Shown: positions 1-64,000 of the stretch, piece after piece
Position numbering within the stretch: the stretch's first letter is position 1
Layout of the letters: each line of letters begins with the position of its first letter
DNA from: Asanoa iriomotensis
GTDB lineage: Bacteria; Actinomycetota; Actinomycetes; Mycobacteriales; Micromonosporaceae
DNA: 64,000 nt
NCBI RefSeq assembly: GCF_016862515.1
Contig: NZ_BONC01000011.1
Location: 62,001-126,000, forward strand
Reading direction: 5' to 3'
Made by a program: the position numbers and the translations under genes
Notes under the pieces: model-generated
Databases searched by the model: none
The model's input: only the letters and a program-made list of their open reading frames with translations
Told to the model about the DNA's origin: nothing

Positions 1-2
1 CC

Positions 3-740
3 GGTCGGACCACCAAGGACGGCACCCTGCACCTGCTCGGCTTTCTGGACCGGGACGAGCTCTTCGGTGAGCTGCTGACCCACCCGATCGCGTTCCCGTA
101 CATGTGGGGCCTCGCGGGCTGGAACATCTACACGCACCACAACCACCTCGACGTCACGCCGCCGGCCGCCGAGCCGGAGAAGCCCTACTGGGGCTGGCAC
201 CAGGACGGGTACCGCCAGAACTCCGACCCGGAGACGATGGACCCGAACCTGCCGCGCCCGATGTTCTCGCTGAAGGTGGCGTACGTCCTGTCGGACCTCT
301 CGGAGACCGGCCGCGGCGCCACCAAGGTCATCCCGGGCAGCCACCTGTGGAACTCGCTGCCGCGCCCGGCAGACCTGACGGTGCACAACCCGGACCCGGA
401 GGGCACGGTCGAGATCACCGCGAACCCCGGTGACGCGTTCATCTTCGACCGCCGCCAGTGGCACTCGCGCTCGACGAACCTGTCGAACATCACGCGCAAG
501 ATGCTGTTCGTCGGCTACACCTACCGGTGGATCCGCCCGCTCGACGAACTGCACGTCGACCCGGCCTCGGAGTGGTACCAGAACCGGACGCCGGTCCAGC
601 GCCAGCTCATCGGCGAGGGCACCCACACCGCGAACTACTGGGGCATCAACTGGGACGGCTACATCGACGACGAGATCCCGCTGCGCAAGGAGCTCAAGAC
701 GCGCGGCCTGCTCGACCGCAGCGTCCCCTGGCTGCGCTGA
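3..740 (+). CDS. Phytanoyl-CoA dioxygenase (PhyH) family protein, 5' end missing
   Basis: The frame is open from base 3 and stops at 738-740, so only the last 245 or so residues are present and the start is outside the window. The family comprises Fe(II)/2-oxoglutarate-dependent oxygenases that hydroxylate small molecules in the cytosol. The iron ligands are visible: an HxD pair in GWHQDGY (codons at 198 and 204) and a distal His in RQWHSRS (462). The Arg at 495 (NITRKML) is the likely 2-oxoglutarate anchor. The substrate cannot be told from sequence. A strong hairpin follows the stop. A different PhyH protein starts at the other end of the window, but the two are too far apart to be one operon. 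Confidence 0.85.
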   Translation, partial: GRTTKDGTLHLLGFLDRDELFGELLTHPIAFPYMWGLAGWNIYTHHNHLDVTPPAAEPEKPYWGWHQDGYRQNSDPETMDPNLPRPMFSLKVAYVLSDLSETGRGATKVIPGSHLWNSLPRPADLTVHNPDPEGTVEITANPGDAFIFDRRQWHSRSTNLSNITRKMLFVGYTYRWIRPLDELHVDPASEWYQNRTPVQRQLIGEGTHTANYWGINWDGYIDDEIPLRKELKTRGLLDRSVPWLR

Positions 741-754
741 TCTTTTCTTTGTTG

Positions 755-785
755 ACGGCCCGGCCCTTTACTGGGGCCGGGCCGT
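755..785. terminator. Bidirectional terminator between convergent genes
   Basis: A 12-bp perfect stem (ACGGCCCGGCCC at 755-766 pairing with 774-785) with a 7-nt loop lies between the stops of the PhyH gene (plus strand) and the MOSC gene (minus strand). T-rich stretches lie on the plus-strand side before it (741-750), so it can serve both directions. Confidence 0.7.
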
Positions 786-1427
786 TCACTTCTTCAACCG
801 TCGACGAACCTTGCCACGCAATGGCTCGGGCAGGTCGTCGACCGCCGGCAGCAGCCTGGGCAGCAGGTCGGGCTCGCCGTTGAAGGCGCGGAACAGCACT
901 CCCACGGTGACGTCGTGGTCGGGGCGGTGCACGACCTCGATCCCGTCGTCGGCGCCGACCTGCCCCGGGGTGACCACGCTCAGGTAGGCGCCGGGCGCGC
1001 CGTGCTCGGTGAACCGCTTGATCAGATCGGGTACGCCCCAGAAGCCGGTGAACGTCATGCACGGCGTGCGGGGCTTGGTCACCTGGACGACGGCCGAGCC
1101 GACGGCCCAGCGCTCACCGATCAGGGCGTTGGTGACGTCGAGGCCCTCGGTGGTGAGGTTCTCGCCGAACGACCCGGCTCCCAGCTCGCGGTCGAGCTCA
1201 CCGGCCCACCAGTGCGCGTCCTCGACGGCGTAGGCGTAGACGGCCTGGTCGGGGCTGCCGTGCACGCGGCGGTTGCCGATGTAGTCGCCGTCGACGCCGG
1301 CCGGGCTCACGCCGACCCGGTCGGTGGTCGGCAGCTTGTCGATGCCGGTCTGCCCGCCCGGCCCGTCGGCGTAGTCGGTGATCTTGCGAGTGCCGAGGTT
1401 GACCGAGATGACGCGCCCCGTTGCCAT
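786..1427 (-). CDS. MOSC domain protein
   Basis: 213 residues. MOSC (molybdenum cofactor sulfurase C-terminal) proteins of this stand-alone type (YiiM-like) bind or transfer the molybdenum cofactor or detoxify N-hydroxylated compounds. The core is complete: GVDGDYIGNRRVHGSPDQAV near the N-terminus, SFGENLTTEGL in the middle, and the hallmark cysteine in KPRTPCMTF. A frame extension runs upstream to 1589, but it reads across the rpsT terminator and rpsT coding sequence, so the ATG at 1427 is preferred. There is no Shine-Dalgarno; instead TAGCCT lies at 1440-1435, 7 nt before the ATG, which suggests a leaderless mRNA. Substrate and partner enzymes are unknown. Confidence 0.85.
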   Translation of the reverse strand: MATGRVISVNLGTRKITDYADGPGGQTGIDKLPTTDRVGVSPAGVDGDYIGNRRVHGSPDQAVYAYAVEDAHWWAGELDRELGAGSFGENLTTEGLDVTNALIGERWAVGSAVVQVTKPRTPCMTFTGFWGVPDLIKRFTEHGAPGAYLSVVTPGQVGADDGIEVVHRPDHDVTVGVLFRAFNGEPDLLPRLLPAVDDLPEPLRGKVRRRLKK

Positions 1428-1445
1428 GCGGCCCAGGCTACGCAA

Positions 1446-1483
1446 CGAGGGCCGCACCGCGCGTTGCGCGGGTGCGACCCTCG
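1446..1483 (-). terminator. rpsT terminator hairpin
   Basis: A long interrupted inverted repeat (CGAGGG, GCACC and GCGC arms pairing back to GCGC, GGTGC and CCCTCG) stands 32 bp past the rpsT stop on the minus strand. It lies before the start of the MOSC gene, so it separates the two transcripts. No clear U-tract, as is common in actinobacteria. Confidence 0.6.
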
Positions 1484-1515
1484 GCGAAATCGTGAACTGG
1501 CGGGTTCGCTCCAGC

Positions 1516-1782
1516 TCAGGCAGCGGGCGCGCTGAGCTTCTTGGCGATGGCCGACTTGCGGTTGGCCGCCTGGTTCTTGTGGATGACACCCTTGCTGACG
1601 GCCTTGTCGAGCTTGCGCGAAGCCTCGCGCATGAGCACGGTGGCCTTCTCGGCGTCGCCGGCCGCGGTCGCCTCGTGGAACTTGCGGATCGCGGTCTTCA
1701 GCGACGACTTGACCGACTTGTTACGCAGCCGGCGCTTCTCGTTCTGCCGGTTGCGCTTGATCTGGGACTTGATGTTCGCCAC
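1516..1782 (-). CDS. rpsT: 30S ribosomal protein S20
   Basis: 88 residues, full length for bacterial S20, a primary 16S rRNA-binding protein of the small subunit. The N-terminus [20 protein letters not shown] and the motif NKGVIHKN-like segment ([20 protein letters not shown]) are typical, and the protein is almost wholly basic and helical. The start is GTG at 1782, chosen because the mature sequence begins exactly there and because AGGA and GAGG purine runs lie 8-14 nt upstream. It forms a single-gene unit with its own promoter and terminator. S20 is usually near holA and lepA in actinobacteria; here about 11 kb of other genes separates it from holA. Confidence 0.97.
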
Positions 1783-1852
1783 GCGACAGCCTCGTCCTGC
1801 TCCTGGTTGGTGTGTAAAGGGCGCAGGCGAACGTCGCCACACGCGAAAAACC

Positions 1853-1881
1853 AGACTACCAGTTACCCATTGACGGGCCAA
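1853..1881 (-). promoter_or_regulatory. Candidate rpsT promoter
   Basis: On the minus strand TTGGCC (1881-1876) and TAGTCT (1858-1853) are separated by exactly 17 bp, upstream of rpsT. The -35 box overlaps the end of the MerR-HEAT gene. This would give a 5' untranslated region of about 65 nt before the GTG. Boxes were picked by eye. Confidence 0.45.
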
Positions 1882-2867
1882 AACGCCCCTCGCCGGCGCT
1901 CGAGTGTGTAGGCCGCGGTGACGGCGACCACCCGGTCCGCGTCGTGGGAAAGATCGTCGAGAGCGCGCGCCGCGCTGTCCCCCGGGATGTCCGCGAGCGC
2001 CTGTGCCAGCCGGCGACGTGCCGGCGCCTCCTGGTCGGCGAGGGCGGCCACGAGGCTCGCGGCGATCCGGTCCGCGGACGCGGGATCGCCGGCCAGTGCG
2101 CCCAAGGCGTCGGCCGCGTCGGCATCGGCCTTCTCCTCGACGATCATCCGGATCAGCGGCGGGATCGCCTCCGGTGCGCCACGGGTGCCGAGCGCCAGGG
2201 CGGCGGTCGTGCGCACGTCGGCGTCGGCGTGCGCGAGCGCGCCCCGCAGCAGGTCGGTCGCCGCCGCGCCGGGGATCTCGGCGATGCAGTGGACGGCCCG
2301 TTTGCGCCTTTGGGGCGTGGGCGCGCGCAGGCCCTCGGCGAGCAGGGCCAGCGCGTCGTCGCCGGACCGCGCGAGCGCCCAGCGGAGGGCGCCGGCGACG
2401 TTCGGGTCGGTCTCGCCCAGGGCCGCCTCGACCAGCGCCGCCACGGGCACGTCCGAGGTCAGCGCCGCTCGCTGGCGCCGCCCGGCGTCGTCGGACCCCA
2501 GGGCGTGGAGGAGGGCGACGGTCTGGAGGACGTCCGCCCAGTCGCCCGGTTCGGCGTCGTTGATCCGGTCGAGCCGGGTGAGCAGTTCCTGCTGCGCCGC
2601 GATCCGCTCCCGCGTCTGGCGGATGAGGTCGGCCACGAGCCCCGCGGGCGTGAATCCGGGATCGTCGAGCGCGCGCCCGACGTCCCGCAACGACAGCCCC
2701 AACGACCGCAGGCTCTCGACGTGAAAGATCCGGCGGATGTCGGCGCTGGAGTACTCGCGGTAGCCGCCGTGCGTGCGCCCGGTCGGCCGCACCAGCCCGA
2801 GCGAGTCGTAGTGCCTGAGCATCCGCGCACTGACCCCGGACCGCCGCGCCACGTCACCGATCAACAC
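1863..2867 (-). CDS. MerR family transcriptional regulator with C-terminal HEAT repeats
   Basis: 334 residues. The N-terminus is a MerR winged helix ([20 protein letters not shown], then [13 protein letters not shown]), followed by a dimerising helix to about residue 115. Instead of a small effector domain, residues 120-334 are alpha-helical HEAT/PBS-lyase-type repeats (for example [25 protein letters not shown]). MerR proteins twist promoters with overlong spacers; a protein partner or protein-like ligand is plausible for the HEAT part, but this is inference. GTG start at 2867, 3 bp after the stop of the HEAT gene, with GGAAGGG as ribosome site inside that gene's end. The two genes form one operon, preceded by a MerR-type operator at 3561-3577. 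Confidence 0.85.
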
Positions 2868-2870
2868 CGT

Positions 2871-3530
2871 CTAAGACCCTTCCTGGCTGGTGGTGCCGAG
2901 TGCCACGATCCGATTCGCCTCCTCGATCGCCAACTCGAATCCGGCGTCCGGGTCGCGTGAGAGCCGTTCCGTCGCGATCGCGTGCTGCCGCACCCGCGGG
3001 TCGGCGTCGGTCATCGCGGCGCGCAGGGTCGGCATCGCCGCCTCGCCCAGCGCGACCAGCGCCCGGCTGAGGCTCAACCGGGTTTCGCGGCCGCCGCGCC
3101 CTAGCTGTGTCGCCAGCGTCCCTGCCAGTGCGGGCTCGGCACTGTTAGGCACCAGCGCGACGGCCGCCCGCCAGGCACTCCGCGCCACCTCGTCGTCGGC
3201 ATCGGTGAGCAGCGCCGGCGTGATCGCGGGCCAGGCCCGCCGATCCCCGATCTTGGACAGGGTGTGCAAGGCCTGACTCCGGGCCTGCGGCCGCGCACGC
3301 CGGAGCTCGGCGACGAGCTTGGGGATGGTCGCCTCCGGCGCGTGGCGGGTGAGCGCCCAGGTGAGCATCTCGCGCACGCTGAACTCGCTCTCGACCGCAC
3401 ACCGCTCGACGAGCTTGTCGACCAGCCGCGGATCGGGTGCCGTGCCCACCGCCATCGCCGCCCGCAACCGCACCGACGCGCTGCCGTGCTCCAGCGCCCG
3501 GCAAGCCCGCGCCGTTTCCGGGTCCTCCAT
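2871..3530 (-). CDS. HEAT repeat protein
   Basis: 219 residues composed of successive helical pairs of the HEAT type (SASVRLRAAMAVG, DDEVARSAWRAAVALV, DPRVRQHAIATERLS), with no enzyme motif, signal peptide or membrane segment. HEAT solenoids are protein-binding scaffolds. A GTG at 3551 is also in frame, but GAGGAGGT at 3545-3538 sits 7 nt before the ATG at 3530 and decides the start. First gene of an operon with the MerR-HEAT regulator. The shared repeat architecture suggests the two proteins act together, perhaps one titrating the other; function is unknown. Confidence 0.8.
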   Translation of the reverse strand: MEDPETARACRALEHGSASVRLRAAMAVGTAPDPRLVDKLVERCAVESEFSVREMLTWALTRHAPEATIPKLVAELRRARPQARSQALHTLSKIGDRRAWPAITPALLTDADDEVARSAWRAAVALVPNSAEPALAGTLATQLGRGGRETRLSLSRALVALGEAAMPTLRAAMTDADPRVRQHAIATERLSRDPDAGFELAIEEANRIVALGTTSQEGS

Positions 3531-3551
3531 GGCGACCACCTCCTCGGCCAC

Positions 3552-3582
3552 AGCGAAGGGCTTGTCACCGTGTCAAGGTCAA
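3552..3582 (-). promoter_or_regulatory. MerR-type promoter/operator of the HEAT-MerR operon
   Basis: CTTGTCACCGTGTCAAG (3561-3577) is an imperfect dyad, arms CTTG-CAC/GTG-CAAG with one mismatch. On the minus strand it lies in the spacer between TTGACC (3582-3577) and a weak TTCGCT (3557-3552), which are 19 bp apart. A dyad inside an overlong 19-bp spacer is the usual layout of MerR-controlled promoters, so autoregulation is likely. The -10 box is poor, which fits an activator-dependent promoter. Confidence 0.5.
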
Positions 3583-3592
3583 GCCTGGCGAA

Positions 3593-3644
3593 AGGAACGG
3601 TCCGTTCCTAACGCTTTCGGCAGAGGAACGGTCCGTTCCTAACG
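3593..3644. repeat. Two direct copies of a palindromic repeat (GGAACGGTCCGTTCC core)
   Basis: AGGAACGGTCCGTTCCTAACG occurs at 3593-3613 and again at 3624-3644, 31 bp apart. Each copy contains a 15-nt palindrome around a central T. The same GGAACGGTCCGTT core recurs inside the large hairpin at 44792-44844. Spacing and position upstream of the HEAT-MerR promoter allow either a protein-binding site or a dispersed intergenic repeat; recurrence 41 kb away favours the latter. Confidence 0.75.
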
Positions 3645-3662
3645 TTCGGGCAACGCGAACCC

Positions 3663-3990
3663 GGCGGCATGGCGAAGCGGAGCGTTGGCAGGCGGAAGTG
3701 CCCTGAACAAACCCCCGCTGTTGGTCTTGGATGCAGCGGACCGTCACGGCTCGCGCGCTCAGCACGGCGGACGTTGGTAAAACATCGCTGCTCCAGCAGC
3801 AATCGATTACCACGATCGCCGCCGCCCGCCGAGTACGGCGACCGCCCCCGGGCCGACCTCGTTCGCGGAAGCGAACGGGCGGAGTGGCGTTGCTGCCTTG
3901 GCAGCATCCTGTCTGATGCCAACCAGCCGCGGACCTGGCAGCGAAGCGGTGACCGGCGGGAGCGACGGTCCGGACCACCGCGGGCCCGGG
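3663..3990 (+). repeat. Intergenic repeat element, copy A (hairpin-centred)
   Basis: This non-coding stretch matches, in the same block order, the reverse complement of 33028-33312. Shared blocks are: GGCGGAAGTGCCCTG...CAA (about 3690); GGCGGACGTTGGTAA (3766-3780); a 36-nt hairpin at 3776-3811 with a GCTGCT/AGCAGC inner stem and GGTAA/TTACC ends; and GGACCTGGCAGCGAAGCGG...CCGGCGGGAGCG...GCGGGCCCGGGA (3930-3990). Copy A carries about 95 bp extra after the hairpin, including a second perfect hairpin TGCTGCC-TT-GGCAGCA (3891-3906). No protein is encoded. The stretch from 3990 to 4089 shows nothing recognisable. Confidence 0.75.
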
Positions 3991-4089
3991 ACCGGCTTCT
4001 GCTCCATGCTTGGCAATTGATCGCCACGTGGCCGGTGCAGCCGCCCGGCGTTGCCGGCCGGCCAGCTGAGTCCGCCCTCCGGGGAGGTA

Positions 4090-5076
4090 TCAGCGCCAGC
4101 CCTGGCGGGCTGACAGCCAGGACAGGGCCGCCTCGCCGTGCCAGCGTTGGTGTTGGCGGACCGTTGGGGCCGCGTCGTTGGGTGGGGCCGCGGAGCGGGT
4201 CAGGAAATATCCGGACAACGCGGCCAGGGCCGCGTCGAGGGCGCCCGTCGGCACGCCCCTCGCCGTCGGGTGGGTCGACCAGAGGGCGTCCGCGTCCAGG
4301 CCGCCCGCGTGGGCCGTGATCAGCAGGACCGCCGTGTCGAACCAGGCCGGGCCGTGGCAGAGCCAGTTCCAGTCGCAGAGCCAGGCCTCGCCCGACGCGT
4401 CGATGATGACGTTGTCGAGGCGCAGGTCGCAGTGCATGAGGTTCGGGCCGGTCGGTGCGACCAGGGACGGCGCCGACGCTTCCAGGGCGGCGAGCGCGGC
4501 CAGGCGGGGGCGCGCCGGCTCCGCCCACTCGGGCATCGGCACGCGGCCCTCGGCGATCCAGCGCCACCCGCCGAACTCGTCGGCGACCATCGGCGCGAGC
4601 GCCGGCAGCTTCAGGTCGAGCAGGGCCCGCGTCGGGTGGGCGAGGGCCGCCGCAGCCTCGGCCCAGGCGTCCAGGGTGGCGGCCAACTCCGCCTCCTGCC
4701 ACGGCAGCGTCGGCGTCCGGCCGGGGACCACCGCCTCCGCGCACAGGACGAACCAGTCCGGCGTCGCCAGGGTCCAGAGCGGGCGCGGCGCCCGGACCGC
4801 CGCCGGGAGGGCGGCGGTGACCAGCGCCTCGTGGGCGTACCAGTCGCAAAGATGACGCTGGTCCGCGGAGCGCGCGGCCTTGACGAAGACCTGCTCCCCC
4901 GCGGCCGTCGTCAACACCGCGGCGAAGCCGCTGGTGAAGCCCGCTCCGGCAGTCCGCGCGCCGACGACCGGAGAGGCCAGCCGGTCCTCGATCGCGGCCC
5001 GCATGCCGGCGGCCAACGACTCCCACGGCGGCCGGACGGCGGTCGCGTCGTAGGCGAAGGGCGGGGTCGCGAGCAT
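4090..5076 (-). CDS. Aminoglycoside phosphotransferase (APH) fold kinase
   Basis: 328 residues. The C-lobe carries the APH-family catalytic loop [12 protein letters not shown] (HxDxxxxN) and the metal-binding aspartate in WLCDWNW; the N-lobe lysine is probably the one in [14 protein letters not shown]-fold kinases phosphorylate antibiotics, sugars, choline or homoserine with ATP in the cytosol; the substrate here is unknown. The frame extends to 5181 but that would run through the lepA start; the ATG at 5076 matches where homology-like sequence begins. It is divergent from lepA (98 bp between them) and ends next to repeat copy A. No Shine-Dalgarno is evident. Confidence 0.75.
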
Positions 5077-5174
5077 GGCGGCAATCGTGCCGGACCGCTC
5101 CACGCCGGGGCCACCCAATTGGACATGGGAACATAGAGAGCGACCTTGACCACCGCCGATCAGAACGGACCACC

Positions 5175-7055
5175 GTGCCACCCACGCTCGACCGCGGCGC
5201 CAACCTGCCCGGCGCTACCGACCCGGTGCGCATCCGCAACTTCTGCATCATCGCCCACATCGACCACGGCAAGTCGACGCTGGCCGACCGGATGCTGCAG
5301 CTGACGGAGGTGGTCGACCCACGGCAGATGCGGGCGCAGTACCTGGACCGGATGGACATCGAGCGCGAACGCGGCATCACGATCAAGTCGCAGGCGGTCC
5401 GGATGCCGTGGACCGTGCGCGCCGGCGAGCGGGCCGGTGAGCAGGCCGTGCTCAACATGATCGACACGCCCGGCCACGTCGACTTCACCTACGAGGTGTC
5501 CCGCAGCCTCGCCGCCTGCGAGGGCGCCGTGCTGCTGGTCGACGCCGCGCAGGGCATCGAGGCGCAGACGCTGGCCAACCTCTACCTGGCGCTCGAGAAC
5601 GACCTCCACGTCATCCCGGTGCTCAACAAGATCGACCTACCGGCGGCGCAGCCCGACAAGTACGCCGAGGAGCTCGCGCACCTGATCGGCTGCCAGCCCG
5701 AGGACTGCCTGCGGGTGTCCGGCAAGACCGGCGACGGCGTACCCCATCTGCTCGACGAGATCGTCCGGCAGTTCCAGCCACCGGTCGGCGAGCCCGACGC
5801 GCCCGCCCGGGCGATGATCTTCGACTCCGTCTACGACATCTACCGCGGCGTCGTCACGTACATCCGGGTGATCGACGGCAAGATCGAGGCGCGCGACCGG
5901 ATCAAGATGATGTCCACCGGCGCCGCGCACGAGCTGCTCGAGCTCGGCGTCATCTCGCCCGAGATGGTCAAGTCGTCGGCGCTCGGCGTCGGCGAGGTGG
6001 GCTACCTGATCACCGGCGTGAAGGACGTCCGCCAGTCCCGGGTCGGTGACACGGTCACGCTCCAGAGCCGGCCGGCGACCGAGGCGCTCGGCGGCTACAA
6101 GGACCCGAAGCCGATGGTCTACTCGGGCCTCTACCCGATCGACGGCTCCGACTACCCGGCGCTGCGCGACGCGCTCGACAAGCTCAAGCTCAACGACGCC
6201 GCGCTGGTCTACGAGCCGGAAACAAGTGCCGCGCTAGGGTTCGGCTTCCGCGTCGGCTTCCTCGGCCTGCTCCACCTGGAGATCATCCGGGAGCGGCTGG
6301 AGCGCGAGTTCTCGCTCGACCTCATCTCGACCGCGCCCAACGTGGTCTACCGGGTGCTCATGGACGACGGCGAGGAGCTGACGGTCACCAACCCGAGCGA
6401 GTTCCCGGCCGGGAAGATCGCCGAGGTGTACGAGCCGGTCGTGCGCGCGACCGTCCTGACTCCCAACGACTACGTCGGCGCCGTGATGGAGCTGTGCCAG
6501 GGCCGGCGGGGCTCGCTGCTCGGCATGGACTACCTGTCGACCGACCGCGTCGAGCTGCGCTACACCCTGCCGCTCGCCGAGATCATTTTCGACTTCTTCG
6601 ACCAGCTCAAGAGCCGCACCAAGGGCTACGCGAGCCTCGACTACGAGCCCTCCGGCGAGCAGAAGGCCGACCTGGTCAAGGTCGACATCCTGCTGCACGG
6701 CGAGCCGGTCGACGCGTTCAGCGCGATCGTGCACAAGGACAAGGCCTACAACTACGGCGTCAACATCGCCTCCAAGCTGCAGAAGCTGATCCCCCGGCAG
6801 CAGTTCGAGGTGCCGATCCAGGCCGCGATCGGCAGCCGGGTGATCGCCCGCGAGACGATCCGCGCGATCCGCAAGGACGTGCTGGCCAAGTGCTACGGCG
6901 GTGACATCACCCGCAAGCGCAAGCTGCTCGAGAAGCAGAAGGAAGGCAAGAAGCGGATGAAGATGGTCGGTCGCGTGGAGGTGCCGCAGGAGGCCTTCAT
7001 CGCCGCGCTGAGCACCTCGGACACCGCGGCTGCCGACAAGGCTGCCAAGAAGTGA
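5175..7055 (+). CDS. lepA: Translation factor LepA (EF-4)
   Basis: 626 residues, including a short N-terminal extension typical of actinobacteria. LepA is a ribosome-dependent GTPase related to EF-G that acts in initiation and recovery of stalled ribosomes. GTPase motifs are intact: AHIDHGKST (G1), RGITIKSQ (G2), DTPGHVDF (G3), NKIDLP (G4). The LepA-specific C-terminal domain ends [16 protein letters not shown] followed by a lysine-rich tail. Start is GTG at 5175. The stop overlaps the start of the Nudix gene by one base, so the two are co-translated. Confidence 0.97.
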
Positions 7056-7585
7056 TGCCGCTGGCGTCCGGACCGTCGGCCGGTTTCTGTGCCCGCTGCG
7101 GTGGGGCTCTGGTCTCGCGGCCGCCGACGGCGTGTCCGTCCTGCGGCTATCAGCTCTATGTGAACGCGCGGCCGACCGCGAGCCTGGTCGTTCTTGACGA
7201 TCTTGGTCGATTTCTGGCGTTGCGGCGGGCGATCGAGCCGATGGCCGGGCTGTGGGAGACGCCGGGCGGGTTCTGCGACGGCTTCGAACACCCGCGGGAC
7301 GCCGCGCTGCGCGAGGGCCGCGAGGAACTCGGCGTCGAGGTGCAGATCAGGGACTTCATCGGCATGTACGTCGGCGCGTACGAGTTCCAGGACGAGCTGC
7401 TGCCGGTGCTGGACTGCTTCTTCTTCGCGACCGTCGACCCGGCGGCGATCCGGCTCGACCCGGCCGAGTCGACGGAGCTGACCTGGTTCGACCTGGCCGA
7501 TCCGCCGAAGATGGCGTTCTCGACAATGGACGAAGCCCTGGTCGACGCGGCCCGCCTCCGCGAATCGTTGCCGTCGGGGAAATAA
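7055..7585 (+). CDS. Nudix hydrolase with N-terminal zinc ribbon
   Basis: 176 residues. A four-cysteine zinc ribbon (C12, C15, C27, C30) precedes a Nudix domain whose box is complete: G72, E78, R86-E87, E90-E91, G93 (GGFCDGFEHPRDAALREGRE then ELGV). Nudix enzymes cleave nucleoside diphosphates linked to another group; the ribbon-Nudix layout resembles NADH pyrophosphatase NudC, but the protein is shorter, so a general housecleaning role is as likely. The ATG overlaps the lepA TGA (TGATG); an alternative GTG lies one codon earlier. Coupling to lepA is unusual and may be simply positional. Confidence 0.85.
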   Translation: MPLASGPSAGFCARCGGALVSRPPTACPSCGYQLYVNARPTASLVVLDDLGRFLALRRAIEPMAGLWETPGGFCDGFEHPRDAALREGREELGVEVQIRDFIGMYVGAYEFQDELLPVLDCFFFATVDPAAIRLDPAESTELTWFDLADPPKMAFSTMDEALVDAARLRESLPSGK

Positions 7586-7676
7586 ACCTGCCATCCGGGG
7601 GATAGATCCGGTTTGGCGCTCCACCGCCTCGGGAACTTACGGGCTGTCACACACCCCCCGAGGAGGAGGAAGGGCC

Positions 7677-7964
7677 ATGACCGCAGGTGGAATCATCACC
7701 GCACTGATTATCGGTCTGATCATTGGTGCCCTGGGCCGGCTGGTCGTGCCCGGCCGCCAGAACATCCCGATCTGGCTGACGCTGGTCATCGGTGTCGTCG
7801 CCGCGCTGCTCGGTTCCGCCATCGCGCGTGCCGGCGGCTTCGCGGACACCGGCGGCTTCGTCGACTGGCGGGAGCTGCTGCTGCAGATCGTCCTCGCCGC
7901 CGTCGGCGTGCTGCTGACCGTCAGCATGTACGGACGCCGCCGGGGCCGAGTCAGCCGGTACTGA
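7677..7964 (+). CDS. GlsB/YeaQ/YmgE-family small membrane protein
   Basis: 95 residues with three hydrophobic segments (about 4-20, 32-51, 65-84). The family is annotated as transglycosylase-associated stress membrane protein; the biochemical role is not established. The glycine-rich first helix (GGIITALIIGLIIGALGRLV) followed by PGRQNIPIWLTLVIGV is characteristic. A near-perfect ribosome site GAGGAGGAAGG ends about 5 nt before the ATG. Single-gene unit with a strong terminator 22 bp downstream. Confidence 0.8.
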   Translation: MTAGGIITALIIGLIIGALGRLVVPGRQNIPIWLTLVIGVVAALLGSAIARAGGFADTGGFVDWRELLLQIVLAAVGVLLTVSMYGRRRGRVSRY

Positions 7965-7986
7965 CGCACGGTAACGACGTAGCACC

Positions 7987-8018
7987 GGAAACGGCCGCCC
8001 CTCGGGGCGGCCGTTTCC
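7987..8018 (+). terminator. Rho-independent-type terminator
   Basis: A 15-bp perfect inverted repeat (7987-8001 with 8004-8018, arm GGAAACGGCCGCCCC) with a 2-nt centre, 22 bp after the small membrane protein gene. It is symmetrical in its T/A-rich outer ends, so it could also stop transcription coming the other way. Confidence 0.8.
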
Positions 8019-8040
8019 TATGTGTGATGTGGAGGCCTGT

Positions 8041-8057
8041 CGTAAAAGAAATTTACG
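8041..8057. promoter_or_regulatory. Candidate operator upstream of the sugar ABC importer
   Basis: CGTAAA-AGAAA-TTTACG is a dyad with 6-bp perfect arms, AT-rich in an otherwise GC-rich region and 66 bp before the binding-protein start. The layout fits a repressor site for a sugar-responsive regulator, but no regulator gene is adjacent. Confidence 0.45.
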
Positions 8058-8122
8058 TACTACTCTGCCGCGAAGAAGGTTACCTACAAACCCCGAGCCC
8101 CCATCGCGGAAGGGAATGCGTC

Positions 8123-9421
8123 GTGAAGACGAGGCGGAGACCGTTCCAGGTTGTCACGGTGATCCTCACGGCAGCGATGCTCGCCACTGCGTGCGGCAGC
8201 AGCGATGACGATAGCGGCAACGAGCAGGCACCGGACCCGGCCAAGCTCACCGTCTGGATGATGGGTGAGGGCGGGGACGCGCAGAACTCCTTCCTCGACG
8301 ATGTCGAGGCCGAGTTCAAGCAGAAGCACCCCAACACCGACGTGGTCGTGCAGTACATCCCGTGGCTCGAGGCGCCCAAGAAGTTCCAGGCGGCGCTGGC
8401 CGGCGGCGAAGGCCCCGACGTCACCGAGCTGGGCAACACCGAGACCCAGGGCTGGGCGCAGCAGGAGGCGCTGGCCGACCTGACCGAGCGGCTGGGCGGC
8501 TGGGCGCCGGGCAAGGACATCCTGCCCGACCTGGTGAAGAACGCGCAGCTCGACAGCAAGCAGTACGGCATTCCGTGGTACGCCGGCGTGCGCGCGATCT
8601 ACTACCGCACCGACTGGTTCCAGGAGGCGGGCGTGCAGCCGCCGAAGAACTGGGACGAGCTCGTAGCCGCGGCCAAGGCCGTGCAGGCGAAGAAGCCCGG
8701 CACCTACGGGATCGCCCTGCCGGGCAACTCGGAGCTGCCGTTCTACTCGTTCCTCTGGGGCGCGGGCGGCGAGATCGCCACCGAGCAGGGCGGCACCTGG
8801 AAGTCCGGCCTCACCTCGGCGGAGTCGCGCCAGGCGGTCAAGTTCTGGACCGACCTGGTGACGGTGCACAAGGTGGCACCGCCGGCCTCGGCGGCGTGGA
8901 ACGAGATCGACGCGCGCACGCAGTTCGCGACCGGCAAGGCGGCGATGGCGTTCGCCGGCAGCTGGCAGCAGGCCGCGATGCTGAAGGCCGACCCCAAGCT
9001 CGACCAGGTCTGGGGCACGTTCCCGATCCCCGGTCCGACCGGTGGTGAGGCGCCCGCGTTCGCCGGCGGCTCCGACATCGCGATCTGGGAGGACAGCAAG
9101 GCCAAGGACGTGGCCTGGGACTACATGACGGTGCTGCTCGACAAGCAGAACAACAAGAAGTGGGCCGACAGCCTGAAGTTCTTCCCGGTCTACTCGGACC
9201 TGGTCGCCAGCGGCTACAACGACGACAAGATCATGGCGGCGTTCGCGGCGAGCATGAAGAGCACCAAGCTCACCCCGATGACGCCGAAGTGGGTCGAGGT
9301 CAGCCGCACCAAGACGGTGACGCAGGCGATGAACAGCTCGGTCATGAAGGGCCAGAAGACGGTCGACCAGGCGACGACCGACGCGGCCGCCGAGATCGAG
9401 AGCATCCTCAACGCCAAGTGA
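8123..9421 (+). CDS. Sugar ABC transporter substrate-binding lipoprotein (CUT1 type)
   Basis: 432 residues. A lipoprotein signal (KTRRRPFQVVTVILTAAMLATAC) puts the mature protein on the outer face of the membrane. The body is a family 1 extracellular solute-binding protein: KLTVWMMGEGG near the N-terminus, GGEGPDVTELGNT, and a late WDYMTVLLDKQNN segment. Such proteins bind oligosaccharides. The GTG at 8123 is supported by GGAAGGGA 7 nt upstream. First gene of a three-gene operon with two permeases; the stop overlaps the next start. The ligand is unknown. Confidence 0.9.
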   Translation: MKTRRRPFQVVTVILTAAMLATACGSSDDDSGNEQAPDPAKLTVWMMGEGGDAQNSFLDDVEAEFKQKHPNTDVVVQYIPWLEAPKKFQAALAGGEGPDVTELGNTETQGWAQQEALADLTERLGGWAPGKDILPDLVKNAQLDSKQYGIPWYAGVRAIYYRTDWFQEAGVQPPKNWDELVAAAKAVQAKKPGTYGIALPGNSELPFYSFLWGAGGEIATEQGGTWKSGLTSAESRQAVKFWTDLVTVHKVAPPASAAWNEIDARTQFATGKAAMAFAGSWQQAAMLKADPKLDQVWGTFPIPGPTGGEAPAFAGGSDIAIWEDSKAKDVAWDYMTVLLDKQNNKKWADSLKFFPVYSDLVASGYNDDKIMAAFAASMKSTKLTPMTPKWVEVSRTKTVTQAMNSSVMKGQKTVDQATTDAAAEIESILNAK

Positions 9422-10377
9422 CGACGTCTCCTACCCGGCCGGCCCCCGCTTACCGTCGGGGGCCGGGCCGGCTTCCGTACCTCCTGCTGCTCCCCTGCCT
9501 GGTGGTCATCGCGGCGCTGCTGCTGTGGCCGCTCGGGCAGGTGGCGGTGATGTCGCTGTACGACCTCGACAGCGTGCGTCAGGTGCGCGGGCAGCGGCCG
9601 TGGCCGTTCGCCGGGCTGGCGAACTACCGGGAGATCCTGTCGGACCCGTTCTTCCACACGGTGCTGCGTAATACGGTGCTGTTCGCGCTGGCCAACGTGT
9701 TTTTGACGATGGTGCTGGGCACGTTGGTCGGGCTGCTGCTGCACCGCCTCGGGCGGCGGATGGCGGCGTTCGTGGGCGGTTGTGTGCTGCTGGCGTGGGC
9801 GACGCCGGCGCTGACCGGCACGATCACCTGGAAGTGGATCTTCGATGACACGAACGGGTTGGTGACGTGGCTGTTCAACGCGCTGCCCTCCGGGTTGTCT
9901 TCCTCGTTGTTCGGCCGTTCTGAGTGGACCGGGTATGGCTGGTTCAACTCGCCGTTGTCGTTCTTCTCGATCCTGACTCTGGTGGTCGTGTGGCACTCGT
10001 TCCCGTTCATCGCGGTGTCGGTGCTCGCGGGCCTGAAGAGCCTGCCGGGTGAGCTGCTGGAGGCGGCGCGGGTCGACGGAGCGGGCCCGTGGCGCTCGTT
10101 CTGGTCGGTGACGTTCCCGCTGCTGCGCCCGGTGTTCGGGATCCTGGTCGTGCTGTCGACGATCTGGGACTTCAAGGTCTTCACCCAGCAGTACGTACTG
10201 GCCGGCGGCACACAGGACCGGCCGACGTTCATGCTGTCGATCTACTCGTACGCGACGGCCTTCTCGCCGCCACCGAAATACGGCCTGGGCGCGACGATCG
10301 CGGTCGTACTCACGGTGATCCTGTTGGTCGTGACCGGCGTGTACGTGCGGTCCCTGCTGAAGCAGGAGGAGCTGTGA
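9418..10377 (+). CDS. Sugar ABC transporter permease (MalF/UgpA type)
   Basis: 319 residues, six or more membrane helices starting at LPYLLLLPCLVVIAALLLWPL. The coupling-loop EAA motif is present (LEAARVDGAGPWRSFWSVTF, then PLLRP). It forms the import channel with the second permease. The GTG at 9418 overlaps the binding-protein stop (GTGA). The frame stays open far upstream, but that is antisense-style shadow within the previous gene; the overlap start gives the usual N-terminus. Confidence 0.9.
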   Translation: MTTSPTRPAPAYRRGPGRLPYLLLLPCLVVIAALLLWPLGQVAVMSLYDLDSVRQVRGQRPWPFAGLANYREILSDPFFHTVLRNTVLFALANVFLTMVLGTLVGLLLHRLGRRMAAFVGGCVLLAWATPALTGTITWKWIFDDTNGLVTWLFNALPSGLSSSLFGRSEWTGYGWFNSPLSFFSILTLVVVWHSFPFIAVSVLAGLKSLPGELLEAARVDGAGPWRSFWSVTFPLLRPVFGILVVLSTIWDFKVFTQQYVLAGGTQDRPTFMLSIYSYATAFSPPPKYGLGATIAVVLTVILLVVTGVYVRSLLKQEEL

Positions 10378-11207
10378 GACGACGACACGCGCTGAACGTT
10401 GTCGGCCTGCTGGTGGCGCTGTTCGCGGTGTTCCCGGTCGTCTGGATGGTGTCGACGTCGTTGAAGTCGACGCCGGAGATCTTCTCAGGTGGCCCTTTGC
10501 CGTTCCCTCGGTCGCCGACGCTGGAGCACTATCGGACGATCCTGACCGGGGACCTGATTCCCGGGGTGACGTTCGTCGATTTCTTCCGCAACAGCGTCCT
10601 GGTCGCGTTAGCCACGGTGTTGATCAGTGGCCTGATCGCGCTGCTGGCGGCGACGGCGGTGGCGCGCTTCCGCTTCCGCCTGCGCACCAGCTTCCTGGTG
10701 ATGCTGCTGGTAGTGCAGATGATCCCGCTGGAGGCGCTGGTCATCCCGCTGTTCCTGATGATCCAACGGCTTGGCTTGTACGACACTCTGGCGAGCCTGG
10801 TCTTGACGTATGTGGGCTTCTCGTTGCCGTTCGCGGTGTGGATGCTCCGCGGCTTCGTGGCTGCGGTGCCGGTGGAACTGGAGGAAGCGGCGGCGATCGA
10901 CGGGGCAAGCCGGGCGCAGATCTTCCGGCGGATTCTGCTGCCGTTGGTCGCGCCGGGTCTGGCGGCGACGAGCATCTTCTCGTTCATCGTGGCGTGGAAT
11001 GAATTGATCTTCGCGTTGACGTTCTTGAACGATCAGTCGCGTTACACGCTTCCGGTGGCCATGACCTTCTTCTTCGGCCGGGACGACACCGCTTGGGGTC
11101 CGGTAATGGCGGCGTCGACAATCCTGACGATCCCGGTGCTGGTCTTTTTCCTGGTCGTGCAGCGCCGAATGGTTGGTGGGCTGGCGGCGGGCGCACTGAA
11201 GGGGTGA
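10374..11207 (+). CDS. Sugar ABC transporter permease (MalG type)
   Basis: 277 residues with six membrane helices (first: ALNVVGLLVALFAVFPVVWM) and the EAA loop LEEAAAIDGASRAQIFRRI followed by LLPL. The C-terminal AAGALKG tail is typical of MalG-like permeases. GTG start overlaps the upstream stop by 4 bp. No ATP-binding gene follows, so the importer presumably uses a shared ATPase (MsiK-like) encoded elsewhere, as is established for many actinobacterial CUT1 importers. Confidence 0.9.
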   Translation: MRRRHALNVVGLLVALFAVFPVVWMVSTSLKSTPEIFSGGPLPFPRSPTLEHYRTILTGDLIPGVTFVDFFRNSVLVALATVLISGLIALLAATAVARFRFRLRTSFLVMLLVVQMIPLEALVIPLFLMIQRLGLYDTLASLVLTYVGFSLPFAVWMLRGFVAAVPVELEEAAAIDGASRAQIFRRILLPLVAPGLAATSIFSFIVAWNELIFALTFLNDQSRYTLPVAMTFFFGRDDTAWGPVMAASTILTIPVLVFFLVVQRRMVGGLAAGALKG

Positions 11208-11973
11208 GTGGGTCGCCCGCTGATCTGACTCGCCGCCCGCGATGCGGCGGGTCGTGCCAGCAGTCGGTCGAGCCAACGGTCCGATCAGCCTTGACGTCTC
11301 GCTTGCCGGCGCGCGCTCCTTGGCCGGACGGCCGTGCATCGCGGCGGTCGCCGGCAGGGCGACGAGGTGGCGGTGGCACCGCTACGCCCGCGAAGCAGGC
11401 CACGTTTGCTGCGCCCGGGGACCAGGCGGCGGCGCATCGCGGTGGTCGCCGACACAAGCGACGCCGTAGCGGTGGTGCCGCACACCCGCGCAGCAGGCCG
11501 CGTTTGCCGCGACCGCCCAGGCGGCCAGCCGGCCCCGCATCGCGCCGGTCCCCGACACGGCGACCCCGTAGCGGTGGCGCCGCACACCCGCGCAGCAGGT
11601 GGCGGTGCTCTCTATCTGGACGAGATCACACCCGACCGGCGAGCGGCTTCCCAACCCGCGTGCCGCAACGAGTTGGTGGACGTGGCCGGCGGCCGCGTTG
11701 CGGTTTGTTGACCACCGGCACTGGTCGGTAGGACTGCGCCGCAATGAGCGCTTCGGTCTGCCAGAGTGGGGGCGGTCACCGACCACGGCAACAAAACCTT
11801 GTGGTCCCATCCGACCAACATCGACCATCACCGAGCCGACGAGTGCGAAGACGAGCCGCCCAACGTCGCGCACAGTGTTCGGTGGGCCTGCTCTGTCGTC
11901 TAGGGGCCTGCCGATAGCACAGGCGGTCTACCGCCGGGCGACCGTCGCTCGGTGGCGTGAGCGCTCCTGGCGG
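11208..11973. other. 766-bp intergenic region without a recognisable gene
   Basis: Between the permease and the small membrane-protein gene. Holds an imperfect CGCCGC/GCGGCG hairpin just after the permease stop (about 11230-11250, possible terminator) and a three-unit tandem repeat (11371-11600). Open frames here are low-complexity Arg/Ala/Pro-rich, without a ribosome site or domain. The segment 11690-11970 shows nothing I can identify. Confidence 0.6.
11371..11600. repeat. Minisatellite, about 100-bp unit
   Basis: Diverged units begin with GCGGTGG(C/T)(A/G)CCGC at 11371, 11470 and 11572 (spacing 99 and 102 bp) and share CACCCGCG.AGCAGG and TTTGC.GCG blocks; the last unit is partial. Spacings are multiples of three, yet none of the frames looks like a protein. 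Confidence 0.65.
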
Positions 11974-12618
11974 CTATTCGTAGCGGCGTGTCGCGGAGTG
12001 ACGGGCGCGTTGAGCCGGGGTGTCGAACACATCGCTGGCCCGCGCGGTCGGCGTTCGTGCTGTCCGGCCCTGGTTGAGGTCGGCCGGTGGTGAGTTGACG
12101 ACCGCCGCCGGGTTGCCTTGTCGGGCCACTGGAATGGCTCCACGATGGACGCCAGTGGTGTCGTCGCCGTCCTCGTCCAGGTCGATCTGAGAGTCGGGTC
12201 CCGGCGCCGCCGTCGGGCTGCTGGCCTCGGGCGGCGCGGAGCGGTAGACGCGGCCGATCTTGTCAGAACCCGCTCCACCCGGGACGGTCGCCCGCCCGAC
12301 CGTCCGGAACGGCCGCAGTGGCCGGCGAACGAAGCCGCCACCGCCGCGGCTCTCGGCGGCCCGCACCGCCGCACCGGCGACCACGTCATTGACCTTGACC
12401 ATCGCCGCGATGCAGATCGGCAACAGGACGACGCCCCAAAATGGAATCAACTCGGCGAGCGCCAGGATGACCGCGAACGCGGTGGCACCCTCCAGAAAGA
12501 CGAAACAGACCGTCGAACTCGGATTGATGTGCTTGAGCCGCAGAGCGCGGGCATAGAACGGACGCCCACTCACATCACCAACGGATGCGAACTGTGCCGC
12601 GAGCCGTCGCGCCGTCAT
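11974..12618 (-). CDS. Hypothetical membrane protein
   Basis: 214 residues. The N-terminal 30 residues (ARRLAAQFASVGDVSGRPFY) are followed by two adjoining membrane helices at about 35-57 and 59-76, then KVNDVVAGAAVRA and a long Pro/Ala/Arg-rich, probably disordered tail from about 90 to the end. The first half looks like conserved protein and the tail like fast-evolving sequence. ATG at 12618, with only a weak purine-rich GGGGTGGTGG upstream. It lies downstream of holA on the same strand but is separated by 560 bp of minisatellite. No function can be assigned. Confidence 0.65.
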   Translation of the reverse strand: MTARRLAAQFASVGDVSGRPFYARALRLKHINPSSTVCFVFLEGATAFAVILALAELIPFWGVVLLPICIAAMVKVNDVVAGAAVRAAESRGGGGFVRRPLRPFRTVGRATVPGGAGSDKIGRVYRSAPPEASSPTAAPGPDSQIDLDEDGDDTTGVHRGAIPVARQGNPAAVVNSPPADLNQGRTARTPTARASDVFDTPAQRARHSATRRYE

Positions 12619-12719
12619 CGGCCACCACCCCGCCTGCCAACTGCCGCGATCCTACGCCGGTCGACGAGAAAGGAAATGCGCTTCGATGGGGCCGTTCGCG
12701 CCAAATTTGGCGACGATGC

Positions 12720-13180
12720 GAATGTCGCTGGCAAACCCTCAGCTCGCAATGGGTTGAACTGAATCGCAAGACGCCGCGCCGCTGTCGCCGGCCGGCGCAC
12801 CGCGACCGGCAAACCCCTATCTCGCGGCAGATGCGACCGGACCGCAAGACGCCGCGCCGCCGTCGCCGCCGGCCACACCACAGCCCGTGGCGAACCGTCA
12901 GCCCGCAACGGACGCACCCGAATCGGGAAACGCCACACCGCCGTCGCCGTCGGTCGCGCCGACGCCTGATGCAAACCGTCAGCTCGCGACGGAGGCGCTT
13001 GGGTCGGGAGATGCCGCCGCGTTGTTGTCGGCTGGCCCGCCGCGACCGACGGCAGACCGATGGCTTGCAGCGGGCGCGACTGGATCGCTAGATGTCGCGG
13101 CGCCTGCGGTCGCGCCGCAGTCGCCGGCGTTCCGCCAACTCGCAGTGGGTGCCGCTGAATCGCATGGTGTCGGGTCGGTG
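12720..13180. repeat. Minisatellite, about 81-bp unit, next to holA
   Basis: Six diverged units of 75-81 bp fill most of the 562-bp gap between the hypothetical membrane protein and holA. The recurring landmark (ACCGTCAGCTCGC or close variants, for example at about 12970) recurs near 12737, 12815, 12896, 12977, 13058 and 13133. Units are heavily mutated. Spacing is mostly a multiple of three, but translations are Arg/Pro/Ala-rich without known domains, so I treat it as non-coding. Confidence 0.65.
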
Positions 13181-14308
13181 TCATCGGCTGCCGCCGGTGC
13201 GTCGGTTGCCCGACGGCGAACCCCTGCCGGCTGCCGCAGCGCGTGCGGCGGCCCGGCCGTCCATCGGTCGGCCGGCGTCCGAGGCGCCTCCGCCCGATCG
13301 GCGAGGGGAGCCGCCCGGTGCGTCGGCGCCTGGGCCGCTGCGACCGGCGTCCCCGGCGCGGGCGGCCGCGACGGCGAAGACGGCGCGTTCCAGCGCGTAC
13401 CCCCGGTCGTCAGCGCCGCCCTTGACCTCGGCATTGCAGTCGGCGGCGGCGCGCATCGCGACGACGAGGCCCTCCGGGGTCCAACCGCGCGCCTGGCGCT
13501 GCGCGCGCTCGATCTTCCAGGCGGGCATGCCGAGCGTGCTCGCCATCTGGTAGGCGTTGCCGCGCCCCGCCGACGCGACCCGCGCCACAGTGCGCACGCC
13601 GTCGGCGATCGCGTCGGCGATCGGGACCGGGTCGACGCCGACGTGCAGCGCCCAGCGCAATGCCTCCAGCGCGCCGGGCACGTCGCCGACCATCGCGGCG
13701 TCGGCCACCGTGAAGCCGCTGACCTCCGCCCGGCCGCGGTAGTAGCGGGCCACCGTCGCGGCGTCGATGCGGCCCTCGACGTCGGCGAGAAGCTGCGAGC
13801 AGGCGGCCGCCAGCTCGCGCAGGTCGTTGCCCACGGCGGCGAGCAAGGCCTCTGCGGCCTCCTCGGAACCGCGGGTGCTCCCCCGCCGTAGCTCCTCCCG
13901 CACGAACGCCACCCGGTCGCGGTGCGACTTGAGCTTCGCGGCGGTCACCACGTCGGCGCCGGCCTGCCGAAGCCCCTCGGCCAACGCCTTCGCCCGGCCG
14001 CCGCCTGTGTGCGTGACGACCAGCGTCACGTCGGGATCCGGGTGCTTCGCGTAGTCGAGCAGCGCAGCCACCAGGTCCTTGCGGGCGTCCTGGCCGCCGC
14101 GCACGACCACCAGGCGGCGACCGCCGAACAGCGACGGACTGACCATCTCGGCGAGCTCGCCGGCGGCGAGCGCGCTGGCGTCGTACTGCCGCACATCGGT
14201 GGACGCGTCCGCCTCCTTCGCGGCCTCGGCGGCCCTGTCCACGGCGCGCGTCACCAGCAGCTCCTCGTCGCCGAGCACGAGTTGAATTGAGGGAAGGCCG
14301 CCGGTCAC
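13181..14308 (-). CDS. holA: DNA polymerase III subunit delta
   Basis: 375 residues from the GTG at 14308. HolA is the clamp-loader subunit that opens the beta sliding clamp. Typical segments are IQLVLGDEELLVTRAVDRA at the N-terminus, LFGGRRLVVVRGGQD, and the helical C-terminal collar region ending about YALERAVFAVAAARAG. An ATG at 14356 would add 16 residues; the GTG is preferred because the protein then begins right before the conserved GDEELL segment, but neither has a ribosome site. The last 55 or so residues (Gly/Arg/Ala-rich) look like a low-complexity extension merging into the neighbouring minisatellite. Confidence 0.9.
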   Translation of the reverse strand: MTGGLPSIQLVLGDEELLVTRAVDRAAEAAKEADASTDVRQYDASALAAGELAEMVSPSLFGGRRLVVVRGGQDARKDLVAALLDYAKHPDPDVTLVVTHTGGGRAKALAEGLRQAGADVVTAAKLKSHRDRVAFVREELRRGSTRGSEEAAEALLAAVGNDLRELAAACSQLLADVEGRIDAATVARYYRGRAEVSGFTVADAAMVGDVPGALEALRWALHVGVDPVPIADAIADGVRTVARVASAGRGNAYQMASTLGMPAWKIERAQRQARGWTPEGLVVAMRAAADCNAEVKGGADDRGYALERAVFAVAAARAGDAGRSGPGADAPGGSPRRSGGGASDAGRPMDGRAAARAAAAGRGSPSGNRRTGGSR

Positions 14309-14449
14309 CGGGCCATACTCGCACGCGCTCCTGACCGACCGAACGTCCTCACCCATATGAGTTGTCGATCACTCATCAACCGCGAATCCCGACAAATTGG
14401 TGTCCGTCACGTGGTGTGCGGTGATGCGCCGATCATCCCGTACACGGGA

Positions 14450-17014
14450 TTAGCCTCGACCGCCTTGGCTGCCGGATGAGACCACCGCTAGACCACCTCC
14501 TCTCCGCACGACCGCCAGGTCACCGCCCAGGTCCGTACGCAGAACTCGCGCTCCGTCGCGGGCCAGCCGGGCGATCAGCGCCGGGTTCGGATGGCCGTAG
14601 TCGTTATCGACACCGACCGACACCAGGGCCACCGCCGGGTCGACGGCGTCGAGGAACGCCGGTTCTTGGTACGCGCTCCCGTGGTGCGCCACTTTGAGCA
14701 CCTGCGCCCGCAGCGCCGCCGCGCCGTAGTGGTCGATGGTCGCCCGCTGCTCCTCCTCTTCGGCGTCGCCGGGAAGCATGACGCCCACCCCGCCGACGGT
14801 CGCCCGGAGAACGAGGGAGTTGTTGTTCGGATCGGATCGTGTTCCGGACATCTCCACCGGCGGCCCCAGCACGACAAGGTCGACCGGCCCTACCGCCGAT
14901 CGCCATCCCGCTTCGACGGGCGCGAGCACCGCACCCGCCTCCCCTGCCGCGCCGGCGACCAGGTCACGACCGCTGACCGGTTCCGCGTGCCGCGGCGTCG
15001 CGACGGCCTCGATCCGGCGGCCGCGGCCGATCCCGTCGACACCGCCCACATGGTCGGCGTGGAAGTGGCTCACGACGAACAAGCGCACGGTGCGCACGCC
15101 GAGGCGGTCGAGGCAGCCGTCGGCCGCGGCCGGATCGGGCCCCGCGTCGACCACGATGGCGGCCGCGTTGCCGGCCGGAAGCACCGTCATGTCGCCCTGA
15201 CCGACATCGCACGCCACGATCAGCCAGCCGGCCGGCGGCCACGTGCTGGTGAGCACCCGTACCGGTAAGGCACCCACCACCGCCGCCACCGCCACGACGG
15301 CGATCAGCTGGCGTGCCAACCGGCGTCGCACGGCGACCAACACGAACACGGTAAGCAGACCCATCAGGAGCCCGCCGCCGACGCCGCCCGGCCACGGCAC
15401 GCTGCCCATCGGCGTCGCGGCGCCCTGGCGGGCGATCAGCACCAGCCACTGCGCCGGCCAGTGCGCCACCCAGGCCAAGAACCCCGCTCCCGCGGGCCAC
15501 ACGGCCGAAACGATGGTCGCGAAGACACCGAGGACGGTCGCGGGCGCGACAGCCGGTGCGGCCAGCAGGTTGGCCGGTATCGACACGAGGCTGACTGCGC
15601 CGGACAGACCGGCGACGACCGGGCCGCACGTCACCTGAGCGGCCGCCGGGATCGCGAGCGCTTCCGCCAGACCGGGCGGCACGCGTCTGCGGCGCAGCCA
15701 GTCGCGCATCTTCGGCGCGAGCAGCAGCAGGCCTCCCGTCGCCAGCACCGAGAGCGCGAAGCCGGCGTCGCCGGCCAGGTCCGGGTCGACCACCACGAGC
15801 ACGACGATCGCCGCGGCCAACGCTGGCACCGCGGCACGCGACCGTCCGCTGGCCAGAGCCAACAACCCGATCGCGCCCATGGTGGCCGCACGCACGACGC
15901 TCGGCGACGGACGCACGAGGATGACGAACCCGACCAGAGCCAGTCCACACAGGATGGCGGCAGTCCAGCGGCCGGCCCGGCACCAGCGGGCCAGGAGCAG
16001 GACGAAGCCAATCACAATTGCGACATTTGCTCCCGAAACGGCAGTAAGATGCGTGAGGCCAGTGGTTTTGAAGTCGTCGGCCACCGCCGGGTCGAGGCGG
16101 CTCGTGTCGCCGAGCACGAGGCCGGGCAGGAGACCGCCTGGCTCGGGCGGCAACGTGGCGCACGCGCGCTGGAGGCCGGCGCGCAAGAATCCGGCGGCCC
16201 GTTGCACCCATGACGGTCGCCCGACAAGCTCCGGTGCGGCCGAGGAGGAGATGACCGCGGCGGTCAGGTCGCCGCCGCGCGGGCGGGCGAGCCTGCCTTC
16301 CACGCGTACGCGCTGGCCAGGAAGCGGCGCACCCCACGCCTGGTGTGTGGCGAGAACCAGGATTCGGGCTCGCACGCCGATCCGCTGCTCGTCCGTGCCG
16401 ACGGGCCGCAGCCACCTCAGGTCGCCGGCCACGACGTACATCGGTCTGGTCCCACCGCCGACCAGCCGCGGGTCGTCGCGCACGACGACCTCTGCCACCA
16501 CAGAGGTTCGCCGGTCGGTGAAACCCGCGATCGCTGACGCGTCCCGCACCGCCACTCGCGCCGCGGTCGCCCCGGCACCGCAGACGATGCCGAGCAGGAC
16601 CGCGACGGCGACCCGGCGCCCCACCATGCCCTGCGCAAGGCCACGCAACCGCCGCATGAGCCGCGGGGCCAGGCTCACGCCTCTAAAGCTCGGCCTGGCA
16701 GACGGGCGTGATGTGCCGCCCAGGGGTGGCCATGAGGTCAGGAGCGCCCGGTCCCTTCCAGCGAGTTGTGCCCGGTCGCTCCTCGGCTCAGCGCGGCGCC
16801 AAGCCCCGGTGCGGATGGCGCCGTTCGACAGGAGCAGCGGGATGGTGACCGCGGCTGCCACTGCTGCCGCCAATGCGCTGACTCGGGCGCTCAGGTACAG
16901 CGCCGCCAAGGCGCTCAGCCAGGTGCCGACGGCCATGCCGGCCAGGCGGAGGTCCGGTGGCGGTCGCTCGTGCCCGGCAGGCGTCTCGGGCGCCCCCGGC
17001 GCGTCGGTGGTCAT
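14450..17014 (-). CDS. comEC: ComEC/Rec2 DNA-uptake channel protein
   Basis: 854 residues. N-terminal membrane helices and a DUF4131-like domain are followed by the Competence domain of many helices (LTHLTAVSGANVAIVIGFVLL is the family hallmark) and a C-terminal metallo-beta-lactamase domain with the metal motif HFHADHVGG and a later HHGS (VAHHGSAYQEP). ComEC carries single-stranded DNA across the membrane in competent bacteria; in actinobacteria natural transformation is rarely shown, so the role may differ. ATG at 17014 overlaps the comEA stop by 4 bp, making one operon. Confidence 0.93.
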   Translation of the reverse strand: MTTDAPGAPETPAGHERPPPDLRLAGMAVGTWLSALAALYLSARVSALAAAVAAAVTIPLLLSNGAIRTGAWRRAEPRSDRAQLAGRDRALLTSWPPLGGTSRPSARPSFRGVSLAPRLMRRLRGLAQGMVGRRVAVAVLLGIVCGAGATAARVAVRDASAIAGFTDRRTSVVAEVVVRDDPRLVGGGTRPMYVVAGDLRWLRPVGTDEQRIGVRARILVLATHQAWGAPLPGQRVRVEGRLARPRGGDLTAAVISSSAAPELVGRPSWVQRAAGFLRAGLQRACATLPPEPGGLLPGLVLGDTSRLDPAVADDFKTTGLTHLTAVSGANVAIVIGFVLLLARWCRAGRWTAAILCGLALVGFVILVRPSPSVVRAATMGAIGLLALASGRSRAAVPALAAAIVVLVVVDPDLAGDAGFALSVLATGGLLLLAPKMRDWLRRRRVPPGLAEALAIPAAAQVTCGPVVAGLSGAVSLVSIPANLLAAPAVAPATVLGVFATIVSAVWPAGAGFLAWVAHWPAQWLVLIARQGAATPMGSVPWPGGVGGGLLMGLLTVFVLVAVRRRLARQLIAVVAVAAVVGALPVRVLTSTWPPAGWLIVACDVGQGDMTVLPAGNAAAIVVDAGPDPAAADGCLDRLGVRTVRLFVVSHFHADHVGGVDGIGRGRRIEAVATPRHAEPVSGRDLVAGAAGEAGAVLAPVEAGWRSAVGPVDLVVLGPPVEMSGTRSDPNNNSLVLRATVGGVGVMLPGDAEEEEQRATIDHYGAAALRAQVLKVAHHGSAYQEPAFLDAVDPAVALVSVGVDNDYGHPNPALIARLARDGARVLRTDLGGDLAVVRRGGGLAVVSSGSQGGRG

Positions 17015-17856
17015 ACCGTCACCAGGTCTTTGAGCTCCTCGAAGCGGCTGGCGCCGATGCCGTCGACGTTGCGGAGGTCACCGACGGATTTAAAGCCGCC
17101 CTTGGCCGTGCGGTGGTCGAGGATCCGTTGGGCCAGGACCGGGCCGACGCCGGGCAAGGAGTCGAGCTCGGCCAGGGTGGCGGTGTTGAGGTTGACCTTG
17201 CCTCCCCCGGCCGCCGGGTCCGCGCCAGCCGCATCGGGGGCTGGCGCGCCGGGCGGTGGCGTGACGCCGACCAGCACCATTTCCCCGTCGGCGAGGTGGC
17301 GCGCGAGGTTGATGGTGGTCAGGTCCGTGCCGGGCAGGGTTCCGCCGGCCGCATCCACCGCGTCGGCCACCCTGGCACCGGCTGGTAGGCGTACCAGACC
17401 TGGTTTCCTAACCTTTCCCGCGACCGACACCATGATCTCGGCGGGACCGGTGGTCGCCTGGGCCGGGACGTCGGCCGCGGGCGGGGGCGACACGGCGGCG
17501 ACCGGTTCGACCTTCGGCCGAGCTCGGTAGGCGAAGAACGCCGCGACCAGCACCACCACGGCGGCCACCGCCGCGAGGGCCTTGATGCCACGACGACCGG
17601 GGTCGAACGGGCCGGCGCCGCCGAGTAGGCGTCGCCGCTCGGTGACTGGCTCCGGGCCGAAGCCCTCCGGGGGCAGTGGCTCGGGTGGCTGCGCCGGCTC
17701 GGCCGGCAGGAATGTGGTCGCGAACGTCGCCGGGTGGTCCAGCTCCTCGAATGGCGACCGCAGCGGACGGGTCAGCGCCGTGTAGGGGTCGCCCGGGTTC
17801 GGCTCGGCGCTCAGCCGCGCCAGGCGTTGGCGTACGAGGGTCTCGTCATCGGACAC
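17011..17856 (-). CDS. comEA: ComEA-like helix-hairpin-helix DNA-binding protein
   Basis: 281 residues: a cytosolic, acidic N-terminus, one membrane helix at about 92-108 (ALAAVAAVVVLVAAFFAY), an external SLBB domain (VSVAGKVRKPGLVRLPAGAR) and two C-terminal HhH motifs (KVNLNTATLAELDSLPGVGP, then FKSVGDLRNVDGIG) that bind DNA. It acts as DNA receptor for ComEC. The start is a GTG at 17856; TAGCGT at 17869-17864 lies 7 nt before it, indicating a leaderless transcript. Two DnaA boxes lie 50-80 bp upstream. Confidence 0.92.
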   Translation of the reverse strand: MSDDETLVRQRLARLSAEPNPGDPYTALTRPLRSPFEELDHPATFATTFLPAEPAQPPEPLPPEGFGPEPVTERRRLLGGAGPFDPGRRGIKALAAVAAVVVLVAAFFAYRARPKVEPVAAVSPPPAADVPAQATTGPAEIMVSVAGKVRKPGLVRLPAGARVADAVDAAGGTLPGTDLTTINLARHLADGEMVLVGVTPPPGAPAPDAAGADPAAGGGKVNLNTATLAELDSLPGVGPVLAQRILDHRTAKGGFKSVGDLRNVDGIGASRFEELKDLVTV

Positions 17857-17909
17857 GCCGGCGACGCTAGGCCTGACGGGTCACTCGGCGTGTGCCACCT
17901 GTCGCGGCC

Positions 17910-17935
17910 TGTGGATAACTTTCGCCTGTGGATAA
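17910..17935 (-). promoter_or_regulatory. Pair of perfect DnaA boxes between comEA and degV
   Basis: TGTGGATAA, the reverse complement of the DnaA box TTATCCACA, occurs at 17910-17918 and 17927-17935, in direct repeat with 17-bp spacing (each within CCTGTGGATAACT). Both match the E. coli-type consensus exactly, notable in a genome of this GC content. They lie upstream of comEA in a 196-bp gap. Confidence 0.7.
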
Positions 17936-18052
17936 CTCAAACGATCTTGACCAGTCGCGCTGACACTGGGTCCTCGAATGCGACGGCGACGAAGGGGGCA
18001 GCCAGATGATTTCCAGATTGGACAACCTCGGCCGGTCGACGGGGACAGACCA

Positions 18053-18895
18053 CTACGGACGACGATGTACGACGACCGATGCCAGACCGGGACCGACGTG
18101 GGCGGCGACGGCGGCACCGATCTCGGTCACGTAGCAGTCGCGGAGGCGGTCTCCGAGGCGTTCCGTGAGGGTCGATGCCAGGTGGTCGGCGCGTTCGGCG
18201 CCGTCGAGGTGGTGCACGGCCACGTCGACGGCCGTGTCGTCGGCTGCCTCCACCGCCAGGTCGACCAGTCGAGCGAGGCCGCGGCTAGCGGTGCGTACCT
18301 TGTCGCGGACGACGATGGCGCCGTCGACGACGTTGAGGATCGGCTTCACCGACAGGGCCGTGCCGAGCAGGGCCGATGCCGCGTTGATACGCCCCCCGCG
18401 GCGGAGGAACTCCAAGGTGTCGACGTAGAAGAGCGTCGAGGTGCGCTCCGCTGCCTCGACGGCGGCGCGGCTGACGGAGTCGGCATCCCCGCCCTTGGCC
18501 GCCGCGGCGCTCGCGGCCAAGGCGGGAAAGCCGAGGCCCATGCCGGTGGACTTCGCGTCGACGACCGTGACCGCCGGGCCGACCTCCGCGGCGGCCAACC
18601 TGGCGGCCTCGACCGTGCCGGAGAGGTGGGCTGACAGATGCACCGAGACCACGGCGGAGGCGCCGTGGTCGAGCAGCCGCTGGTACACGGCAGCGAACGC
18701 GGCCGGTGACGGACGGGAGGTGGTGACCGAGAAACGGCGGCCGCCGAGGGCGCGCGCCACCTGTGCGGGCGTGACGTCGACGCCCTCCGAGCCTTCGACG
18801 CCATTGATCACGACGGTCAACGGCACCACCGTCAGCGCCGCCGGCGCGGAGGGGGGCAGGTAGGCGGTGGAGTCGGTGACGACCGCTACGGACAT
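18053..18895 (-). CDS. DegV family fatty-acid-binding protein
   Basis: 280 residues. The DegV fold is recognised by VAVVTDSTAYLPP at the N-terminus, the GVDVTPAQVARAL and TTSRPSPAAFAAVYQRLLDHG segments, and HLSGTVEAARLAA. Related FakB proteins present fatty acids to the kinase FakA; in actinobacteria the partner is not clear. ATG at 18895, with TAACGT (18907-18902) 6 nt upstream and no ribosome site, so probably leaderless. It stands between comEA and the phosphatase, as in many actinobacteria. Confidence 0.9.
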   Translation of the reverse strand: MSVAVVTDSTAYLPPSAPAALTVVPLTVVINGVEGSEGVDVTPAQVARALGGRRFSVTTSRPSPAAFAAVYQRLLDHGASAVVSVHLSAHLSGTVEAARLAAAEVGPAVTVVDAKSTGMGLGFPALAASAAAAKGGDADSVSRAAVEAAERTSTLFYVDTLEFLRRGGRINAASALLGTALSVKPILNVVDGAIVVRDKVRTASRGLARLVDLAVEAADDTAVDVAVHHLDGAERADHLASTLTERLGDRLRDCYVTEIGAAVAAHVGPGLASVVVHRRP

Positions 18896-19577
18896 GCCGG
18901 CACGTTAGCCGAGATCAGCCACCGCCGCGGACGATGCCAGGAAGAAGGTCGCTCATGAGCCGATGACGAATGCGACAAAGCTCAACCACCCAGGACGGCC
19001 CGGACCACGCAAACCGAGCCACCAACGGCGTCCTTCGCCCAACCGCCGCCCGCGAAGCACGGCCACAACGCGCGGGCCGCAGGCCGCCGCGAGCACGAAG
19101 GCCAGAGCGCTGGCGCGGTTCAAGGTGCGAGCCCCGACGCGCGGCCCGACACACGAGGCGCGAGGCTCGACGCGGCGCGAGCACCGACGCGAGGCTCGAC
19201 GCACAGCGCCAGCCCGACGCGAGGCGCGGCGCGCGCCGAGGGGCCCGAGGCTCGACGCCGCGCGAGGCCCGGCGCGGGGCGCGAGGCCCTGCGCGGCGCG
19301 AGGCCCGGCGCGGGGCGCGAGGCCCGGCGCGGGGCGCGAGGCCCGGCGCGGGGCGCGAGGCCCGGCGCGGCGCGAGGCCCGGCGCGGCGCGAGGCCCGGC
19401 GCGGCGCGGCGCGTGGGGCGCGACCCGATACGCAAGCGTATCGAGGCTCGATGCGGCGTGAGGCCCGACGCCAGGGGCGGCGCGAGGCCCGACGCGAGGC
19501 GCAGCGCGCAGCGCGAGCCCGACGGGAGGCGCGGCACACAGCGCGAGCCCGACGCGCAGCGCGGGGCGCGCGGGCGG
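18896..19577. repeat. GC-rich simple-repeat region between degV and the phosphatase gene
   Basis: 682 bp without a credible gene. From about 19125 to 19575 it is built from degenerate GCGAGGC(C/T)CG(A/G)CGCG units; between 19255 and 19410 they are near-perfect 17- to 20-bp tandem copies of GCGAGGCCCGGCGCGGGGC. A perfect 16-nt palindrome GATACGC-AA-GCGTATC interrupts the array at 19427-19442. Open frames translate to Arg/Ala/Gly strings on both strands and are not genes. The part from 18896 to 19120 shows nothing identifiable. Confidence 0.75.
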
Positions 19578-20201
19578 TCAGGGTTGGGTGAGGACGCCTA
19601 CGTTGTGGGCCGTCAATTGCCAGCCCGTGCCGCCCACCCGGCGCGAGCGGTCGCGGAGCTCGGTCCAGTGGCAGTTGTAGAGCGACCCCAACGTCCGCGT
19701 CGCCTCGTTGGGCCAGCCCAACAGCGCGCCGCAACCCTGCCGGGCCGCGCCGCCGTGGGTGGTCACCACCACCGTGCCGCCCGGTGCCAGGGCTGCCGCG
19801 TCCTGCAGGGCGTCGAGCATGCGCTTGGCGAGGTCGTCCAGGCTCTCGAGGCCGCAGCCGGGCGACGGGTCACCGGCGCGCCAGCGGGCGTACTCGGTCG
19901 GGTGGCGGGTTTCGATGTCCTTGAGCAGCTCGCCCTGCCACTCGCCGAAATGGCGTTCGCGCAGGCGTGGGTCCGGCGTCACCGTCAAGCCCGTGAGGGA
20001 CGCGAGCGCCGACGCTGTGTCGTGGGCGCGCGACAGGTCGCTGCTGACCAGTGCGTCAGGATGGAGAGTCGCGAGCACGGCGGCGGCTTCGGCTGCCTGG
20101 TCGCGGCCCCGGGCGTTCAGGGGTGCGTCCGTCTGGCCCTGGACACGGCCCCCCGCGTTGTAGTCGGTGTTGCCGTGCCGCCAGACCAGCAGCCTGGTCA
20201 T
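19578..20201 (-). CDS. Histidine phosphatase superfamily protein (GpgP-like)
   Basis: 207 residues. The catalytic RHG motif is in LLVWRHGNTDYN (phospho-accepting His 9) and the second His in VVVTTHGGAARQG; LRERHFGEWQG is the usual acid/base region. Enzymes in this position next to rsfS and nadD in actinobacteria are glucosyl-3-phosphoglycerate phosphatases (methylglucose lipopolysaccharide pathway) or broad phosphoglycerate-type phosphatases; the specific activity is inferred from synteny only. ATG at 20201 overlaps the rsfS stop by 4 bp, so it is translated from the nadD-rsfS unit. Confidence 0.85.
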   Translation of the reverse strand: MTRLLVWRHGNTDYNAGGRVQGQTDAPLNARGRDQAAEAAAVLATLHPDALVSSDLSRAHDTASALASLTGLTVTPDPRLRERHFGEWQGELLKDIETRHPTEYARWRAGDPSPGCGLESLDDLAKRMLDALQDAAALAPGGTVVVTTHGGAARQGCGALLGWPNEATRTLGSLYNCHWTELRDRSRRVGGTGWQLTAHNVGVLTQP

Positions 20202-20635
20202 TCGGCCGGGCTCGCCTCACTGCCGGAAGCCGAGGCGGCAGACGCGGGGGCGGGAGCCGCCGGCACCAGGTCGCGGTCGACGAACGGGATCGTCGGGCAG
20301 TCCTTCCACAGCCGGTCCAGCGCGTAGAACTCGCGCTCCTCCGTGTGTTGGACGTGCACCACCAGGTCGACGTAGTCGAGCAGCACCCACCGGCCCGCCC
20401 GCTCGCCTTCGCGGCGCACCGGCTTGGCCTTCTCCGGCAGGTTGATCAGGCGCTCCTCGATCGCGTCGACGATGGCGGTGACCTGCCGCTCGTTGGGCGC
20501 GGACGCGATCAGGAAGGCATCTGTGATCACCAACTGGTCGGCGACGTCGATGATGACGATGTCTTGCGCCTTCTTGTCGGCTGCGGCCTGCGCGGCGGCG
20601 AGCGCCAGCTCGCGCGTGCGGTCGGAAGCGGTCAC
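20198..20635 (-). CDS. rsfS: Ribosome silencing factor RsfS
   Basis: 145 residues. RsfS binds L14 and blocks subunit joining when nutrients are short. Family segments are DKKAQDIVIIDVADQLVITDAFLIASA, RWVLLDYVDLVVHVQ and REFYALDRLWKD; the Ala/Ser-rich tail after VPAAPAP is an actinobacterial extension. The start is GTG at 20635, with GAGGAG 5 nt upstream (20640-20646 region). The stop overlaps the phosphatase start. nadD precedes it with about 80 bp between. Confidence 0.94.
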   Translation of the reverse strand: MTASDRTRELALAAAQAAADKKAQDIVIIDVADQLVITDAFLIASAPNERQVTAIVDAIEERLINLPEKAKPVRREGERAGRWVLLDYVDLVVHVQHTEEREFYALDRLWKDCPTIPFVDRDLVPAAPAPASAASASGSEASPAE

Positions 20636-20713
20636 CGTGCTCCTCTGGTTGACGGCATTACCCTCCAAGCCTCTCACATGCCGCGACACAACCGCTGACC
20701 AGCGGACGCGAGT

Positions 20714-21322
20714 TCACGCACGGTACAGGTGACGTTTCGCGATGTACTGGACGACGCCGTCGGGCACGAGATACCAGACCGGCTTGCCGGCGGCGACCCG
20801 GGTGCGGCAGTCCGTCGAGGAGATGGCCATCGCCGGGACCTGGATCATCGAGACCGCGTCCGCCGGCAGGTGTTCGTCGCTCAGGTGGAAACCCGGGCGG
20901 GTGACCGCGACGAAATGCGCCAATTCGAACATCTGGTCGGTGTCTTTCCACGACAGGATCCGCGCCAGCGCGTCCGCCCCGGTGATGAAGAACAGCTGCG
21001 TCTTGGGGCCGTACATGGCACGGATGTCACGCAGGGTGTCGACGGTGTAGGTGGGGCCCTCGCGGTCGATGTCGACCCGGCTCACGTGGAACCGCGGGTT
21101 CGACGCCGTCGCGATCACCGTCATCAGGTAGCGGTCCTCCGCCGGGGAGACCTCGCGAGCGTCCTTCTGCCACGGCTGCCCCGTCGGCACGAACACGACC
21201 TCGTCGAGCGCGTAGTTGTCCGCGACCTCGCTCGCCGCGACGAGGTGGCCGTGGTGGATCGGGTCGAACGTGCCGCCCATGATCCCCACCCGGCGCACGC
21301 CGAGATCGTCGTCACCGCTCAT
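20714..21322 (-). CDS. nadD: Nicotinate-nucleotide adenylyltransferase
   Basis: 202 residues. NadD joins nicotinate mononucleotide and ATP to give deamido-NAD. The nucleotidyltransferase signature [15 protein letters not shown] and the C-terminal [23 protein letters not shown], a variant of the ISSTxIR motif with Cys for Ile, are clear. GTG (21325) and ATG (21322) starts adjoin; TACGAT at 21334-21329 lies 6 nt before the ATG, favouring it and a leaderless mRNA. Followed by rsfS and the phosphatase on the same strand. Confidence 0.95.
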
Positions 21323-21340
21323 CACCGGATCGTAAGCCTG

Positions 21341-23815
21341 TCACCTCGCCCGGGCAGCCAGTGCGAGACGAAGGTCATCATCGTTGTCGATCACAACCCG
21401 GCGCAGGACGGGCGGCAGGTCGCCCGACGCGAGCATCGAAGCCGCCAGCTCCCGGGTGCGCGGCGCGACGTGGTAGCGGGGAAACGCCAGGTCAGCGAGG
21501 CGTTCCGCGGCAAACGGGGTGCGCCGCCGCGCCGCAGCCGGCATCTCCAGGAAGAAGCGCTCGACGTACGGGGCCGTCAGCTCGATCTGCTCCGGCTGGA
21601 ACAGCGCCCGCCCCTTCGCCTCAAGGAGCCGGTTGGACAGCGAGTCATCGTTGATCACCGCCGCCCACGCGGCCGCCTTGGCCGCCGGGTCGGGCCGCGC
21701 CGCGTCGGCCCGGGCAGCCCACTCGGCACCCGCCGCGCTGCGGTCCGCCGCCAACTCGGCCGCGATCCGGTCGCCGTCGATCGCCCCGAGCACGGCCAGC
21801 CGGTGCACGACCCGCCACCGCAGCTCCTCGTCGACCTCGATGCCGACCGGCACGCCCTCGCCGGACAGCCAGCCGAGCAGCCGCGCCGTGTCGACGCTGG
21901 CATCGACCAGCGCCCGCATCGCGGCCAACCGGTGGGAGGCACCGGCGGGCGCTTCGACCAAGCGATCGCAGACCAAGGCCACCTGCGCCAGCGCGGCCAA
22001 CCGGGCAGCCGGCTCGAGATAACGGTCGATCAGCCCGCGGGCCTGGACCAGCGCATCCGCGACGACGATCACCTCGGTCTCCGCCGGCAGGGCGGCGACC
22101 AGCAGGGAGACCAGGTCCGCGACGGGGCGCTCCGCGTCGCGTACCGCATCGATCATGGAAGTCCAGACCACGGCCCGGCTCAGCGGGTCGCGCAACGTCG
22201 GCAGCACGGTGGGCACGGCCGCGGCGGAGGTCGCGTCGAGCCGGACCTTGGCGAAGGTCAGGTCGCCGTCGTTGAGCAGCAGCAGGTCGGCCGCCGGCTC
22301 GTCGCGCAGCGCGGGCACCTCGGTCCGCGCGCCGTCGACGTCGACCTCGACCCGCCGCCGCAACACCGCTTCACCGGAAGCGCCGCGGTCGTAAAGGCCG
22401 AAGGCGACCCGGTGCGGCCGCAGCACCGAGCCCGACTGGAGCACCGCGACCCCGTCAGCGCTGTCGACCCGCAGCGTGTTGACGCCGGCCTCGCGCAGCC
22501 ACAGCGCCGCCCACGCCGACAGGTCGCGCCCGCTCGCCGCGGACAGCGCGCCCAGCAGGTCGGCGAGCGTCGCGTTGCCGAACGCGTGCGCCTGGAAATG
22601 CGCCCGGATGCCGGCCAGGAACGCCTCGTCGCCCACCCACGCCACGAGCTGACGCAGGGCGGAGGCCCCCTTCGCGTACGAGATGCCATCGAAGTTGACC
22701 AGCGCGTCAGCGGAGTCCGGCACGCTCGTCGGCGCGACGGGATGGGTGGACGGCCGCTGGTCGGTCTCGTAGCCCCAAGCCTTGCGCCGCATGCCGAACG
22801 TGGTCCACGCGTTGCGGAAGCGGGTCGCCTCGGCCGTCACCCGCGTGCCCATGAACTCCGCGAACGACTCGTTGAGCCACAGGTCGTCCCACCACCGCAT
22901 GGTGACCAGGTCGCCGAACCACATGTGGGCCATCTCGTGTGCGATCGTCGTGGCGCGCAACTCGCGCTCGGAGTCGGTGACCGCCGACCGGTAGACGTAG
23001 TCGTCGCGGATCACCACGAGGCCCGGATTTTCCATCGCGCCCGCGTTGAACTCGGGCACGAACGCCTGATCGTATTTGCCGAACGGGTAGCGGAAGCCGA
23101 ACAGCTCGTGGAACTTGTCGAGGCACTGCCGGGTGATCTCGAAGATCTCGTCGGCGTCCTTGTCGAGGTGCTCCGCCACCGAGGCCTTGCAGTAGATGGC
23201 CATCGGGATGCCGTCGTGAGTGGACTCGACCACGTGGTAGGGCCCGGCGATCACCGTGACGAAGTAGGTCGCCAGCGGCTTGGTCGCCGCGAACTCCCAG
23301 GTGGTCGTCGCGCCCGCGGGCACCGCCGAGGCGACCGCGGCGTTGGCGGCGACCCGCCACCCGGTCGGCGCGGTGACCCGCATGTGCACGGGCGCCTTCA
23401 GGTCGGGCTGGTCGAAGCAGGCGAAGATGCGCTGCGCCTCGTCGAGGAAGGACGTCGCGTGCAGGTAGACGCCGCCGTCGGCCGGGTCGACGAACCGGTG
23501 CAGTCCCTCGGACGTGTTGGAGTAGGCCATGTCGGCCTCGACCGTGAGCACGTTGTCGGCGCGCAGGCCGGCGAGCGTCAGCCGGTTGCCGTCGAGGGCG
23601 GCGGGGTCGAGCGCGGCGCCGTTGAGCGCGACCGCGTGGAGGCGGACCGGCTTGAGCTCGACGAACGTGGCGGAGCCGGGGCTGGCAGCGCGGAACCGGA
23701 CGGTCGTGGTCGACCGGAAGTGGTCGTCCGTCGTGACGTCGAGATCGATCGTGTAGGACTCGACGGTGATCGCGGCGGCCCGGTCGACCGCCTCCTGTTG
23801 GGTCAGGCTGCGCAT
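21341..23815 (-). CDS. pepN: Aminopeptidase N (M1 family)
   Basis: 824 residues, usual length for actinobacterial PepN, a cytosolic zinc exopeptidase for N-terminal residues. The substrate-binding GAMEN motif (FNAGAMENPGLVV) and zinc site HEMAHMWFGDLVTMRWWDD with the third ligand Glu in LWLNESFAEF are intact. A long frame continues upstream to 24760 but crosses two other genes; the ATG at 23815 begins the usual MRSLTQQEAVDRAA N-terminus. Stop is 18 bp from the nadD start. It interrupts the nadD-obgE neighbourhood seen in related genomes. Confidence 0.95.
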   Translation of the reverse strand: MRSLTQQEAVDRAAAITVESYTIDLDVTTDDHFRSTTTVRFRAASPGSATFVELKPVRLHAVALNGAALDPAALDGNRLTLAGLRADNVLTVEADMAYSNTSEGLHRFVDPADGGVYLHATSFLDEAQRIFACFDQPDLKAPVHMRVTAPTGWRVAANAAVASAVPAGATTTWEFAATKPLATYFVTVIAGPYHVVESTHDGIPMAIYCKASVAEHLDKDADEIFEITRQCLDKFHELFGFRYPFGKYDQAFVPEFNAGAMENPGLVVIRDDYVYRSAVTDSERELRATTIAHEMAHMWFGDLVTMRWWDDLWLNESFAEFMGTRVTAEATRFRNAWTTFGMRRKAWGYETDQRPSTHPVAPTSVPDSADALVNFDGISYAKGASALRQLVAWVGDEAFLAGIRAHFQAHAFGNATLADLLGALSAASGRDLSAWAALWLREAGVNTLRVDSADGVAVLQSGSVLRPHRVAFGLYDRGASGEAVLRRRVEVDVDGARTEVPALRDEPAADLLLLNDGDLTFAKVRLDATSAAAVPTVLPTLRDPLSRAVVWTSMIDAVRDAERPVADLVSLLVAALPAETEVIVVADALVQARGLIDRYLEPAARLAALAQVALVCDRLVEAPAGASHRLAAMRALVDASVDTARLLGWLSGEGVPVGIEVDEELRWRVVHRLAVLGAIDGDRIAAELAADRSAAGAEWAARADAARPDPAAKAAAWAAVINDDSLSNRLLEAKGRALFQPEQIELTAPYVERFFLEMPAAARRRTPFAAERLADLAFPRYHVAPRTRELAASMLASGDLPPVLRRVVIDNDDDLRLALAARAR

Positions 23816-23917
23816 CCGCCTATCGTGCACGAACTCGTTCGGGCACGGCGACCCGAGGCCGATGCGGTATAGCCTGACTGTCCGCCCCCGCGGCCAGGAC
23901 ATCCGAGGAGCAGCGCG

Positions 23918-24139
23918 ATGGCACACCATCCCAAGGGAGACTTCGACCTGACGCGGGCCGAATGGCAACGGGTCGGCGACGCGGCGACGGAGCAGGGCGC
24001 GGTCGAGGTCGCGTTCGTCGACGACCTGATCGGCCTGCGCAACTCCGCCGAACCGCAGGGCCCGGTGCTGGTCTTCACGCAGGCCGAGTGGGACGCGTTC
24101 GTGGCCGGCGCCCGCGACGGCGAGTTCGACCTGGCCTGA
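23918..24139 (+). CDS. DUF397 domain protein
   Basis: 73 residues, acidic. The DUF397 pattern is seen in VEVAFVDDLIGLRNSAEPQGPVLVFTQAEWDAFVAGARDGEFDL, where the RNSxxPxGPxLxFxxxEWxAFxxGxxxGEF core is diagnostic. DUF397 proteins are small actinobacterial partners of XRE regulators and can act as antitoxin-like or developmental factors; no XRE gene is adjacent here. ATG at 23918 with GAGGAG about 7 nt upstream. Divergent from pepN across about 100 bp. Confidence 0.85.
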   Translation: MAHHPKGDFDLTRAEWQRVGDAATEQGAVEVAFVDDLIGLRNSAEPQGPVLVFTQAEWDAFVAGARDGEFDLA

Positions 24140-24144
24140 GCCGG

Positions 24145-24666
24145 TCATGCCGCGGCCAGCAGATCGCGGATGAGCTGCATGTGCCGGATCCGTGGCACCA
24201 GCGCGCGCAACTGCAACGCCAGGTTGGTGGCCGCCAGGATCGGCTCGTCGTCGGGCAGGTCGTAGCCCATCCGCTCGCGCAGCCAGGGTGACACCTGCGC
24301 CCAGCTGTAGTAGCTGGTGTCGCGGTCGGGCTCGAGCGGTGCCGGGAAACCGCCCGGCCCGCGCCGGCCGACCGCCCACAGTCGGACGATCTCGCGCGAC
24401 CGGCCGATCCGCGCGGCGATCTCGGCCAGGGTCAGCCAGTCGCGGTCGGCCACGCGTACGACATGCAGATCGGTCCTGGTCTCGACCTGGTCGATCGCGG
24501 TCGCGATGCCGTCGGCCAGCGCGGACGCCGGACGGTCGAACCCCAGCCGGTGCGTGCCGTCGACGCCGGTCGACAGCCGCGGCGGCGCGGGCAGACCGGC
24601 CAGCCGGCGACGCTCGATGAGACCGGGTGCCCGGTCGACGACCAGTAGGAAGTGTTGGACCCGCAT
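24145..24666 (-). CDS. Hypothetical protein with C-terminal helix-turn-helix
   Basis: 173 residues. The segment WLTLAEIAARIGRSREIVRLWAVG followed by RRGPGGFPAPLEP is an AlpA/excisionase-like helix-turn-helix with a short wing; the last third (SPWLRERMGYDLPDDEPILAATNLALQLRALV) is helical. The N-terminal half (QHFLLVVDRAPGLIE...) resembles a small alpha-beta domain of unknown role. ATG at 24666, with GGGGAGG about 5 nt upstream; the frame continues to 24780 but lacks support. Possibly a DNA-binding regulator. It is convergent with DUF397 and divergent from the trpS leader. Confidence 0.65.
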   Translation of the reverse strand: MRVQHFLLVVDRAPGLIERRRLAGLPAPPRLSTGVDGTHRLGFDRPASALADGIATAIDQVETRTDLHVVRVADRDWLTLAEIAARIGRSREIVRLWAVGRRGPGGFPAPLEPDRDTSYYSWAQVSPWLRERMGYDLPDDEPILAATNLALQLRALVPRIRHMQLIRDLLAAA

Positions 24667-24789
24667 CGCCGCCTCCCCCGCCGGGCGCCCCGCGCACCCG
24701 CTCGCGACTTGAGTTTGGCCGCCGGCCGGCTCCCCGGGAGGGGCCAGCGGAGGGGGCCATCGACGGCGCGCGCGACGCACACCGACTGC

Positions 24790-24802
24790 TAGAGTCAGCC
24801 GG
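24790..24802 (+). promoter_or_regulatory. -10 box of the trpS attenuator transcript
   Basis: TAGAGT (24790-24795) lies 7 nt before the leader-peptide ATG at 24803, so transcription probably starts at or next to the ATG and the leader peptide is read from a leaderless mRNA. No good -35 box is visible. Confidence 0.45.
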
Positions 24803-24841
24803 ATGCGGACGCTGAGTTTCCTCGGCTGGTGGTCGCCCTAA
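24803..24841 (+). CDS. trp leader peptide of the trpS attenuator
   Basis: A 12-codon frame reading MRTLSFLGWWSP, then TAA. The two adjacent Trp codons (24827-24832) lie just before and inside the first arm of the attenuator, where a ribosome starved for charged tRNA-Trp would stall. The peptide is presumably only a sensor and degraded. Ribosome-mediated attenuation with such a peptide is established for trp operons and for the auxiliary TrpRS of Streptomyces coelicolor. Confidence 0.8.
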   Translation: MRTLSFLGWWSP

Positions 24842-24900
24842 GGGCGGCCCCGCATCCGCGTGCCCACGTCAACGGCCGCCCGACTCCGGGTGGCCGTTTT
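24831..24900 (+). promoter_or_regulatory. Ribosome-mediated tryptophan attenuator upstream of trpS
   Basis: Four segments can be read. Segment 1 GGTCGCCC (24831-24838, overlapping the second Trp codon) pairs with segment 2 GGGCGGCC (24842-24849). Segment 2 also pairs perfectly with segment 3 GGCCGCCC (24874-24881), the antiterminator. Segments 3 and 4 form the terminator: AACGGCC-g-CCCG (24871-24882), loop ACTC, CGGG-t-GGCCGTT (24887-24898), ending in TTTT. Stalling at the Trp codons would mask segment 1, let 2 pair with 3 and allow readthrough into trpS, 46 bp further on. Confidence 0.8.
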
Positions 24901-24946
24901 CGCGACCCCCGGCTCGCGCGGCTCCTCTCGTCCCACGGAGGCAGCC

Positions 24947-25864
24947 ATGACCACCACCGTCGCGACCCGCCGCCTGACCGGCCTCAAACCCACCGGCGAA
25001 CTGCATCTGGGCAACCTGCTCGGCGCGATCGCGCCGATGGTCCGCGACCAGTACACGACCGACTCGATCGTCTTCCTCGCCGACCTGCGCGCGCTGACCA
25101 TGGCGCACGAGCCCCGCACGCTGCGCGAGACCACGCTGCGCCAGGCGACCGTGCTGCTGGCCGCCGGGCTCGATCCCGACCGGACGCTGTTCTACGTGCA
25201 GTCCCAGGTGCCCGATCACGCCGAACTGCACTACCTGCTGGAATGCACGACGTGGTACGGCGAGGCGATGCAGGCGGCCGACATCCTGCTCCACGACGCG
25301 ACGCACGTGCCGGTCGGCGACGACCAGCGGCAGCACGTCGCGCTCACGCGGGAGGTCGCGAAGCGGTTCAACCGGCGCTACGGGCCCACGTTCGTCGTGC
25401 CCGAGGCGGTCGTCCCGCCGGTCGCCGCACGGGTGATGGACCTGGCCAACCCCACGGTCAAGATGGGCAAGACGACCTCGTCGGCATCCGGCGCGATCGG
25501 CCTGCTCGACCCGCCCGCGCTGGTCATCCGCAAGATAGAGCGCGCGGTCACGGACTCCGACGGCAGCATCGGGTACGACCGCGCGTTGCGACCCGGCGTC
25601 AGCAACCTGTTGGAGATCCTCGCGGCGTGCGTCGGCGGGTCGCCGGTCGCGGTCGGTGCGGAGCTTCGGGGGTACGCCGAGCTCAGGCGCGCCACGGCCG
25701 AGGCGGTGCTCGGGCTGCTCAGGCCGTTGCAGGCGGCCTACGGGACGCTGGCGCGGGACCCCGGTTACGTGCGCCGGTTGCTGGCTGAGGGTGCTGAGCA
25801 GGCGCGGGCGCGTACCGCCGAAACGGTCTTCCGTGCGAAGCGCGCGATCGGGGTGCTCACCTGA
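24947..25864 (+). CDS. trpS: Tryptophanyl-tRNA synthetase, probably auxiliary, with internal deletion
   Basis: 305 residues, against about 330-340 usual. Class I signatures are ELHLGNLLGA (HIGH equivalent, residues 18-27) and VKMGKTTSS (KMSKS variant, 171-179); VPVGDDQRQHV and VTDSDGSIGYDRALRPGVSN are typical TrpRS. After LLECTTWYGE (residue 106) the sequence jumps straight to AMQAADILLHDA. The segment usually between them, about 26 residues containing TQFKEKS and TYPVL, is absent, with no frameshift in the DNA. The missing part includes an ATP-contacting lysine in Bacillus TrpRS. ATG at 24947 with GGAGG 5 nt upstream. Controlled by the attenuator; likely an inducible second TrpRS. Confidence 0.85.
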   Translation: MTTTVATRRLTGLKPTGELHLGNLLGAIAPMVRDQYTTDSIVFLADLRALTMAHEPRTLRETTLRQATVLLAAGLDPDRTLFYVQSQVPDHAELHYLLECTTWYGEAMQAADILLHDATHVPVGDDQRQHVALTREVAKRFNRRYGPTFVVPEAVVPPVAARVMDLANPTVKMGKTTSSASGAIGLLDPPALVIRKIERAVTDSDGSIGYDRALRPGVSNLLEILAACVGGSPVAVGAELRGYAELRRATAEAVLGLLRPLQAAYGTLARDPGYVRRLLAEGAEQARARTAETVFRAKRAIGVLT

Positions 25865-25929
25865 CCCTGACTTTTGTCGGAGCCGCGTGCTAGACCTACC
25901 AGGCACGCTCACGTTCGAGGGGGTCCATC

Positions 25930-27582
25930 ATGACCACACCGACCGTCGCACCCACGCAGGAGCGCCCCGCGGGCAACCCGTGGCTCGTCCTGGTGACGCT
26001 CTGCCTGGGCTTCTTCATGATCCTTCTCGACACGACGATCGTGAACATCGCGATCCCCGACATGAGCACGAGCCTCGACGCGTCCCTCGACCAGATCCTC
26101 TGGATCATCAACGCGTACGTGCTGGTCTACGCGGTCCTGCTGATCACCGCCGGCCGGCTCGGTGACATCTTCGGCCCCAAGCGCCTGTTCGTGATCGGCC
26201 TGGTGGTCTTCACGGCGGCGTCGGCCGCGTGCGGCCTGGCCGGTTCGCCCGAGCAGCTGATCGTGTTCCGGGTCGTGCAGGGCGTGGGCGGCGCGTTGCT
26301 GACACCGCAGACGCTGGCCACGATCACCGTGATCTTCCCGCCCGACAAGCGCGGCGTCGCGTTCGGCGTGTGGGGCTCGGTGGCCGGTGTCGCCACGATC
26401 GCGGGCCCGACGCTGGGCGGCTACCTGGTCACCGACTTCGGCTGGGAGTGGATCTTCTTCGTCAACGTGCCGGTCGGCGTGCTGACCGTCGTCCTGGCCC
26501 TGGTCGCGATGCCGGACCTGCGGCTCAACCGCCGGCACCGGCTCGACTGGACCGGCACGGCGCTCGCCACGATCGGCCTGTTCCTGCTGGTCTACGGCCT
26601 GATCGAGGGCGAGTCGCACGACTGGGGCGAGGTGTGGGGCCCGATCACGATCGTCGAGGTGATCGGCGCGGGCGTGCTCGTGCTGGCGGTCTTCATGGTG
26701 CATCAGTACGTGACGCGGTCGGGTGAGCCGCTGGTGCCGTTCACGATCTTCAAGGACCGCAACTTCGCGGTGATGAGCTGGATCAGCGCGGCGATCGCGT
26801 TCGGCATGCTCGGGCTGTTCCTGCCGCTGGTCATCTACCTGCAGTCGGTGCTCGGGCTGACGGCGCTGCAGGCCGGCCTCGCGGTCGCGCCGCTGTCGCT
26901 GGTGTCCATGGTGATCGCGCCGTTCGCCGGGCGGCTCGCTGACCGCGCGGCCGGCAAGTGGGTGCTGACGTTCGGGCTGGTCCTGTGGTGCGCGGGCATG
27001 GCGACGGTGGTGGCGCTGGCGGACGTCGGCACCGGGCAGTGGGGGCTGCTGCCCGGCCTGCTGATCGCGGGCGCCGGCCTCGGGTGCGTGTTCGCTCCAC
27101 TGCAGACGATCGCGATGCGCGACGTGCCGCCGCGGCAGGCGGGCGCCGCATCGGGTCTGATCAACACGACCCGGCAGCTGGGCGGGGTGATCGGCTCGGC
27201 CGCGGTGGGTGCGCTGCTGCAGGCGCAGCTCGCCACCAAGCTGACCGCGGCCGCCCGCGCCAACGCGGCCGACCTGCCGCCGGACGTGCGGCAGCCGTTC
27301 GTCGACGCGGTGGCCGGTGCGACGGGCGGCAGCCTGCACATCGGGGCCGGGCAGTCGGGTGCGGCGCTGCCGGCCGGGGTGCCGGAGCAGTACCGGCAGG
27401 CGCTGACCGACATCGCCGCCCGCACGTTCCACGAGGGCTTCACCAACGCGATGAAGACGACGCTGCTGCTGCCGCTGATCGTGCTGGCCGTCGCCGCGGT
27501 GAGCTGCCTGCTCGTCCGCTCGCGACGGGCCGATCCGACGCCGCCGGCCGACCGACTAGCCGAGGCACCGGCGGAGGTCTGA
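25930..27582 (+). CDS. MFS drug exporter, DHA2 (EmrB/QacA) family
   Basis: 550 residues with 14 predicted membrane helices. Family motifs are FFMILLDTTIVNIAIPDM (helix 1, motif D1), GRLGDIFGPKRLF (motif A) and GVWGSVAGVATIAGPTLGG (motif C, drug/H+ antiporter). It exports hydrophobic or cationic compounds with proton motive force. ATG at 25930 with a weak GAGGGG upstream. It lies 65 bp after trpS on the same strand, so readthrough from the attenuated transcript is possible; a joint role in resistance to a tryptophan-analogue antibiotic is a hypothesis. Confidence 0.92.
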   Translation: MTTPTVAPTQERPAGNPWLVLVTLCLGFFMILLDTTIVNIAIPDMSTSLDASLDQILWIINAYVLVYAVLLITAGRLGDIFGPKRLFVIGLVVFTAASAACGLAGSPEQLIVFRVVQGVGGALLTPQTLATITVIFPPDKRGVAFGVWGSVAGVATIAGPTLGGYLVTDFGWEWIFFVNVPVGVLTVVLALVAMPDLRLNRRHRLDWTGTALATIGLFLLVYGLIEGESHDWGEVWGPITIVEVIGAGVLVLAVFMVHQYVTRSGEPLVPFTIFKDRNFAVMSWISAAIAFGMLGLFLPLVIYLQSVLGLTALQAGLAVAPLSLVSMVIAPFAGRLADRAAGKWVLTFGLVLWCAGMATVVALADVGTGQWGLLPGLLIAGAGLGCVFAPLQTIAMRDVPPRQAGAASGLINTTRQLGGVIGSAAVGALLQAQLATKLTAAARANAADLPPDVRQPFVDAVAGATGGSLHIGAGQSGAALPAGVPEQYRQALTDIAARTFHEGFTNAMKTTLLLPLIVLAVAAVSCLLVRSRRADPTPPADRLAEAPAEV

Positions 27583-27628
27583 CAGCGGCCGGAGACTCGT
27601 GCGGATCAAAGCGACCGACGAGACCGGC

Positions 27629-28090
27629 TCAGGCCCGCGCCGGTGCCTTGAGCGCCTTCTCGAAGCAGCGGCTGAACGGGTTGCTCACGTACTCGCCGTA
27701 GGTCGGGATCGGGCGGTACCCGGCGTTGCGGTAGAGGCCGAGCGCGGCCGGCAGGTAGCTGCCGGTCTCCAGCCGGGCGACCGTGAAGCCGTCGGTGGCG
27801 GCGCGTTCCTCGAGCACCGCGAGCATGGTCCGGCCCAGGCCGTCGCCGCGCCGTTCGGGGCGCACGTACATCCGCTTGATCTCGACGGCCCGGTCGTCGA
27901 TCGCCTGCAGCGCGCCGCAGGCGACGACCTCGTCGTCGACCACGACCACGAGATAACGGATGTCGTCGTGCAACGGGAAGGAGCCGTCGATCGCGTCGCT
28001 GGCCCGCTCCGCGGCCCGCAGCTCCTGCTGCTGGGCGGTGACCAGCGCGACCAGGTCCGGTTCGTCGCCCCGCCGGGATTCGACCTTCAC
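27629..28090 (-). CDS. GNAT family N-acetyltransferase
   Basis: 153 residues. The acetyl-CoA site is EIKRMYVRPERRGDGLGRTMLAVLEE (motif A, RxxGxG/A), followed by VARLETGSYLPAALGLYRNAGYRPI (motif B). Substrate unknown; PapE-like amino-acid or small-amine acetylation is common. GTG at 28090; TAGGGT at 28102-28097 lies 6 nt upstream, suggesting a leaderless mRNA. Convergent with the MFS gene, upstream of nothing; obgE ends 34 bp away in the same orientation. Confidence 0.85.
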   Translation of the reverse strand: MKVESRRGDEPDLVALVTAQQQELRAAERASDAIDGSFPLHDDIRYLVVVVDDEVVACGALQAIDDRAVEIKRMYVRPERRGDGLGRTMLAVLEERAATDGFTVARLETGSYLPAALGLYRNAGYRPIPTYGEYVSNPFSRCFEKALKAPARA

Positions 28091-28124
28091 CGGCCGACCC
28101 TAGCGACGTGCGATTTCCGGGCTG

Positions 28125-29576
28125 TTACGACGCGTCGTCATCGAAGTCGGTGCCGTACTCGGGCAGGTCCGGCGTCGGCTGGCGGCGGGCCTTGCGGGCC
28201 GCGAGCCGCTCGGACGCCCGGGTGCGGGTCGGGCGCTCGGTGATCCGCGGGTCGGTGCCGCGCAGGCCGGCGGTCGGGTCGATGCCCGCGCCCAGGGTCG
28301 GCTCCCAGTCGAACTCGCGGTCGCCGATCCGGACCAGGCTGCCCTGCACGGCGCCGGCCTTGGCCAACTGGTCCTCGACACCGAGCCGGTTGAGCCGGTC
28401 CGCGAGGTAGCCGACCGCCTCGTCGTTGTCGAAGTTGGTCTGCCGGACCCAGCGCTCGGGCTGCGGGCCGCGCACCACGAAGGCGCCGTCCGGGTCCTCG
28501 TGCACCGTGAAGCCGGCGTCGTCGACCGCGCGCGGGCGCAGGATGATCCGGGTCGGCTCGCCCTCGGGCGCCGCGGCCCGCTTCTCGGCGACCAGTTCGG
28601 CGATGCCGTACGTCAGCTCGCGCAGGCCCTCCCGGGTGGCGGCGCTGACCTCGAAGACGCGATAGCCGCGCTCCTCGAGGTCCGGCCGGACGATCTCCGC
28701 GAGGTCGCGCCCGTCCGGCACGTCGATCTTGTTGATCGCGACGAGCCGGGGCCGGTCCTCGAGACCGCCGTACGCGCTCAGCTCAGCCTCGATCGCGTCG
28801 ATGTCGGCGACGGGGTCGCGCCCGGGCTCCAACGTGGCCGCGTCGACCACGTGCACCAGCACCGCGGTCCGCTCGATGTGCCGGAGGAACTCCAGCCCGA
28901 GCCCCTTGCCGTCGGCGGCGCCGGGGATCAGACCCGGCACGTCGGCGATCGTGAAGGTGTGGTCGTCGACCCGCACGACGCCCAGGTTCGGCACGAGGGT
29001 TGTGAACGGGTAGTCGGCGATCTTGGGCTTGGCCGCCGAGAGCACGGAGATCAGCGACGACTTGCCGGCCGACGGGAAGCCGACCAGCCCGACGTCCGCG
29101 ACGCTCTTCAGCTCGAGCACCACGTCGAGCCGCTCCCCCGGCTCGCCCAGCTCGGCGAACCCGGGCGCCTTGCGGCGCGAGTTGGCCAGCGAGGCGTTGC
29201 CCCGGCCGCCGCGGCCGCCCCGGGCCACCTCGACGGTGGTGCCGGCGCCGACCAGGTCGGCCAGCACCTCGCCGTCGCTGGTGAGCACGACGGTGCCGTC
29301 GGGCACGCGCAGCACGAGGTCGTCGCCGGTGGCGCCGTCCCGGTTGGAGCCGGCACCGCCGGCGCCGTTGGACGCCTTCACGTGCGGCCGGAAGTGGAAG
29401 TCGAGCAGCGTGTGCACCTGCGGGTCGACGGTGAACGAGACGCTGCCGCCGTGCCCGCCGTTGCCGCCGTCGGGCCCGCCGAGCGGCTTGAACTTCTCAC
29501 GATGGATCGACACGCAGCCGTGCCCACCGTCGCCGGCCCGCAGGTGCAGGACGACCCGGTCAACGAACGTAGCCAC
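28125..29576 (-). CDS. obgE: Obg GTPase (ObgE/CgtA)
   Basis: 483 residues with the three usual parts: a glycine-rich Obg fold ([40 protein letters not shown]) to about 158, the G domain ([35 protein letters not shown]), and an OCT domain (about 355-425, [26 protein letters not shown]) with a basic tail. It works in 50S assembly and growth control. GTG at 29576, with GAGGAA 3-8 nt upstream. Last of the rplU-rpmA-obgE series, behind a terminator-like hairpin, so it may have its own promoter. Confidence 0.97.
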
Positions 29577-29696
29577 GGTTCCTCATTTCCATCGAACTCA
29601 CTGCTCGGGCCACCGATCAGTTTCCATTGTGACCGCGATGTCGGCCCGCAACGAACGGCGCGGTCGTGACCTTGGTCAGCCCGCGCCGGCAAACGC

Positions 29697-29732
29697 GAAG
29701 CGGGCCGGGACACCTGGTCCACGGCCCGCTTC
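29697..29732 (-). terminator. Hairpin between rpmA and obgE
   Basis: A 10-bp perfect stem GAAGCGGGCC/GGCCCGCTTC (29697-29706 with 29723-29732) encloses a smaller GGAC/GTCC stem. It lies 31 bp after the rpmA stop, reading the minus strand, and probably limits readthrough from the ribosomal genes into obgE. Confidence 0.65.
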
Positions 29733-29763
29733 GGCTAAACGCTGGTGTGGGGAAGCCCCCGCC

Positions 29764-30021
29764 TCAGTGCTCGCTCGGCACGATGCTGACGGTCTTGCGG
29801 CCCCGCTTGGTGCCGAACTGGACCGCGCCCGCGGCCAGCGCGAACAGCGTGTCGTCGCCGCCGCGGCCGACCAGGTCGCCCGGGTGGAACTTGGTGCCGC
29901 GCTGGCGGATCAGGATCTCGCCGGCGCTGACCACCTGGCCACCGAAACGCTTGACGCCCAGGCGCTGAGCCGCGGAGTCGCGACCGTTGCGCGAGCTGGA
30001 CGCACCCTTTTTGTGAGCCAT
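29764..30021 (-). CDS. rpmA: 50S ribosomal protein L27
   Basis: 85 residues, full length. L27 reaches the peptidyl-transferase centre with its N-terminal [21 protein letters not shown] tail, which is intact. [26 protein letters not shown] is family-typical. ATG at 30021, 11 bp after the rplU stop in the same operon. Confidence 0.97.
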
Positions 30022-30032
30022 CGCCTAAACGC

Positions 30033-30347
30033 CTACTTCCCGCTGGAGATGCCGGTGACCTTGACCTGGGTCAGCTTCTGGCGGTGACCCTGGCGCTTGT
30101 GGTAGCCGGTCTTGTTCTTGAACTTGTGGATCCGGATCTTGGGTCCCTTGGTGTGCGCGGCGATCTCGCCGGACACCGAGACCTTGGCAAGCTGCGCCGC
30201 GTCGGTCACCAGGTCGTCACCGTCAACGAGGAGCACCGCGGCGAGCTTGACCGCGTCACCGGGCTCGCCGATGAGCTTCTCGACCTCGATCACGTCACCC
30301 TCGGCGACCTTGTACTGCTTGCCGCCGGTCTTGACGATCGCGTACAT
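30033..30347 (-). CDS. rplU: 50S ribosomal protein L21
   Basis: 104 residues. The start [18 protein letters not shown] and the C-terminal [22 protein letters not shown] are diagnostic for L21, which binds 23S rRNA domain and contacts L20. ATG at 30347 with AGGAG about 9 nt upstream; a longer frame reaches 30794 but has no support. First gene of the rplU-rpmA unit. In many relatives rne is directly upstream; here an ABC exporter cassette and a lipoprotein gene intervene. The 256 bp upstream should hold its promoter; I could not place boxes confidently. Confidence 0.96.
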
Positions 30348-30603
30348 GGGACGCGGACTCCTGTCGTAGCGTGGCGGTGGTCTTTCGGCGTTCGCCGCGG
30401 CGCCTGCGTGCGAGAAGCACGATCGGCGGGCACACGTGAACGCGGCGCACGGGGGTGCGCCACAGGCAAGCGTACGGCATGCCCGCCCCGCTCCCCAAAC
30501 TGGGGATCCTCGGCCGGGGCGACCCACCGCAGGCCACGCGGCTCCCACCGACCCCAACCGGACAGGAGCTTGAACGACCCAACGGGGCAAACCACCCCGG
30601 GAG

Positions 30604-32379
30604 TCAGGCCGCACCCACCGGCTCGGGGCGCGCCTCGGCGATCCGGAGGGCCTCGACCAGCTTCCGATAGAGCGAGTCGGCCGCCAGCAACTCGGCGTGC
30701 GTCCCGCGGGCCCGGATGCGCCCCTCCTCCAGCACGATGATCGTGTCGGCGTCGAGCACCGTCGACAGTCGGTGGGCGATCGTGACGACGGCACCGGCGG
30801 CGGCCCGTTCGCGGATGCACTCGTGCAGGGCGGCCTCGGTCAGCCCGTCCACCTGGGCGGTGGCCTCGTCGAGCAGCAGCACGTCCGGTGTGCGCAGGAT
30901 CGCCCGGGCCAGCGCGATCCGCTGCCGTTGCCCGCCGCTGACCTCGTTCTCGGTCAACGACGTGTCGAGCCCCTCGGCCAGCGAGTCGATCTTGTCGTCC
31001 AGCCGTACCGCCCGCAGCACCGCCATCACCTCCGCCTCCGTGGCGTCAGGGTGGGTGAACAGCAGGTTGTCGCGAATGGTGCCGGGCACGACAGGGGTCT
31101 CCTGCTCGACGTACGCCAGGCGCGCCCGCACCTCGTCGTGCGTGTAGGACCGGTAAGGCCGCCCGTCGAGCAGCACCTCGCCGCTCTCCGGCTCGAGGAA
31201 CCGCAGGATCAGCGAGAACAGGGTGGTCTTGCCCGCACCCGACGGCCCGACGATCGCGGTGTGCCCCCGGCTCGGCACGGCGAGGTCGATGCCACGTACC
31301 GCCGGCTCGGTGCCTGGCGCATATCGGGCGGTCACGGACCGGAACTCGAGGATCGGCACCTCGCCGGAGCCCGCCGCGACCCGCGCCACCCCGGCGTCGA
31401 TCGGCGACCCCGGCTCGACCTCCATCGCGTCGACCTGCCGGATCCGCGCGGCCGCCGCCATCCCCGCCTGCAGGTTCGTGACGTTCTGGGTGAGCTCGGT
31501 GACCGGACCCATGAGCTGGAACGCGTACAACAGGAATGCGATCAGACTCGACACCTCCAGCAGCCCGCGGTCCGCGCGCCAGGCACCGATGCCGAGGATC
31601 ACGATGATCGCGAGTTGGATGCCGGTCCACGAGATCGTCCAGACCGTGGCCGTGCGCCGCGCGGCGCGGATCGCGTGCGCCGCGGAGTCACGCGCGTCCG
31701 CCACGATCCGTTCGGTCTGGCGTTCCTCGGCCCGGCTGGCCTTGACCGTGCGAATCGCGCGCAGCGCGCCTTCGAGCGCGCCGCCGAGCCGGCCGACCGA
31801 CTCCTGCGCCGCCTCCTGCGCCTTGGCGATCGCCGGCATCAGCGCGGTCATGACGGCGCCGACCACCAGCACCGAGGCGAGGGTCAGGCCCAGCAGCACA
31901 CGGTCCAGCACGCCCATCAGGATCAGCGTCGCCACCAGCGCGAGCGAGCTGTTGAGCAGCCCGACGATGCTGGCGGAGGCGTTGTGCAGCAGCCCGGCGT
32001 CGGAGGTGACCCGGGTGACCAACTCGCCGCTGGGCCGCCCGGTGATCTCGCGCACGCGAGCGACGAAGTAGCGCCGGATCATCGACACCCGGGCGTCCAA
32101 CACCACCTTCTCCGAGACGGTGCCCATGATCACCCACTGCCACATCGAGATCGCGGCGCCGACCACCACGAGCCCGAGCAACACGCCGACGGGCCGCCAG
32201 AGCGACGTGTCGGACTGCCCCAACGTGTCGATCACCCACTTGGTGACCATCGGAGTGGCAAGCCCGACGGCGCTGCCCAGCAGCCCCAGCAGAAAACCGG
32301 CGACCAACACCCGCCGGTGCGGTGTGACGAACGAGACGAGAGTGCGGAGCCGTTGAAAACGAGGAGGCGGCACAGTCAT
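30604..32379 (-). CDS. ABC exporter, fused membrane and ATPase domains
   Basis: 591 residues: six membrane helices (residues about 20-300, starting [20 protein letters not shown]) fused to an ATPase domain with Walker [11 protein letters not shown], signature [16 protein letters not shown], Walker [14 protein letters not shown] and switch IAHRLSTV. A homodimeric lipid- or drug-type exporter (MsbA/LmrA-like). The ATG at 32379 is preferred over one 10 codons earlier, which overlaps the operator. It is divergent from a TetR gene, with a 20-bp dyad just upstream of its start, so it is probably repressed by that TetR and induced by its substrate. Confidence 0.92.
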
Positions 32380-32387
32380 GCGCTCTA

Positions 32388-32407
32388 GTGGAACAAAGCT
32401 GTTCCAC
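32388..32407. promoter_or_regulatory. Dyad operator between the ABC exporter and TetR genes
   Basis: GTGGAACA-AAGC-TGTTCCAC, 8-bp perfect arms around 4 nt. It lies 9 bp before the exporter ATG and 46 bp before the TetR GTG, so a bound repressor could block the exporter promoter and affect its own. Size fits a TetR dimer. Confidence 0.7.
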
Positions 32408-32452
32408 AAGAGTCAAGCGCGTATCCGATCTGAGACTGCTAACGTCAGCGCT

Positions 32453-33025
32453 GTGCCAGAGAACGAACGTGGTGCGCGGGCCCGCACAAGGCAGGCGATC
32501 CTGTCTGCCGCGATCGAGGTGCTTGGGCAAAACCCGAACGCGGCCCTGAGCGACATCGCCGCGGCGGCGGAGGTAGGCCGCACGACGCTGCACCGCTACT
32601 TCCCTGAGCGCTCGGACCTGCTCCGGGCCGTCGCCGCCGAAGGCTCCGCCCGCCTGGACCGGGCCACGGCCAGCGCACGCCTGGAGGAAGGCACCGGCTG
32701 CGAGGCCCTCCTCCGCCTGTGCCGCGAGTACTTCGACCTGGGCAGCCTGCTCTCCCTGATCTTCACGGACCCGGACTGCATGAGCGACGCGACCCCGATC
32801 GTCGACGACGGCTGCGACGACCGCTTCACCACGATGATCAACCGCGGCCACCGCGACGGCACGATCGACACAGGCCTACCCGCGCCGTGGCTGTCCAGCC
32901 TGATGTGGTCGCAGCTCTACGCGGGCTGGAGCTACATCACCCAACACAACGCCTCCCGCCACGAAGTCCTGGACCTCCTGGTCCGCACGGTCGACGGCGC
33001 GGTCACCCCCCGCACCACCAATTAG
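32453..33025 (+). CDS. TetR family transcriptional regulator
   Basis: 190 residues. The helix-turn-helix is ALSDIAAAAEVGRTTLHRYF (residues about 28-47), preceded by ARTRQAILSAAIEVLG. The C-terminal domain (EYFDLGSLLSLIFTDPD...) is the ligand and dimer part and is not recognisable further. GTG at 32453; TAACGT at 32440-32445 lies 7 nt upstream, suggesting a leaderless mRNA. Divergent from the ABC exporter, with the shared dyad between; the likely repressor of that exporter. Confidence 0.88.
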   Translation: MPENERGARARTRQAILSAAIEVLGQNPNAALSDIAAAAEVGRTTLHRYFPERSDLLRAVAAEGSARLDRATASARLEEGTGCEALLRLCREYFDLGSLLSLIFTDPDCMSDATPIVDDGCDDRFTTMINRGHRDGTIDTGLPAPWLSSLMWSQLYAGWSYITQHNASRHEVLDLLVRTVDGAVTPRTTN

Positions 33026-33027
33026 GA

Positions 33028-33312
33028 CCATTTCTCCCGGGCCCGCCGTGGGCACGACCGCCGCTCCCGCCGGACACCGCTCCGCTTCGCTCCGCTGCCA
33101 GGCCCGCATTGGCAAATCTTGGTAATCGGTTGCTGCTACCGCAGCAATGGATTACCAACGTCCGCCGCGCGCGCCACATCCCCCGGGTCTACCGATGGGA
33201 GCTGCCGCGCCCGGAGGCTCGCGAAGCGTGCCGGGCCAGCGAAGAACAGCAGCCGGGCTTGACAGGACACTCCCGCCGGATGCCGCGTAAGCGACGCCTG
33301 CCGAAGAAGGTG
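33028..33312 (-). repeat. Intergenic repeat element, copy B (hairpin-centred)
   Basis: Fills the gap between the TetR gene and the lipoprotein gene and matches copy A (3663-3990) in reverse complement with blocks in the same order. The centre is a 36-nt hairpin at 33121-33156: GGTAATC, TTGCTGC, loop TACC, GCAGCAA, GATTACC. Flanks TTACCAACGTCCGCCGCG and the CCCGGGCCCGCCGTGGGC and CTCCCGCCGGACACCGCTC blocks are shared. It lacks the 95-bp extra segment of copy A. No coding potential. Confidence 0.75.
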
Positions 33313-33329
33313 GAGCGTGCGCGGTGCGG

Positions 33330-33872
33330 TCAGTTAGGGCAGAGGGTGTCCAGGCGGTCCTGGATCGCGCCCAGGGTGGCGTCGTCGATGGTTGCCACAT
33401 TGGACGTCATCGAGTCGACCTGGACCGCCAGCTGCGACAGCGTGGTCTTGAGCTGGGCGTCCGTCGCCGTCGTCGAGGCCTTGCGGAGGTCGGCCGCCCA
33501 GGTGTCGAGCGTGGTGCCCAGCTTCTTCTCTGCGGCCGCCTCGGCGGTCTTGTCGTTCTTGCCCTGCGCCTCCAGCACCGCCGTGAGTTGCTGGACGAAT
33601 GCCGTCGTGCCGGTCTCGCTCGCCTTGAGCACGTCGGCGCAGATCTGCGTCGCGTTGCCGCCCGCCTTCGCGGTCGGCTCCGGGCCCAGCGAGATCTTCG
33701 GCGCCGCGGTGCCCAACGGGGCGGCGCCCGACGGGGTCGCACCAGGGGACGAAGACGGCGCCGCGCTCCCGCCGGGGGTGGCGCTCGCGTCACCGCGGCC
33801 CTCCACGTCCGCGGAGCAACCGGCGACAAGGAACAGGGCGACGGATACGACGAGCAAGCGACGCAGGCGCAT
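33330..33872 (-). CDS. Hypothetical lipoprotein
   Basis: 180 residues. A lipoprotein signal RLRRLLVVSVALFLVAGC with the lipobox LVAGC places the mature protein on the cell surface. A Ser/Pro/Gly/Ala-rich linker (residues 20-60) leads to a helical domain of about 115 residues (QICADVLKASETGTTAFVQQ... TLCPN) with one Cys near each end, perhaps a disulfide. No domain name recognised. ATG at 33872 with GGAGGA about 10 nt upstream. Single gene between copy B of the repeat and a minisatellite. Confidence 0.75.
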   Translation of the reverse strand: MRLRRLLVVSVALFLVAGCSADVEGRGDASATPGGSAAPSSSPGATPSGAAPLGTAAPKISLGPEPTAKAGGNATQICADVLKASETGTTAFVQQLTAVLEAQGKNDKTAEAAAEKKLGTTLDTWAADLRKASTTATDAQLKTTLSQLAVQVDSMTSNVATIDDATLGAIQDRLDTLCPN

Positions 33873-33955
33873 CGGGGTGTGTCCTCCGGGGGTGGCGGCG
33901 GAACGATGCCGCGACCCTAACGCGCATTCATGAGCCCTGCTCGTCCGACCCCGCA

Positions 33956-34140
33956 CACGCCGCCGGCCGGCCAGCAAATCGCCGCCACCTAGGCCCGCCG
34001 CAACCCAACCCCCAGACACGCCACCGGCCAGCCAACAAATCACCGCCACCCAGGCCCGCCGCAACCCAACCCCCAGACACGCCACCGGCCAGCCAGCGAA
34101 ACGCCGCCACCCAGGCCCGCCGCGGCTTGACCCCGGATAT
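33956..34140. repeat. Minisatellite with 61-bp unit
   Basis: Three clear units of exactly 61 bp start with (A)CACGCC(G/A)CCGGCC at 33956, 34017 and 34078; a fourth partial unit begins near 34139. Units 1 and 2 are about 95 percent identical, the third diverges at its end. The unit length is not a multiple of three, so it does not encode a protein repeat. Confidence 0.8.
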
Positions 34141-34143
34141 GCC

Positions 34144-34179
34144 GCTGGCCGGCCACCCCCAGGGAGGTGGCCGGCCAGC
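34144..34179 (-). terminator. Strong terminator after rne
   Basis: A 14-bp perfect stem (GCTGGCCGGCCACC at 34144-34157 with 34166-34179) and an 8-nt loop, 13 bp past the rne stop on the minus strand. It partly consists of the last minisatellite unit, which may be how the array arose or was captured. Confidence 0.75.
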
Positions 34180-34192
34180 GAAAGCGATCTAG

Positions 34193-37189
34193 CTAGGGAC
34201 GGGTGCGGCGGCGGGCGCCGCCGCGGCGGCCTCGGCGGCGGGTTGTGCTGGCCTCGGCCAGCTCGCCGTCCTCGTCGTCGCCGGCCGCGTCCGGGTCGTC
34301 CGTGCCGGCCAACCGGCCGTTGCTCGCCGGTGCGACGTCCGGTGCCTCGACCTCGTCGACCGGGTCCAGGACGACGTCGTCGTAGCGGGACAGGTCGTAC
34401 CCCATCGTGTCGTCCTCGTCGTTGACCACCGCGGGCTCGACGGTGTCCGGCGCCGACGACTGCGGCGCCGCCGCCTTCCGACCCCGACGCCGCGAAGAAG
34501 AGGACGACGCGGACGCGGCGGTGGCAGCGGGCGCGGCCGCGACGGCCTTGACCTTGTCGGCGGAGCCCGCACCGTTGGCGCCGTGGCTGTGGGCCGACGA
34601 GCCCGACGGGGCACCCTTCACCGGCACCGGCTCCGTGTGGATGATCAGGCCGCGGCCCTTGCAGACCTCGCACGTCTCCGAGAACGCCTCCAGCAGACCG
34701 GCGCCGATCCGCTTCCGCGTCATCTGCACCAGACCAAGCGAGGTGATCTCGGTGACCTGGTGCTTGGTGCGGTCCCGGCCCAGGCACTCGGTCAGCCGCC
34801 GCAGCACCAGCTCGCGGTTGCTCTCCAGCACCATGTCGATGAAGTCGATGACCACGATGCCGCCGAGGTCGCGCAGGCGGAGCTGGCGGACGATCTCCTC
34901 GGCCGCCTCGAGGTTGTTGCGGGTGACCGTCTCCTCGAGGTTGCCGCCGGCACCGGTGTACTTGCCCGTGTTGACGTCGACCACCGTCATCGCCTCGGTG
35001 CGGTCGATCACCAGGTGGCCGCCCGACGGCAGGAAGACCTTGCGGTCGAGACCCTTGAGGATCTGCTCGTCGATCCGCTTCTCGGCGAACACGTCGACGG
35101 TCGACGTGTGCCGGTGCAGCCGCGGCACCAGGTCCGGCGAGACGTGGCCGAGGTAGGTGTCGACCATCTCGTACGCCTCGTCGCCCTGCACGACGATCTC
35201 GCGGAAGTCCTCGTTGAACAGGTCGCGGACGACCCGGATCAGCAGGTCGGGCTCCTCGTAGAGGAGCGTCGGCGCACCGCCGGCCGCCGCCTTCTCCTGG
35301 ATGTCCTCCCACTGCGCCTGCAGCCGCTTCACGTCGCGGGCCAATTCGTCCTCGGACGCGCCCTCGGCCGCGGTCCGGACGATCACGCCGGCGCCCTCGG
35401 GCACCAGCTTCTTGAGCACGTCGCGGAGCCGCTTGCGCTCGGTGTCGGGCAGCTTGCGGCTGATCCCGGACGCGTTGCCGCCCGGCACGTAGACCAGGTG
35501 CCGGCCGGAGAGCGCGATGTGGCTGGTCAGCCGGGCGCCCTTGTGGCCGATCGGGTCCTTGGTGACCTGCACCAGCACCGAGTCGCCGGACTTGAGCGCC
35601 TGCTCGATCGAGCGGGCCCGGCCCTCCAGGCCGGAGGCGTCCCAGTTGACCTCGCCGGCGTAGAGCACCGCGTTGCGGCCCCGGCCGACGTCGACGAACG
35701 CCGCCTCCATCGAGGGCAGCACGTTCTGCACCTTGCCGAGGTAGACGTTGCCGGCCATCGCGCCCGACGACGCGCGGGTCACGTAGTGCTCGACCAGCAC
35801 GCCGTCTTCGAGCACACCGATCTGGGTGCGGTCGGCGCGCTGCCGGACCACCATCACCCGGTCGACGGCCTCGCGGCGGGCCAGGAACTCCGACTCGCTC
35901 AGGATCGGCGGCCGGGTGCGGCGCTGCTCGCGGCCGTCGCGCCGGCGCTGGCGCTTGGCCTCGAGCCGGGTCGAGCCGGAGACGCCCTGCACCTCGTCGG
36001 AGGTGCTGCGGGGCTCGCGGATCCGGACCACGGTGTGCACGCCGTCGTCGCCGCCCGTGTCGGCGTCGCCCTTGCGGCGGCGCCGCCGGCGCCGGCGGGT
36101 GACCCCGTCGCCGTCCTCGTCCTGGTCGGCCTCGTCGGCCGCCGCGGCCGCGGGCTCCTCGATCTCGTCGGCCTCGTCGGCCGGGCCCTTGCCGCGCCCT
36201 CGGCCACGGCGGCCACGGCGGCGCCGCCGGCGACCGCTCTCGTCCTCGTCATCCTCGTCGACCTCGGCGTCGGCCTCGTCGGCCGCGGTGACCTCCGCGA
36301 CCTCCTCGGCCTCGACGGGTGCCGCCTCCTCGCCGGTGCGCCGCCCACGGCGACGGCGACGGCTGGCGGTGGTCTCGCCGGTCTCGGTGGTCGAAGCCTC
36401 CGAGGTCTCGGCCGGCTCGGTCGGCTCAGCGGTCTCGGTGGGCTCAGCGGGCGAGGCGGGCGAGGCGGCCGAGGCGGCACCAGCCCGGGTGCGCCGCACC
36501 CGCCGGGTCGGCGCCTGCTCCTCGTCGGGCTCGGGCGCCATGAACAGCAGAGGCGCGGCGGTGCGCCGGCGCCGGCTCGGTGCCGGCTCCTCGATCACCT
36601 CGAGCGGCTCGGTGGTCGCCTCTTCGGCTTCGTCCTCGGCGCCGGGCTCCTCGGCCCCCTCGCTGTCGGCCAACTCCGGGTCGGCGTCGGGCGCCCCGGC
36701 GACCGCGGCGCCAGGCTCGACGTCACCGACACCGGCGACCGGCTCGGCGGCGGGGTCGGCGAACTCTTCCGCGATGGCCGCGCGGGCGGACCGCCCGCGC
36801 CCGGGAGCGGGCTCGACGTCACCGACTCCGGCGGCCGGGTCGGCCGCGGGGTCGTCGGACTCCGCCGCGACCACCGCGTCGACGGCGCGACCCGCGGGGG
36901 CGGCGTCCTCGGTGGCGGCCTTGCGGCGCCGGGTCCGCTTCACCGGCGCGTCATTCGCACCCTCTGCCGGGGAATCGCCCTCGGTGTCGGCTTTGGCGGC
37001 AGTTGTCGCCTTGCGCCGGCGACGCGTCGCCGGCGGCGCCTCTTCGGGAGCAGCGGAAGAAGCAGCAGAGGCAGCAGCCGCGGTCGTCTTCCGGGCACGG
37101 GTGCGCTTGACAGGTGTCGCAGGCGCGTCGGTCTCGGCGGCGGGCTCGTTGCCCTGGACCTCGCCGCCCGTTGGCTCGTTCTCGAGCAT
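34193..37189 (-). CDS. rne: Ribonuclease E/G
   Basis: 998 residues. The first 430 or so are disordered, with alternating Ala/Glu-rich and Arg-rich blocks (RRRRRGRRGRGRGKG), an N-terminal scaffold typical of actinobacterial RNase E. The S1 domain starts about 455 (GAMAGNVYLGKVQNVLPSME). The catalytic DNase-I-like domain has the metal aspartates in GGIVVIDFIDMVLESNRE (about 780), and the zinc-link CEVCKGRG lies near 843. It starts most mRNA decay and rRNA processing. ATG at 37189 with GGAGA 5 nt upstream; a longer frame to 37276 lacks support. Next upstream is the radical-SAM-linked gene. Confidence 0.95.
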   Translation of the reverse strand: MLENEPTGGEVQGNEPAAETDAPATPVKRTRARKTTAAAASAASSAAPEEAPPATRRRRKATTAAKADTEGDSPAEGANDAPVKRTRRRKAATEDAAPAGRAVDAVVAAESDDPAADPAAGVGDVEPAPGRGRSARAAIAEEFADPAAEPVAGVGDVEPGAAVAGAPDADPELADSEGAEEPGAEDEAEEATTEPLEVIEEPAPSRRRRTAAPLLFMAPEPDEEQAPTRRVRRTRAGAASAASPASPAEPTETAEPTEPAETSEASTTETGETTASRRRRRGRRTGEEAAPVEAEEVAEVTAADEADAEVDEDDEDESGRRRRRRGRRGRGRGKGPADEADEIEEPAAAAADEADQDEDGDGVTRRRRRRRRKGDADTGGDDGVHTVVRIREPRSTSDEVQGVSGSTRLEAKRQRRRDGREQRRTRPPILSESEFLARREAVDRVMVVRQRADRTQIGVLEDGVLVEHYVTRASSGAMAGNVYLGKVQNVLPSMEAAFVDVGRGRNAVLYAGEVNWDASGLEGRARSIEQALKSGDSVLVQVTKDPIGHKGARLTSHIALSGRHLVYVPGGNASGISRKLPDTERKRLRDVLKKLVPEGAGVIVRTAAEGASEDELARDVKRLQAQWEDIQEKAAAGGAPTLLYEEPDLLIRVVRDLFNEDFREIVVQGDEAYEMVDTYLGHVSPDLVPRLHRHTSTVDVFAEKRIDEQILKGLDRKVFLPSGGHLVIDRTEAMTVVDVNTGKYTGAGGNLEETVTRNNLEAAEEIVRQLRLRDLGGIVVIDFIDMVLESNRELVLRRLTECLGRDRTKHQVTEITSLGLVQMTRKRIGAGLLEAFSETCEVCKGRGLIIHTEPVPVKGAPSGSSAHSHGANGAGSADKVKAVAAAPAATAASASSSSSRRRGRKAAAPQSSAPDTVEPAVVNDEDDTMGYDLSRYDDVVLDPVDEVEAPDVAPASNGRLAGTDDPDAAGDDEDGELAEASTTRRRGRRGGARRRTRP

Positions 37190-37334
37190 GGACGTTCTCC
37201 AGTTCTGACAACCCCGGGCGCGGGTGAGCGCTGCCACGCAGGGTCGCCGCAAAGTGTTTCCGGTGCTGCGCGCCACAAGGGAGCGGCGAACAGACCGAAG
37301 TCTGGCGGGCTAAACGCCGATCGCGTCGCCGCGG

Positions 37335-38144
37335 TCAGCGTTCACCGACAACAGCCCCGTCGCGGTCCGCCTCCAACGGATCCGCGATCGCCCCCTGCGC
37401 GGTCAGCCTGCCCTGCGCCAGCCGGGTCGCCCGTGGCGGGACCGGCGGCTCCAGGTCGGCCACCACGCGGAGGCCGGCAAGGACGTCATCGGGTCGTACG
37501 GACGGGGTGACCTGCCGCACGACTACGTCGAGTATCGCACACGGTGCCGCGGGGGCTCCGGAAGCCGCCGGACCGGAATCGATCACCTCGATGGAAGCGA
37601 CCGCCGCCCGCGTGTCGAACGTGCGGCGCCCCTGCTTGGTCTGCCGCTCGACCAGGACCTCCGACGACTCCCGAAACGTGGCGACCGCCGCCGACACAGT
37701 GGCCGTCGACAGCCCCGGCAACTCCACCTGCCACCGCGACGCGTCGATGCGATCGGCCAGGCCCGACCCCGACGCGACCACCGCGTCGAGCACGTCCAAC
37801 CCCGGCGAGAGCGCCGCGTCCAGCGCACCGCGCACCCACGCCGGGTCGACCTCACGCTGCAGGCCGATCTCCAGGTATTCCGCCTCGCTCGCCGTGCCGG
37901 TCGGCGCCGCACTCGCGTACGAAATCTTGGGGTGCGGGGTGAAGCCCTGCGAGAACGCGATTGGCACACCGGCCCGCTTGACCGCCCGCTCGAAGGCGCG
38001 GGCGAAGTCACGGTGTGAGGTGAACCGCAACGGCCCGCGTTTGGCGTACCGGATCCGGATGCGCTGGACGACGGGCGCCTGCCCGCCCTCCGGCTGTGGC
38101 TTCCTGCTGATCGCGTGCTCCTCGCAAGTTCGGACCGTTCGCAT
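37335..38144 (-). CDS. Radical-SAM-linked protein (TIGR03936/DUF2344)
   Basis: 269 residues. The family signature RIRYAKRGPLRFTSHRDFARAFERA and GVPIAFSQGFTPHPKISYASA is present. The protein always accompanies a B12-binding-type radical SAM protein (TIGR03960), fused to it in some bacteria; the reaction is not established, though a tRNA or rRNA modification role is often suggested. Usually adjacent to that partner, here separated from it by five genes (38173-41735). ATG at 38144 with GGGAGG 5 nt upstream; an in-frame GTG at 38159 is less likely. Probably co-transcribed with rne. Confidence 0.88.
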   Translation of the reverse strand: MRTVRTCEEHAISRKPQPEGGQAPVVQRIRIRYAKRGPLRFTSHRDFARAFERAVKRAGVPIAFSQGFTPHPKISYASAAPTGTASEAEYLEIGLQREVDPAWVRGALDAALSPGLDVLDAVVASGSGLADRIDASRWQVELPGLSTATVSAAVATFRESSEVLVERQTKQGRRTFDTRAAVASIEVIDSGPAASGAPAAPCAILDVVVRQVTPSVRPDDVLAGLRVVADLEPPVPPRATRLAQGRLTAQGAIADPLEADRDGAVVGER

Positions 38145-38172
38145 CCATCCTCCCACCACCTAGCCTCACGTC

Positions 38173-39012
38173 ATGAGGGACGTCGACCCCAAGGCGCGCA
38201 TCGCGGGTGTTTTCGATCGCGCCGCGCCCACGTACGAGCAGACCGGGGTCGAGTTCTATGGCCCGCCGGGACGCGCGCTGGTCGCCCACGCCGGGATCAC
38301 CACCGGTGAACGGGTGCTCGACCTCGGCTGTGGCCGGGGCAACGTGTTCTTCCCGGCCGCGGCCGCGGTCGGCCCGACCGGCACGGTGGTCGGCGTCGAC
38401 TTCGCGCCGGTCATGCGCCGGCTCACCACGGAGGCCGCGAAGGACCTTCCGTGGGTACGCGTGACAGCCGGCGACGCGGAGTACCCGGACTTCCCGCCGT
38501 GCTCCTTCGACGTGGTCACCGCCGGCTTCATGATCTTCTTCATGCCCGACCCGGCGGCCGCCGTGGCTCGCTGGGCCGGCCTGCTGCGCCCCGGCGGCCG
38601 GCTGGCGATCAGCACGTTCGCCGAGTCGATGACGGCGGGCACGACGTTCTACGCGGACCGCGCCGCCGCGCTCGCGCCGTTCCAGCGACCCGAACAGGCG
38701 CTGGCCGGCGACGCCAGGGAAGAGCACGACGCGCAGCGGGACCGGGTGCGGGGCTGGTTCGACCGGGCCGACCTGACCGGCGTGACGATGACGGAGCTGA
38801 CCGTGCGCTCGCACTACCCGTCCGCGGACGCCTACTGGGCCTGGTGGCTCTCGGTCGGTGCCCGCCGCCAGCTCGAACGCGTGCCACCGCACCGGGTGCC
38901 GGCGGCCCGCGCGGCGATCACCGAGGTGCTCGACAAGCACCTCCGCCACCCCGGCGGCGGCTACCTGAGCGAGACGCCGATGCGCCTCACGGTCGCCCGG
39001 CGGCCGGGCTGA
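38173..39012 (+). CDS. SAM-dependent methyltransferase (UbiE type)
   Basis: 279 residues. Motif I VLDLGCGRGNVFF binds S-adenosylmethionine; VVGVDFAPVMRRLTTEA and CSFDVVTAGFMIFF follow, then LLRPGGRLAIST. The substrate-binding C-terminus (SHYPSADAYWAWWLSV) does not point to a known substrate. ATG at 38173, with TAGCCT at 38161-38166 6 nt upstream, so leaderless. Divergent from the radical-SAM-linked gene and convergent with the TetR gene, whose end overlaps it by 26 bp. First gene of the cassette splitting the radical-SAM pair. Confidence 0.88.
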   Translation: MRDVDPKARIAGVFDRAAPTYEQTGVEFYGPPGRALVAHAGITTGERVLDLGCGRGNVFFPAAAAVGPTGTVVGVDFAPVMRRLTTEAAKDLPWVRVTAGDAEYPDFPPCSFDVVTAGFMIFFMPDPAAAVARWAGLLRPGGRLAISTFAESMTAGTTFYADRAAALAPFQRPEQALAGDAREEHDAQRDRVRGWFDRADLTGVTMTELTVRSHYPSADAYWAWWLSVGARRQLERVPPHRVPAARAAITEVLDKHLRHPGGGYLSETPMRLTVARRPG

Positions 39013-39559
39013 ACACCGAGTCCAGGAACTCGTCGAGCACCGCCAGGGCGGTCTGCGCCGGGTAGGTGTCGGTGAGCATGTAGAGCGCCAGTCCCTCGAC
39101 CAGGGCCAGCAGCGTGGTGGCCGCGGGCAGCGGCATCAGCGTCGCGAAGAAGTCGCGCAGCCCGACCGAGCCGCGCCGCTGCACCTCGGCGACGTCGGGC
39201 CGGGTGGCCGCGTACGCGAAGAAGGCCAGCCCGACCCGGCCGTCGGCCCGCCGTGCCTCGTCGAGCGGCAGGAGCTGGGTGGCCATCGCACGGAGCAGGT
39301 CGCGCGGCGCCGGCTCCGGGCCTAGAGCGTTGACCGCCGACGACATGCGTTCCCCGATGTGGCCGCTGACCACGTCGAGCGCGAACAGCATCATCTCGTC
39401 CTTGGTGCCGAAGTAGTGCTGCACCAGGCCCGTGGTCGCGCCGGCCTCGGCGGCCACGTGGCGCAGGCTCACCGCCTCGAGCCCGCGCTGCGCCGCGACC
39501 CGCATCAGCGCGTCGGCGATCAGCGTGCGCCGCTCGGTGGGGTCGACCCGCTTCGGCAT
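38987..39559 (-). CDS. TetR family transcriptional regulator
   Basis: 190 residues. Helix-turn-helix at about 32-51 (VSLRHVAAEAGATTGLVQHYF); C-terminal ligand domain with DEFLDSV ending. Divergent from the DrrA-like gene, whose promoter contains two copies of a 17-bp sequence likely to be its operators. The 3' end overlaps the methyltransferase 3' end by 26 bp. Predicted repressor of the DrrAB-type exporter and probably of itself. Confidence 0.88.
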   Translation of the reverse strand: MPKRVDPTERRTLIADALMRVAAQRGLEAVSLRHVAAEAGATTGLVQHYFGTKDEMMLFALDVVSGHIGERMSSAVNALGPEPAPRDLLRAMATQLLPLDEARRADGRVGLAFFAYAATRPDVAEVQRRGSVGLRDFFATLMPLPAATTLLALVEGLALYMLTDTYPAQTALAVLDEFLDSVFSPAAGRP

Positions 39560-39573
39560 ACGGCCATGGTTTC

Positions 39574-39628
39574 ACATTGCGGTCGTATTGACGGAGTCGT
39601 CGGCGCGTTTTACATTACAGTCGTGATG
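39574..39628 (+). promoter_or_regulatory. Promoter of the DrrAB-type operon with two operator copies
   Basis: TTGACG (39588-39593) and TACATT (39611-39616), 17-bp spacer, with the GTG/ATG start 6 nt after the -10. ACATTGCGGTCGTATTG (39574-39590) and ACATTACAGTCGTGATG (39612-39628) match at 14 of 17 positions in direct orientation; the first overlaps the -35, the second the -10 and start. The arrangement fits repression by the divergent TetR. Confidence 0.6.
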
Positions 39629-40570
39629 CGAAAATTGGCGATCGAAGCGTACGGACTGGTCAAGCGCTATGGCGAGGTCACCGCGCTGGACGGGGTCGAC
39701 CTCGCGGTCGAGGCCGGCACGGTGATCGGCGTCCTCGGCCCCAACGGCGCCGGCAAGACGACGGCAGTGCGGATCCTGGCCACGCTGCTGCGCCCCGACG
39801 CGGGCTCGGCGGCGGTGCTCGGGCACGACGTGATCCACGCCGGCCACCAGGTGCGGCAGCTCATCGGCCTCGCCGGGCAGCACGCATCGGTCGACGAGGA
39901 CCTGACGGGCCGGCACAACCTGACCATGGTCGGCCGCCTCCTCGGGCTCTCCCGCCGGGACACCGCGGCCCGGGCCGCCGAGTTGCTCGCCGAGTTCGGC
40001 CTCACCGTCGCCGCCGACCGGCCGGTGAAGACGTACTCCGGCGGCATGCGGCGCCGGCTCGACCTGGCCGCGAGCCTGGTCAACCGCCCCCGGGTGGTGT
40101 TCCTCGACGAACCCACGACCGGGCTCGACCCGGTCGCCCGCGGCGCGCTCTGGGACCGCATCCGGGCGCTGGTCGCCGAGGGCACCACGGTGCTGCTCAC
40201 CACTCAGTACCTCGAGGAGGCCGACGCCCTGGCCGACGACATCGTGCTGTTCGACCACGGCCGGGTCGCCGCGCGCGGCACGCCGACCCAGCTCAAGCGC
40301 CGGCTCGGCACCCAGACGCTCGACCTGCGGCTGGCCGACCCGGCCCGGCTCGACGACGCGGCGGCCCTGGTCGCCACGGTGGTCGGTCAGCTGCCGGCGC
40401 GGCTCGGCGAACGGCTGAGCGCGCCCGTCGCCGACGGCGCCATGATGCCGGCCGTCGTGCGCCGGCTCGACGACGCGGGCGTCGAGATCGCGGAGTTGGC
40501 GCTGCACCTGCCCAGCCTCGACGACGTGTTCCGGGCCCTGACGACGACGAAGGAGGAGGCACCAGCATGA
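39626..40570 (+). CDS. Drug-type ABC transporter ATP-binding protein (DrrA family)
   Basis: 314 residues. Walker A GPNGAGKTTAVRIL, signature YSGGMRRRLDLAASLV, Walker B VVFLDEPTTGLDP; the C-terminal 90 residues (GTQTLDLRLADPARL...) form the DrrA-type extension. With the following permease it exports a drug or lipid. ATG at 39626; a GTG one codon earlier sits 6 nt from the -10 box and could be the leaderless start. Its stop overlaps the permease ATG. Confidence 0.92.
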   Translation: MRKLAIEAYGLVKRYGEVTALDGVDLAVEAGTVIGVLGPNGAGKTTAVRILATLLRPDAGSAAVLGHDVIHAGHQVRQLIGLAGQHASVDEDLTGRHNLTMVGRLLGLSRRDTAARAAELLAEFGLTVAADRPVKTYSGGMRRRLDLAASLVNRPRVVFLDEPTTGLDPVARGALWDRIRALVAEGTTVLLTTQYLEEADALADDIVLFDHGRVAARGTPTQLKRRLGTQTLDLRLADPARLDDAAALVATVVGQLPARLGERLSAPVADGAMMPAVVRRLDDAGVEIAELALHLPSLDDVFRALTTTKEEAPA

Positions 40571-41331
40571 ATGGCGTCAACCAGTGCCTGACCCTGACCT
40601 GGCGCGGCATCGTGAAGCTGCGCCGGCACCCCGCCGCGCTCGCCGACGTGGTGTTCGGCCCGGCCATCTTCCTGGTGCTGTTCGTCTACGTGTTCGGCGG
40701 CGCGATCTCCGGCAGCACCCGGGACTACCTGCAGTTCGTGCTGCCCGGCATGCTCGGCCTGATGACCCTGCTGGCCACTATGGGCGTCGGCGTCGCGCTC
40801 AACCAGGACATCGAGAAGGGCGTCTTCGACCGCATCCGCAGCCTGCCCACCCTGCGGATCGCACCGCTGGTCGGCGCGATCGGCGGCGACGTCGTGCGCC
40901 AGGTCGTCGCCATCGTCGCGCTGCTCGGCTTCGGCCTCGCGCTCGGCTTCCGGTTCACCACCGGTCCCCTGCCGGTGTTGGCGGCCTGCGCCCTCGCGCT
41001 CGGCTTCGCGCTCGCCCTGTCCTGGGTCTGGGTGCTGCTCGGCCTCGCGCTGCCCAACGCACAGGCCGTGCAGGGCCTCGGCGCGGTGATCATCTTTCCG
41101 CTCTCGTTCGCCAGCAACATCTTCGTGCCGACGGACACGATGCCCGGCTGGCTGGCGGCGTTCGTCGAGGTCAACCCCGTGCGACACCTGATGGACGCGC
41201 TGCGCGGCCTGATGCTCGGCGGCCCGGTGGCCCGGCCGGTGCTGATCACCCTGCTCTGGATGGCCGGGTTCGTCGCGGTGTTCGCCCCACTCGCGCTCGC
41301 CGCCTACCGCAGGCGCAGCCTGACTTCCTGA
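40567..41331 (+). CDS. ABC-2 type permease (DrrB family)
   Basis: 254 residues, six membrane helices; first cytosolic stretch CLTLTWRGIVKLRRHPAALADV then PAIFLVLFVYVFGGAISGST, and the family end LDALRGLMLGGPVARPVL-like (MDALRGLMLGGPVARPVLITL). Forms the channel for the DrrA-like ATPase. ATG at 40567 overlaps the ATPase stop by 4 bp. Its 3' end overlaps the convergent GNAT gene by 28 bp. Confidence 0.92.
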   Translation: MNGVNQCLTLTWRGIVKLRRHPAALADVVFGPAIFLVLFVYVFGGAISGSTRDYLQFVLPGMLGLMTLLATMGVGVALNQDIEKGVFDRIRSLPTLRIAPLVGAIGGDVVRQVVAIVALLGFGLALGFRFTTGPLPVLAACALALGFALALSWVWVLLGLALPNAQAVQGLGAVIIFPLSFASNIFVPTDTMPGWLAAFVEVNPVRHLMDALRGLMLGGPVARPVLITLLWMAGFVAVFAPLALAAYRRRSLTS

Positions 41332-41735
41332 GCGCCGTGGACGGTGTAGCGCTCGACCTCGTCGTACCCGTGACGCGAAGCGAACCGCAGCCCGTCGGCG
41401 TTGGTCAGCAGCACCACGGTCTCGATCGCGGCCGGGCCCAGGGATCGGGCCGCGGCCAACGCCCGCGCGTGGATCAGCGTGCCGAAGCCGTGGCCCCGGT
41501 GCTCCGGCAGCACCCGGGCGATGACCACCGACACGCCGTCGGCATCGGGCGGGCGCACGGTCGAGTTGCCGACCGCGACCTCGCCGTCGTAGGCGATCTC
41601 CAGAACGTGACGCCCGGCCCGCTCACGCACGTCGGAGAGCGAGAGCGGGAAGGGCGGCAGGATCGTGTTGTGGATCGACCGCCAGAGGTCGAGCGTGGTG
41701 TCGTCGACCGGCGCGGCGAACCGCAGGTCAGCCAT
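41304..41735 (-). CDS. GNAT family N-acetyltransferase
   Basis: 143 residues. Motif A is VVIARVLPEHRGHGFGTLIHARALAAA; ETVVLLTNADGLRFASRHGYDEVERY is motif B. Substrate unknown; the domain is short and lacks extra N-terminal parts. The ATG at 41735 lies inside the 3' end of the radical SAM gene (8-bp overlap), so the two are translationally coupled, and the 3' end overlaps the DrrB-like gene head to head. Confidence 0.85.
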   Translation of the reverse strand: MADLRFAAPVDDTTLDLWRSIHNTILPPFPLSLSDVRERAGRHVLEIAYDGEVAVGNSTVRPPDADGVSVVIARVLPEHRGHGFGTLIHARALAAARSLGPAAIETVVLLTNADGLRFASRHGYDEVERYTVHGAQEVRLRLR

Positions 41736-43662
41736 TGCCGCCGACCGGGGTCAGCGGCAGCAGCTTCCGGCCGGTCGGGCCGATCTGGATCTCGGTGTCC
41801 ATGGACGGGCAGACGCCGCAGTCGAAGCACGGTGTCCACCGGCAGTCGTCCTGCTCGTACTCGTTCGTCGAGTCCTGCCAGTCCTGCCAGAGCCAGTCCT
41901 TGTCGAGCCCGGAGTCGAGGTGGTCCCAGGGCAGCACCTCTAGCTCGTCGCGCTCGCGCGTGGTGAACCAGTCAAGATCGACCCCGAACCCGGGCAGAAC
42001 AGCCGCGGCCGCGGAAACCCAGCGCTCGTAGGAGAAGTGCTCCGACCAGCCGTCGAACCGCCCGCCGTCCTCCCAGACCCGCCGGATCACCGCGCCGACG
42101 CGGCGGTCGCCGCGCGACAGCAGGCCTTCGATCAGCGACGGCTGGCCGTCGTGGTAGCGGTAGCCGATCGCCCGGCCCAGCGAGCGGTCGCTGTTGATCG
42201 CCTGCTTGAGCAGCTTGAGCCGGTTGTCGATCACCTCGGGCGACTGCATCGAGGCCCATTGGAACGGCGTGTGCGGCTTGGGCACGAACCCACCGATCGA
42301 GACCGTGCAGCGGATGTCCTTGGAGCCCGTGGCGGCGCGACCGGCCTTGATCACCTCGTGCGCGAGGCGGGCGATCTGCAGCACGTCCTCGTCGGTCTCG
42401 GTGGGCAGGCCGCACATGAAGTAGAGCTTCACCTGGCGCCAGCCGTTGGTGTAGGCGGTGACCACGGTGCGGATGAGGTCTTCCTCCGACACCATCTTGT
42501 TGATCACCCGGCGGATCCGCTCGGAGCCGCCCTCGGGCGCGAAGGTCAGGCCGGTGCGCCGCCCGTTGCGGGACAGCTCCTGTGCCAGGTCGATGTTGAA
42601 CGCGTCGACCCGGGTGGACGGCAGCGAAAGCGAGACGTTGGTGCCCTCGTACTGGTCGGCCAGGCCCGAGCAGATGTCACCGATCTCGGAGTGGTCGGCG
42701 CTCGACAGCGAGAGCAGGCCGACCTCGGAGAAGCCGGAGAACTCCAGGCCCTCCTTGACCATCTGGCCGACCGTGGTGATCGAGCGCTCGCGCACCGGCC
42801 GGGTGATCATGCCCGCCTGGCAGAACCGGCAGCCGCGCGTGCAGCCCCGGAAGATCTCGACGGCGTACCGCTCGTGCACGGTCTCGGCCAGCGGCACGAG
42901 AGGCTTCTTCGGGTACGGCCACTGGTCGAGGTCCATCGTCGTGCGCTTGTGCACGCGGAACGGCACGCCGGCCCGGTTGGGCACGACCCGCTGGATCCGC
43001 CCGTCGGGCAGGTAGTCGACGTCGTAGAAGCGCGGCACGTAGACGCTCTCGGTCTTGGCCAGGCGCAGCAGCAGCTCGTCGCGACCGCCCGGGGAGCCCT
43101 CTTCCTTCCAGGCGCGGACGAGCGCGGTGACCTCGAGGACGGCCTCCTCGCCGTCGCCCAGCACGGCCGCGTCGAGGAAGTCGGCGATCGGCTCGGGGTT
43201 GAACGCGGCGTGCCCGCCGGCGAGCACGATCGGGTCCTCGTCTGTGCGGTCCTTCGCCAGCAGCGGGATGCCGGCCAGGTCGAGCGCCGTGAGCATGTTG
43301 GTGTAGCCGAGCTCGGTGGCGAACGACAGGCCGAGCAGGTCGAAGGCCCGGACCGGGCGGTGCGCGTCGACGGTGAACTGCGGCACGCCGTGCTCGCGCA
43401 TCAGCGCCTCGAGGTCGGGCCAGACGGCGTACGTGCGCTCGGCCAGCACGTCGGGCTGCTCGTTGAGCACCTCGTAGAGGATCTGCACGCCCTGGTTGGG
43501 CAGGCCCACCTCGTAGGCGTCCGGGTACATCAGGGCCCAGCGCACGGTGGTGGCGTCCCACTCCTTGCGCACCCCGCCCAGCTCGCCGCCGACGTACTGG
43601 ATCGGCTTGCTGACCCGCGGCAGCAGCTCCTCGAGCCGCGGCCACACGGTTGCGACGGTCAT
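41728..43662 (-). CDS. B12-binding-domain radical SAM protein (TIGR03960)
   Basis: 644 residues. A B12-binding-like N-terminal domain (MYPDAYEVGLPNQGVQILYEVL) precedes the radical SAM domain with the cluster motif RGCTRGCRFCQAGMI (CxxxCxxC) and GGSERIRRVINKM. The C-terminus has further cysteines (DCRWTPCFDCGVCPSMD), perhaps a second cluster. Partner of the 269-residue protein at 37335; the reaction is not established. ATG at 43662 has a perfect AAGGAGG 7 nt upstream, ruling out the longer start at 43683. Confidence 0.93.
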   Translation of the reverse strand: MTVATVWPRLEELLPRVSKPIQYVGGELGGVRKEWDATTVRWALMYPDAYEVGLPNQGVQILYEVLNEQPDVLAERTYAVWPDLEALMREHGVPQFTVDAHRPVRAFDLLGLSFATELGYTNMLTALDLAGIPLLAKDRTDEDPIVLAGGHAAFNPEPIADFLDAAVLGDGEEAVLEVTALVRAWKEEGSPGGRDELLLRLAKTESVYVPRFYDVDYLPDGRIQRVVPNRAGVPFRVHKRTTMDLDQWPYPKKPLVPLAETVHERYAVEIFRGCTRGCRFCQAGMITRPVRERSITTVGQMVKEGLEFSGFSEVGLLSLSSADHSEIGDICSGLADQYEGTNVSLSLPSTRVDAFNIDLAQELSRNGRRTGLTFAPEGGSERIRRVINKMVSEEDLIRTVVTAYTNGWRQVKLYFMCGLPTETDEDVLQIARLAHEVIKAGRAATGSKDIRCTVSIGGFVPKPHTPFQWASMQSPEVIDNRLKLLKQAINSDRSLGRAIGYRYHDGQPSLIEGLLSRGDRRVGAVIRRVWEDGGRFDGWSEHFSYERWVSAAAAVLPGFGVDLDWFTTRERDELEVLPWDHLDSGLDKDWLWQDWQDSTNEYEQDDCRWTPCFDCGVCPSMDTEIQIGPTGRKLLPLTPVGGNG

Positions 43663-43733
43663 CGACCCCTCCTTAATTCCCAACCAACCAGGGTACGCGG
43701 CGCGTCAGGGCGCCCATCCGCGCGCCCACACAG

Positions 43734-43764
43734 GTCTTGAACAGGTTCAAGACGGGCGTAGCAT
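43734..43764 (+). promoter_or_regulatory. Promoter with perfect dyad operator for the UbiA-type gene
   Basis: GTCTTGAAC-AG-GTTCAAGAC (43734-43753) is a perfect 20-bp palindrome. TTGAAC inside it can serve as -35 (43737-43742), with TAGCAT (43759-43764) as -10 at 16-bp spacing and the GTG start 7 nt further on, giving a leaderless mRNA. A repressor dimer bound here would cover the -35. No regulator is adjacent. Confidence 0.65.
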
Positions 43765-43771
43765 CGATGTC

Positions 43772-44788
43772 GTGAGCAGCCTGAGCGTTGCCGACCGGCT
43801 GTCGGCCTGGCGATACGCGTTCGCCACCACCAACCCGCCCGCACAGGGCGTCGTCGATCCGGTCACCCGCTGGCTGGTCGTCACCCGCGCCGGCGTACTG
43901 CCGATGACGTTCACGTCGGGTCTGATCGCCGTCCTGCTCGCGGCCGTGGCGGTCGTGCACGTGGACTGGCTCAACGTCACCCTCGCCGTGCTCGGCATCG
44001 TGGTCGCGCACCTGGCCAACAACCTGATGAACGACCTCACGGACACCGACGTCGGCAACGACACCGCCGACTACCCGCGGGCGCTCTACGCGCCGCACCC
44101 GATCCTGGCCGGCCTGGTCACCCGCCGGCAGCTCGTCGCCGGCATCCTGCTCTGCCAGGTGGTCGACCTGGCCATCATGATCACGCTGATCGTCCGGCAG
44201 AACTGGTGGATCGCCGCCTTCGCGCTCGGCGGGCTGTTCCTGTCGTGGGCCTACACCGCGCCGCCGCTGCGGCTGAAGAAGATCGGGCTCGGCGAGGCGG
44301 ACGTGCTGGTCACCTGGGGTCCACTGATGGTGGGCGGGGTCTACTACGCCGGCACGGGGACGCTGCCCTGGGCGGTCGTGGTCACCGCGCTGGTCTACGC
44401 GCTGCTGCCGACCACGGTGCTGATGGGCAAACACATCGACAAGCTGCCGTACGACGCCCGCAGCAGCACCCGGACCCTGCCGGTGGTGCTCGGCGAGCCG
44501 GCCGCCAAGGCGGCGACGATCGGGATGATGGTCCTCTACTACGTGGGCGTCGTCGTGCTCGTCTCGGTCGGCGAGCTGCCCTGGCCGGCGCTGCTCACCC
44601 TCGGTGGCGTGCCGACGCTGGTCTGGGTGTGGCGGCGCTTCCGCGAGCCGAAGCCGGTGGACCCGCCGCCGAACAACCCGGTCTGGCCACTGTGGTGGGC
44701 ACCGCTGGCCTTCATCCACACGCGCCGCGCCGGCGGCCTGCTGATCATCGGCCTGGCCGCCTGGGCCGTCTGGGTCGCGGTGCGCTAG
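43772..44788 (+). CDS. UbiA family prenyltransferase
   Basis: 338 residues with about nine membrane helices. The first aspartate-rich motif is NNLMNDLTDTDVGND, the second is DKLPYDARSSTRTLPVV, both needed to bind prenyl diphosphate through magnesium. Members include MenA (menaquinone), UbiA and others; the divergence from typical MenA prevents a firm assignment. GTG at 43772 is supported by the promoter layout. Divergent from the radical SAM gene by 109 bp and convergent with the VOC gene across a perfect hairpin. Confidence 0.82.
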   Translation: MSSLSVADRLSAWRYAFATTNPPAQGVVDPVTRWLVVTRAGVLPMTFTSGLIAVLLAAVAVVHVDWLNVTLAVLGIVVAHLANNLMNDLTDTDVGNDTADYPRALYAPHPILAGLVTRRQLVAGILLCQVVDLAIMITLIVRQNWWIAAFALGGLFLSWAYTAPPLRLKKIGLGEADVLVTWGPLMVGGVYYAGTGTLPWAVVVTALVYALLPTTVLMGKHIDKLPYDARSSTRTLPVVLGEPAAKAATIGMMVLYYVGVVVLVSVGELPWPALLTLGGVPTLVWVWRRFREPKPVDPPPNNPVWPLWWAPLAFIHTRRAGGLLIIGLAAWAVWVAVR

Positions 44789-44791
44789 CGG

Positions 44792-44844
44792 TTAAGGAAC
44801 GGTCCGTTATTAACGCATAGCGTTAATAACGGACCGTTCCTTAA
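44792..44844. terminator. Perfect 25-bp inverted repeat between convergent genes
   Basis: Arms 44792-44816 and 44820-44844 pair perfectly around ATA; outer part TTAAGGAACGGTCCGTTA, inner TTAACGC/GCGTTAA. It carries the GGAACGGTCCGTT core of the repeats at 3593-3644. It stands directly after the UbiA-type stop, and the TAA of the VOC gene is inside its right arm. It likely acts as a bidirectional terminator recruited from a mobile-type palindromic repeat. Confidence 0.85.
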
Positions 44845-45236
44845 GGTCGTGGGCCCAGCAGGTCCCACCTGTTGCCCGCGACGTCCTCGAAGACCACGAC
44901 GCTGCCGTAGACCTCGTGCCGCGGCTCGCCGTGGAAGGTGACGCCGGCTTCGCGCATCCGGTCGTACGCCGCCGCGAAGTCGTCGACCCGCAGGAAGAAC
45001 CCGACACGCCCGGCGAGCTGGTTGCCGACAACCTTGGCCTGATCGTCACCATCGGCCTGGGCGAGCAGCAGGCCGGTTGCCGCGCCCGGCGGGCGGACCA
45101 CGACCCAGCGCTTGGGCCGGCCGTCGTTGGTGACCGACGGGCTGTCCTCGACGAGGTCGAACCCGAGCGCGTCGACGAAGAACCCGATGGCCTCGTCGTA
45201 GTCGTCGACGACGATCGCGGCTAGTTCGATGTGCAT
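44841..45236 (-). CDS. Glyoxalase/bleomycin resistance (VOC) family protein
   Basis: 131 residues forming one VOC module pair: IELAAIVVDDYDEAIGFFVDALGFDLVEDS, then VGFFLRVDDFAAAYDRMREAGVTF and VVVFEDVAGNRWDLLGP. VOC proteins use a metal site formed by His/Glu residues to act on or sequester small molecules. Substrate unknown. ATG at 45236; TAGTCT at 45250-45245 is 8 nt upstream, a possible leaderless start. The stop codon lies within the 25-bp inverted repeat. Confidence 0.85.
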   Translation of the reverse strand: MHIELAAIVVDDYDEAIGFFVDALGFDLVEDSPSVTNDGRPKRWVVVRPPGAATGLLLAQADGDDQAKVVGNQLAGRVGFFLRVDDFAAAYDRMREAGVTFHGEPRHEVYGSVVVFEDVAGNRWDLLGPRP

Positions 45237-45298
45237 GGTGCGGAAGACTAGCTCGACTCGTCTAACCTCGGCGTCGGGCTGGGAGAGGAGCGCCGCTG

Positions 45299-46321
45299 AT
45301 GGCGGAGGAGGAACGGGAGCGCCAGGGCGGCGTGACCGAGCCGGTCACGCCGGTCGACGCGGGGTCGGGCGAAGCGCCGCGCGAACCTAAGTGGAGCGGT
45401 GCCGCGCCCGTGCCGCCGCCCGCGCCCAAGCGCCGGCGCTGGCTCGAGGACGAGTCGATGTTCCCGCCGCCACCGCCGCCGCCCGCGTCGCCGCCCCGCG
45501 ACCCGACGCTGGACCTGCCCACCGGGCGGGCGTTCGAGCCCGACACCCCGGTCGACCCGTGGGCCGACGCCGACCCGCTGCCGGCGTACCCGATGGACGT
45601 GACCTATCCCCCGACGCGGCTGGAACAAATCGGACCACCACCGCCGCCTCCGACCCCGCCGCCCCCGGCACCCCTGCCCGTCAAGAAGTCGAAGGCCAAG
45701 CGGCCCGAGCCGGCCGGGCCGCCGCCGGGCTGGCGGCCCCCGCCCGGCTATGTCGCGGTCCCGGTGCGCCGGCGCCGCCGCTGGCCCTGGTTCGCGCTGC
45801 TCTCCCTGCTCTGCTGCTGCGGCTGCCCGGCCTGGTTCGGCCAGCCGCTGTACGCCCAGTTCCCCGCGGACGCCGTCGTGCCGGCCACGGTCGGCAACCT
45901 GACACTGCGGGACGACCAGCAGAGCAAGCGGACGGCCGAGCAGTTGAAGACCGACCTGCGCCGGACCTACGTCATCAGCTCGCCGTTCGCCGGCGTCTTC
46001 GTCGACGGCGACGGCAAGCGCGCCACCGTGTTCGGCACGACGGGCCTGCACCTCTCCCCCGACGACGACGTGACCGCCGAGATCAACCGGGTGACCGGGA
46101 CCTACCAACTGCGCAGCATCACGACGGTGGCCGCCACCGAGCGCGGCGAGAGCCGGCGGTGCGGGATCGGCACCGACAACGGCACCGACGTCGTGGTCTG
46201 TTCGTGGGTCGACTACGGCAGCCTCGGCACGGGCGTGTTCACCCGGCTCGACGTCGACGAGAGCAACGGACGGCTCAGCCAACTCCGCGACACGATCGTG
46301 ACGCGTCGATCGGACGGTTGA
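45299..46321 (+). CDS. Hypothetical proline-rich membrane protein
   Basis: 340 residues. An acidic, proline-rich cytosolic part (runs of PPPPPP at about 55 and 115) ends in RRRRRWPWFALLSLLCCCGCPAWF, a single membrane helix at about 160-182 with a cysteine cluster. The external domain of about 150 residues (ADAVVPATVGNLTLRDDQQS... FTRLDVDESNGRL) is of a type common in actinobacteria but of no known function. ATG at 45299 with GAGAGGAG 6 nt upstream. Unlinked to a known pathway; 29 bp before the photolyase gene on the same strand. Confidence 0.72.
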   Translation: MAEEERERQGGVTEPVTPVDAGSGEAPREPKWSGAAPVPPPAPKRRRWLEDESMFPPPPPPPASPPRDPTLDLPTGRAFEPDTPVDPWADADPLPAYPMDVTYPPTRLEQIGPPPPPPTPPPPAPLPVKKSKAKRPEPAGPPPGWRPPPGYVAVPVRRRRRWPWFALLSLLCCCGCPAWFGQPLYAQFPADAVVPATVGNLTLRDDQQSKRTAEQLKTDLRRTYVISSPFAGVFVDGDGKRATVFGTTGLHLSPDDDVTAEINRVTGTYQLRSITTVAATERGESRRCGIGTDNGTDVVVCSWVDYGSLGTGVFTRLDVDESNGRLSQLRDTIVTRRSDG

Positions 46322-46350
46322 ATCCCTCCTCGGAGGGGCACAATGATCGG

Positions 46351-47820
46351 ATGATCCGCCGTTGGTTGTTCGCCGACCAATTGGGGCCACACTTCCTCGA
46401 CGCGCCCCGGCAACCCGTGCTGCTGATCGAGTCGAAGTCCGTGTTCCGGCGCCGGGCGTTCCACCGGCAGAAGGCTCACCTCGTGCTCTCCGCGCTGCGG
46501 CACCGCGCGGCCGAGTTGGGCGACCAAGCCATCTTCCTGCGCACCGACACGTACGGCGAGGCGCTACGCAAGGTCAGCGGCGAGCCACTGGACGTGTGCC
46601 ATCCGACCTCTCGCCGGGCCCGCGAGTTCGTGCGCGGCCACGACGGTGTCACCGTGCTGCCGCCGCGCGGGTTCACCACGTCTCCCGGCGACTTCGTCGC
46701 GTGGGCCGACGGCCGGCACGGACGGCTGCGGATGGAGGACTTCTACCGCGACGCCCGGCGCCGCCTCGACGTGCTGATGGACGGTGACGCACCGGCGGGC
46801 GGCACCTGGAACCTGGACGCGGAGAACCGCCAACCGCCGCCGTCGTCCGGCATGCCGGTGCCGGCGCCGCCGATGCCGGTGGAGGACGAGATCGACGAGG
46901 GCGTACGCGCGGACCTCGACCGCTGGGAGTCCGAGGGCATCGAGTTCGTCGGCCGCGACGGCCCGCGCCTGTTCCCGGCGACGCGCCGCGAGGCCCTGGC
47001 CCGGCTGCGGCACTTCGTGGAACACCGATTACCGGCCTTCGGCCCGTACGAGGACGCGATGCTGGCCGGTGACCCCTGGATGGCACACAGCCTGCTCTCC
47101 GCCCCGCTCAACCTGGGCCTGATCGACCCGCTGGACGCGGTGCACCGCGCCGAGGCGGCGTACCGCTCGGGTGCGGCGCCGCTGTCCTCGGTGGAGGGCT
47201 TCGTCCGCCAGTTGATCGGCTGGCGCGACTACATCTGGCACCTGTACTGGTATTTCGGCGCGGACTACGGCGCGGCGGACGGCCTGCGCGCGACCCGCCC
47301 GGTCCCGTCGTGGTTCCGCGCGTTGGACGCGGACGCCGTCGAGGCCCGCTGCCTGTCGGACGTGCTGGCCGGCGTCCGCGACCGCGGCTGGGTGCACCAC
47401 ATCCCGCGCCTGATGGTCCTGGGCAACTACGCGCTGCAGCGCGGCTGGCGGCCCGCCGACCTGGTCGACTGGTTCCACCGGTCGTTCGTCGACGGTTACG
47501 AGTGGGTGATGACGGCAAATGTGGTGGGCATGAGCCAGTACGCGGACCTGGGCGCGATGACTACCAAGCCGTACGCGGCGGGCGGTGCCTACATCAACCG
47601 GATGAGCGACTACTGCCGCGGCTGCCGCTACGACCCGAGATCGCGCCTGGGCCTCAACGCGTGCCCGTACACGGCCGGCTATTGGGCCTTTCTCGATCGC
47701 AACCGCGGCCGCCTGCGCGGCAATGCCCGCCTGGGCCAGGCGATGCGCCAACTGGACCGGATCGACGACCTGCCCGCGGTCCGCGCTCAGGAACGCGACC
47801 GAGGAGACGAGGCACCGTGA
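46351..47820 (+). CDS. phrB: FeS-containing bacterial cryptochrome/photolyase (PhrB type)
   Basis: 489 residues. PhrB-type (6-4) photolyases carry FAD and a [4Fe-4S] cluster and repair UV photoproducts with light. The N-terminal [12 protein letters not shown] alpha/beta domain and the C-terminal helical FAD domain ([39 protein letters not shown]) are complete. All four cluster cysteines are present at C334, C422, C425 and C438, with the spacing of Agrobacterium PhrB (88, 3 and 13). ATG at 46351 overlaps the stop of a three-codon frame (46343-46354) that has the good ribosome site. The stop overlaps the SDR start, so the two are coupled. Confidence 0.9.
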
Positions 47821-48572
47821 CCGCGTCGTACGTGGTGACCGGCGCCGCCGGCGGTGTGGGTCGCGCGATCGCGGAACGCCTCCTGTCGGTGGACGGCACG
47901 ACGGTGGTGGTCCTGGACCTGGCGCCGGTGACCTGGTCACACCCGCGCCTGCTGGCGGTGACCGGCGACGCGACCGACGAGGGCGCCGCCTCGACCGCGG
48001 CCGACCAGGCGGAGGCCGCCGCGCCGCTGGCCGGTTGGGTCAACAACGCGGCCGTCTTCCGCGACCTCCCGCTGGACACCACACCGGCGGCGGAGGTGGT
48101 CGCGCTGATCACGCTCAACCTGGCACCGGCGGTGGTCGGCAGCGCCGTCGCGGTCCGCCGCTTCCTCGCCGCGGGCACCCCCGGCGCGATCGTCAACGTG
48201 TCGTCGCACCAGGCCCAACGCGCGGTCCGCGGCGCCCTGCCCTACGCGACGGCGAAGGCCGCGGTCGAGGGGCTGACCCGGGCGCTCGCCGTGGACCACG
48301 GCCCGTCCGGCATCCGCGCCAACGCGGTGGCCCTGGGCTCGATCGACACGGAACGCTACGCGGACTACCTGGCGGGCCTGTCACCGGTCGCGGTGACCCA
48401 GGTGGCCGAGCAGATGTCCCGCCTGCACCCGATCGGCCGCGTGGGCCGCGCCGACGAGGTGGCCGAAGCGGTCGCCTTCCTGCTCTCCCCCGGCGCCAGC
48501 CTGATCACGGGCACGGTCATCCCCGTCGACGGCGGCCGCGCCGCCCAGGGCCAGGACCCCGAATCACGCTGA
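47817..48572 (+). CDS. Short-chain dehydrogenase/reductase (SDR)
   Basis: 251 residues, classical SDR. Cofactor site [22 protein letters not shown] loop; active-site Ser in [11 protein letters not shown] and YxxxK as YATAKAA (Y-K pair); C-terminal [12 protein letters not shown](P)-dependent oxidoreductase; substrate unknown. GTG at 47817 overlaps the photolyase stop (GTGA). The 3' end overlaps the convergent monooxygenase-like gene by 9 bp. Coupling to a photolyase could mean a cofactor-linked role, but this is speculation. Confidence 0.88.
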
Positions 48573-49568
48573 AGCGCGCGACATCCGGTCGATGACGTCG
48601 ATCGTCTGCGCGGTCAGGGCACGAACCAGCGCGTCCGCCGGCTGGACGTCGCGGACCAGCTCGACCGACTGGCCCGAGTAGAGAGCCATCTCGTCCAGGT
48701 CGCCGGTCATGCCGGGCAACGGGATCAGGTCCTCGTAACGGAGATGGGGTCGGGCGCCGTGTACCGCCACGACGTCGCCCTCGCCCGGACGGTCCGGCGC
48801 GGGCGGCGACCCGGCCGCCTCCCACCGCCGCACCGTCTCGTTGCGGAGGGCGCGGTGTGGCGCGTCGGGCCAGCCTCCGTCGAAACACCGGGTGTGGACG
48901 GTGTCCTCGGCGCCCGCCTCGACGAGCCGGTCCCGATAGCGCTGATGGGTGTCCGCCTGCGTGGTGGCCAGGAACCGGGTGCCCAGCCACGCACCCTGCG
49001 CGCCCAGCGCGAGCGCGGCGGCGACACCGCGGCCGTCGCTGATGCCGCCGGCCGCCATGACCGGGAGCGGCCCGACCGCGTCGACGACGGCCGGCACCAG
49101 CACCATGGTCGTGGTCGTGCCGCGCACGTGGCCGCCGGCTTCCCAGCCCTGCGCCACCACGACGTCGACACCGGAGTCGGCCGCGTGCCGGGCCTCCGCG
49201 ACGCCGCCCACGGTGTGCATGTGCAAGGCGCCGGCCTGCCGGATCACGTCGCTGACCGGCGCCGGGTCGCCCCAGAACGTCGACACGACCGGGACGCCCT
49301 CGTCCAGACAGGCCGCGAGGGTCTCGCCGACAGGGAAGTCCAGCACGAGGTTGACACCGAACGGCCGTGAGGTGCGCCGGCGCACCTCACGGATCCGATC
49401 GCGGGCCGCGTCGGGACCGCACCAGGTCAGGGCGAGCATGCCCAGCCCGCCGGCTCCGGAGACCGCCGCGGCCAGTTCGGGTCCCGCCGCCGAGCCGACC
49501 GGCGCCTGGACGATCGGTGCGTCGAGACCGAGACGGTCACCCAACTCGGTACGAAGGCGCCTGGTCAT
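48564..49568 (-). CDS. 2-nitropropane dioxygenase/nitronate monooxygenase family protein
   Basis: 334 residues, TIM-barrel FMN enzyme: [36 protein letters not shown] (the HxxGH-type His/Gly segment), and the phosphate site [23 protein letters not shown]. The family includes nitronate monooxygenases and enoyl-reductase-like proteins; substrate unknown. ATG at 49568 with GGTGGGGA about 5 nt upstream; an alternative frame start at 49739 is in the next gene. It lies 56 bp after the BNR gene on the same strand and may be the last gene of the glycan operon. Confidence 0.82.
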
Positions 49569-49624
49569 GGATTCCCCACCTCGCCGAAACGGATCACCGA
49601 CCGGGCGCCACTGTATCGACGGAG

Positions 49625-51709
49625 TCAGCGGCGCACGAAACGCACCGCGTCGGCGATGACGAACCCGCTCGAGGTGTCGCTCAGCGAGACCGAACCGGCG
49701 ATGCCCGCCGTGAAGCGGAACTCGCCGAGCGAGACCCACTCCCCGCCGCGGGGCTCTGGCACGCCCCGGACCGTCTGGTTCACCCGCACGACATCGGTGC
49801 CACCCGCGTGCACCACGGTGTACGGCGCGTCCGTCGCTCGGTTCGACGCGGCCGCGAACGAGACCAGCACCTCGTAGGCGCCGTCACCCGGCAGCGACGG
49901 TCGCCAGCGCACCACGTTGGCGCCCGTGCCGGCCGCCCGCGACAGGTAGTTCGAGCCGTAGTAGCCCGCGACCCCCGTGCCCGCCGACCAACTGCCGGCG
50001 ACCGTCTCGAAGCCCTTCTCCCCGTTGTCGATCGTCACGTCCTCCCGGACGTCCGACTCCGGCCCCTCGGTCAGGGTCAGTTCGTCGAGGCTCACCGACG
50101 TGCCGCCGCCGCGCCCCGGCGAGACGAGCGTGAAGCGCACCTTGGCCCGCCCCGGCCGCAGCCGCACGGTGCCGAGGTTCAGCACGTCGTACCCCTCGGA
50201 GCTCTCCGCCGTGCCGTCGAACGTCGACCGGCGCGGCGCGACGCCGTCGACGGTCACGGTGACGACGCCGCCGTCGAGCGGGCGGTAGTAGCGCAGCGCC
50301 GCCTCCTGCTCGCCGCCGCGCCCCACGGTGATCGGGAACTCGATGTAGTCGCCGACCGCCGTCGGGGTCCAGACCGACCGGGCCCCGCCGCGCGCGGTCG
50401 GCTCCCGGACCACGGCGACCGTCCCGGCCGAGCGGTGCGCGCCCTTGACGGCCGCACCGAGGTCGTAGGCGCGCTCGCGCAGCCCCGGCCCGGCGGCCAG
50501 ACTGTCCCGGCCCCGCGTCAGCCACTCGAGGTTGAACCGGCACACCGCCACCCGCCGCGGCGCGCTGGGAATGTCGCCGTCGCAGCCGTACAGCAGGACG
50601 ATCGTGCCGTCGGAGAGCCGCGCCAGGTCGGAGTAGTAGGACCGGTTCGGGTTCACCACCCGGCTGTAGCGGAACGAGTAGCCCTCGTCGTAGCTCACCG
50701 ACACCGTCATGTTCCACCGCATCGGCGAGTCGGGCCGGCTGAACAGGACCCGGTCCACCTCGCGGCTGTGCGGGCCGCCGGTGTAGCGGGCCAGCCCCGC
50801 GTCGACAGCGTTGAAGACCCCGGTCGAACCGTCCAGTTTGGCCGGTGACCAGGTCAGGCCGCGGTCCTGGCTGATCGACACGATCCGCTGCCGGTTGCCG
50901 CCCGACGCCGCCCGGCCGTTGACCAGGACCGCGCCGTCGCGCCGCTGCACGACCCGGGCCTCGTTGATCGGGTAGTCCACCGAGACCGGCACCTCGCCGG
51001 TCGCCTGCCAGGTGCGGCCGTGGTCGTCGCTGTAGAGCCCGGCCACGCCGTAGAAGCGCTGTGCCACGGTGTTGCCGACGATCACCCGGCGGTGCAGCAC
51101 GTTGAGCAGCAGCCGGCCGTCGTCGAGCTGGATGCCGTGGCCCGGGCCCGGTCCGTGCAGCGCCCACTCGTACGGGAAATGGTCGAACAGCCCGGAGAGG
51201 CTGCGCGGCGCACTCCAGGTGGCGCCGTCGTCGCGGCTCGACACGACGTAGAGGTCGCCGCTGTCGCCCGAGCACGACGTGTTCTCCGGCAGCCGCAGCG
51301 AGAGCATGTAGAAGAGGAACACCTCACCGGTGCGACGGTCGACGAGGAACGCCGGGTTGCCCCAGGACTGGCCGTCGACGGACGGCACCACGGTCTGGGT
51401 CGCGCTCCACGTCACGCCGCCGTCGGTGCTGCGGCGCAGCAGGATGTCCCGGGGTCCGGCGTCGCAGACCTCGTAGCGGCCCTCGGTGGCGGCCAGGATC
51501 GTGTCGTTGGGCAGCACGGCCAGGCCGTGCACGTGGTAGTTCTCCAGCGGGTCGACCTCGGAGTCCCAGAGCGTCGTCTCGGTGAAGAACGGGCCGGTCG
51601 GCTGGGCGGCGGCCGCGGCCGCGGTGCCGCCGGCCAGCACCGGCAGACCGCCGGCGACGGCCGCGAGACCCATCGTGAACTGTCGACGTCCGATCCGTGA
51701 TTGCGCCAT
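49625..51709 (-). CDS. Secreted BNR/Asp-box protein with C-terminal golvesin-like domain
   Basis: 694 residues. A Tat signal (RIGRRQFTMGLAAVAGG; twin Arg at 8 and 9) exports the folded protein. The body is a six-bladed propeller with four clear Asp boxes (STDGGVTW, SRDDGATW, SDDHGRTW, SQDRGLTW), as in sialidases (GH33) and related enzymes. However, where sialidases have the RIP arginine, this protein reads NYHVHGLAV (residues 57-65), so the first substrate-binding Arg is missing, although EGR and an Asp-rich CDAGPRD follow. From about 560 a golvesin/xanthan-lyase-type C-terminal domain follows. ATG at 51709 with AAGGAG upstream. Substrate unknown. Confidence 0.8.
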   Translation of the reverse strand: MAQSRIGRRQFTMGLAAVAGGLPVLAGGTAAAAAAQPTGPFFTETTLWDSEVDPLENYHVHGLAVLPNDTILAATEGRYEVCDAGPRDILLRRSTDGGVTWSATQTVVPSVDGQSWGNPAFLVDRRTGEVFLFYMLSLRLPENTSCSGDSGDLYVVSSRDDGATWSAPRSLSGLFDHFPYEWALHGPGPGHGIQLDDGRLLLNVLHRRVIVGNTVAQRFYGVAGLYSDDHGRTWQATGEVPVSVDYPINEARVVQRRDGAVLVNGRAASGGNRQRIVSISQDRGLTWSPAKLDGSTGVFNAVDAGLARYTGGPHSREVDRVLFSRPDSPMRWNMTVSVSYDEGYSFRYSRVVNPNRSYYSDLARLSDGTIVLLYGCDGDIPSAPRRVAVCRFNLEWLTRGRDSLAAGPGLRERAYDLGAAVKGAHRSAGTVAVVREPTARGGARSVWTPTAVGDYIEFPITVGRGGEQEAALRYYRPLDGGVVTVTVDGVAPRRSTFDGTAESSEGYDVLNLGTVRLRPGRAKVRFTLVSPGRGGGTSVSLDELTLTEGPESDVREDVTIDNGEKGFETVAGSWSAGTGVAGYYGSNYLSRAAGTGANVVRWRPSLPGDGAYEVLVSFAAASNRATDAPYTVVHAGGTDVVRVNQTVRGVPEPRGGEWVSLGEFRFTAGIAGSVSLSDTSSGFVIADAVRFVRR

Positions 51710-51734
51710 GCTGCTCCTTACCGGTTGGGGTGGG

Positions 51735-53333
51735 TCAATAGCCGCGGACCTGTGGCCAGGCGAGCTCGAAGCCGTCGGCCACGAGCTCCGCCTGGAACCG
51801 TTCGAGCAGGGTGGGGTCGTCGTGCACCTGAGCGGGCGCGAGGCCGTTCGCCAGGCAGTGCGCGGCGAGCGCGCCGGCGGCCTCGCCCGCGTTCCACTCG
51901 ACCGGGTGCAGGCGGTAGCAGCCGTTGGTGATGTGCGTCGTGCCGATGTTCTTGCCGGCCGCGAGCAGGTTGCCGACCCGGACGGGCAGCAACGCGCCCA
52001 GCGGCAACTGGAACGGGCAGCTTGCGACATCGATGTAGGTGTCGCCGCCGGTCGACGGGTGCAGGTCGATCCGGTACATGCCGACGCCGACGGTGTCCGG
52101 GTAGGCCACGGCGCCCAGCTCGCCGCGCACCGCGTACGACAGGTCCTGCTCGACCACCGTGCGGCGCGCCCGGATGCGTCGCGACTCCCGGATGTACGGC
52201 GCCTTGGCCAGGCCGTCGGCGCTGCCCATCACGTCGGGCCGCAGCCGCAGCCCTGGCCATCCCGTGCCGCCGTCGGGCCGCGGTGCCTGCGTCTGCAGCC
52301 AGTAGAGCATGCTGAGCGAGAGCTGCCGTGCGCCGTCGAGATGCTTGTCGCGCTCGTCGTCGGAGACCCCGATCAACGGCCCCGGCAGATAGTCGATCAT
52401 CGGCCAGTTGACGATCGTGACGTCGCTGTCGGCGAAGCCCGGTTCGAACATGTCCCGGGCCACGATCCGGCGGAACGCCCACAGATCCTTGTCGCCCGGG
52501 TCGCGGCTCTGGTCGGCGACGACCGGCCCGCTCGACGCATTCGGCACGAAGCTCCGGCCGACCGGCTCGAGGGTGCGCGGGTCTGGCGCGACGAGGCTGA
52601 GGAGGCGGTCCGGCCAGAACTGCGGCTGGTAGTCGCGCCAGAACCCGTACTGGTCCGGCCGGTCGATCGTGTGGTCCTCGCCGGCGCGGTGCTCGACGGC
52701 GAAGACCCAGGAGAACGCCTGCTGGTTGCCCGGCTGCGCCTGCTCGGGCGCGCTCGGCTCGCCGGTCTCGGAGCGGGCCTCCGCGCCGGTGACGTGCTCG
52801 ACGCCAGCCAGCGGCAGCAGGTCGCCCAGCTCGGTCGCGTCCAGCACGTACGGGGCGGACGCCTCGACCCGCCGGCCGTCCGGCCCCTCGAACAGCACCG
52901 AGCGGATCCGGTCGCCGGCCACGTCAGCGGCGACGGGCCGGTGACCGTACCAGACGGTCAGGCGGCCGGCGGCCTGGTACGGGCCCACGAGCGCGGCGAT
53001 CACCGACGCGGCCACCCGCGGCTCGTGGCAGAGCCGGCTGACCCGGCCCTGGCCGGGGTTGAGGTCGGGGGTCAGCCGGGCGGCCCGGGTCAGCGGGTAC
53101 CAGGTGCGGTAGTGGTCGCGGATCGCCTCGCGCAGCGCCCGGTAGGACCGCGTGGCGCCGAACTGCTCGATCCACGGATGCTCGTCCGGCGGCACACCCT
53201 GGCTGGTCAGCTGGCCGCCCAGCCAGTCGGTCTCCTCGGTCAGCAGCACGCTGCGCCCGCGCCGCAACGCGGCCAACGCCGCCGCGACTCCGCCCAGCCC
53301 ACCACCGACGACCAACACGTCGACACCTGTCAC
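51735..53333 (-). CDS. FAD-dependent oxidoreductase (FAD_oxidored family)
   Basis: 532 residues. The Rossmann site VDVLVVGGGLGGVAAALAALRRG and TEETDWLGGQLTSQGVPPDEH identify the FAD_oxidored family found in polysaccharide-use loci; other landmarks are YVLDATELGDLLPLAG and AAGKNIGTTHITNG. Probably oxidises a sugar or sugar derivative; substrate unknown. The GTG at 53333 is chosen because the family N-terminus begins there; a longer frame starts at 53384 but would overlap the glycosidase. Gaps of 19 bp to the previous gene and 25 bp to the next mark it as part of the operon. Confidence 0.85.
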   Translation of the reverse strand: MTGVDVLVVGGGLGGVAAALAALRRGRSVLLTEETDWLGGQLTSQGVPPDEHPWIEQFGATRSYRALREAIRDHYRTWYPLTRAARLTPDLNPGQGRVSRLCHEPRVAASVIAALVGPYQAAGRLTVWYGHRPVAADVAGDRIRSVLFEGPDGRRVEASAPYVLDATELGDLLPLAGVEHVTGAEARSETGEPSAPEQAQPGNQQAFSWVFAVEHRAGEDHTIDRPDQYGFWRDYQPQFWPDRLLSLVAPDPRTLEPVGRSFVPNASSGPVVADQSRDPGDKDLWAFRRIVARDMFEPGFADSDVTIVNWPMIDYLPGPLIGVSDDERDKHLDGARQLSLSMLYWLQTQAPRPDGGTGWPGLRLRPDVMGSADGLAKAPYIRESRRIRARRTVVEQDLSYAVRGELGAVAYPDTVGVGMYRIDLHPSTGGDTYIDVASCPFQLPLGALLPVRVGNLLAAGKNIGTTHITNGCYRLHPVEWNAGEAAGALAAHCLANGLAPAQVHDDPTLLERFQAELVADGFELAWPQVRGY

Positions 53334-53352
53334 GCCGTACCACTCTCTCGGT

Positions 53353-55440
53353 TCATAGGATCTCCACCACGACGTCCGCGGCATCGGGCACCGCGATCCG
53401 CACGACGCCGGCCTCGACCGGGCGCGTTCCGGCCTCGTCGCCGATCCGCACGGCCACCTCGGACCGGCCGTCGGCCGCGGGCGGGACGGCGACCGCGATG
53501 TCGCCGGCGCCGCCGGAGACCCGCAGCCGGACCACGGTCTCGTCGCGTTCGTAACCGGTGACCAGCACCTCTGCCGGCAGGTCGAGCAGCGGGCGCCCGT
53601 CCAGCGCGACGACCAGCCGGTCGGCGGCCCGCACCGACAGGTGTCCCTCGGTCAGCGCCAGCCCTTCGACGGACGCGGTGCGACCGGGATGCGCGAACCG
53701 CCAGCCGTCGGGACGCGGGTCCGCGAGCTCCTGGATGGCCAGGTAGCCGAGCAGGCCGCCCCAGCCCATCAGCCCGTCCGAGCGGGCCGCCAGCGGCCGC
53801 ACGTCCTCCCCCGGCACGACCGGGTAGTTCTCCCGGACGTGGCTGTGCGCGGTCCACTCCCCTAGGAACAGCCGCAGCAGCGCGTCGACGATCGGGCCGC
53901 TGTGCGCGTCGAGGCCGTACCGGCGGACGCCCTCGACGGCGAGGAACGCCATGGGCGCCCAGACCCGGCCGCGCCAGTAGCGGGTGCTGAAGCCGGGGTC
54001 GTCGCGGGCGGTGCTGGGTAGCGGCGGGTAGCCGCCGAGCGCTTCGGGCGCGAGCAGCGCGTCGGCCACGGCCCGGGCGCGCTCGGGCGACGGCACGCCG
54101 GCGAGCAGCGGGTAGAGCAGCGTCGGCGAGCTGTGCGCGGAGAACTGCCCGCCGGCCCAGCGGTTGCAGTAGCGGTCGCCGTCCCACAGGAGCGCGTCGA
54201 TCCGGGCTCCGGCGGCCGTCGCGTACTCCACATAGGATTCGGCGGGTTCGTCCAGCAGCGCGGCCATCACCGCCAGGGCCTCCGCGTCGACGACCTGCAG
54301 CGCGTTGAGGCCGACGTCGGCCAGGTTCATCGTGTGCGTGGCCGGGTCGAGCGCCACGTCGTCGTACATCGGTGAGTCGTCGAGGCCGGACTCGCGCCGC
54401 GCGCGGTCGACGGTCGCCGACTCGGCGTCACCCGGCATCGGGTCGGAGCCCCAGGCCAGCAGGTCGTGCGGGCCGACCCGGGCGGCCAGCCACCACGCGT
54501 GCCACGCGCGCAGCGTCGGGAAGGCGCGGCGCAGCAGGGAATCCCGCCGGGTCCGCGCCGACAGGCCGCTTCCCAGGTACGCCTTGAGCACCGTGTACGC
54601 GCCGACCGGCGGCTGGGAGCGGTCGTCGGTGCGGCCCTTGTCGTCGCTGACCCGGTTGGGCAGCATCCCGCGGGCGTCCGCCTGGTCGAGGATCTGGGCG
54701 AAGATGCCTTCCGCGTACGCCGGGTCGACCCAGCCGGCGACCAGCCCGGTGAAGAAGGTGTCCCAGGTGTGCAGCGCCCACCGGCCGTAGAAGCCCTCGC
54801 GCTCCGCGCAGACGAAGTCGCGCGAGGTCGGCGTGAGCACCCGGCCCAGATCGGGCGCGTAGATCGTGTTCCAGGTCAGGGCCCGGCTCATCGCGTCACC
54901 GCTGTCGCCGAGCCACCCACCGGTGCGCAGCCGTGGGCCGGGCTCGAGGCGGGCGTCGACCCGAGGCGCCCCCGCCGGCCGGACCCGCACCGTCGTGTCC
55001 GGGGCGAGGACCAGCATGGCGCCGTCCTGCTCCAGCGGCGACGGCTCGCATTCCAGCAGCCACGTCTCCGAGCCGTGCGTGACCACACCGTCCGGCGCGA
55101 CGTCGACCGGGAGTCCCCCGAAGCCGGTCGCCTCGTCGACGAGCAGCACGGGCGCGGCGCGGCCGGCCGTTTCAGCCCGCACGACGAGGTCGTCGGGACC
55201 GCCGCTCGCCGTCAGCTTCAGCCCGGTGTCGAAGGCGGCCACCTCGACCGAGGCGAACCGCCCGTCCACCGTGTGGTGGCCGAGCCGTACCAGACCGTGG
55301 CGCCAGGTGAACCCGTCGAACAGCGTGCCGTCGTTGTCGCGCAAGGCGAACCGCAAGCGCAGCCCACCGGGCAGGTGGTTCCATCCGGTGTGGAACTGGA
55401 CGTCCCACGTGTTCCAGCCGCGCGGCGCGGGCGTGCTCAT
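53353..55440 (-). CDS. Glycoside hydrolase, (alpha/alpha)6 barrel (MGH1/GH63-like)
   Basis: 695 residues, no signal peptide, so cytosolic. An N-terminal beta-sandwich (GWNTWDVQFHTGWNHLPGGL) is followed by the barrel with the conserved FYGRWALHTWDTFFTGLVAGW, the QPPVGAYTVLKAYL segment and RYWRGRVWAPMAFLAVEGVRRYG. Such enzymes are mostly alpha-glucosidases, mannosylglycerate hydrolases or trehalases acting by inversion with Asp/Glu. The last 130 residues form a beta-sandwich. Acts on the imported oligosaccharide, presumably. The ATG overlaps the upstream ATPase stop (4 bp). Confidence 0.82.
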   Translation of the reverse strand: MSTPAPRGWNTWDVQFHTGWNHLPGGLRLRFALRDNDGTLFDGFTWRHGLVRLGHHTVDGRFASVEVAAFDTGLKLTASGGPDDLVVRAETAGRAAPVLLVDEATGFGGLPVDVAPDGVVTHGSETWLLECEPSPLEQDGAMLVLAPDTTVRVRPAGAPRVDARLEPGPRLRTGGWLGDSGDAMSRALTWNTIYAPDLGRVLTPTSRDFVCAEREGFYGRWALHTWDTFFTGLVAGWVDPAYAEGIFAQILDQADARGMLPNRVSDDKGRTDDRSQPPVGAYTVLKAYLGSGLSARTRRDSLLRRAFPTLRAWHAWWLAARVGPHDLLAWGSDPMPGDAESATVDRARRESGLDDSPMYDDVALDPATHTMNLADVGLNALQVVDAEALAVMAALLDEPAESYVEYATAAGARIDALLWDGDRYCNRWAGGQFSAHSSPTLLYPLLAGVPSPERARAVADALLAPEALGGYPPLPSTARDDPGFSTRYWRGRVWAPMAFLAVEGVRRYGLDAHSGPIVDALLRLFLGEWTAHSHVRENYPVVPGEDVRPLAARSDGLMGWGGLLGYLAIQELADPRPDGWRFAHPGRTASVEGLALTEGHLSVRAADRLVVALDGRPLLDLPAEVLVTGYERDETVVRLRVSGGAGDIAVAVPPAADGRSEVAVRIGDEAGTRPVEAGVVRIAVPDAADVVVEIL

Positions 55441-56246
55441 CGTTCCACCTCGGCAGGGTCGGCGACCTCGATGTCCAGCGCCGCGTCGAGCAGTTCACGG
55501 GTGTACGCGTGCCCCGGCGCGTCGAAGATCCGGTCCACACCGGCGGTCTCGACGATCTCGCCGCGGCGCATCACCGCGACCCGGTCGGCGATCTGCCGGA
55601 CCACGCCGAGGTCGTGCGTGATGAACAGGATCGACAGTTCGTGGCGCTCCCGCAGGTCCGCCAGCAGCCGCAGCACCTGCGCCTGCACCGAGACGTCCAA
55701 TGCGGACACCGCCTCGTCGCAGACGAGCAGCCGGGGCCGCAGCGCCAGCGCCCGCGCGAGGCTGACTCGCTGGCACTGGCCGCCGGACAGCTCGTCGGGC
55801 CGGCGGTCGAGCACGGTGGCGTCGAGGCCGACCTGGTCGAGCAGGGAAAGCACGGCCGCCGTGCGGTCGCCGGACGGCGCCACCGCGGTGTGGACGGTCC
55901 AGCCTTCGGCGACGATCCGGCGCACCGTCATCCGCGGGTTCAGTGACGTGCGCGGGTCCTGGAAGACCATCTGGATCGACCGGCGCAGCGTCGGCGGCCG
56001 CTGCGCCTCCAGCGGGACCCCGTCGAACGTGATGGCGCCGGCGGTCGGCCGGGCCAGCCCGACCACGCAGCGGGCCACGGTGGTCTTGCCGGAACCGGAC
56101 TCGCCGACCAGGGCCACGGTCTCGCGCTGCCCGACCGCGAGGTCGACCCCGGCGACCGCCTCGACCCGGCCGCCGCGTGGCCGCCACGGCCGGCGCGGCT
56201 TGCCGTACGTCACCCGCAGATCGCTGACCTGCAGCAGCCCGCTCAT
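55437..56246 (-). CDS. Oligopeptide-type ABC importer ATP-binding protein (DppF/OppF)
   Basis: 269 residues. Walker A VGESGSGKTTVARCVVGL, signature LSGGQCQRVSLARALAL, Walker B LLVCDEAVSALDVSVQAQVL, switch ITHDLGVV. Forms a heterodimer with the other ATPase. In DppF the usual CDEPVSALD has Ala in place of Pro, as also seen in many related proteins. ATG at 56246 overlaps the previous stop by 4 bp, and its stop overlaps the glycosidase start. Confidence 0.92.
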   Translation of the reverse strand: MSGLLQVSDLRVTYGKPRRPWRPRGGRVEAVAGVDLAVGQRETVALVGESGSGKTTVARCVVGLARPTAGAITFDGVPLEAQRPPTLRRSIQMVFQDPRTSLNPRMTVRRIVAEGWTVHTAVAPSGDRTAAVLSLLDQVGLDATVLDRRPDELSGGQCQRVSLARALALRPRLLVCDEAVSALDVSVQAQVLRLLADLRERHELSILFITHDLGVVRQIADRVAVMRRGEIVETAGVDRIFDAPGHAYTRELLDAALDIEVADPAEVER

Positions 56247-57226
56247 GCCAACTCCTCGGCGAAGTGGCAGGCGGTCCACCGGTCGGGCGCGACCTCCCGC
56301 AGGGCCGGCACCTCGGTGGCGCAGCGGGGCCGGGCCAGCGCACAACGCGGGTGGAACGGACAGCCCGACGGCCGGGCCAGCGGGCTCGCGGGCGCGCCGG
56401 GCAGCGGTGCGACCAGGTCCGACTTGGTGCGGACAGCGGGCACGCTGGCCGCCAGCGCCTTCGTGTACGGGTGCCGCGGCGCTCGCAGCACCTGCCGGGT
56501 CGGGCCGCGCTCGCAGACCCGGCCGGCGTAGAGCACCACGAGGTCGTGTGCGACGTGCGACATGACCCGCAGGTCGTGGCTCACCATCAGCATCGACATG
56601 TGCCGCTCCTCCTGCAGCGAGCGCAGCAGCCGCAGGATCCGCGCCTGGACGGTGACATCGAGTGCCGTGGTCGGCTCGTCGGCCAGCACCAGCGCCGGGT
56701 CGCCGGCCACGGCCAGCGCGATCATCGCCCGCTGCCGCATGCCGCCGGAGAACTGGTGCGGATAGTCGTGCGCCCGCACGGCCGGGTCGGGGATGCCGAC
56801 CTGGGTCATCAGGTCGACCGCCGCCCGCGCCGCGGCGGCCCGGCCGCTGCCGTTGCGGCGCAGGATCTCGCCCACCTGGCGGCCGATCCGCTGGCTCGGG
56901 TTCAGCGCGGACAGCGGGTCCTGGAAGATCATCGAGATCTCCCGCCCGCGGACCTGCCGGCGCCGCCTGGCGTCGGCGCCGAGCAGGTTCTCCTCGCGCA
57001 GCAGGATCCGGCCGGTGGTGCTGGCGTCCTCGGGAAGCAGCCCGATGATCGCCATGGCCAGCATGCTCTTGCCGCTGCCGGACTCGCCGATGACGCCGGT
57101 GGTGCGGCCCGCGCGCACGGCGAGGCTCACGTCGTCGAGCACGGGAGTCGTGCCCGCCGGCCCGGCCAGCCGCACGCTCAGGTGCTCCACCCGCAGCAGC
57201 GGCGGGTCCGTCAGCGGCGCTGTCAC
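56243..57226 (-). CDS. Oligopeptide-type ABC importer ATP-binding protein (DppD/OppD)
   Basis: 327 residues. Walker [21 protein letters not shown], signature [17 protein letters not shown], Walker [21 protein letters not shown], switch VSHDLRVM; the C-terminal cysteine motif [15 protein letters not shown] is the oligopeptide-ABC signature (iron-sulfur in this family). GTG at 57226 overlaps the binding-protein stop by 4 bp. The frame is open to 58459 but that is only shadow of the binding-protein gene. Confidence 0.92.
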
Positions 57227-58728
57227 GACAGGGTCACCGTCGAGAAGTCCGGCAGGTAGCTCGGGTTGGGCTCGAGGCCGTGCACCTCGGAGCGCCAGGC
57301 GTAGGCGATCTTCAGCGACATCGGGTACATGCCGACCGCGTCGGACCAGATGATCTGGCTCGCCTGCGCGTACAACTCCTTGCGCTTGTTGGCGTCGCTG
57401 ATCGAGCCGGCCTCGTTGAGGACCGTGTCGAGCTGCGGGTTGCAGTAGCCGTTGCGCTTGGCCGCGCAGGTGTAGAGCCGCCCGAGGTTCGTGGCCGCGT
57501 CGAACGTCGGCGTCGAAAGCGACTGGAAGTTGATGTCCCAGCGCATCGCCAGCAGGTCCTCCAGGAAGACCGCCGACTCCTTCTCGGCCGCCTCGGCCTT
57601 CACGCCGATCTTGTTGAGGTCGGCGACGACGGCCTGGATGAACTGGCGGTAGTCGGCGCCGCTGAACTGGAGGCGCAGCTTCGTCGAGAAGTCGAAGCCC
57701 GCCGCCTGCAGCGCCGCCTTGGCCGCCGCGGCGTCGTACTTCGGTGGTTCGAGCGCGCTGTAGCCCAGCACGGCCGGCGCGAGCACCGACTTCGACACCT
57801 CGCCGGTCTGCGGGTACAACGAGGTGACGATCGTGTCGAAGTCGACCGCCTGCCACAGCGCCCGCCGCACCTCGGGTTTGGCCAGCGCGGGCACGCCCGA
57901 GTTGAACCACATCGTGTAGACCGAGGTGGCCGGGACACTTTGGACGGTCAGCCCGTCGTCGCCCTGGAGCTGCGCGACCTGGTCGTCCGGGATGCCCCAG
58001 GTGGCCTGGATCTCGCCGGTCTTCAGCGCGGTCATCCGGGCCGAGACCTCGGGGATCACCCGCATGACCAGCTTGTCGAGCTTGGGCGCACCACCGTAGT
58101 AGTCGGGGTTCGGCAGCAGTTCGAGGGTCTGGCCCGGCGTGAACGAATCGACCCGGAACGGCCCCGAGCCGACCGGCTTCGTGAACGACTGCTCCGTGAC
58201 GTCGCTCGGCGTGATGAAGAGCAGCGTGAGCTTGCCGAGCAGCGCGGGGTCGGGCTTCGCCGTGCTCAGCACGACCTTCCCCGGACCGTCGGCCTTGGCG
58301 TCGATGCCCGTGAAGTTCGCCGCGTTCGGGCCCTTCAGGTCGACGACCCGCTTGATCGACGCGACCACGTCGGCCGAGTCGGCCGCCGAGCCGTCGGAGA
58401 ACGTCACGCCGTCGCGCAACGTGAACGTCCAGGTGGTTGCCTGCGGGTCGACGTCCCACTTGGTCGCGAAGTCGCCGATCATCTCGCCGTCGGGCTTGGC
58501 CCGGACCAGCCGGCTGAAGATGGCCTGGCCGGCGATCTGGGTGCCGGTGGCGGCTCCCGCCGCGCCGTGCGGGTCGAGGCTCTGCGTCGGGTACGGGCTG
58601 GCGACGGTCAACGTGCCGCCGGCCTTGCCGCCCTCGGCGGCGTCACCGCCGCTGGTGGTCGAGCACGCGGCGGTGGCGGCCACGACGGCGAGGGCAAGGG
58701 TCATTCTTGCTACAGGGATGGCGCGCAT
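57223..58728 (-). CDS. Dpp/Opp-type substrate-binding lipoprotein
   Basis: 501 residues. Lipoprotein signal MRAIPVARMTLALAVVAATAAC. Family 5 solute-binding features are YPTQSLDPHGAAGAATGTQI, TFTLRDGVTFSDGSAADSADVVASI, and GSGPFRVDSF. Family 5 proteins bind peptides, but in actinobacteria many bind oligosaccharides or sialic acid; the glycosidase and aldolase neighbours favour a sugar. ATG at 58728 shares its first base with the stop of the permease (TGATG) and has GGAG about 8 nt upstream. Confidence 0.92.
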   Translation of the reverse strand: MRAIPVARMTLALAVVAATAACSTTSGGDAAEGGKAGGTLTVASPYPTQSLDPHGAAGAATGTQIAGQAIFSRLVRAKPDGEMIGDFATKWDVDPQATTWTFTLRDGVTFSDGSAADSADVVASIKRVVDLKGPNAANFTGIDAKADGPGKVVLSTAKPDPALLGKLTLLFITPSDVTEQSFTKPVGSGPFRVDSFTPGQTLELLPNPDYYGGAPKLDKLVMRVIPEVSARMTALKTGEIQATWGIPDDQVAQLQGDDGLTVQSVPATSVYTMWFNSGVPALAKPEVRRALWQAVDFDTIVTSLYPQTGEVSKSVLAPAVLGYSALEPPKYDAAAAKAALQAAGFDFSTKLRLQFSGADYRQFIQAVVADLNKIGVKAEAAEKESAVFLEDLLAMRWDINFQSLSTPTFDAATNLGRLYTCAAKRNGYCNPQLDTVLNEAGSISDANKRKELYAQASQIIWSDAVGMYPMSLKIAYAWRSEVHGLEPNPSYLPDFSTVTLS

Positions 58729-59663
58729 CAGGGGCTCCCTTCGACGCCGCGGCCGGTGCTGCCACGGCGAGATGTGCTCCGGGCGCCGCGGCGCCCGGTG
58801 CGGTGGAAATAGGAGTTGAACTGGTCGCCCAGCAGGCCGACGTGCACCACGAGCAGGGCGAGGACGAGTCCGGGGAACGCGGAGATCCACCAGGCGGTGG
58901 ACAGGTACTCCTTGCCGGTCGCGATCGTCTGTCCCCATGAGACGGACGTCGGCGGCAGGCCGATGCCGAGGAAGCTGAGGCCCGCCTCGGCCAGCACCAC
59001 GAGCCCGAAGTCGGTGGCCGCCAGCGCCACCACCGGGCCGAGGACGAACGGCAGGACGTGCCGGGTGACGATCGTGCGCCGGGGCACGCCCATCACGCGG
59101 GCCGCGGCCACCCATTCGCGGTCGCGTACGGTCAACGCCATCGCCCGGGTCATGCGGGCGAACGGGATCCACCCTGTGAGCGCCAGCGCGATCACCACGA
59201 CCGTGATGCTGCGGTCGAACAGGCCGGCGACGATGATCGCCAGCACGATGCCGGGGAACGCGAGCAGGATGTCGACCGACCGGCTCAGCGTGGCGTCGAC
59301 GGCCCGCCCGAAATAGCCCGCGACGACGCCGACCGTCACCCCGACCAGGGCCGACAGGGCCACGGTCAGCGCGCCGATCGTGACCGACGTGCGGGCGCCG
59401 TAGACGACCTGGCCGAAGATGTCACGACCGAGCGGGTCGGTGCCGAGCAGGGCCACGCCGCCGTCGTGGGTGGTGGCGCCGGGTGGCAGCAGCCGGTCGG
59501 TGAGCCCGGTCGCGACCGGGTCGTAGTCGACCAGCAGCGGACCGACGAGCGCCACCAGGACGTAGAGGCCGACGACGGCGGCGGGCCACCAGCGCAGGAA
59601 CCCCCACCAGCGGCGGCGGACGACCGGCGGCGTCTCGGCCAGGTCCGTGATCGCCCCGGTCAT
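58728..59663 (-). CDS. Dpp/Opp-type ABC permease (DppC)
   Basis: 311 residues, six membrane helices. Typical features are LLGTDPLGRDIFGQVVYGARTSV and the EAA loop REWVAAARVMGVPRRTIVTRHVLP, then DFGLVVLAEAGLSFLGIGLPP. ATG at 59663 overlaps the DppB stop by 4 bp. The last 15 residues are Arg/Ser/Gly-rich. Confidence 0.93.
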   Translation of the reverse strand: MTGAITDLAETPPVVRRRWWGFLRWWPAAVVGLYVLVALVGPLLVDYDPVATGLTDRLLPPGATTHDGGVALLGTDPLGRDIFGQVVYGARTSVTIGALTVALSALVGVTVGVVAGYFGRAVDATLSRSVDILLAFPGIVLAIIVAGLFDRSITVVVIALALTGWIPFARMTRAMALTVRDREWVAAARVMGVPRRTIVTRHVLPFVLGPVVALAATDFGLVVLAEAGLSFLGIGLPPTSVSWGQTIATGKEYLSTAWWISAFPGLVLALLVVHVGLLGDQFNSYFHRTGRRGARSTSRRGSTGRGVEGSP

Positions 59664-60589
59664 CGGTGCGCTCCCGTCCGGACGCGCGGGTCCAGCAGCG
59701 AGTACGACAGGTCGGCGACGAGGTTGAGCACCACGATGATCGCCGCGATCAGCAGCGCGGCGGCCTGCACGACCGCGTAGTCGCGGTTGCTCACCGACTC
59801 CACCACCAGCGAACCGAGGCCGGGCCAGGCGAAGACGTTCTCCACGACGACCGCACCGCCGAGCAGGGCGCCCATCTGGAGACCCACGATGGTCACCACG
59901 GGTACGAGCGAGTTGCGCAGCGCGTGCCCGGTGAGGATCTGCGACTCCGTCAGGCCCTTGGAGCGCGCGGTCCGCACGTACGGCTCGCGCATCGACGCGA
60001 CGACGCTCGTGCGGGTGATCCGGGCGACGATCGCGGTGAACGGCAGCGACAGCGTGACCGCGGGCAGCACGATGTGCGCCGGTGTGCCCGTGCCGGAACT
60101 GGGCAGCAGGCCGAGCGTGGCGGTGAACAGCAGGACGAGCATGATGCCGACCCAGAACGTCGGCATGCCCTGCAGCAGGATCGTCAGCCCGGAGACCACG
60201 CGGTCGACGGGACCGTCCGGGCGGCGGCCGGCCAGCATGCCCAGGGCGAGCCCGACGACGACCGCGATGACCGTCGCCGTCAGCGTCAGTTCGACGGTCG
60301 CCTGGAGGCGGCCGAGCACCACGTCCATCGCCGGTTGGCCGAACCGGAACGAGTCGCCGAAGTCGAGGCGGGCGGCGTCCTTCAGGAAGGTCAGGTACTG
60401 CACGACGATCGGCCGGTCGAGTCCGAGGCGCTCGCTGAGCGCGGCCACGTCGGCCGGGCTCGCGTCGGGCCCGAGCAGGAGGGTGGCCGGGTCACCGGGC
60501 GCCAGGCGCAGCAGCGCGAACATCATCGTGCCGGCGCCCCAGAGCACGAAGACGCCGATCGCCAGGCGGCGCAGGACGACGCCGGTCAT
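59660..60589 (-). CDS. Dpp/Opp-type ABC permease (DppB)
   Basis: 309 residues. N-terminal helix RRLAIGVFVLWGAGTMMFALLRLAPGDPA, the EAA loop PYVRTARSKGLTESQILTGHALRNSL and the C-terminal VENVFAWPGLGSLVVESVSNRDYAVVQ are standard. ATG at 60589 overlaps the LacI stop by 4 bp, so regulator and transporter are one operon. Confidence 0.93.
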   Translation of the reverse strand: MTGVVLRRLAIGVFVLWGAGTMMFALLRLAPGDPATLLLGPDASPADVAALSERLGLDRPIVVQYLTFLKDAARLDFGDSFRFGQPAMDVVLGRLQATVELTLTATVIAVVVGLALGMLAGRRPDGPVDRVVSGLTILLQGMPTFWVGIMLVLLFTATLGLLPSSGTGTPAHIVLPAVTLSLPFTAIVARITRTSVVASMREPYVRTARSKGLTESQILTGHALRNSLVPVVTIVGLQMGALLGGAVVVENVFAWPGLGSLVVESVSNRDYAVVQAAALLIAAIIVVLNLVADLSYSLLDPRVRTGAHR

Positions 60590-61620
60590 CGCCTGCGCGC
60601 CAGAGTCGTGCCGGCCACGATGGGGCAGCCGACGCTCTCCCGTACCGCAGCTCGTTCTTCGGCGTCGAGCGAACGGACCAGCAGGCGGGTCGCGGCGCGG
60701 CCCATCTCCTGCCGCGGCACCTCGAAGCCGGTCCAGGCGACGTCGTCCCGGCGGGCGCCGGTCGGGTCGCCGAGCACGACGACGCTGAGGTCGGCCGGGA
60801 TGTCCAGACCGCGCCGGGCCGCGGCGGCGCGCACCTCCTCGGCGAGCAGCTGCTGCTCCGCGACCAACCCGGTGATGCCGGCGGCGACGATCTCGTCGAC
60901 CAGGCCGGTGACGTCCTGCGCGGACTCCAGGGTCCAAACCGGGCCGATCAGCCGGCCGTCCGCGCGGAACGCCTGCCGGAAGCCCTTCTCACGGTCGCGG
61001 CTCGGCTGCGCTTCGCCTTCACCGATCCGGGCGTACGCGACGCGCTCGTGTCCCCGGGCGAAGAGCTGCCGGGTGAGCTCCTGGGTGGCCGCGGTGTAGT
61101 CGGCGGCGACGTAGGAGACCGGCGCGCCGGTGACCTCGCGGTGCCCCACGTAGACGAACGGGTAGCCGGAGTCGCGCAGCCGCTCGATCTCGTCGACGTT
61201 GGGGTTGCGGCCGAGCAGCAGCGCGCCGTCGGCCAGGGCAAGCCTGGTCGAGCCGTCGCGGAAGATCTGCCGGTCGCCGCCCGCGCTCGTGAACAGCAGC
61301 AGGTCGTGCCCGAGCTCGGCGGCCTCCTGCTCCATGCCGAGCAGGAACGGGAAGTAGAAGTCGACCCCGGTCGTCGGGAAGACCGGCTCGAAGGTGTAGA
61401 CACCGATGATGCGGTTGCGGCCGCCGGCCAGCGAGCGGGCGGACGCGTTGGCCACGTATCCCCACTCGCGCATCGCGGCCAGCACCCGGTCACGGGTCTC
61501 GGGGCTGATCCGCGCTCCGGAGTCGCGCTCGTTGAGCACCAACGACACCGTGGCCTGGCTGACGCCGGCGAGGCGCGCGATGTCGGCCTGGGTCGGCCGT
61601 TTGGGGACGCTGCGCGCCAT
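60586..61620 (-). CDS. LacI family transcriptional regulator
   Basis: 344 residues. The helix-turn-helix is TQADIARLAGVSQATVSLVLN (residues about 10-30), with the hinge SARSLAGGRNRIIGVYTFEP and a sugar-binding-protein-like C-domain (GVDFYFPFLLGMEQEAAELGHD). It is expected to bind a sugar or its derivative and repress the operon that starts with its own gene. ATG at 61620 has GGAGGT 4 nt upstream; a GTG two codons earlier is less likely. First gene of the operon, so the circuit is autoregulated. Candidate operators lie at 61633-61647 and 61745-61760. Confidence 0.92.
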   Translation of the reverse strand: MARSVPKRPTQADIARLAGVSQATVSLVLNERDSGARISPETRDRVLAAMREWGYVANASARSLAGGRNRIIGVYTFEPVFPTTGVDFYFPFLLGMEQEAAELGHDLLLFTSAGGDRQIFRDGSTRLALADGALLLGRNPNVDEIERLRDSGYPFVYVGHREVTGAPVSYVAADYTAATQELTRQLFARGHERVAYARIGEGEAQPSRDREKGFRQAFRADGRLIGPVWTLESAQDVTGLVDEIVAAGITGLVAEQQLLAEEVRAAAARRGLDIPADLSVVVLGDPTGARRDDVAWTGFEVPRQEMGRAATRLLVRSLDAEERAAVRESVGCPIVAGTTLARRR

Positions 61621-61632
61621 GCCCACCTCCTT

Positions 61633-61760
61633 GCTAATGCGCTTAACGGGTTGGTCGTAGAGTTTCGTTCGCGTTTCCGAGCCATGTCAAGGGCGAGTTT
61701 TCGCTGCTCCTGGTTGGACTGTCGTGGCGGCGGGCATGAAATCAGCTAATGGCCATTAGC
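61633..61760. promoter_or_regulatory. LacI-type operators in the divergent control region
   Basis: GCTAATGGCCATTAGC (61745-61760) is a perfect 16-bp palindrome, and GCTAATGCGCTTAAC (61633-61647) is a weaker dyad sharing the GCTAATG half. They lie 98-112 bp apart, in the 200-bp gap between the LacI gene and the aldolase gene, and could serve both promoters by looping. The second lies 13 bp before the LacI start. CG-centred or GC-centred 14-16-bp palindromes are usual for this family. Confidence 0.65.
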
Positions 61761-61820
61761 AGCTAGCGCGCCGTTGGCTGGACGGGGTAGCGTCCCGGTG
61801 CCCGACCCCTAGGAGGTGCG

Positions 61821-62735
61821 ATGTCCGCGGGGCATCCGATCGCCGGCGTCACCATCCCGCTCGTCACCGTGCTCGACGAGCGCGGGCGGCCCGACCCCGC
61901 CGCCGCGGGGCCGCTGCTCGCCCACCTCGCGGCCGGCGGCGTGACCGCGCTGATGCTCGCCGGCACCAACGGTGAGGGTCCGCTGCTGTCGGGTGCGGCC
62001 GTCCGCTCGTACGCAGTCGAGGTCGGCGCGATGTGGCGGTCGCTGGTCGGGCCGGAGGCGACGGTGCTGGCCACCGCACCGGGGGCCGGGAGGCGGGACA
62101 CCCTCGAGCGGATCGACCTGCTCGACGGCGTCGACCTGGACGCAGTGGTCGTGCTGGCGCCGTTCTACTTCCGGCACACGCCGCGGGAGCTGGAAGCCCA
62201 TTTCCAGGCTGCTGCGGGGCGGGGCCGGCCGATCGTCGTCTACAACAGCCCCGGCTACACGGGCAACCCGCTCACGGCAGCGCTGGTCGAGCGGCTGCGG
62301 TCGGTGCCCGGCATCGTCGGTCTCAAGGACAGCTCTGGGGACGCGGCATTGTTCGCGGAGCTCTGCGCGCTCGCAAGCCCCGAGTTCGGGGTGGCGCAGG
62401 GCGCGGAGGGCCAGCTCGCGAGCGGGCTGCGGGCGGGAGCGGCCGGCACGGTGCCCGGCGTCGGAATGCTCGCGCCGGCCCTCTGTGTCGACCTGGTCGC
62501 CCGGGCGGCGCACGGCGACCACGACGGCGCGGCGGTGCTGCAGGAGCGGGTCGACCGGCTGACCCGGATCTTCGCGGTGCGGCCCGGCACGAGCGGGATC
62601 GTGATGATGAAGTCGGCGCTGCACCTGCTCGGGCTCTGCCCGCCGCACGCCGTCGCCCCCTTCGAGCCGGCCACGGCGGCGGAGATCGCCGCGCTGCGGG
62701 AGCTAGTCGAGCAGGCGCCGGGCCAGCGGGAGTAG
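61821..62735 (+). CDS. DHDPS/N-acetylneuraminate lyase superfamily aldolase
   Basis: 304 residues, single TIM barrel. The pyruvate-binding GTNGEGP (48-54), Tyr 141 in VVYNSPGYTGNP, and Schiff-base Lys 169 in GLKDSSGD are in place. In DapA the motif is YNVPSRTG; here the Arg is Tyr (PGYTG), so it is not a lysine-pathway DapA. Likely an aldolase or dehydratase for a 2-keto-3-deoxy acid or sialic-acid-like sugar. ATG at 61821 with AGGAGGT 4 nt upstream. Divergent from the LacI operon across shared operators; convergent with the AraC gene (33-bp overlap). Confidence 0.85.
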   Translation: MSAGHPIAGVTIPLVTVLDERGRPDPAAAGPLLAHLAAGGVTALMLAGTNGEGPLLSGAAVRSYAVEVGAMWRSLVGPEATVLATAPGAGRRDTLERIDLLDGVDLDAVVVLAPFYFRHTPRELEAHFQAAAGRGRPIVVYNSPGYTGNPLTAALVERLRSVPGIVGLKDSSGDAALFAELCALASPEFGVAQGAEGQLASGLRAGAAGTVPGVGMLAPALCVDLVARAAHGDHDGAAVLQERVDRLTRIFAVRPGTSGIVMMKSALHLLGLCPPHAVAPFEPATAAEIAALRELVEQAPGQRE

Positions 62736-63539
62736 ACCGGCGCGGCGCACCGGGTCCAGCGGGTCGCTCGGGCGGCCCGTGCGGTAGTCGCGCGGAGCGG
62801 CGCCGTAGGCGTTGCGGAAGCGGCGCGAGAAGTGGAACGGGTTGACGAAGCCGCAGGCGTCGGACACCGCGGCGACGGTGAGGTTGCTGCGCTCCAGGAG
62901 CACCGCGGCGTGGGCCAGGCGGATCAGCTCGACCGCGCCGACCGGGCCCCGGCCGTAGCGTTCCCGAAACAGCCTCGCGAGGTGGCCGGGTGACACGCGG
63001 GCGGCGGTGGCGAGCTCGTCGAGGTCGAGCGGGCGTGCGACACCGGCCGCCCAGGCGGCGCGGACGTGGTCGACGACGCGGCTCACGTGCCCGCTCAGGT
63101 CGTCGTCGTCCGCACCGAGCGGGCCGGCGACGAACAGGTCGAGCAGCCATGCCAGCACCTGGGTGGTCCGCGGCTCGCCGGCGCGGAGCAGATACCGGCA
63201 CAGCGCGGGCAGCGGATCCGTCGCGGGCCGGATCAGCGGCCAGGTGTCGGGTGGCCCGAGCGGGCCGAGGTCGTCGACGTAGAACGTCACGTAGCCATGG
63301 GTGCAGGGCTGCTCGGTGTCCCAGGCGTAGTGCTCGCTGAACCCGGGCCGGGTTAGCAGTAGCTGGCCGGGCCGCAGCTCGTGCGGTTCCGCGCCGGTGA
63401 GCCGCCAGGTGGCCCGCCCGGTGAGCATCCAGACGAACTCGAAGCACGGGAGCACGCGCGGGCCGAGCGTGGCGCCGCGCGGGTAGTGGGCCACGGCGGG
63501 ACCGTTGCGGACCCGTACCCCGATGCCCGTGGATGTCAT
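62703..63539 (-). CDS. AraC family transcriptional regulator
   Basis: 278 residues. N-terminal cupin-like sensor (HELRPGQLLLTRPGFSEHYAW) and C-terminal double helix-turn-helix (LDELATAARVSPGHLARLF; TVAAVSDACGFVNPFHFSRRFRNAYG). Probably an activator of sugar genes, here perhaps of the PhyH gene divergent from it or of the aldolase locus. ATG at 63539; TAACCT at 63553-63548 lies 8 nt upstream. Its 3' end overlaps the aldolase end by 33 bp. The 98-bp gap to the PhyH gene is a likely shared control region. Confidence 0.88.
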   Translation of the reverse strand: MTSTGIGVRVRNGPAVAHYPRGATLGPRVLPCFEFVWMLTGRATWRLTGAEPHELRPGQLLLTRPGFSEHYAWDTEQPCTHGYVTFYVDDLGPLGPPDTWPLIRPATDPLPALCRYLLRAGEPRTTQVLAWLLDLFVAGPLGADDDDLSGHVSRVVDHVRAAWAAGVARPLDLDELATAARVSPGHLARLFRERYGRGPVGAVELIRLAHAAVLLERSNLTVAAVSDACGFVNPFHFSRRFRNAYGAAPRDYRTGRPSDPLDPVRRAGLLPLARRLLD

Positions 63540-63637
63540 GAACAGACAGGTTAGTCGCGCCTAGCGGGCATGGGCCGCCGGGCCGTCCACCATCAGACTG
63601 ATGAGGCAGATCGGCGAAACGAAGCGAGGTAGGTGGC

Positions 63638-64000
63638 ATGACGTCCGATGCACTGATCGAGCAGGTCCGGGTCGACGGCTACGGGGTTTTGCCCGACGCG
63701 CTGACCGCCGACGAGGTGGCGGCGATCAACGCCGAGGCGGTCCGGCTGTGCCGGGGCGAACTGGGCGAGATCACGCGGGGCAGCGTGGCCGGCGACGGCG
63801 AGTCCGACGCCGACGTGCTGCGCCGGTACCTGTGCGTCCACCACCCCCACAAGCTGTCCTCGGTGATCGCCAGGGCGCTCGCCCACCACCGGGTGGTCGA
63901 CGTGCTCACGCGGGTGATCGGCCCCAACGTCAAGGCCATGCAGTCGATGCTGTTCATCAAGGCGGAGGGCCGGCCGGGCCAGCCGTGGCACCAGGACGAG
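63638..64000 (+). CDS. Phytanoyl-CoA dioxygenase (PhyH) family protein, 3' end missing
   Basis: 121 residues are visible before the window ends in the iron motif GQPWHQDE (HxD). The N-terminus (IEQVRVDGYGVLPDALTADEVAAIN) is the usual PhyH start. ATG at 63638, with GAGGT about 10 nt upstream. It is divergent from the AraC regulator, which may control it. The sequence before the HxD is not similar enough to the first PhyH protein to call them copies. Substrate unknown. Confidence 0.85.
   Translation, partial: MTSDALIEQVRVDGYGVLPDALTADEVAAINAEAVRLCRGELGEITRGSVAGDGESDADVLRRYLCVHHPHKLSSVIARALAHHRVVDVLTRVIGPNVKAMQSMLFIKAEGRPGQPWHQDE

Follow-up and report, generated by a model that had tools for sequence, protein, structure and literature searches.

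The two palindromes at positions 3593–3644 are best explained, at a probability of about 0.6, as a single copy of a REP-like repeat family, dispersed in Asanoa and able to form hairpins, that would have spread in the past, whose cores would be read by a trans-acting factor, and whose copies would have been homogenised species by species. Copies of the family are numerous, share one architecture and can fold; they lie mostly at gene 3′ ends and sometimes inside genes, and their core differs set-wide between species. We analysed the pair within the 64,000-nucleotide stretch of DNA that contains it (the window), in the whole genome of Asanoa iriomotensis, to which the window belongs (G000), and in five other Asanoa genomes (G001–G005). 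The features of the window are listed in Table 1.

Table 1. Features in the window discussed in the text (positions are those of the window)
Feature	Position	Strand	Remark
MerR-HEAT fusion gene	1863..2867	-	PF00376, PF13411, PF13646
HEAT-repeat protein gene, first gene of the operon	2871..3551 (start 3551 or 3530)	-	PF13646
17-bp dyad CTTGTCACCGTGTCAAG	3561..3577	-	conserved upstream of the HEAT gene
TTGACC, -35-like hexamer beside the dyad	3582 to 3577	-	
Element, direct dimer form	3592..3644	+	contig coordinates C11:65592-65644
First 21-nt copy	3593..3613	+	named in the earlier note
Second 21-nt copy	3624..3644	+	named in the earlier note
Two 11-bp cores AACGGTCCGTT of the element	3596-3606 and 3627-3637	+	
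16-nt linker TAACGCTTTCGGCAGA joining both cores	3609-3624	+	
APH-like gene (aminoglycoside phosphotransferase family fold), other flank	4090..5103	-	PF01636
Second family member, inverted form	44796..44840	.	facing cores 30 bp apart

The pair upstream of the HEAT-MerR operon

The pair consists of two copies of AGGAACGGTCCGTTCCTAACG at 3593–3613 and 3624–3644, which are identical at 21/21 nt (100%) and spaced 31 bp apart, as the earlier note had described. Each copy contains a 17-bp palindrome with one central base, AGGAACGG-T-CCGTTCCT. The distance from the pair to the HEAT start, given in that note as about 70 bp, is close to this value, at 42 bp for the GTG at 3551 or 63 bp for the ATG at 3530, which by eye is preceded by AGGAGG. 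With up to two mismatches, the core GGAACGGNCCGTTCC has four sites in the window, two of them exact and forming the pair, versus a mean of 0.76 in shuffled sequence. The same core does occur elsewhere, as the note had stated, in a second copy at 44796–44840 that is built differently. Two convergent genes flank this copy, which is 5 bp from the stop codon of one and overlaps the end of the other; its outer TTAAGG seems, by eye, to be the source of the TAA stop of the minus-strand gene. Unlike most copies, the pair itself is located upstream of a gene, and the nearest gene 3′ end, that of the APH-like gene, is about 448 bp away. No Rfam covariance model matches the element (positions 2500–5300, E up to 5), and the single weak match in this interval, at 3103–3161, lies away from it. 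Another dispersed repeat is located in the same spacer at approximately 3922–4004 and, among the matches listed, is found at many places in all five of the other Asanoa genomes.

The earlier note proposed that the two palindromes are sites at which the MerR-HEAT protein regulates its own operon, a reading suggested by their position upstream of the operon and their three-turn spacing. However, the same pair occurs at unrelated loci, as 44 like-built dimers in G000, a result that the note itself had set against its proposal. The pair is also missing upstream of all four other HEAT orthologues: the spacer between the HEAT and APH-like genes does not contain it in G003, G004 and G005, and the HEAT gene of G002, which is located elsewhere, likewise lacks it. 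No HEAT match is present in G001 among the matches listed. A different dyad is conserved instead, since the pattern CTTG.CAC..TGTCA.GGTCAA is kept in 5/5 aligned Asanoa HEAT upstream regions (3552–3582, minus strand). On these three grounds the pair is rejected as the MerR-HEAT operator, the probability of which we consider close to nil.

Operators of the MerR family are dyads near a promoter. The pair lies upstream of the conserved promoter-like region and is not conserved, whereas the dyad at 3561–3577 fits this layout better and probably is the operator of the HEAT-MerR operon. Together with the -35-like hexamer, the conserved dyad can be read as a putative MerR-type promoter; a scan with the sigma-70 consensus found no promoter in the 3561–3582 region. 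The element in the window sits just past the point at which the upstream conservation ends, and is therefore probably a bystander at the HEAT operon; it may nevertheless affect the HEAT promoter.

Copy number, architecture and relatives of the repeat

At least 50 places in G000 match a 121-bp query with E up to 0.001 (40 of 94 candidates scored), and the core GGAACGGNCCGTTCC with at most one mismatch has 83 sites in the whole of G000 versus 2 for the reversed pattern. An asymmetric dimer pattern, composed of two cores and the linker with up to two mismatches, occurs 44 times in G000, 29 times in G004 and 20 times in G005, and is absent from the other 38 genomes of the same search; the argument of the earlier note that the shared core points to a repeat element is thus borne out. 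A sequence-only model built on 22 dimers gives 128, 61, 6, 9, 99 and 61 matches in G000 to G005, respectively, which are not locus counts, since at most 150 candidates were scored per genome and both strands of inverted forms were counted. The strict AACGG monomer is found in 3 of 300 Micromonosporaceae genomes, all three of them Asanoa. The linker TTNNTAACGCTTTCCGCATAGGAA, with up to two mismatches, is present in 28 of these 300 genomes and in 8 of 44 genera, with reversed-pattern controls at zero, which indicates that the family is wider than the genus Asanoa. The linker pattern has no match in viral_contigs, and viral spread of the repeat is rejected on this basis. On the 7.96-Mb contig of G004, the 49 positions among the matches listed are distributed as 9, 9, 8, 8, 3, 2, 3 and 7 per Mb, without an interpretable pattern. 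We found no paper on this family in the open-access literature.

The elements are composed of two to four 11-bp palindromic cores, mostly 30–31 bp apart. We collected 157 element clusters from five species, each included only if two of its cores are 24–33 bp apart; some are direct dimers joined by a 16-nt linker, others are inverted dimers or composites of three or four cores, and a usual dimer has a length of about 53 bp. Among 214 adjacent core pairs, 187 are 30 or 31 bp apart: 158 have the linker and a spacing of 31 bp, by which this class is defined, and 29 have a spacing of 30 bp. The remaining 27 range from 14 to 73 bp, with 25, 29, 32, 33, 46, 48 and 73 all represented. Inward-facing pairs wider than 33 bp (n = 16) are found at 40–42 bp (11), 50–52 bp (4) and 73 bp (1). 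A phase test, from whose set two wider pairs (46 and 48 bp, not inward-facing) are left out, yields resultant lengths of 0.918 at a period of 10.4, 0.928 at 10.6, 0.921 at 11 and 0.81 at 12, and does not fix the period. The resemblance of the spacings to steps of helical turns is suggestive, as several pairs are orthologues and the loops may derive from few ancestors. The placement of both palindromes on one face of the DNA, which the earlier note derived from the spacing of about three turns, is accordingly compatible with the family as a whole (mostly 30–31 bp, with the wider inward-facing pairs mostly at 40–42 or 50–52 bp), to the extent that these lengths do not simply stem from a few ancestors.

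All six RNA folds computed, namely the element in the window on both strands, the copy at 44796–44840 and three four-core loci, give strong hairpins, with z between -5.1 and -13.3. The hairpin of the element in the window has z values of -5.3 and -5.1 on the two strands, and the 44796–44840 copy has a z of -11.1. In 31 of 47 inward-facing pairs, the two bases that adjoin the core on one arm are complementary to those on the other, versus a shuffled mean of 10.7, and none of 5000 shuffles is as high. We reject the reading of these hairpins as intrinsic terminators, because a T-run follows the element at only 3 of 314 ends; a terminator scan also found none at either copy in the window.

The repeat is an untagged REP-like family that lies outside the tagged REPs and the REPINs. 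REPs of the GTAG and CGTC super-families are described as short, high-copy palindromes whose dimers can form larger hairpins, and which adjoin the 3′ ends of convergent and unidirectional ORFs, with some intragenic copies (Di Nocera et al. 2013, PMC3733652); the text of that paper does not mention Actinobacteria. As in this description (PMC3733652), the Asanoa repeat is palindromic, of high copy number, dimeric, located at gene 3′ ends and sometimes intragenic. In contrast to the tagged REPs as described there, it lacks terminal GTAG or CGTC, has a different sequence, and its AACGG carriers have no match to a Y1 transposase (PF01797). In the 8 nt next to the outer edge of the core, counted over 314 ends, GTAG and CTAC each occur 0 times, CGTC 3 times and GACG 2 times.

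In REPIN-RAYT systems, two palindromes form one dispersed unit and the RAYT is a Y1 transposase. The Asanoa repeat shares the two-palindrome unit, but a RAYT was not found: PF01797 has no match in the three AACGG carriers (G000, G004 and G005), on which ground a RAYT/REPIN system is rejected, and likewise none in G002 and G003. The lone PF01797 match in the six Asanoa genomes (G001 C6:310197-310409, L064) is partial and has a TAA inside. Rickettsia palindromic elements are described in a MITE review as in-frame inserts of about 150 bp in protein genes, many of them intragenic (PMC10969869). The Asanoa repeat likewise enters conserved protein genes in frame, whereas its host is unrelated, its dimer measures about 53 bp and 14 of 157 copies are intragenic; the two are likened by description only (PMC10969869). 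Terminal inverted repeats, as in MITEs, are present in the inverted, three-core and four-core forms only, the ends of the direct dimer being unlike. We also reject the idea that distant inverted copies (G005 C10 and C68) bound an insertion sequence, since the intervals between them contain ordinary-looking ORFs by translation; by eye, no transposase was recognised in these two intervals of 1 to 1.5 kb.

Placement relative to genes and the concerted core difference

Gene positions were taken from our own ORF caller, trained on the window, in stretches chosen for holding elements. Of the 157 elements, 86 lie at convergent, 53 at tandem and 4 at divergent junctions, and 14 inside open reading frames; where these stretches have a junction without an element, it is convergent in 178 cases, tandem in 836 and divergent in 240. 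The element is within 15 bp of 183 of 225 neighbouring gene 3′ ends versus 7 of 61 5′ ends, and its median distance from the stop codon is 3–5 bp in the larger sets.

Ten of 92 clusters in G000 and G004 lie within long ORFs, two of the ten at the very C-terminus. Eight of the ten proteins were scanned with Pfam, one per orthologous pair being left out, and all eight have a match: carboxyltransferase, DsbD_TM (CcdA-like), MutL, GerE/LuxR, dihydroorotate dehydrogenase, asparaginase II, MFS and metallophosphoesterase. The CcdA-like gene is a clean case of insertion, with about 25 extra codons in G000 and G004 that are absent from G001, G002, G003 and G005. The empty CcdA-like site (L206–L209) reads GCAAGGTCCG or nearly so and by eye resembles a shortened element end, which may be chance or a footprint. 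In pyrD, the element occupies one loop in G000, and G003 has it there with the other core type; an apparent remnant is present in G001, and G002, G004 and G005 have other, longer stretches rich in glycine, alanine and proline. This candidate surface loop (L119, L197–L203) is very variable across Asanoa, with repeats in some species and low-complexity inserts in the rest. The pyrD-, mutL- and luxR-type genes have identical insertion points in species of both core types. No target duplication was recognised by eye at occupied and empty sites, where the flanks are too diverged.

The core is AACGGNCCGTT in three Asanoa species (G000, G004 and G005) versus AAGGGNCCCTT in three (G001, G002 and G003). 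Core positions 3/9 are C..G in 121/125 cores of G000 and 88/96 of G004 (5 of the 96 being G..C), and G..C in 119/122 cores of G001, 13/14 of G003 and 10/11 of G002. As AACGG queries had served to collect the loci of G000 and G004, we made a second count with a pattern that accepts C or G at each of the two positions. This open query returns C..G in 43/45 cores of G000 (the other two are C..C), in 23/23 of G005 and in 11 of 12 of G004, counted on the first 12 of the 49 matches listed; it returns G..C in 58/59 cores of G001 (the other one is C..C), 5/5 of G002 and 6/6 of G003. At the G004 site L178, both core types, AAGGG and AACGG, lie side by side.

The difference also holds at shared sites. 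In 31 cross-group pairs of orthologous dimers, drawn from 21 G000/G004 and 16 G001–G003 loci and not all independent, the 62 core comparisons comprise 54 CG to GC, 4 CC to GC, 3 GC to GC and 1 CG to CC; copies at the same site, some of them in genes, therefore differ as their host species do. The variable columns outside the core are more similar between orthologous copies (0.694) than when permuted (0.634), with none of 5000 permutations as high. Most of this excess comes from the two bases that follow core 2, whose state is probably tied to the architecture; once they are left out, the observed value is reached in 97 of 5000 permutations. With site-specific memory this weak, copies may have been replaced instead of having changed in place. 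Linker segments taken singly show no excess similarity in cross-group orthologous copies, and the linker variants also differ between species, as expected from homogenisation or species-specific bursts. In a tree of the six Asanoa from four aligned gene pieces, G001 and G003 group with a support of 100 and the other splits have 36 and 63; since only the former is well supported, the tree does not orient the core change.

Origin and possible role of the family

In the preferred reading, a mobility system would have spread the copies in the past, and those would have been retained mainly where they are least harmful. Each core would be the putative recognition site of a two-fold symmetric trans-acting factor, which could be a transposase or some other DNA-binding protein; the sets of cores, copies at shared sites included, would have been homogenised species by species. 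The core difference is symmetric and set-wide, which together with the spacing favours recognition in double-stranded DNA; pairing of the arms alone is insufficient, because it would not make all copies change alike. The repeat may also have a function at present. In a specific form of this idea, more than 100 helically phased cores at gene ends would bind one dedicated homodimeric protein, whose specificity shifted between AAGGG-CCCTT and AACGG-CCGTT, and all of the sites, old copies in genes included, would have followed; we regard this form as speculative and unlikely.

A purely selfish repeat, an untagged REP or MITE moved by some transposase and functionless today, would account for placement where insertion does least harm, for the in-frame survivors within genes and for the existence of empty orthologous sites. 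The species signatures would then be separate bursts of copies and the shared sites would be hot spots that were hit again or overwritten by conversion, with which the weak site-specific memory and the linker variants, species-specific as the cores are, agree. The identical pyrD, mutL and luxR points in both core types, however, would require that copies either re-inserted repeatedly at exactly the same place or underwent conversion; no transposase of the single family tested (PF01797) accompanies the repeat, and no target duplication is recognisable by eye in the diverged flanks. We consider this account possible, though less likely than the preferred one. A role in RNA, in which the elements would act mainly as bidirectional 3′-end hairpins that terminate transcription or shield the ends of mRNAs, draws on the strong hairpins of both strands and the median of 3–5 bp from stop codons in the larger sets, as well as on one orthologous convergent site (L091 versus L225) at which G001 has a rho-independent-terminator-like sequence and G000 the repeat. 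Yet by our own reading such a sequence is present at just 1 of about 10 empty orthologous sites, T-runs follow 3 of 314 ends, and the scan found no terminator at the two copies in the window. With 14 of 157 copies inside open reading frames, and one shared core state per set that arm pairing leaves unexplained, this role is quite improbable.

The homogenised REP-like family that we prefer carries a lesson for annotation, in that such palindromes should not be taken for private operators. Even if it is selfish, it is a REP-like family of an actinobacterial genus with in-frame inserts in genes such as pyrD. If the concerted core change reflects a trans-acting factor, the Asanoa species would preserve a natural record of changed DNA recognition with dozens of co-evolved sites, and the repeat would be a direct bait for whatever spreads or recognises REP-like repeats in the absence of a RAYT.

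What the first reader, a model, noticed from the sequence alone, without database searches (positions are those of the whole stretch)
24790..24946. Complete trp-type attenuator in front of a TrpRS gene
A leader peptide with adjacent Trp codons (24827-24832), three mutually exclusive hairpins that fit base by base (1:2 with one G-U pair, 2:3 perfect, 3:4 terminator plus TTTT) and a -10 box 7 nt before the leader ATG. Attenuation by leader peptide has been described for trp biosynthesis and for an auxiliary TrpRS in Streptomyces; here it is found with a synthetase of unusual structure.
Basis: partly seen in the sequence, partly recalled or inferred. Interest (0 to 1): 0.75.

Follow-up and report, generated by a model that had tools for sequence, protein, structure and literature searches.

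The report
Start-codon-locked tryptophan attenuator before trpS
A real, conserved RNA switch sits in front of a spare tryptophan-tRNA synthetase gene of a soil bacterium; switches of this kind are known, but in this one the first letters of the message, start codon included, also pair with a downstream element, which may let only transcripts already caught by a ribosome stay switched on.

Summary
24803-24841 encodes MRTLSFLGWWSP*, followed by mutually exclusive 1:2, 2:3 and 3:4 pairings; TAGAGT lies 7 nt before the ATG. The genome is Asanoa-like (Micromonosporaceae). The element precedes auxiliary trpS in 29 of 30 protein-selected loci (the 30th is cut by a contig end) and is absent from 21 of 21 loci taken as housekeeping trpS. 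I parsed 84 distinct trpS-linked copies. The type is known: leaderless trpL2-trpS in S. lividans, predicted trpS2 in S. avermitilis.

The first ~7-9 nt of the leader (start codon plus Arg codon) pair with an element between segments 2 and 3. The Arg third base covaries with it (CGG/CCG, CGC/GCG, CGA/TCG, CGT/ACG), and 0 of 2000 partner swaps reach the observed pairing. In silico it closes the start codon once the linker is made (window copy: 85% to 9% unpaired), suggesting an initiation gate.

The synthetase is "unusual" because 25 conserved residues are deleted. Deletions at this place occur in 3 of the 6 genomes of the genus searched, the same 3 that have a second attenuated trpS. No step of the regulation was measured.

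The parts
24790..24795 (+). -10 box TAGAGT, 7 nt before the leader ATG; predicts a leaderless transcript
   Evidence: TAnnnT at 6-7 nt before the leader start in 74 of 84 copies, 0.7 expected
24803..24841 (+). leader ORF MRTLSFLGWWSP*, Trp codons 24827-24832
   Evidence: same peptide with S or T after WW in 6 of 6 genomes of the genus searched, own included
24803..24809 (+). 5' arm of helix 0 (start codon + Arg codon + 1 nt)
24831..24838 (+). segment 1
24842..24849 (+). segment 2 (pairs with 1 or 3)
24855..24861 (+). 3' arm of helix 0 (element X, UCCGCGU)
24874..24881 (+). segment 3 (pairs with 2 or 4)
24871..24900 (+). terminator hairpin 3:4 with short T run
24937..24941 (+). ribosome-binding site GGAGG of trpS
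24947..25864 (+). auxiliary trpS, 305 aa, KMGKT in place of KMSKS, 25-residue internal deletion
25930..27582 (+). DHA2-family MFS efflux gene, neighbour in 6 of 6 genomes of the genus searched, own included

Best explanation
A leaderless, trp-type ribosome-mediated transcription attenuator controls an auxiliary tryptophanyl-tRNA synthetase. RNA polymerase starts at or next to the A of the leader ATG. A ribosome loads on the bare 5' end while the start codon is still free. If Trp-tRNA is scarce it stalls on the two Trp codons and covers segment 1, so segment 2 pairs with 3 before 4 is made and trpS is transcribed. If Trp-tRNA is plentiful it reaches the stop codon, covers 1 and 2, and 3:4 terminates. 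If no ribosome has loaded by the time the linker is made, the leader's first 7-9 nt pair with element X; with 1:2 this closes the start codon and commits the transcript to termination. Shown by sequence and comparison: the parts, their conservation, the covariation of helix 0. Inferred: leaderless start, the stalling response, termination, and the gating role of helix 0.
For:: anatomy and fold; 29 of 30 protein-selected loci carry it; 0 of 21 loci taken as housekeeping trpS match at E<=0.01.: -10 box at 6-7 nt in 74 of 84; with a ribosome masked at Trp, 2:3 forms in 84 of 84 transcripts ending at segment 3 (7 of 84 without mask); masked at stop, 3:4 in 84 of 84; helix 0 of 4 or more pairs in 78 of 84 full unmasked leaders. 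Helix 0: own 17.07 against 15.19 +/- 0.26 for swapped linkers, 0 of 2000 swaps at each of four clustering levels; CCGC[AG] in the linker in 36 of 43 CGG leaders and 1 of 26 CGC leaders; 4 of its 7 pairs with changes on both sides; start codon unpaired 0.83 before and 0.35 after the linker (mean of 84). PMC8079986: S. lividans trpL2 before trpS reported leaderless.
Against: With a stalled ribosome and the full leader, minimum energy favours 3:4 (2:3 in 2 of 84), so the model needs co-transcriptional order. In unmasked RNAs ending at segment 3, helix 0 of 4 or more pairs is in the minimum-energy fold of only 36 of 84. T runs are short: 71 of 84 copies have at most 4 T in the 8 nt after the stem core, and the strict scan finds no terminator. 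Segments 2, 3 and 4 hardly vary, so 2:3 gives no covariation. 7 of 84 leaders have one Trp codon; L049 lacks the stop between 1 and 2. No expression data exist here for this locus.
Confidence: 0.85

Rival explanations
1. Helix 0 is only an extension of the 1:2 hairpin (anti-antiterminator or pause hairpin); closing the start codon is a by-product.
For: It encloses and is compatible with 1:2, and masking its arm costs about 4.8 kcal/mol. In 7 of 7 Streptomyces-like copies the best arm starts at nt 6-9 and leaves the start codon out; in the one printed, L092, the start codon stays 0.82 unpaired. The first base is unpaired in 23 of 76 aligned copies.
Against: Masking nt 1-9 raises P(2:3) by more than 0.3 in only 15 of 84 copies (nt 10-18: 3), so 1:2 alone usually suffices, whereas start-codon accessibility falls on average from 0.83 to 0.30 in 75 copies; 72 of 84 arms include start-codon bases.
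Confidence: 0.4
2. The element works at translation or through Rho rather than by an intrinsic terminator.
For: Weak T runs, no hit in the strict scan; PMC8079986 also reports no uridine-rich sequence after S. lividans trpL2.
Against: The 3:4 hairpin ends 38 nt before the GGAGG of trpS and does not cover it; 3:4 forms in 84 of 84 unmasked folds and its pairs are kept in 100% of cells.
Confidence: 0.15
3. In this species the attenuator is a relic in front of a decaying synthetase.
For: 25-residue deletion of a stretch present in the aligned solved TrpRSs; deletions there in 3 of 6 genomes of the genus, the same 3 that have a second attenuated trpS; altered KMSKS region in the two others (KMGQT, KMGRP).
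Against: ORF intact; dN/dS 0.23-0.25 against three full-length copies and 0.29 and 0.42 against the two deleted ones, full-length copies among themselves 0.17-0.25; fold predicted well, pLDDT 86.9; leader unchanged. A full-length copy, L031, also has an altered motif (KAGKT), so that change is not tied to the deletion.
Confidence: 0.3
4. Chance GC-rich pairing.
For: The terminator sequence is not special to this place: an ordinary-looking terminator within 7934-8089 also scores (E 3.7e-4).
Against: z -4.9, conservation and controls above.
Confidence: 0.01

Closest known systems
S. lividans trpL2-trpS attenuator (PMC8079986, passages read)
   Same: leaderless Trp leader peptide (MMTRTCTQLWRAA), two hairpins, monocistronic trpS, no uridine-rich sequence
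   Different: one Trp codon; no start-codon pairing in the passages read; in the Streptomyces-like copies found here the arm starts at nt 6-9, outside the start codon
Predicted trpS2 attenuator of S. avermitilis and trp operon attenuators of Actinobacteria (PMC1262725, passages read)
   Same: repeated Trp codons, conserved GGCC-type complementary triple
   Different: Streptomyces and Corynebacterium; no fourth helix in the passages read
S. coelicolor trpRS1, indolmycin-resistant auxiliary TrpRS regulated by attenuation (Vecchione and Sello 2010: recalled, not held; Kitabatake 2002 and Vecchione and Sello 2009 seen as titles in the reference list of PMC9437257)
   Same: auxiliary TrpRS with ribosome-mediated attenuation
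   Different: tested by experiment there (recalled), not here; resistance not tested here
E. coli trpL, whose leader-peptide ribosome-binding site is said to pair with a distal leader segment (Das et al. 1983: recalled, not read)
   Same: self-closing of leader initiation
   Different: there a Shine-Dalgarno site, here the bare start codon of a probably leaderless RNA
Leaderless polycysteine ORFs of mycobacteria (Canestrari 2020: seen only as a reference in PMC13236596)
   Same: leaderless ORF senses an amino acid
   Different: cysteine operons; called translation attenuation in the PMC13236596 passage

Membership tests
trp-type ribosome-mediated transcription attenuator | leader peptide with Trp codons | tested here: met
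   adjacent Trp codons in 77 of 84, one in 7
trp-type ribosome-mediated transcription attenuator | mutually exclusive 1:2, 2:3, 3:4 pairings conserved in relatives | tested here: met
   1:2 with changes on both sides in 4 of 8 pairs, 2:3 and 3:4 nearly invariant
trp-type ribosome-mediated transcription attenuator | intrinsic terminator with U tract | tested here: inconclusive
   strong hairpin, short T run; strict scan negative
trp-type ribosome-mediated transcription attenuator | readthrough responds to charged tRNA-Trp | not testable with these tools
   needs an experiment
leaderless leader transcript | -10 box 6-7 nt before the start codon | tested here: met
   74 of 84
leaderless leader transcript | mapped 5' end at the start codon | not testable with these tools
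   no RNA data for this species
T-box or other Rfam family | match to a curated model at its gathering score | tested here: not met
   0 matches in 64 kb
TrpRS (TIGR00233) | score over curated cut-off | tested here: met
   216.3 against 176.75 bits
TrpRS (TIGR00233) | complete catalytic domain | tested here: not met
   25 residues (RMxQFxxK...TYPV region) missing
indolmycin-resistant auxiliary TrpRS | resistance to indolmycin | not testable with these tools
   no assay

The most novel reading that the evidence does not exclude
A start-codon lock: in Micromonosporaceae the 5' end of a leaderless attenuator transcript, start codon included, is itself one arm of the attenuator. The leader ORF can be opened by a ribosome only in the short time before element X emerges from RNA polymerase; later the message is closed and terminates. 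The switch would thus test two things in series, whether a ribosome has loaded and whether Trp-tRNA is charged.
Probability: 0.42. Interest if true: 0.65.

Novelty: new variant of a known kind. Interest (0 to 1): 0.45.

Why it matters
Leaderless initiation is common in Actinobacteria (established knowledge), and how an attenuator secures a ribosome without a Shine-Dalgarno site is an open practical question. A covarying helix that includes the start codon is a testable answer: one arm change and its match should change leader initiation and restore it. It also gives a covariance model that separated auxiliary from presumed housekeeping trpS loci in the sets tried here, and so marks candidates for induced synthetases in antibiotic-producing genera. 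The deleted synthetase raises the question of what a TrpRS without a conserved stretch still does under purifying selection.

Tried and rejected
T-box, riboswitch or other known RNA: no Rfam match. Chance: rejected. Helix 0 as mere anti-antiterminator: weakened, not excluded. Whether leuS leaders (18 of 25 leuS loci by a simple pattern) have such a helix was not tested; I saw none by eye.

Limits of the counts. The tallies of model matches (155 of 354 family genomes; 27 of 396 phylum genomes, both at E<=0.01) overstate the spread: in a 231-kb search, reverse-strand and ordinary-terminator hits reached E 2.6e-6 to 9e-3; 20 of the 30 loci hold no trpS-like gene; and R1 was built on 28 of the sequences. 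The 84 are copies that my pattern could parse and link to trpS. Not parsed or not linked: L049, L051, L057, L118, L151, L166, L169, L173, L174 (eight of these nine match R1 at E<1e-6, L057 was not run), L172, L097 (trpS present) and L157 (leader VRSSAFLGWWAP, no trpS in the stretch taken). Eight copies before a TrpE-like gene (L158-L161, L168, L170, L171, L176) were set aside. Where a leader had several in-frame starts I chose the one followed by an Arg CGN codon, then one with a -10 box, so both statistics lean slightly towards my reading. The 21 control loci were called housekeeping from their lower identity to the window protein (45-47% for most of the 20, 40% for the own one), not otherwise tested. 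Alignments A1 and A4 lean towards the structure counted; the swap test uses no alignment. In one search the +3 slide also gives 8 pairs with both-sided changes, but 26 cells against 63 and 50% paired against 94%.

Full report
What is there. The window carries, on the + strand, TAGAGT at 24790-24795, a 12-codon ORF 24803-24841 (MRTLSFLGWWSP*), and stretches that pair in alternative ways. The 108-nt leader folds better than shuffles (z -4.9, 0 of 200). trpS follows at 24947-25864 with GGAGG at 24937-24941. The strict scanners find neither a sigma-70-type promoter nor a terminator here, since the T run is short and partly in the stem; Rfam has nothing.

Where it is. The genome (8.57 Mb, 187 contigs) is probably an Asanoa species, Micromonosporaceae: the best named hit is Asanoa hainanensis at 79%, and a genome placed in the same genus has a contig of the same length (480091) as that record. 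It has three places over the TrpRS family cut-off: a housekeeping-like one (C7), where no element was found, the window one, and a second auxiliary one (C6) with its own attenuator, MRMTLNGWWRS. In the six genomes of the genus searched (own included) the upstream gene, trpS and a DHA2 efflux gene lie together, and the leader reads MRTLSFLGWW(S/T)P in all six.

How far it is conserved. A protein search of 354 family genomes gave matches at E<=1e-45 in 133. Of the 30 loci that search returned, 29 carry the element (26, L038 and L047, L051); the 30th, L057, begins inside it, apparently at a contig end. As a control, 20 second, more distant trpS copies from the same family, taken as housekeeping, plus C7 gave no model match at E<=0.01 (best 0.12). 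Eight more copies stand before a gene that reads like anthranilate synthase (TrpE; by eye from its translation).

Leaderless start. TAnnnT lies 6-7 nt before the leader start in 74 of 84 copies, against 0.7 expected from shuffled upstream sequence. S. lividans trpL2 is reported leaderless from RNA-seq (PMC8079986, passages). For this species the 5' end is unmapped.

Competing structures. With a ribosome mask at the first Trp codon and the RNA ending at segment 3, 2:3 forms in 84 of 84; without the mask in 7 of 84. With the mask at the stop codon, or with no mask, the full leader forms 3:4 in 84 of 84. Against a simple equilibrium view, a stalled ribosome on the complete leader still prefers 3:4 (2:3 in 2 of 84), so antitermination must be won by order of synthesis, as in the textbook model. 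Segments 2, 3 and 4 hardly change, so their support is conservation, not covariation; 1:2 has both-sided changes in 4 of 8 pairs.

The fourth helix. In the fold the first seven bases pair with 24855-24861. Across 75 copies whose ORF begins (A/G)TGCG, the first nine bases pair with their own linker better (17.07) than with swapped linkers (15.19 +/- 0.26) or shuffled ones (9.16 +/- 0.54); leader bases 10-18 score 4.67. With representatives at four clustering levels (67, 44, 27, 19) 0 of 2000 swaps reached the observed mean each time. The third base of the Arg codon is synonymous, yet it follows its partner: linker CCGC(A/G) in 36 of 43 CGG leaders and 1 of 26 CGC leaders (Fisher 1.8e-11); GCGC(A/G) in 24 of 26 CGC, TCGC in 2 of 2 CGA, ACGC in 3 of 4 CGT (these motifs are not exclusive). 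Three further CGA leaders outside the 84 (L174, L168, L170) also have TTCGC in the linker, by eye. On a model-fitted alignment of 77, helix 0 has both-sided changes in 4 of 7 pairs, the Arg base pair alone taking GC 34, CG 12, AU 5, GU 5, UA 4, unpaired 13; for the whole structure of three helices, 0 of 500 shuffles reach the observed value in any of five measures (this alignment leans towards the structure). The first base is less strict: unpaired in 23 of 76. Arms include start-codon bases in 72 of 84 copies; in the 7 Streptomyces-like copies none does, the arm starting at nt 6-9.

What helix 0 may do. The computed mean unpaired probability of the start codon falls from 0.83 (RNA to the end of segment 2) to 0.35 (to the end of the linker), and in the window copy from 0.85 to 0.09; forbidding nt 1-9 raises 2:3 by more than 0.3 in only 15 of 84. 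Helix 0 of 4 or more pairs is in the minimum-energy fold of 78 of 84 full leaders, but of only 36 of 84 RNAs ending at segment 3. So its main computed effect is to close the 5' end, and it is seldom needed to hold off the antiterminator. I read it as an initiation gate; this is inference. A similar self-closing of the leader ribosome-binding site was, as I recall without having read it here, proposed for E. coli trpL by Das et al. 1983.

The synthetase. It scores 216.3 bits on TIGR00233 (cut-off 176.75) but lacks 25 residues (305 against 330 in three congeners) in the RMxQFxxK...TYPV stretch, which a full-length congener shares with the five solved TrpRSs shown. Congeners G004 and G005 have deletions at the same place with other ends. 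These three, and only these three of six, have a second attenuated trpS (model matches 2 against 1). dN/dS of the window copy is 0.25, 0.23 and 0.25 against the three full-length copies, 0.29 and 0.42 against the two deleted ones; the full-length copies among themselves give 0.17-0.25, so the gene is not drifting freely. A predicted model is confident (pLDDT 86.9, pTM 0.86). I do not know whether it still charges tRNA. KMGKT instead of KMSKS is shared with many auxiliary relatives.

Known and new. Attenuated, leaderless trpS is known in Streptomyces (experimental work on trpRS1 recalled, not held). My searches for a leaderless attenuator with a sequestered start codon gave listings, and I opened passages of only a few papers; none of what I saw described it. 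Most subscription papers are not held, so this is weak evidence of absence.

Noticed in passing
L198, L199, L203, L204, L206-L215, L217, L219-L221: Upstream of leuS, 18 of 25 loci show a leader such as MARAFLLLTEPC or MARAFLLLT with a -10 box just before it, several with a T-rich terminator after it: the leuS counterpart known from Streptomyces.
   Followed up: partly
L158-L161, L168, L170, L171, L176: The same kind of attenuator stands before a TrpE-like gene in other genomes of the family, with a 5'-arm pairing in the six scored and by eye in L168 and L170.
   Followed up: partly
window 7934-8089: An ordinary-looking terminator ACGGCCGCCC..GGGCGGCCGTTT nearly repeats segments 3:4, so the attenuator core may derive from a terminator sequence used elsewhere in such genomes.
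   Followed up: partly
L049:949-1059: One leader has lost the stop codon between segments 1 and 2 and reads on to a TAG inside the linker.
   Followed up: no
window 18950-19740: Overlapping ORFs on both strands with monotonous RRASRRAGP-like translations suggest a tandem repeat.
   Followed up: no
window 62036-62130: ARAGORN reports a tRNA with a four-base anticodon of unclear identity.
   Followed up: no
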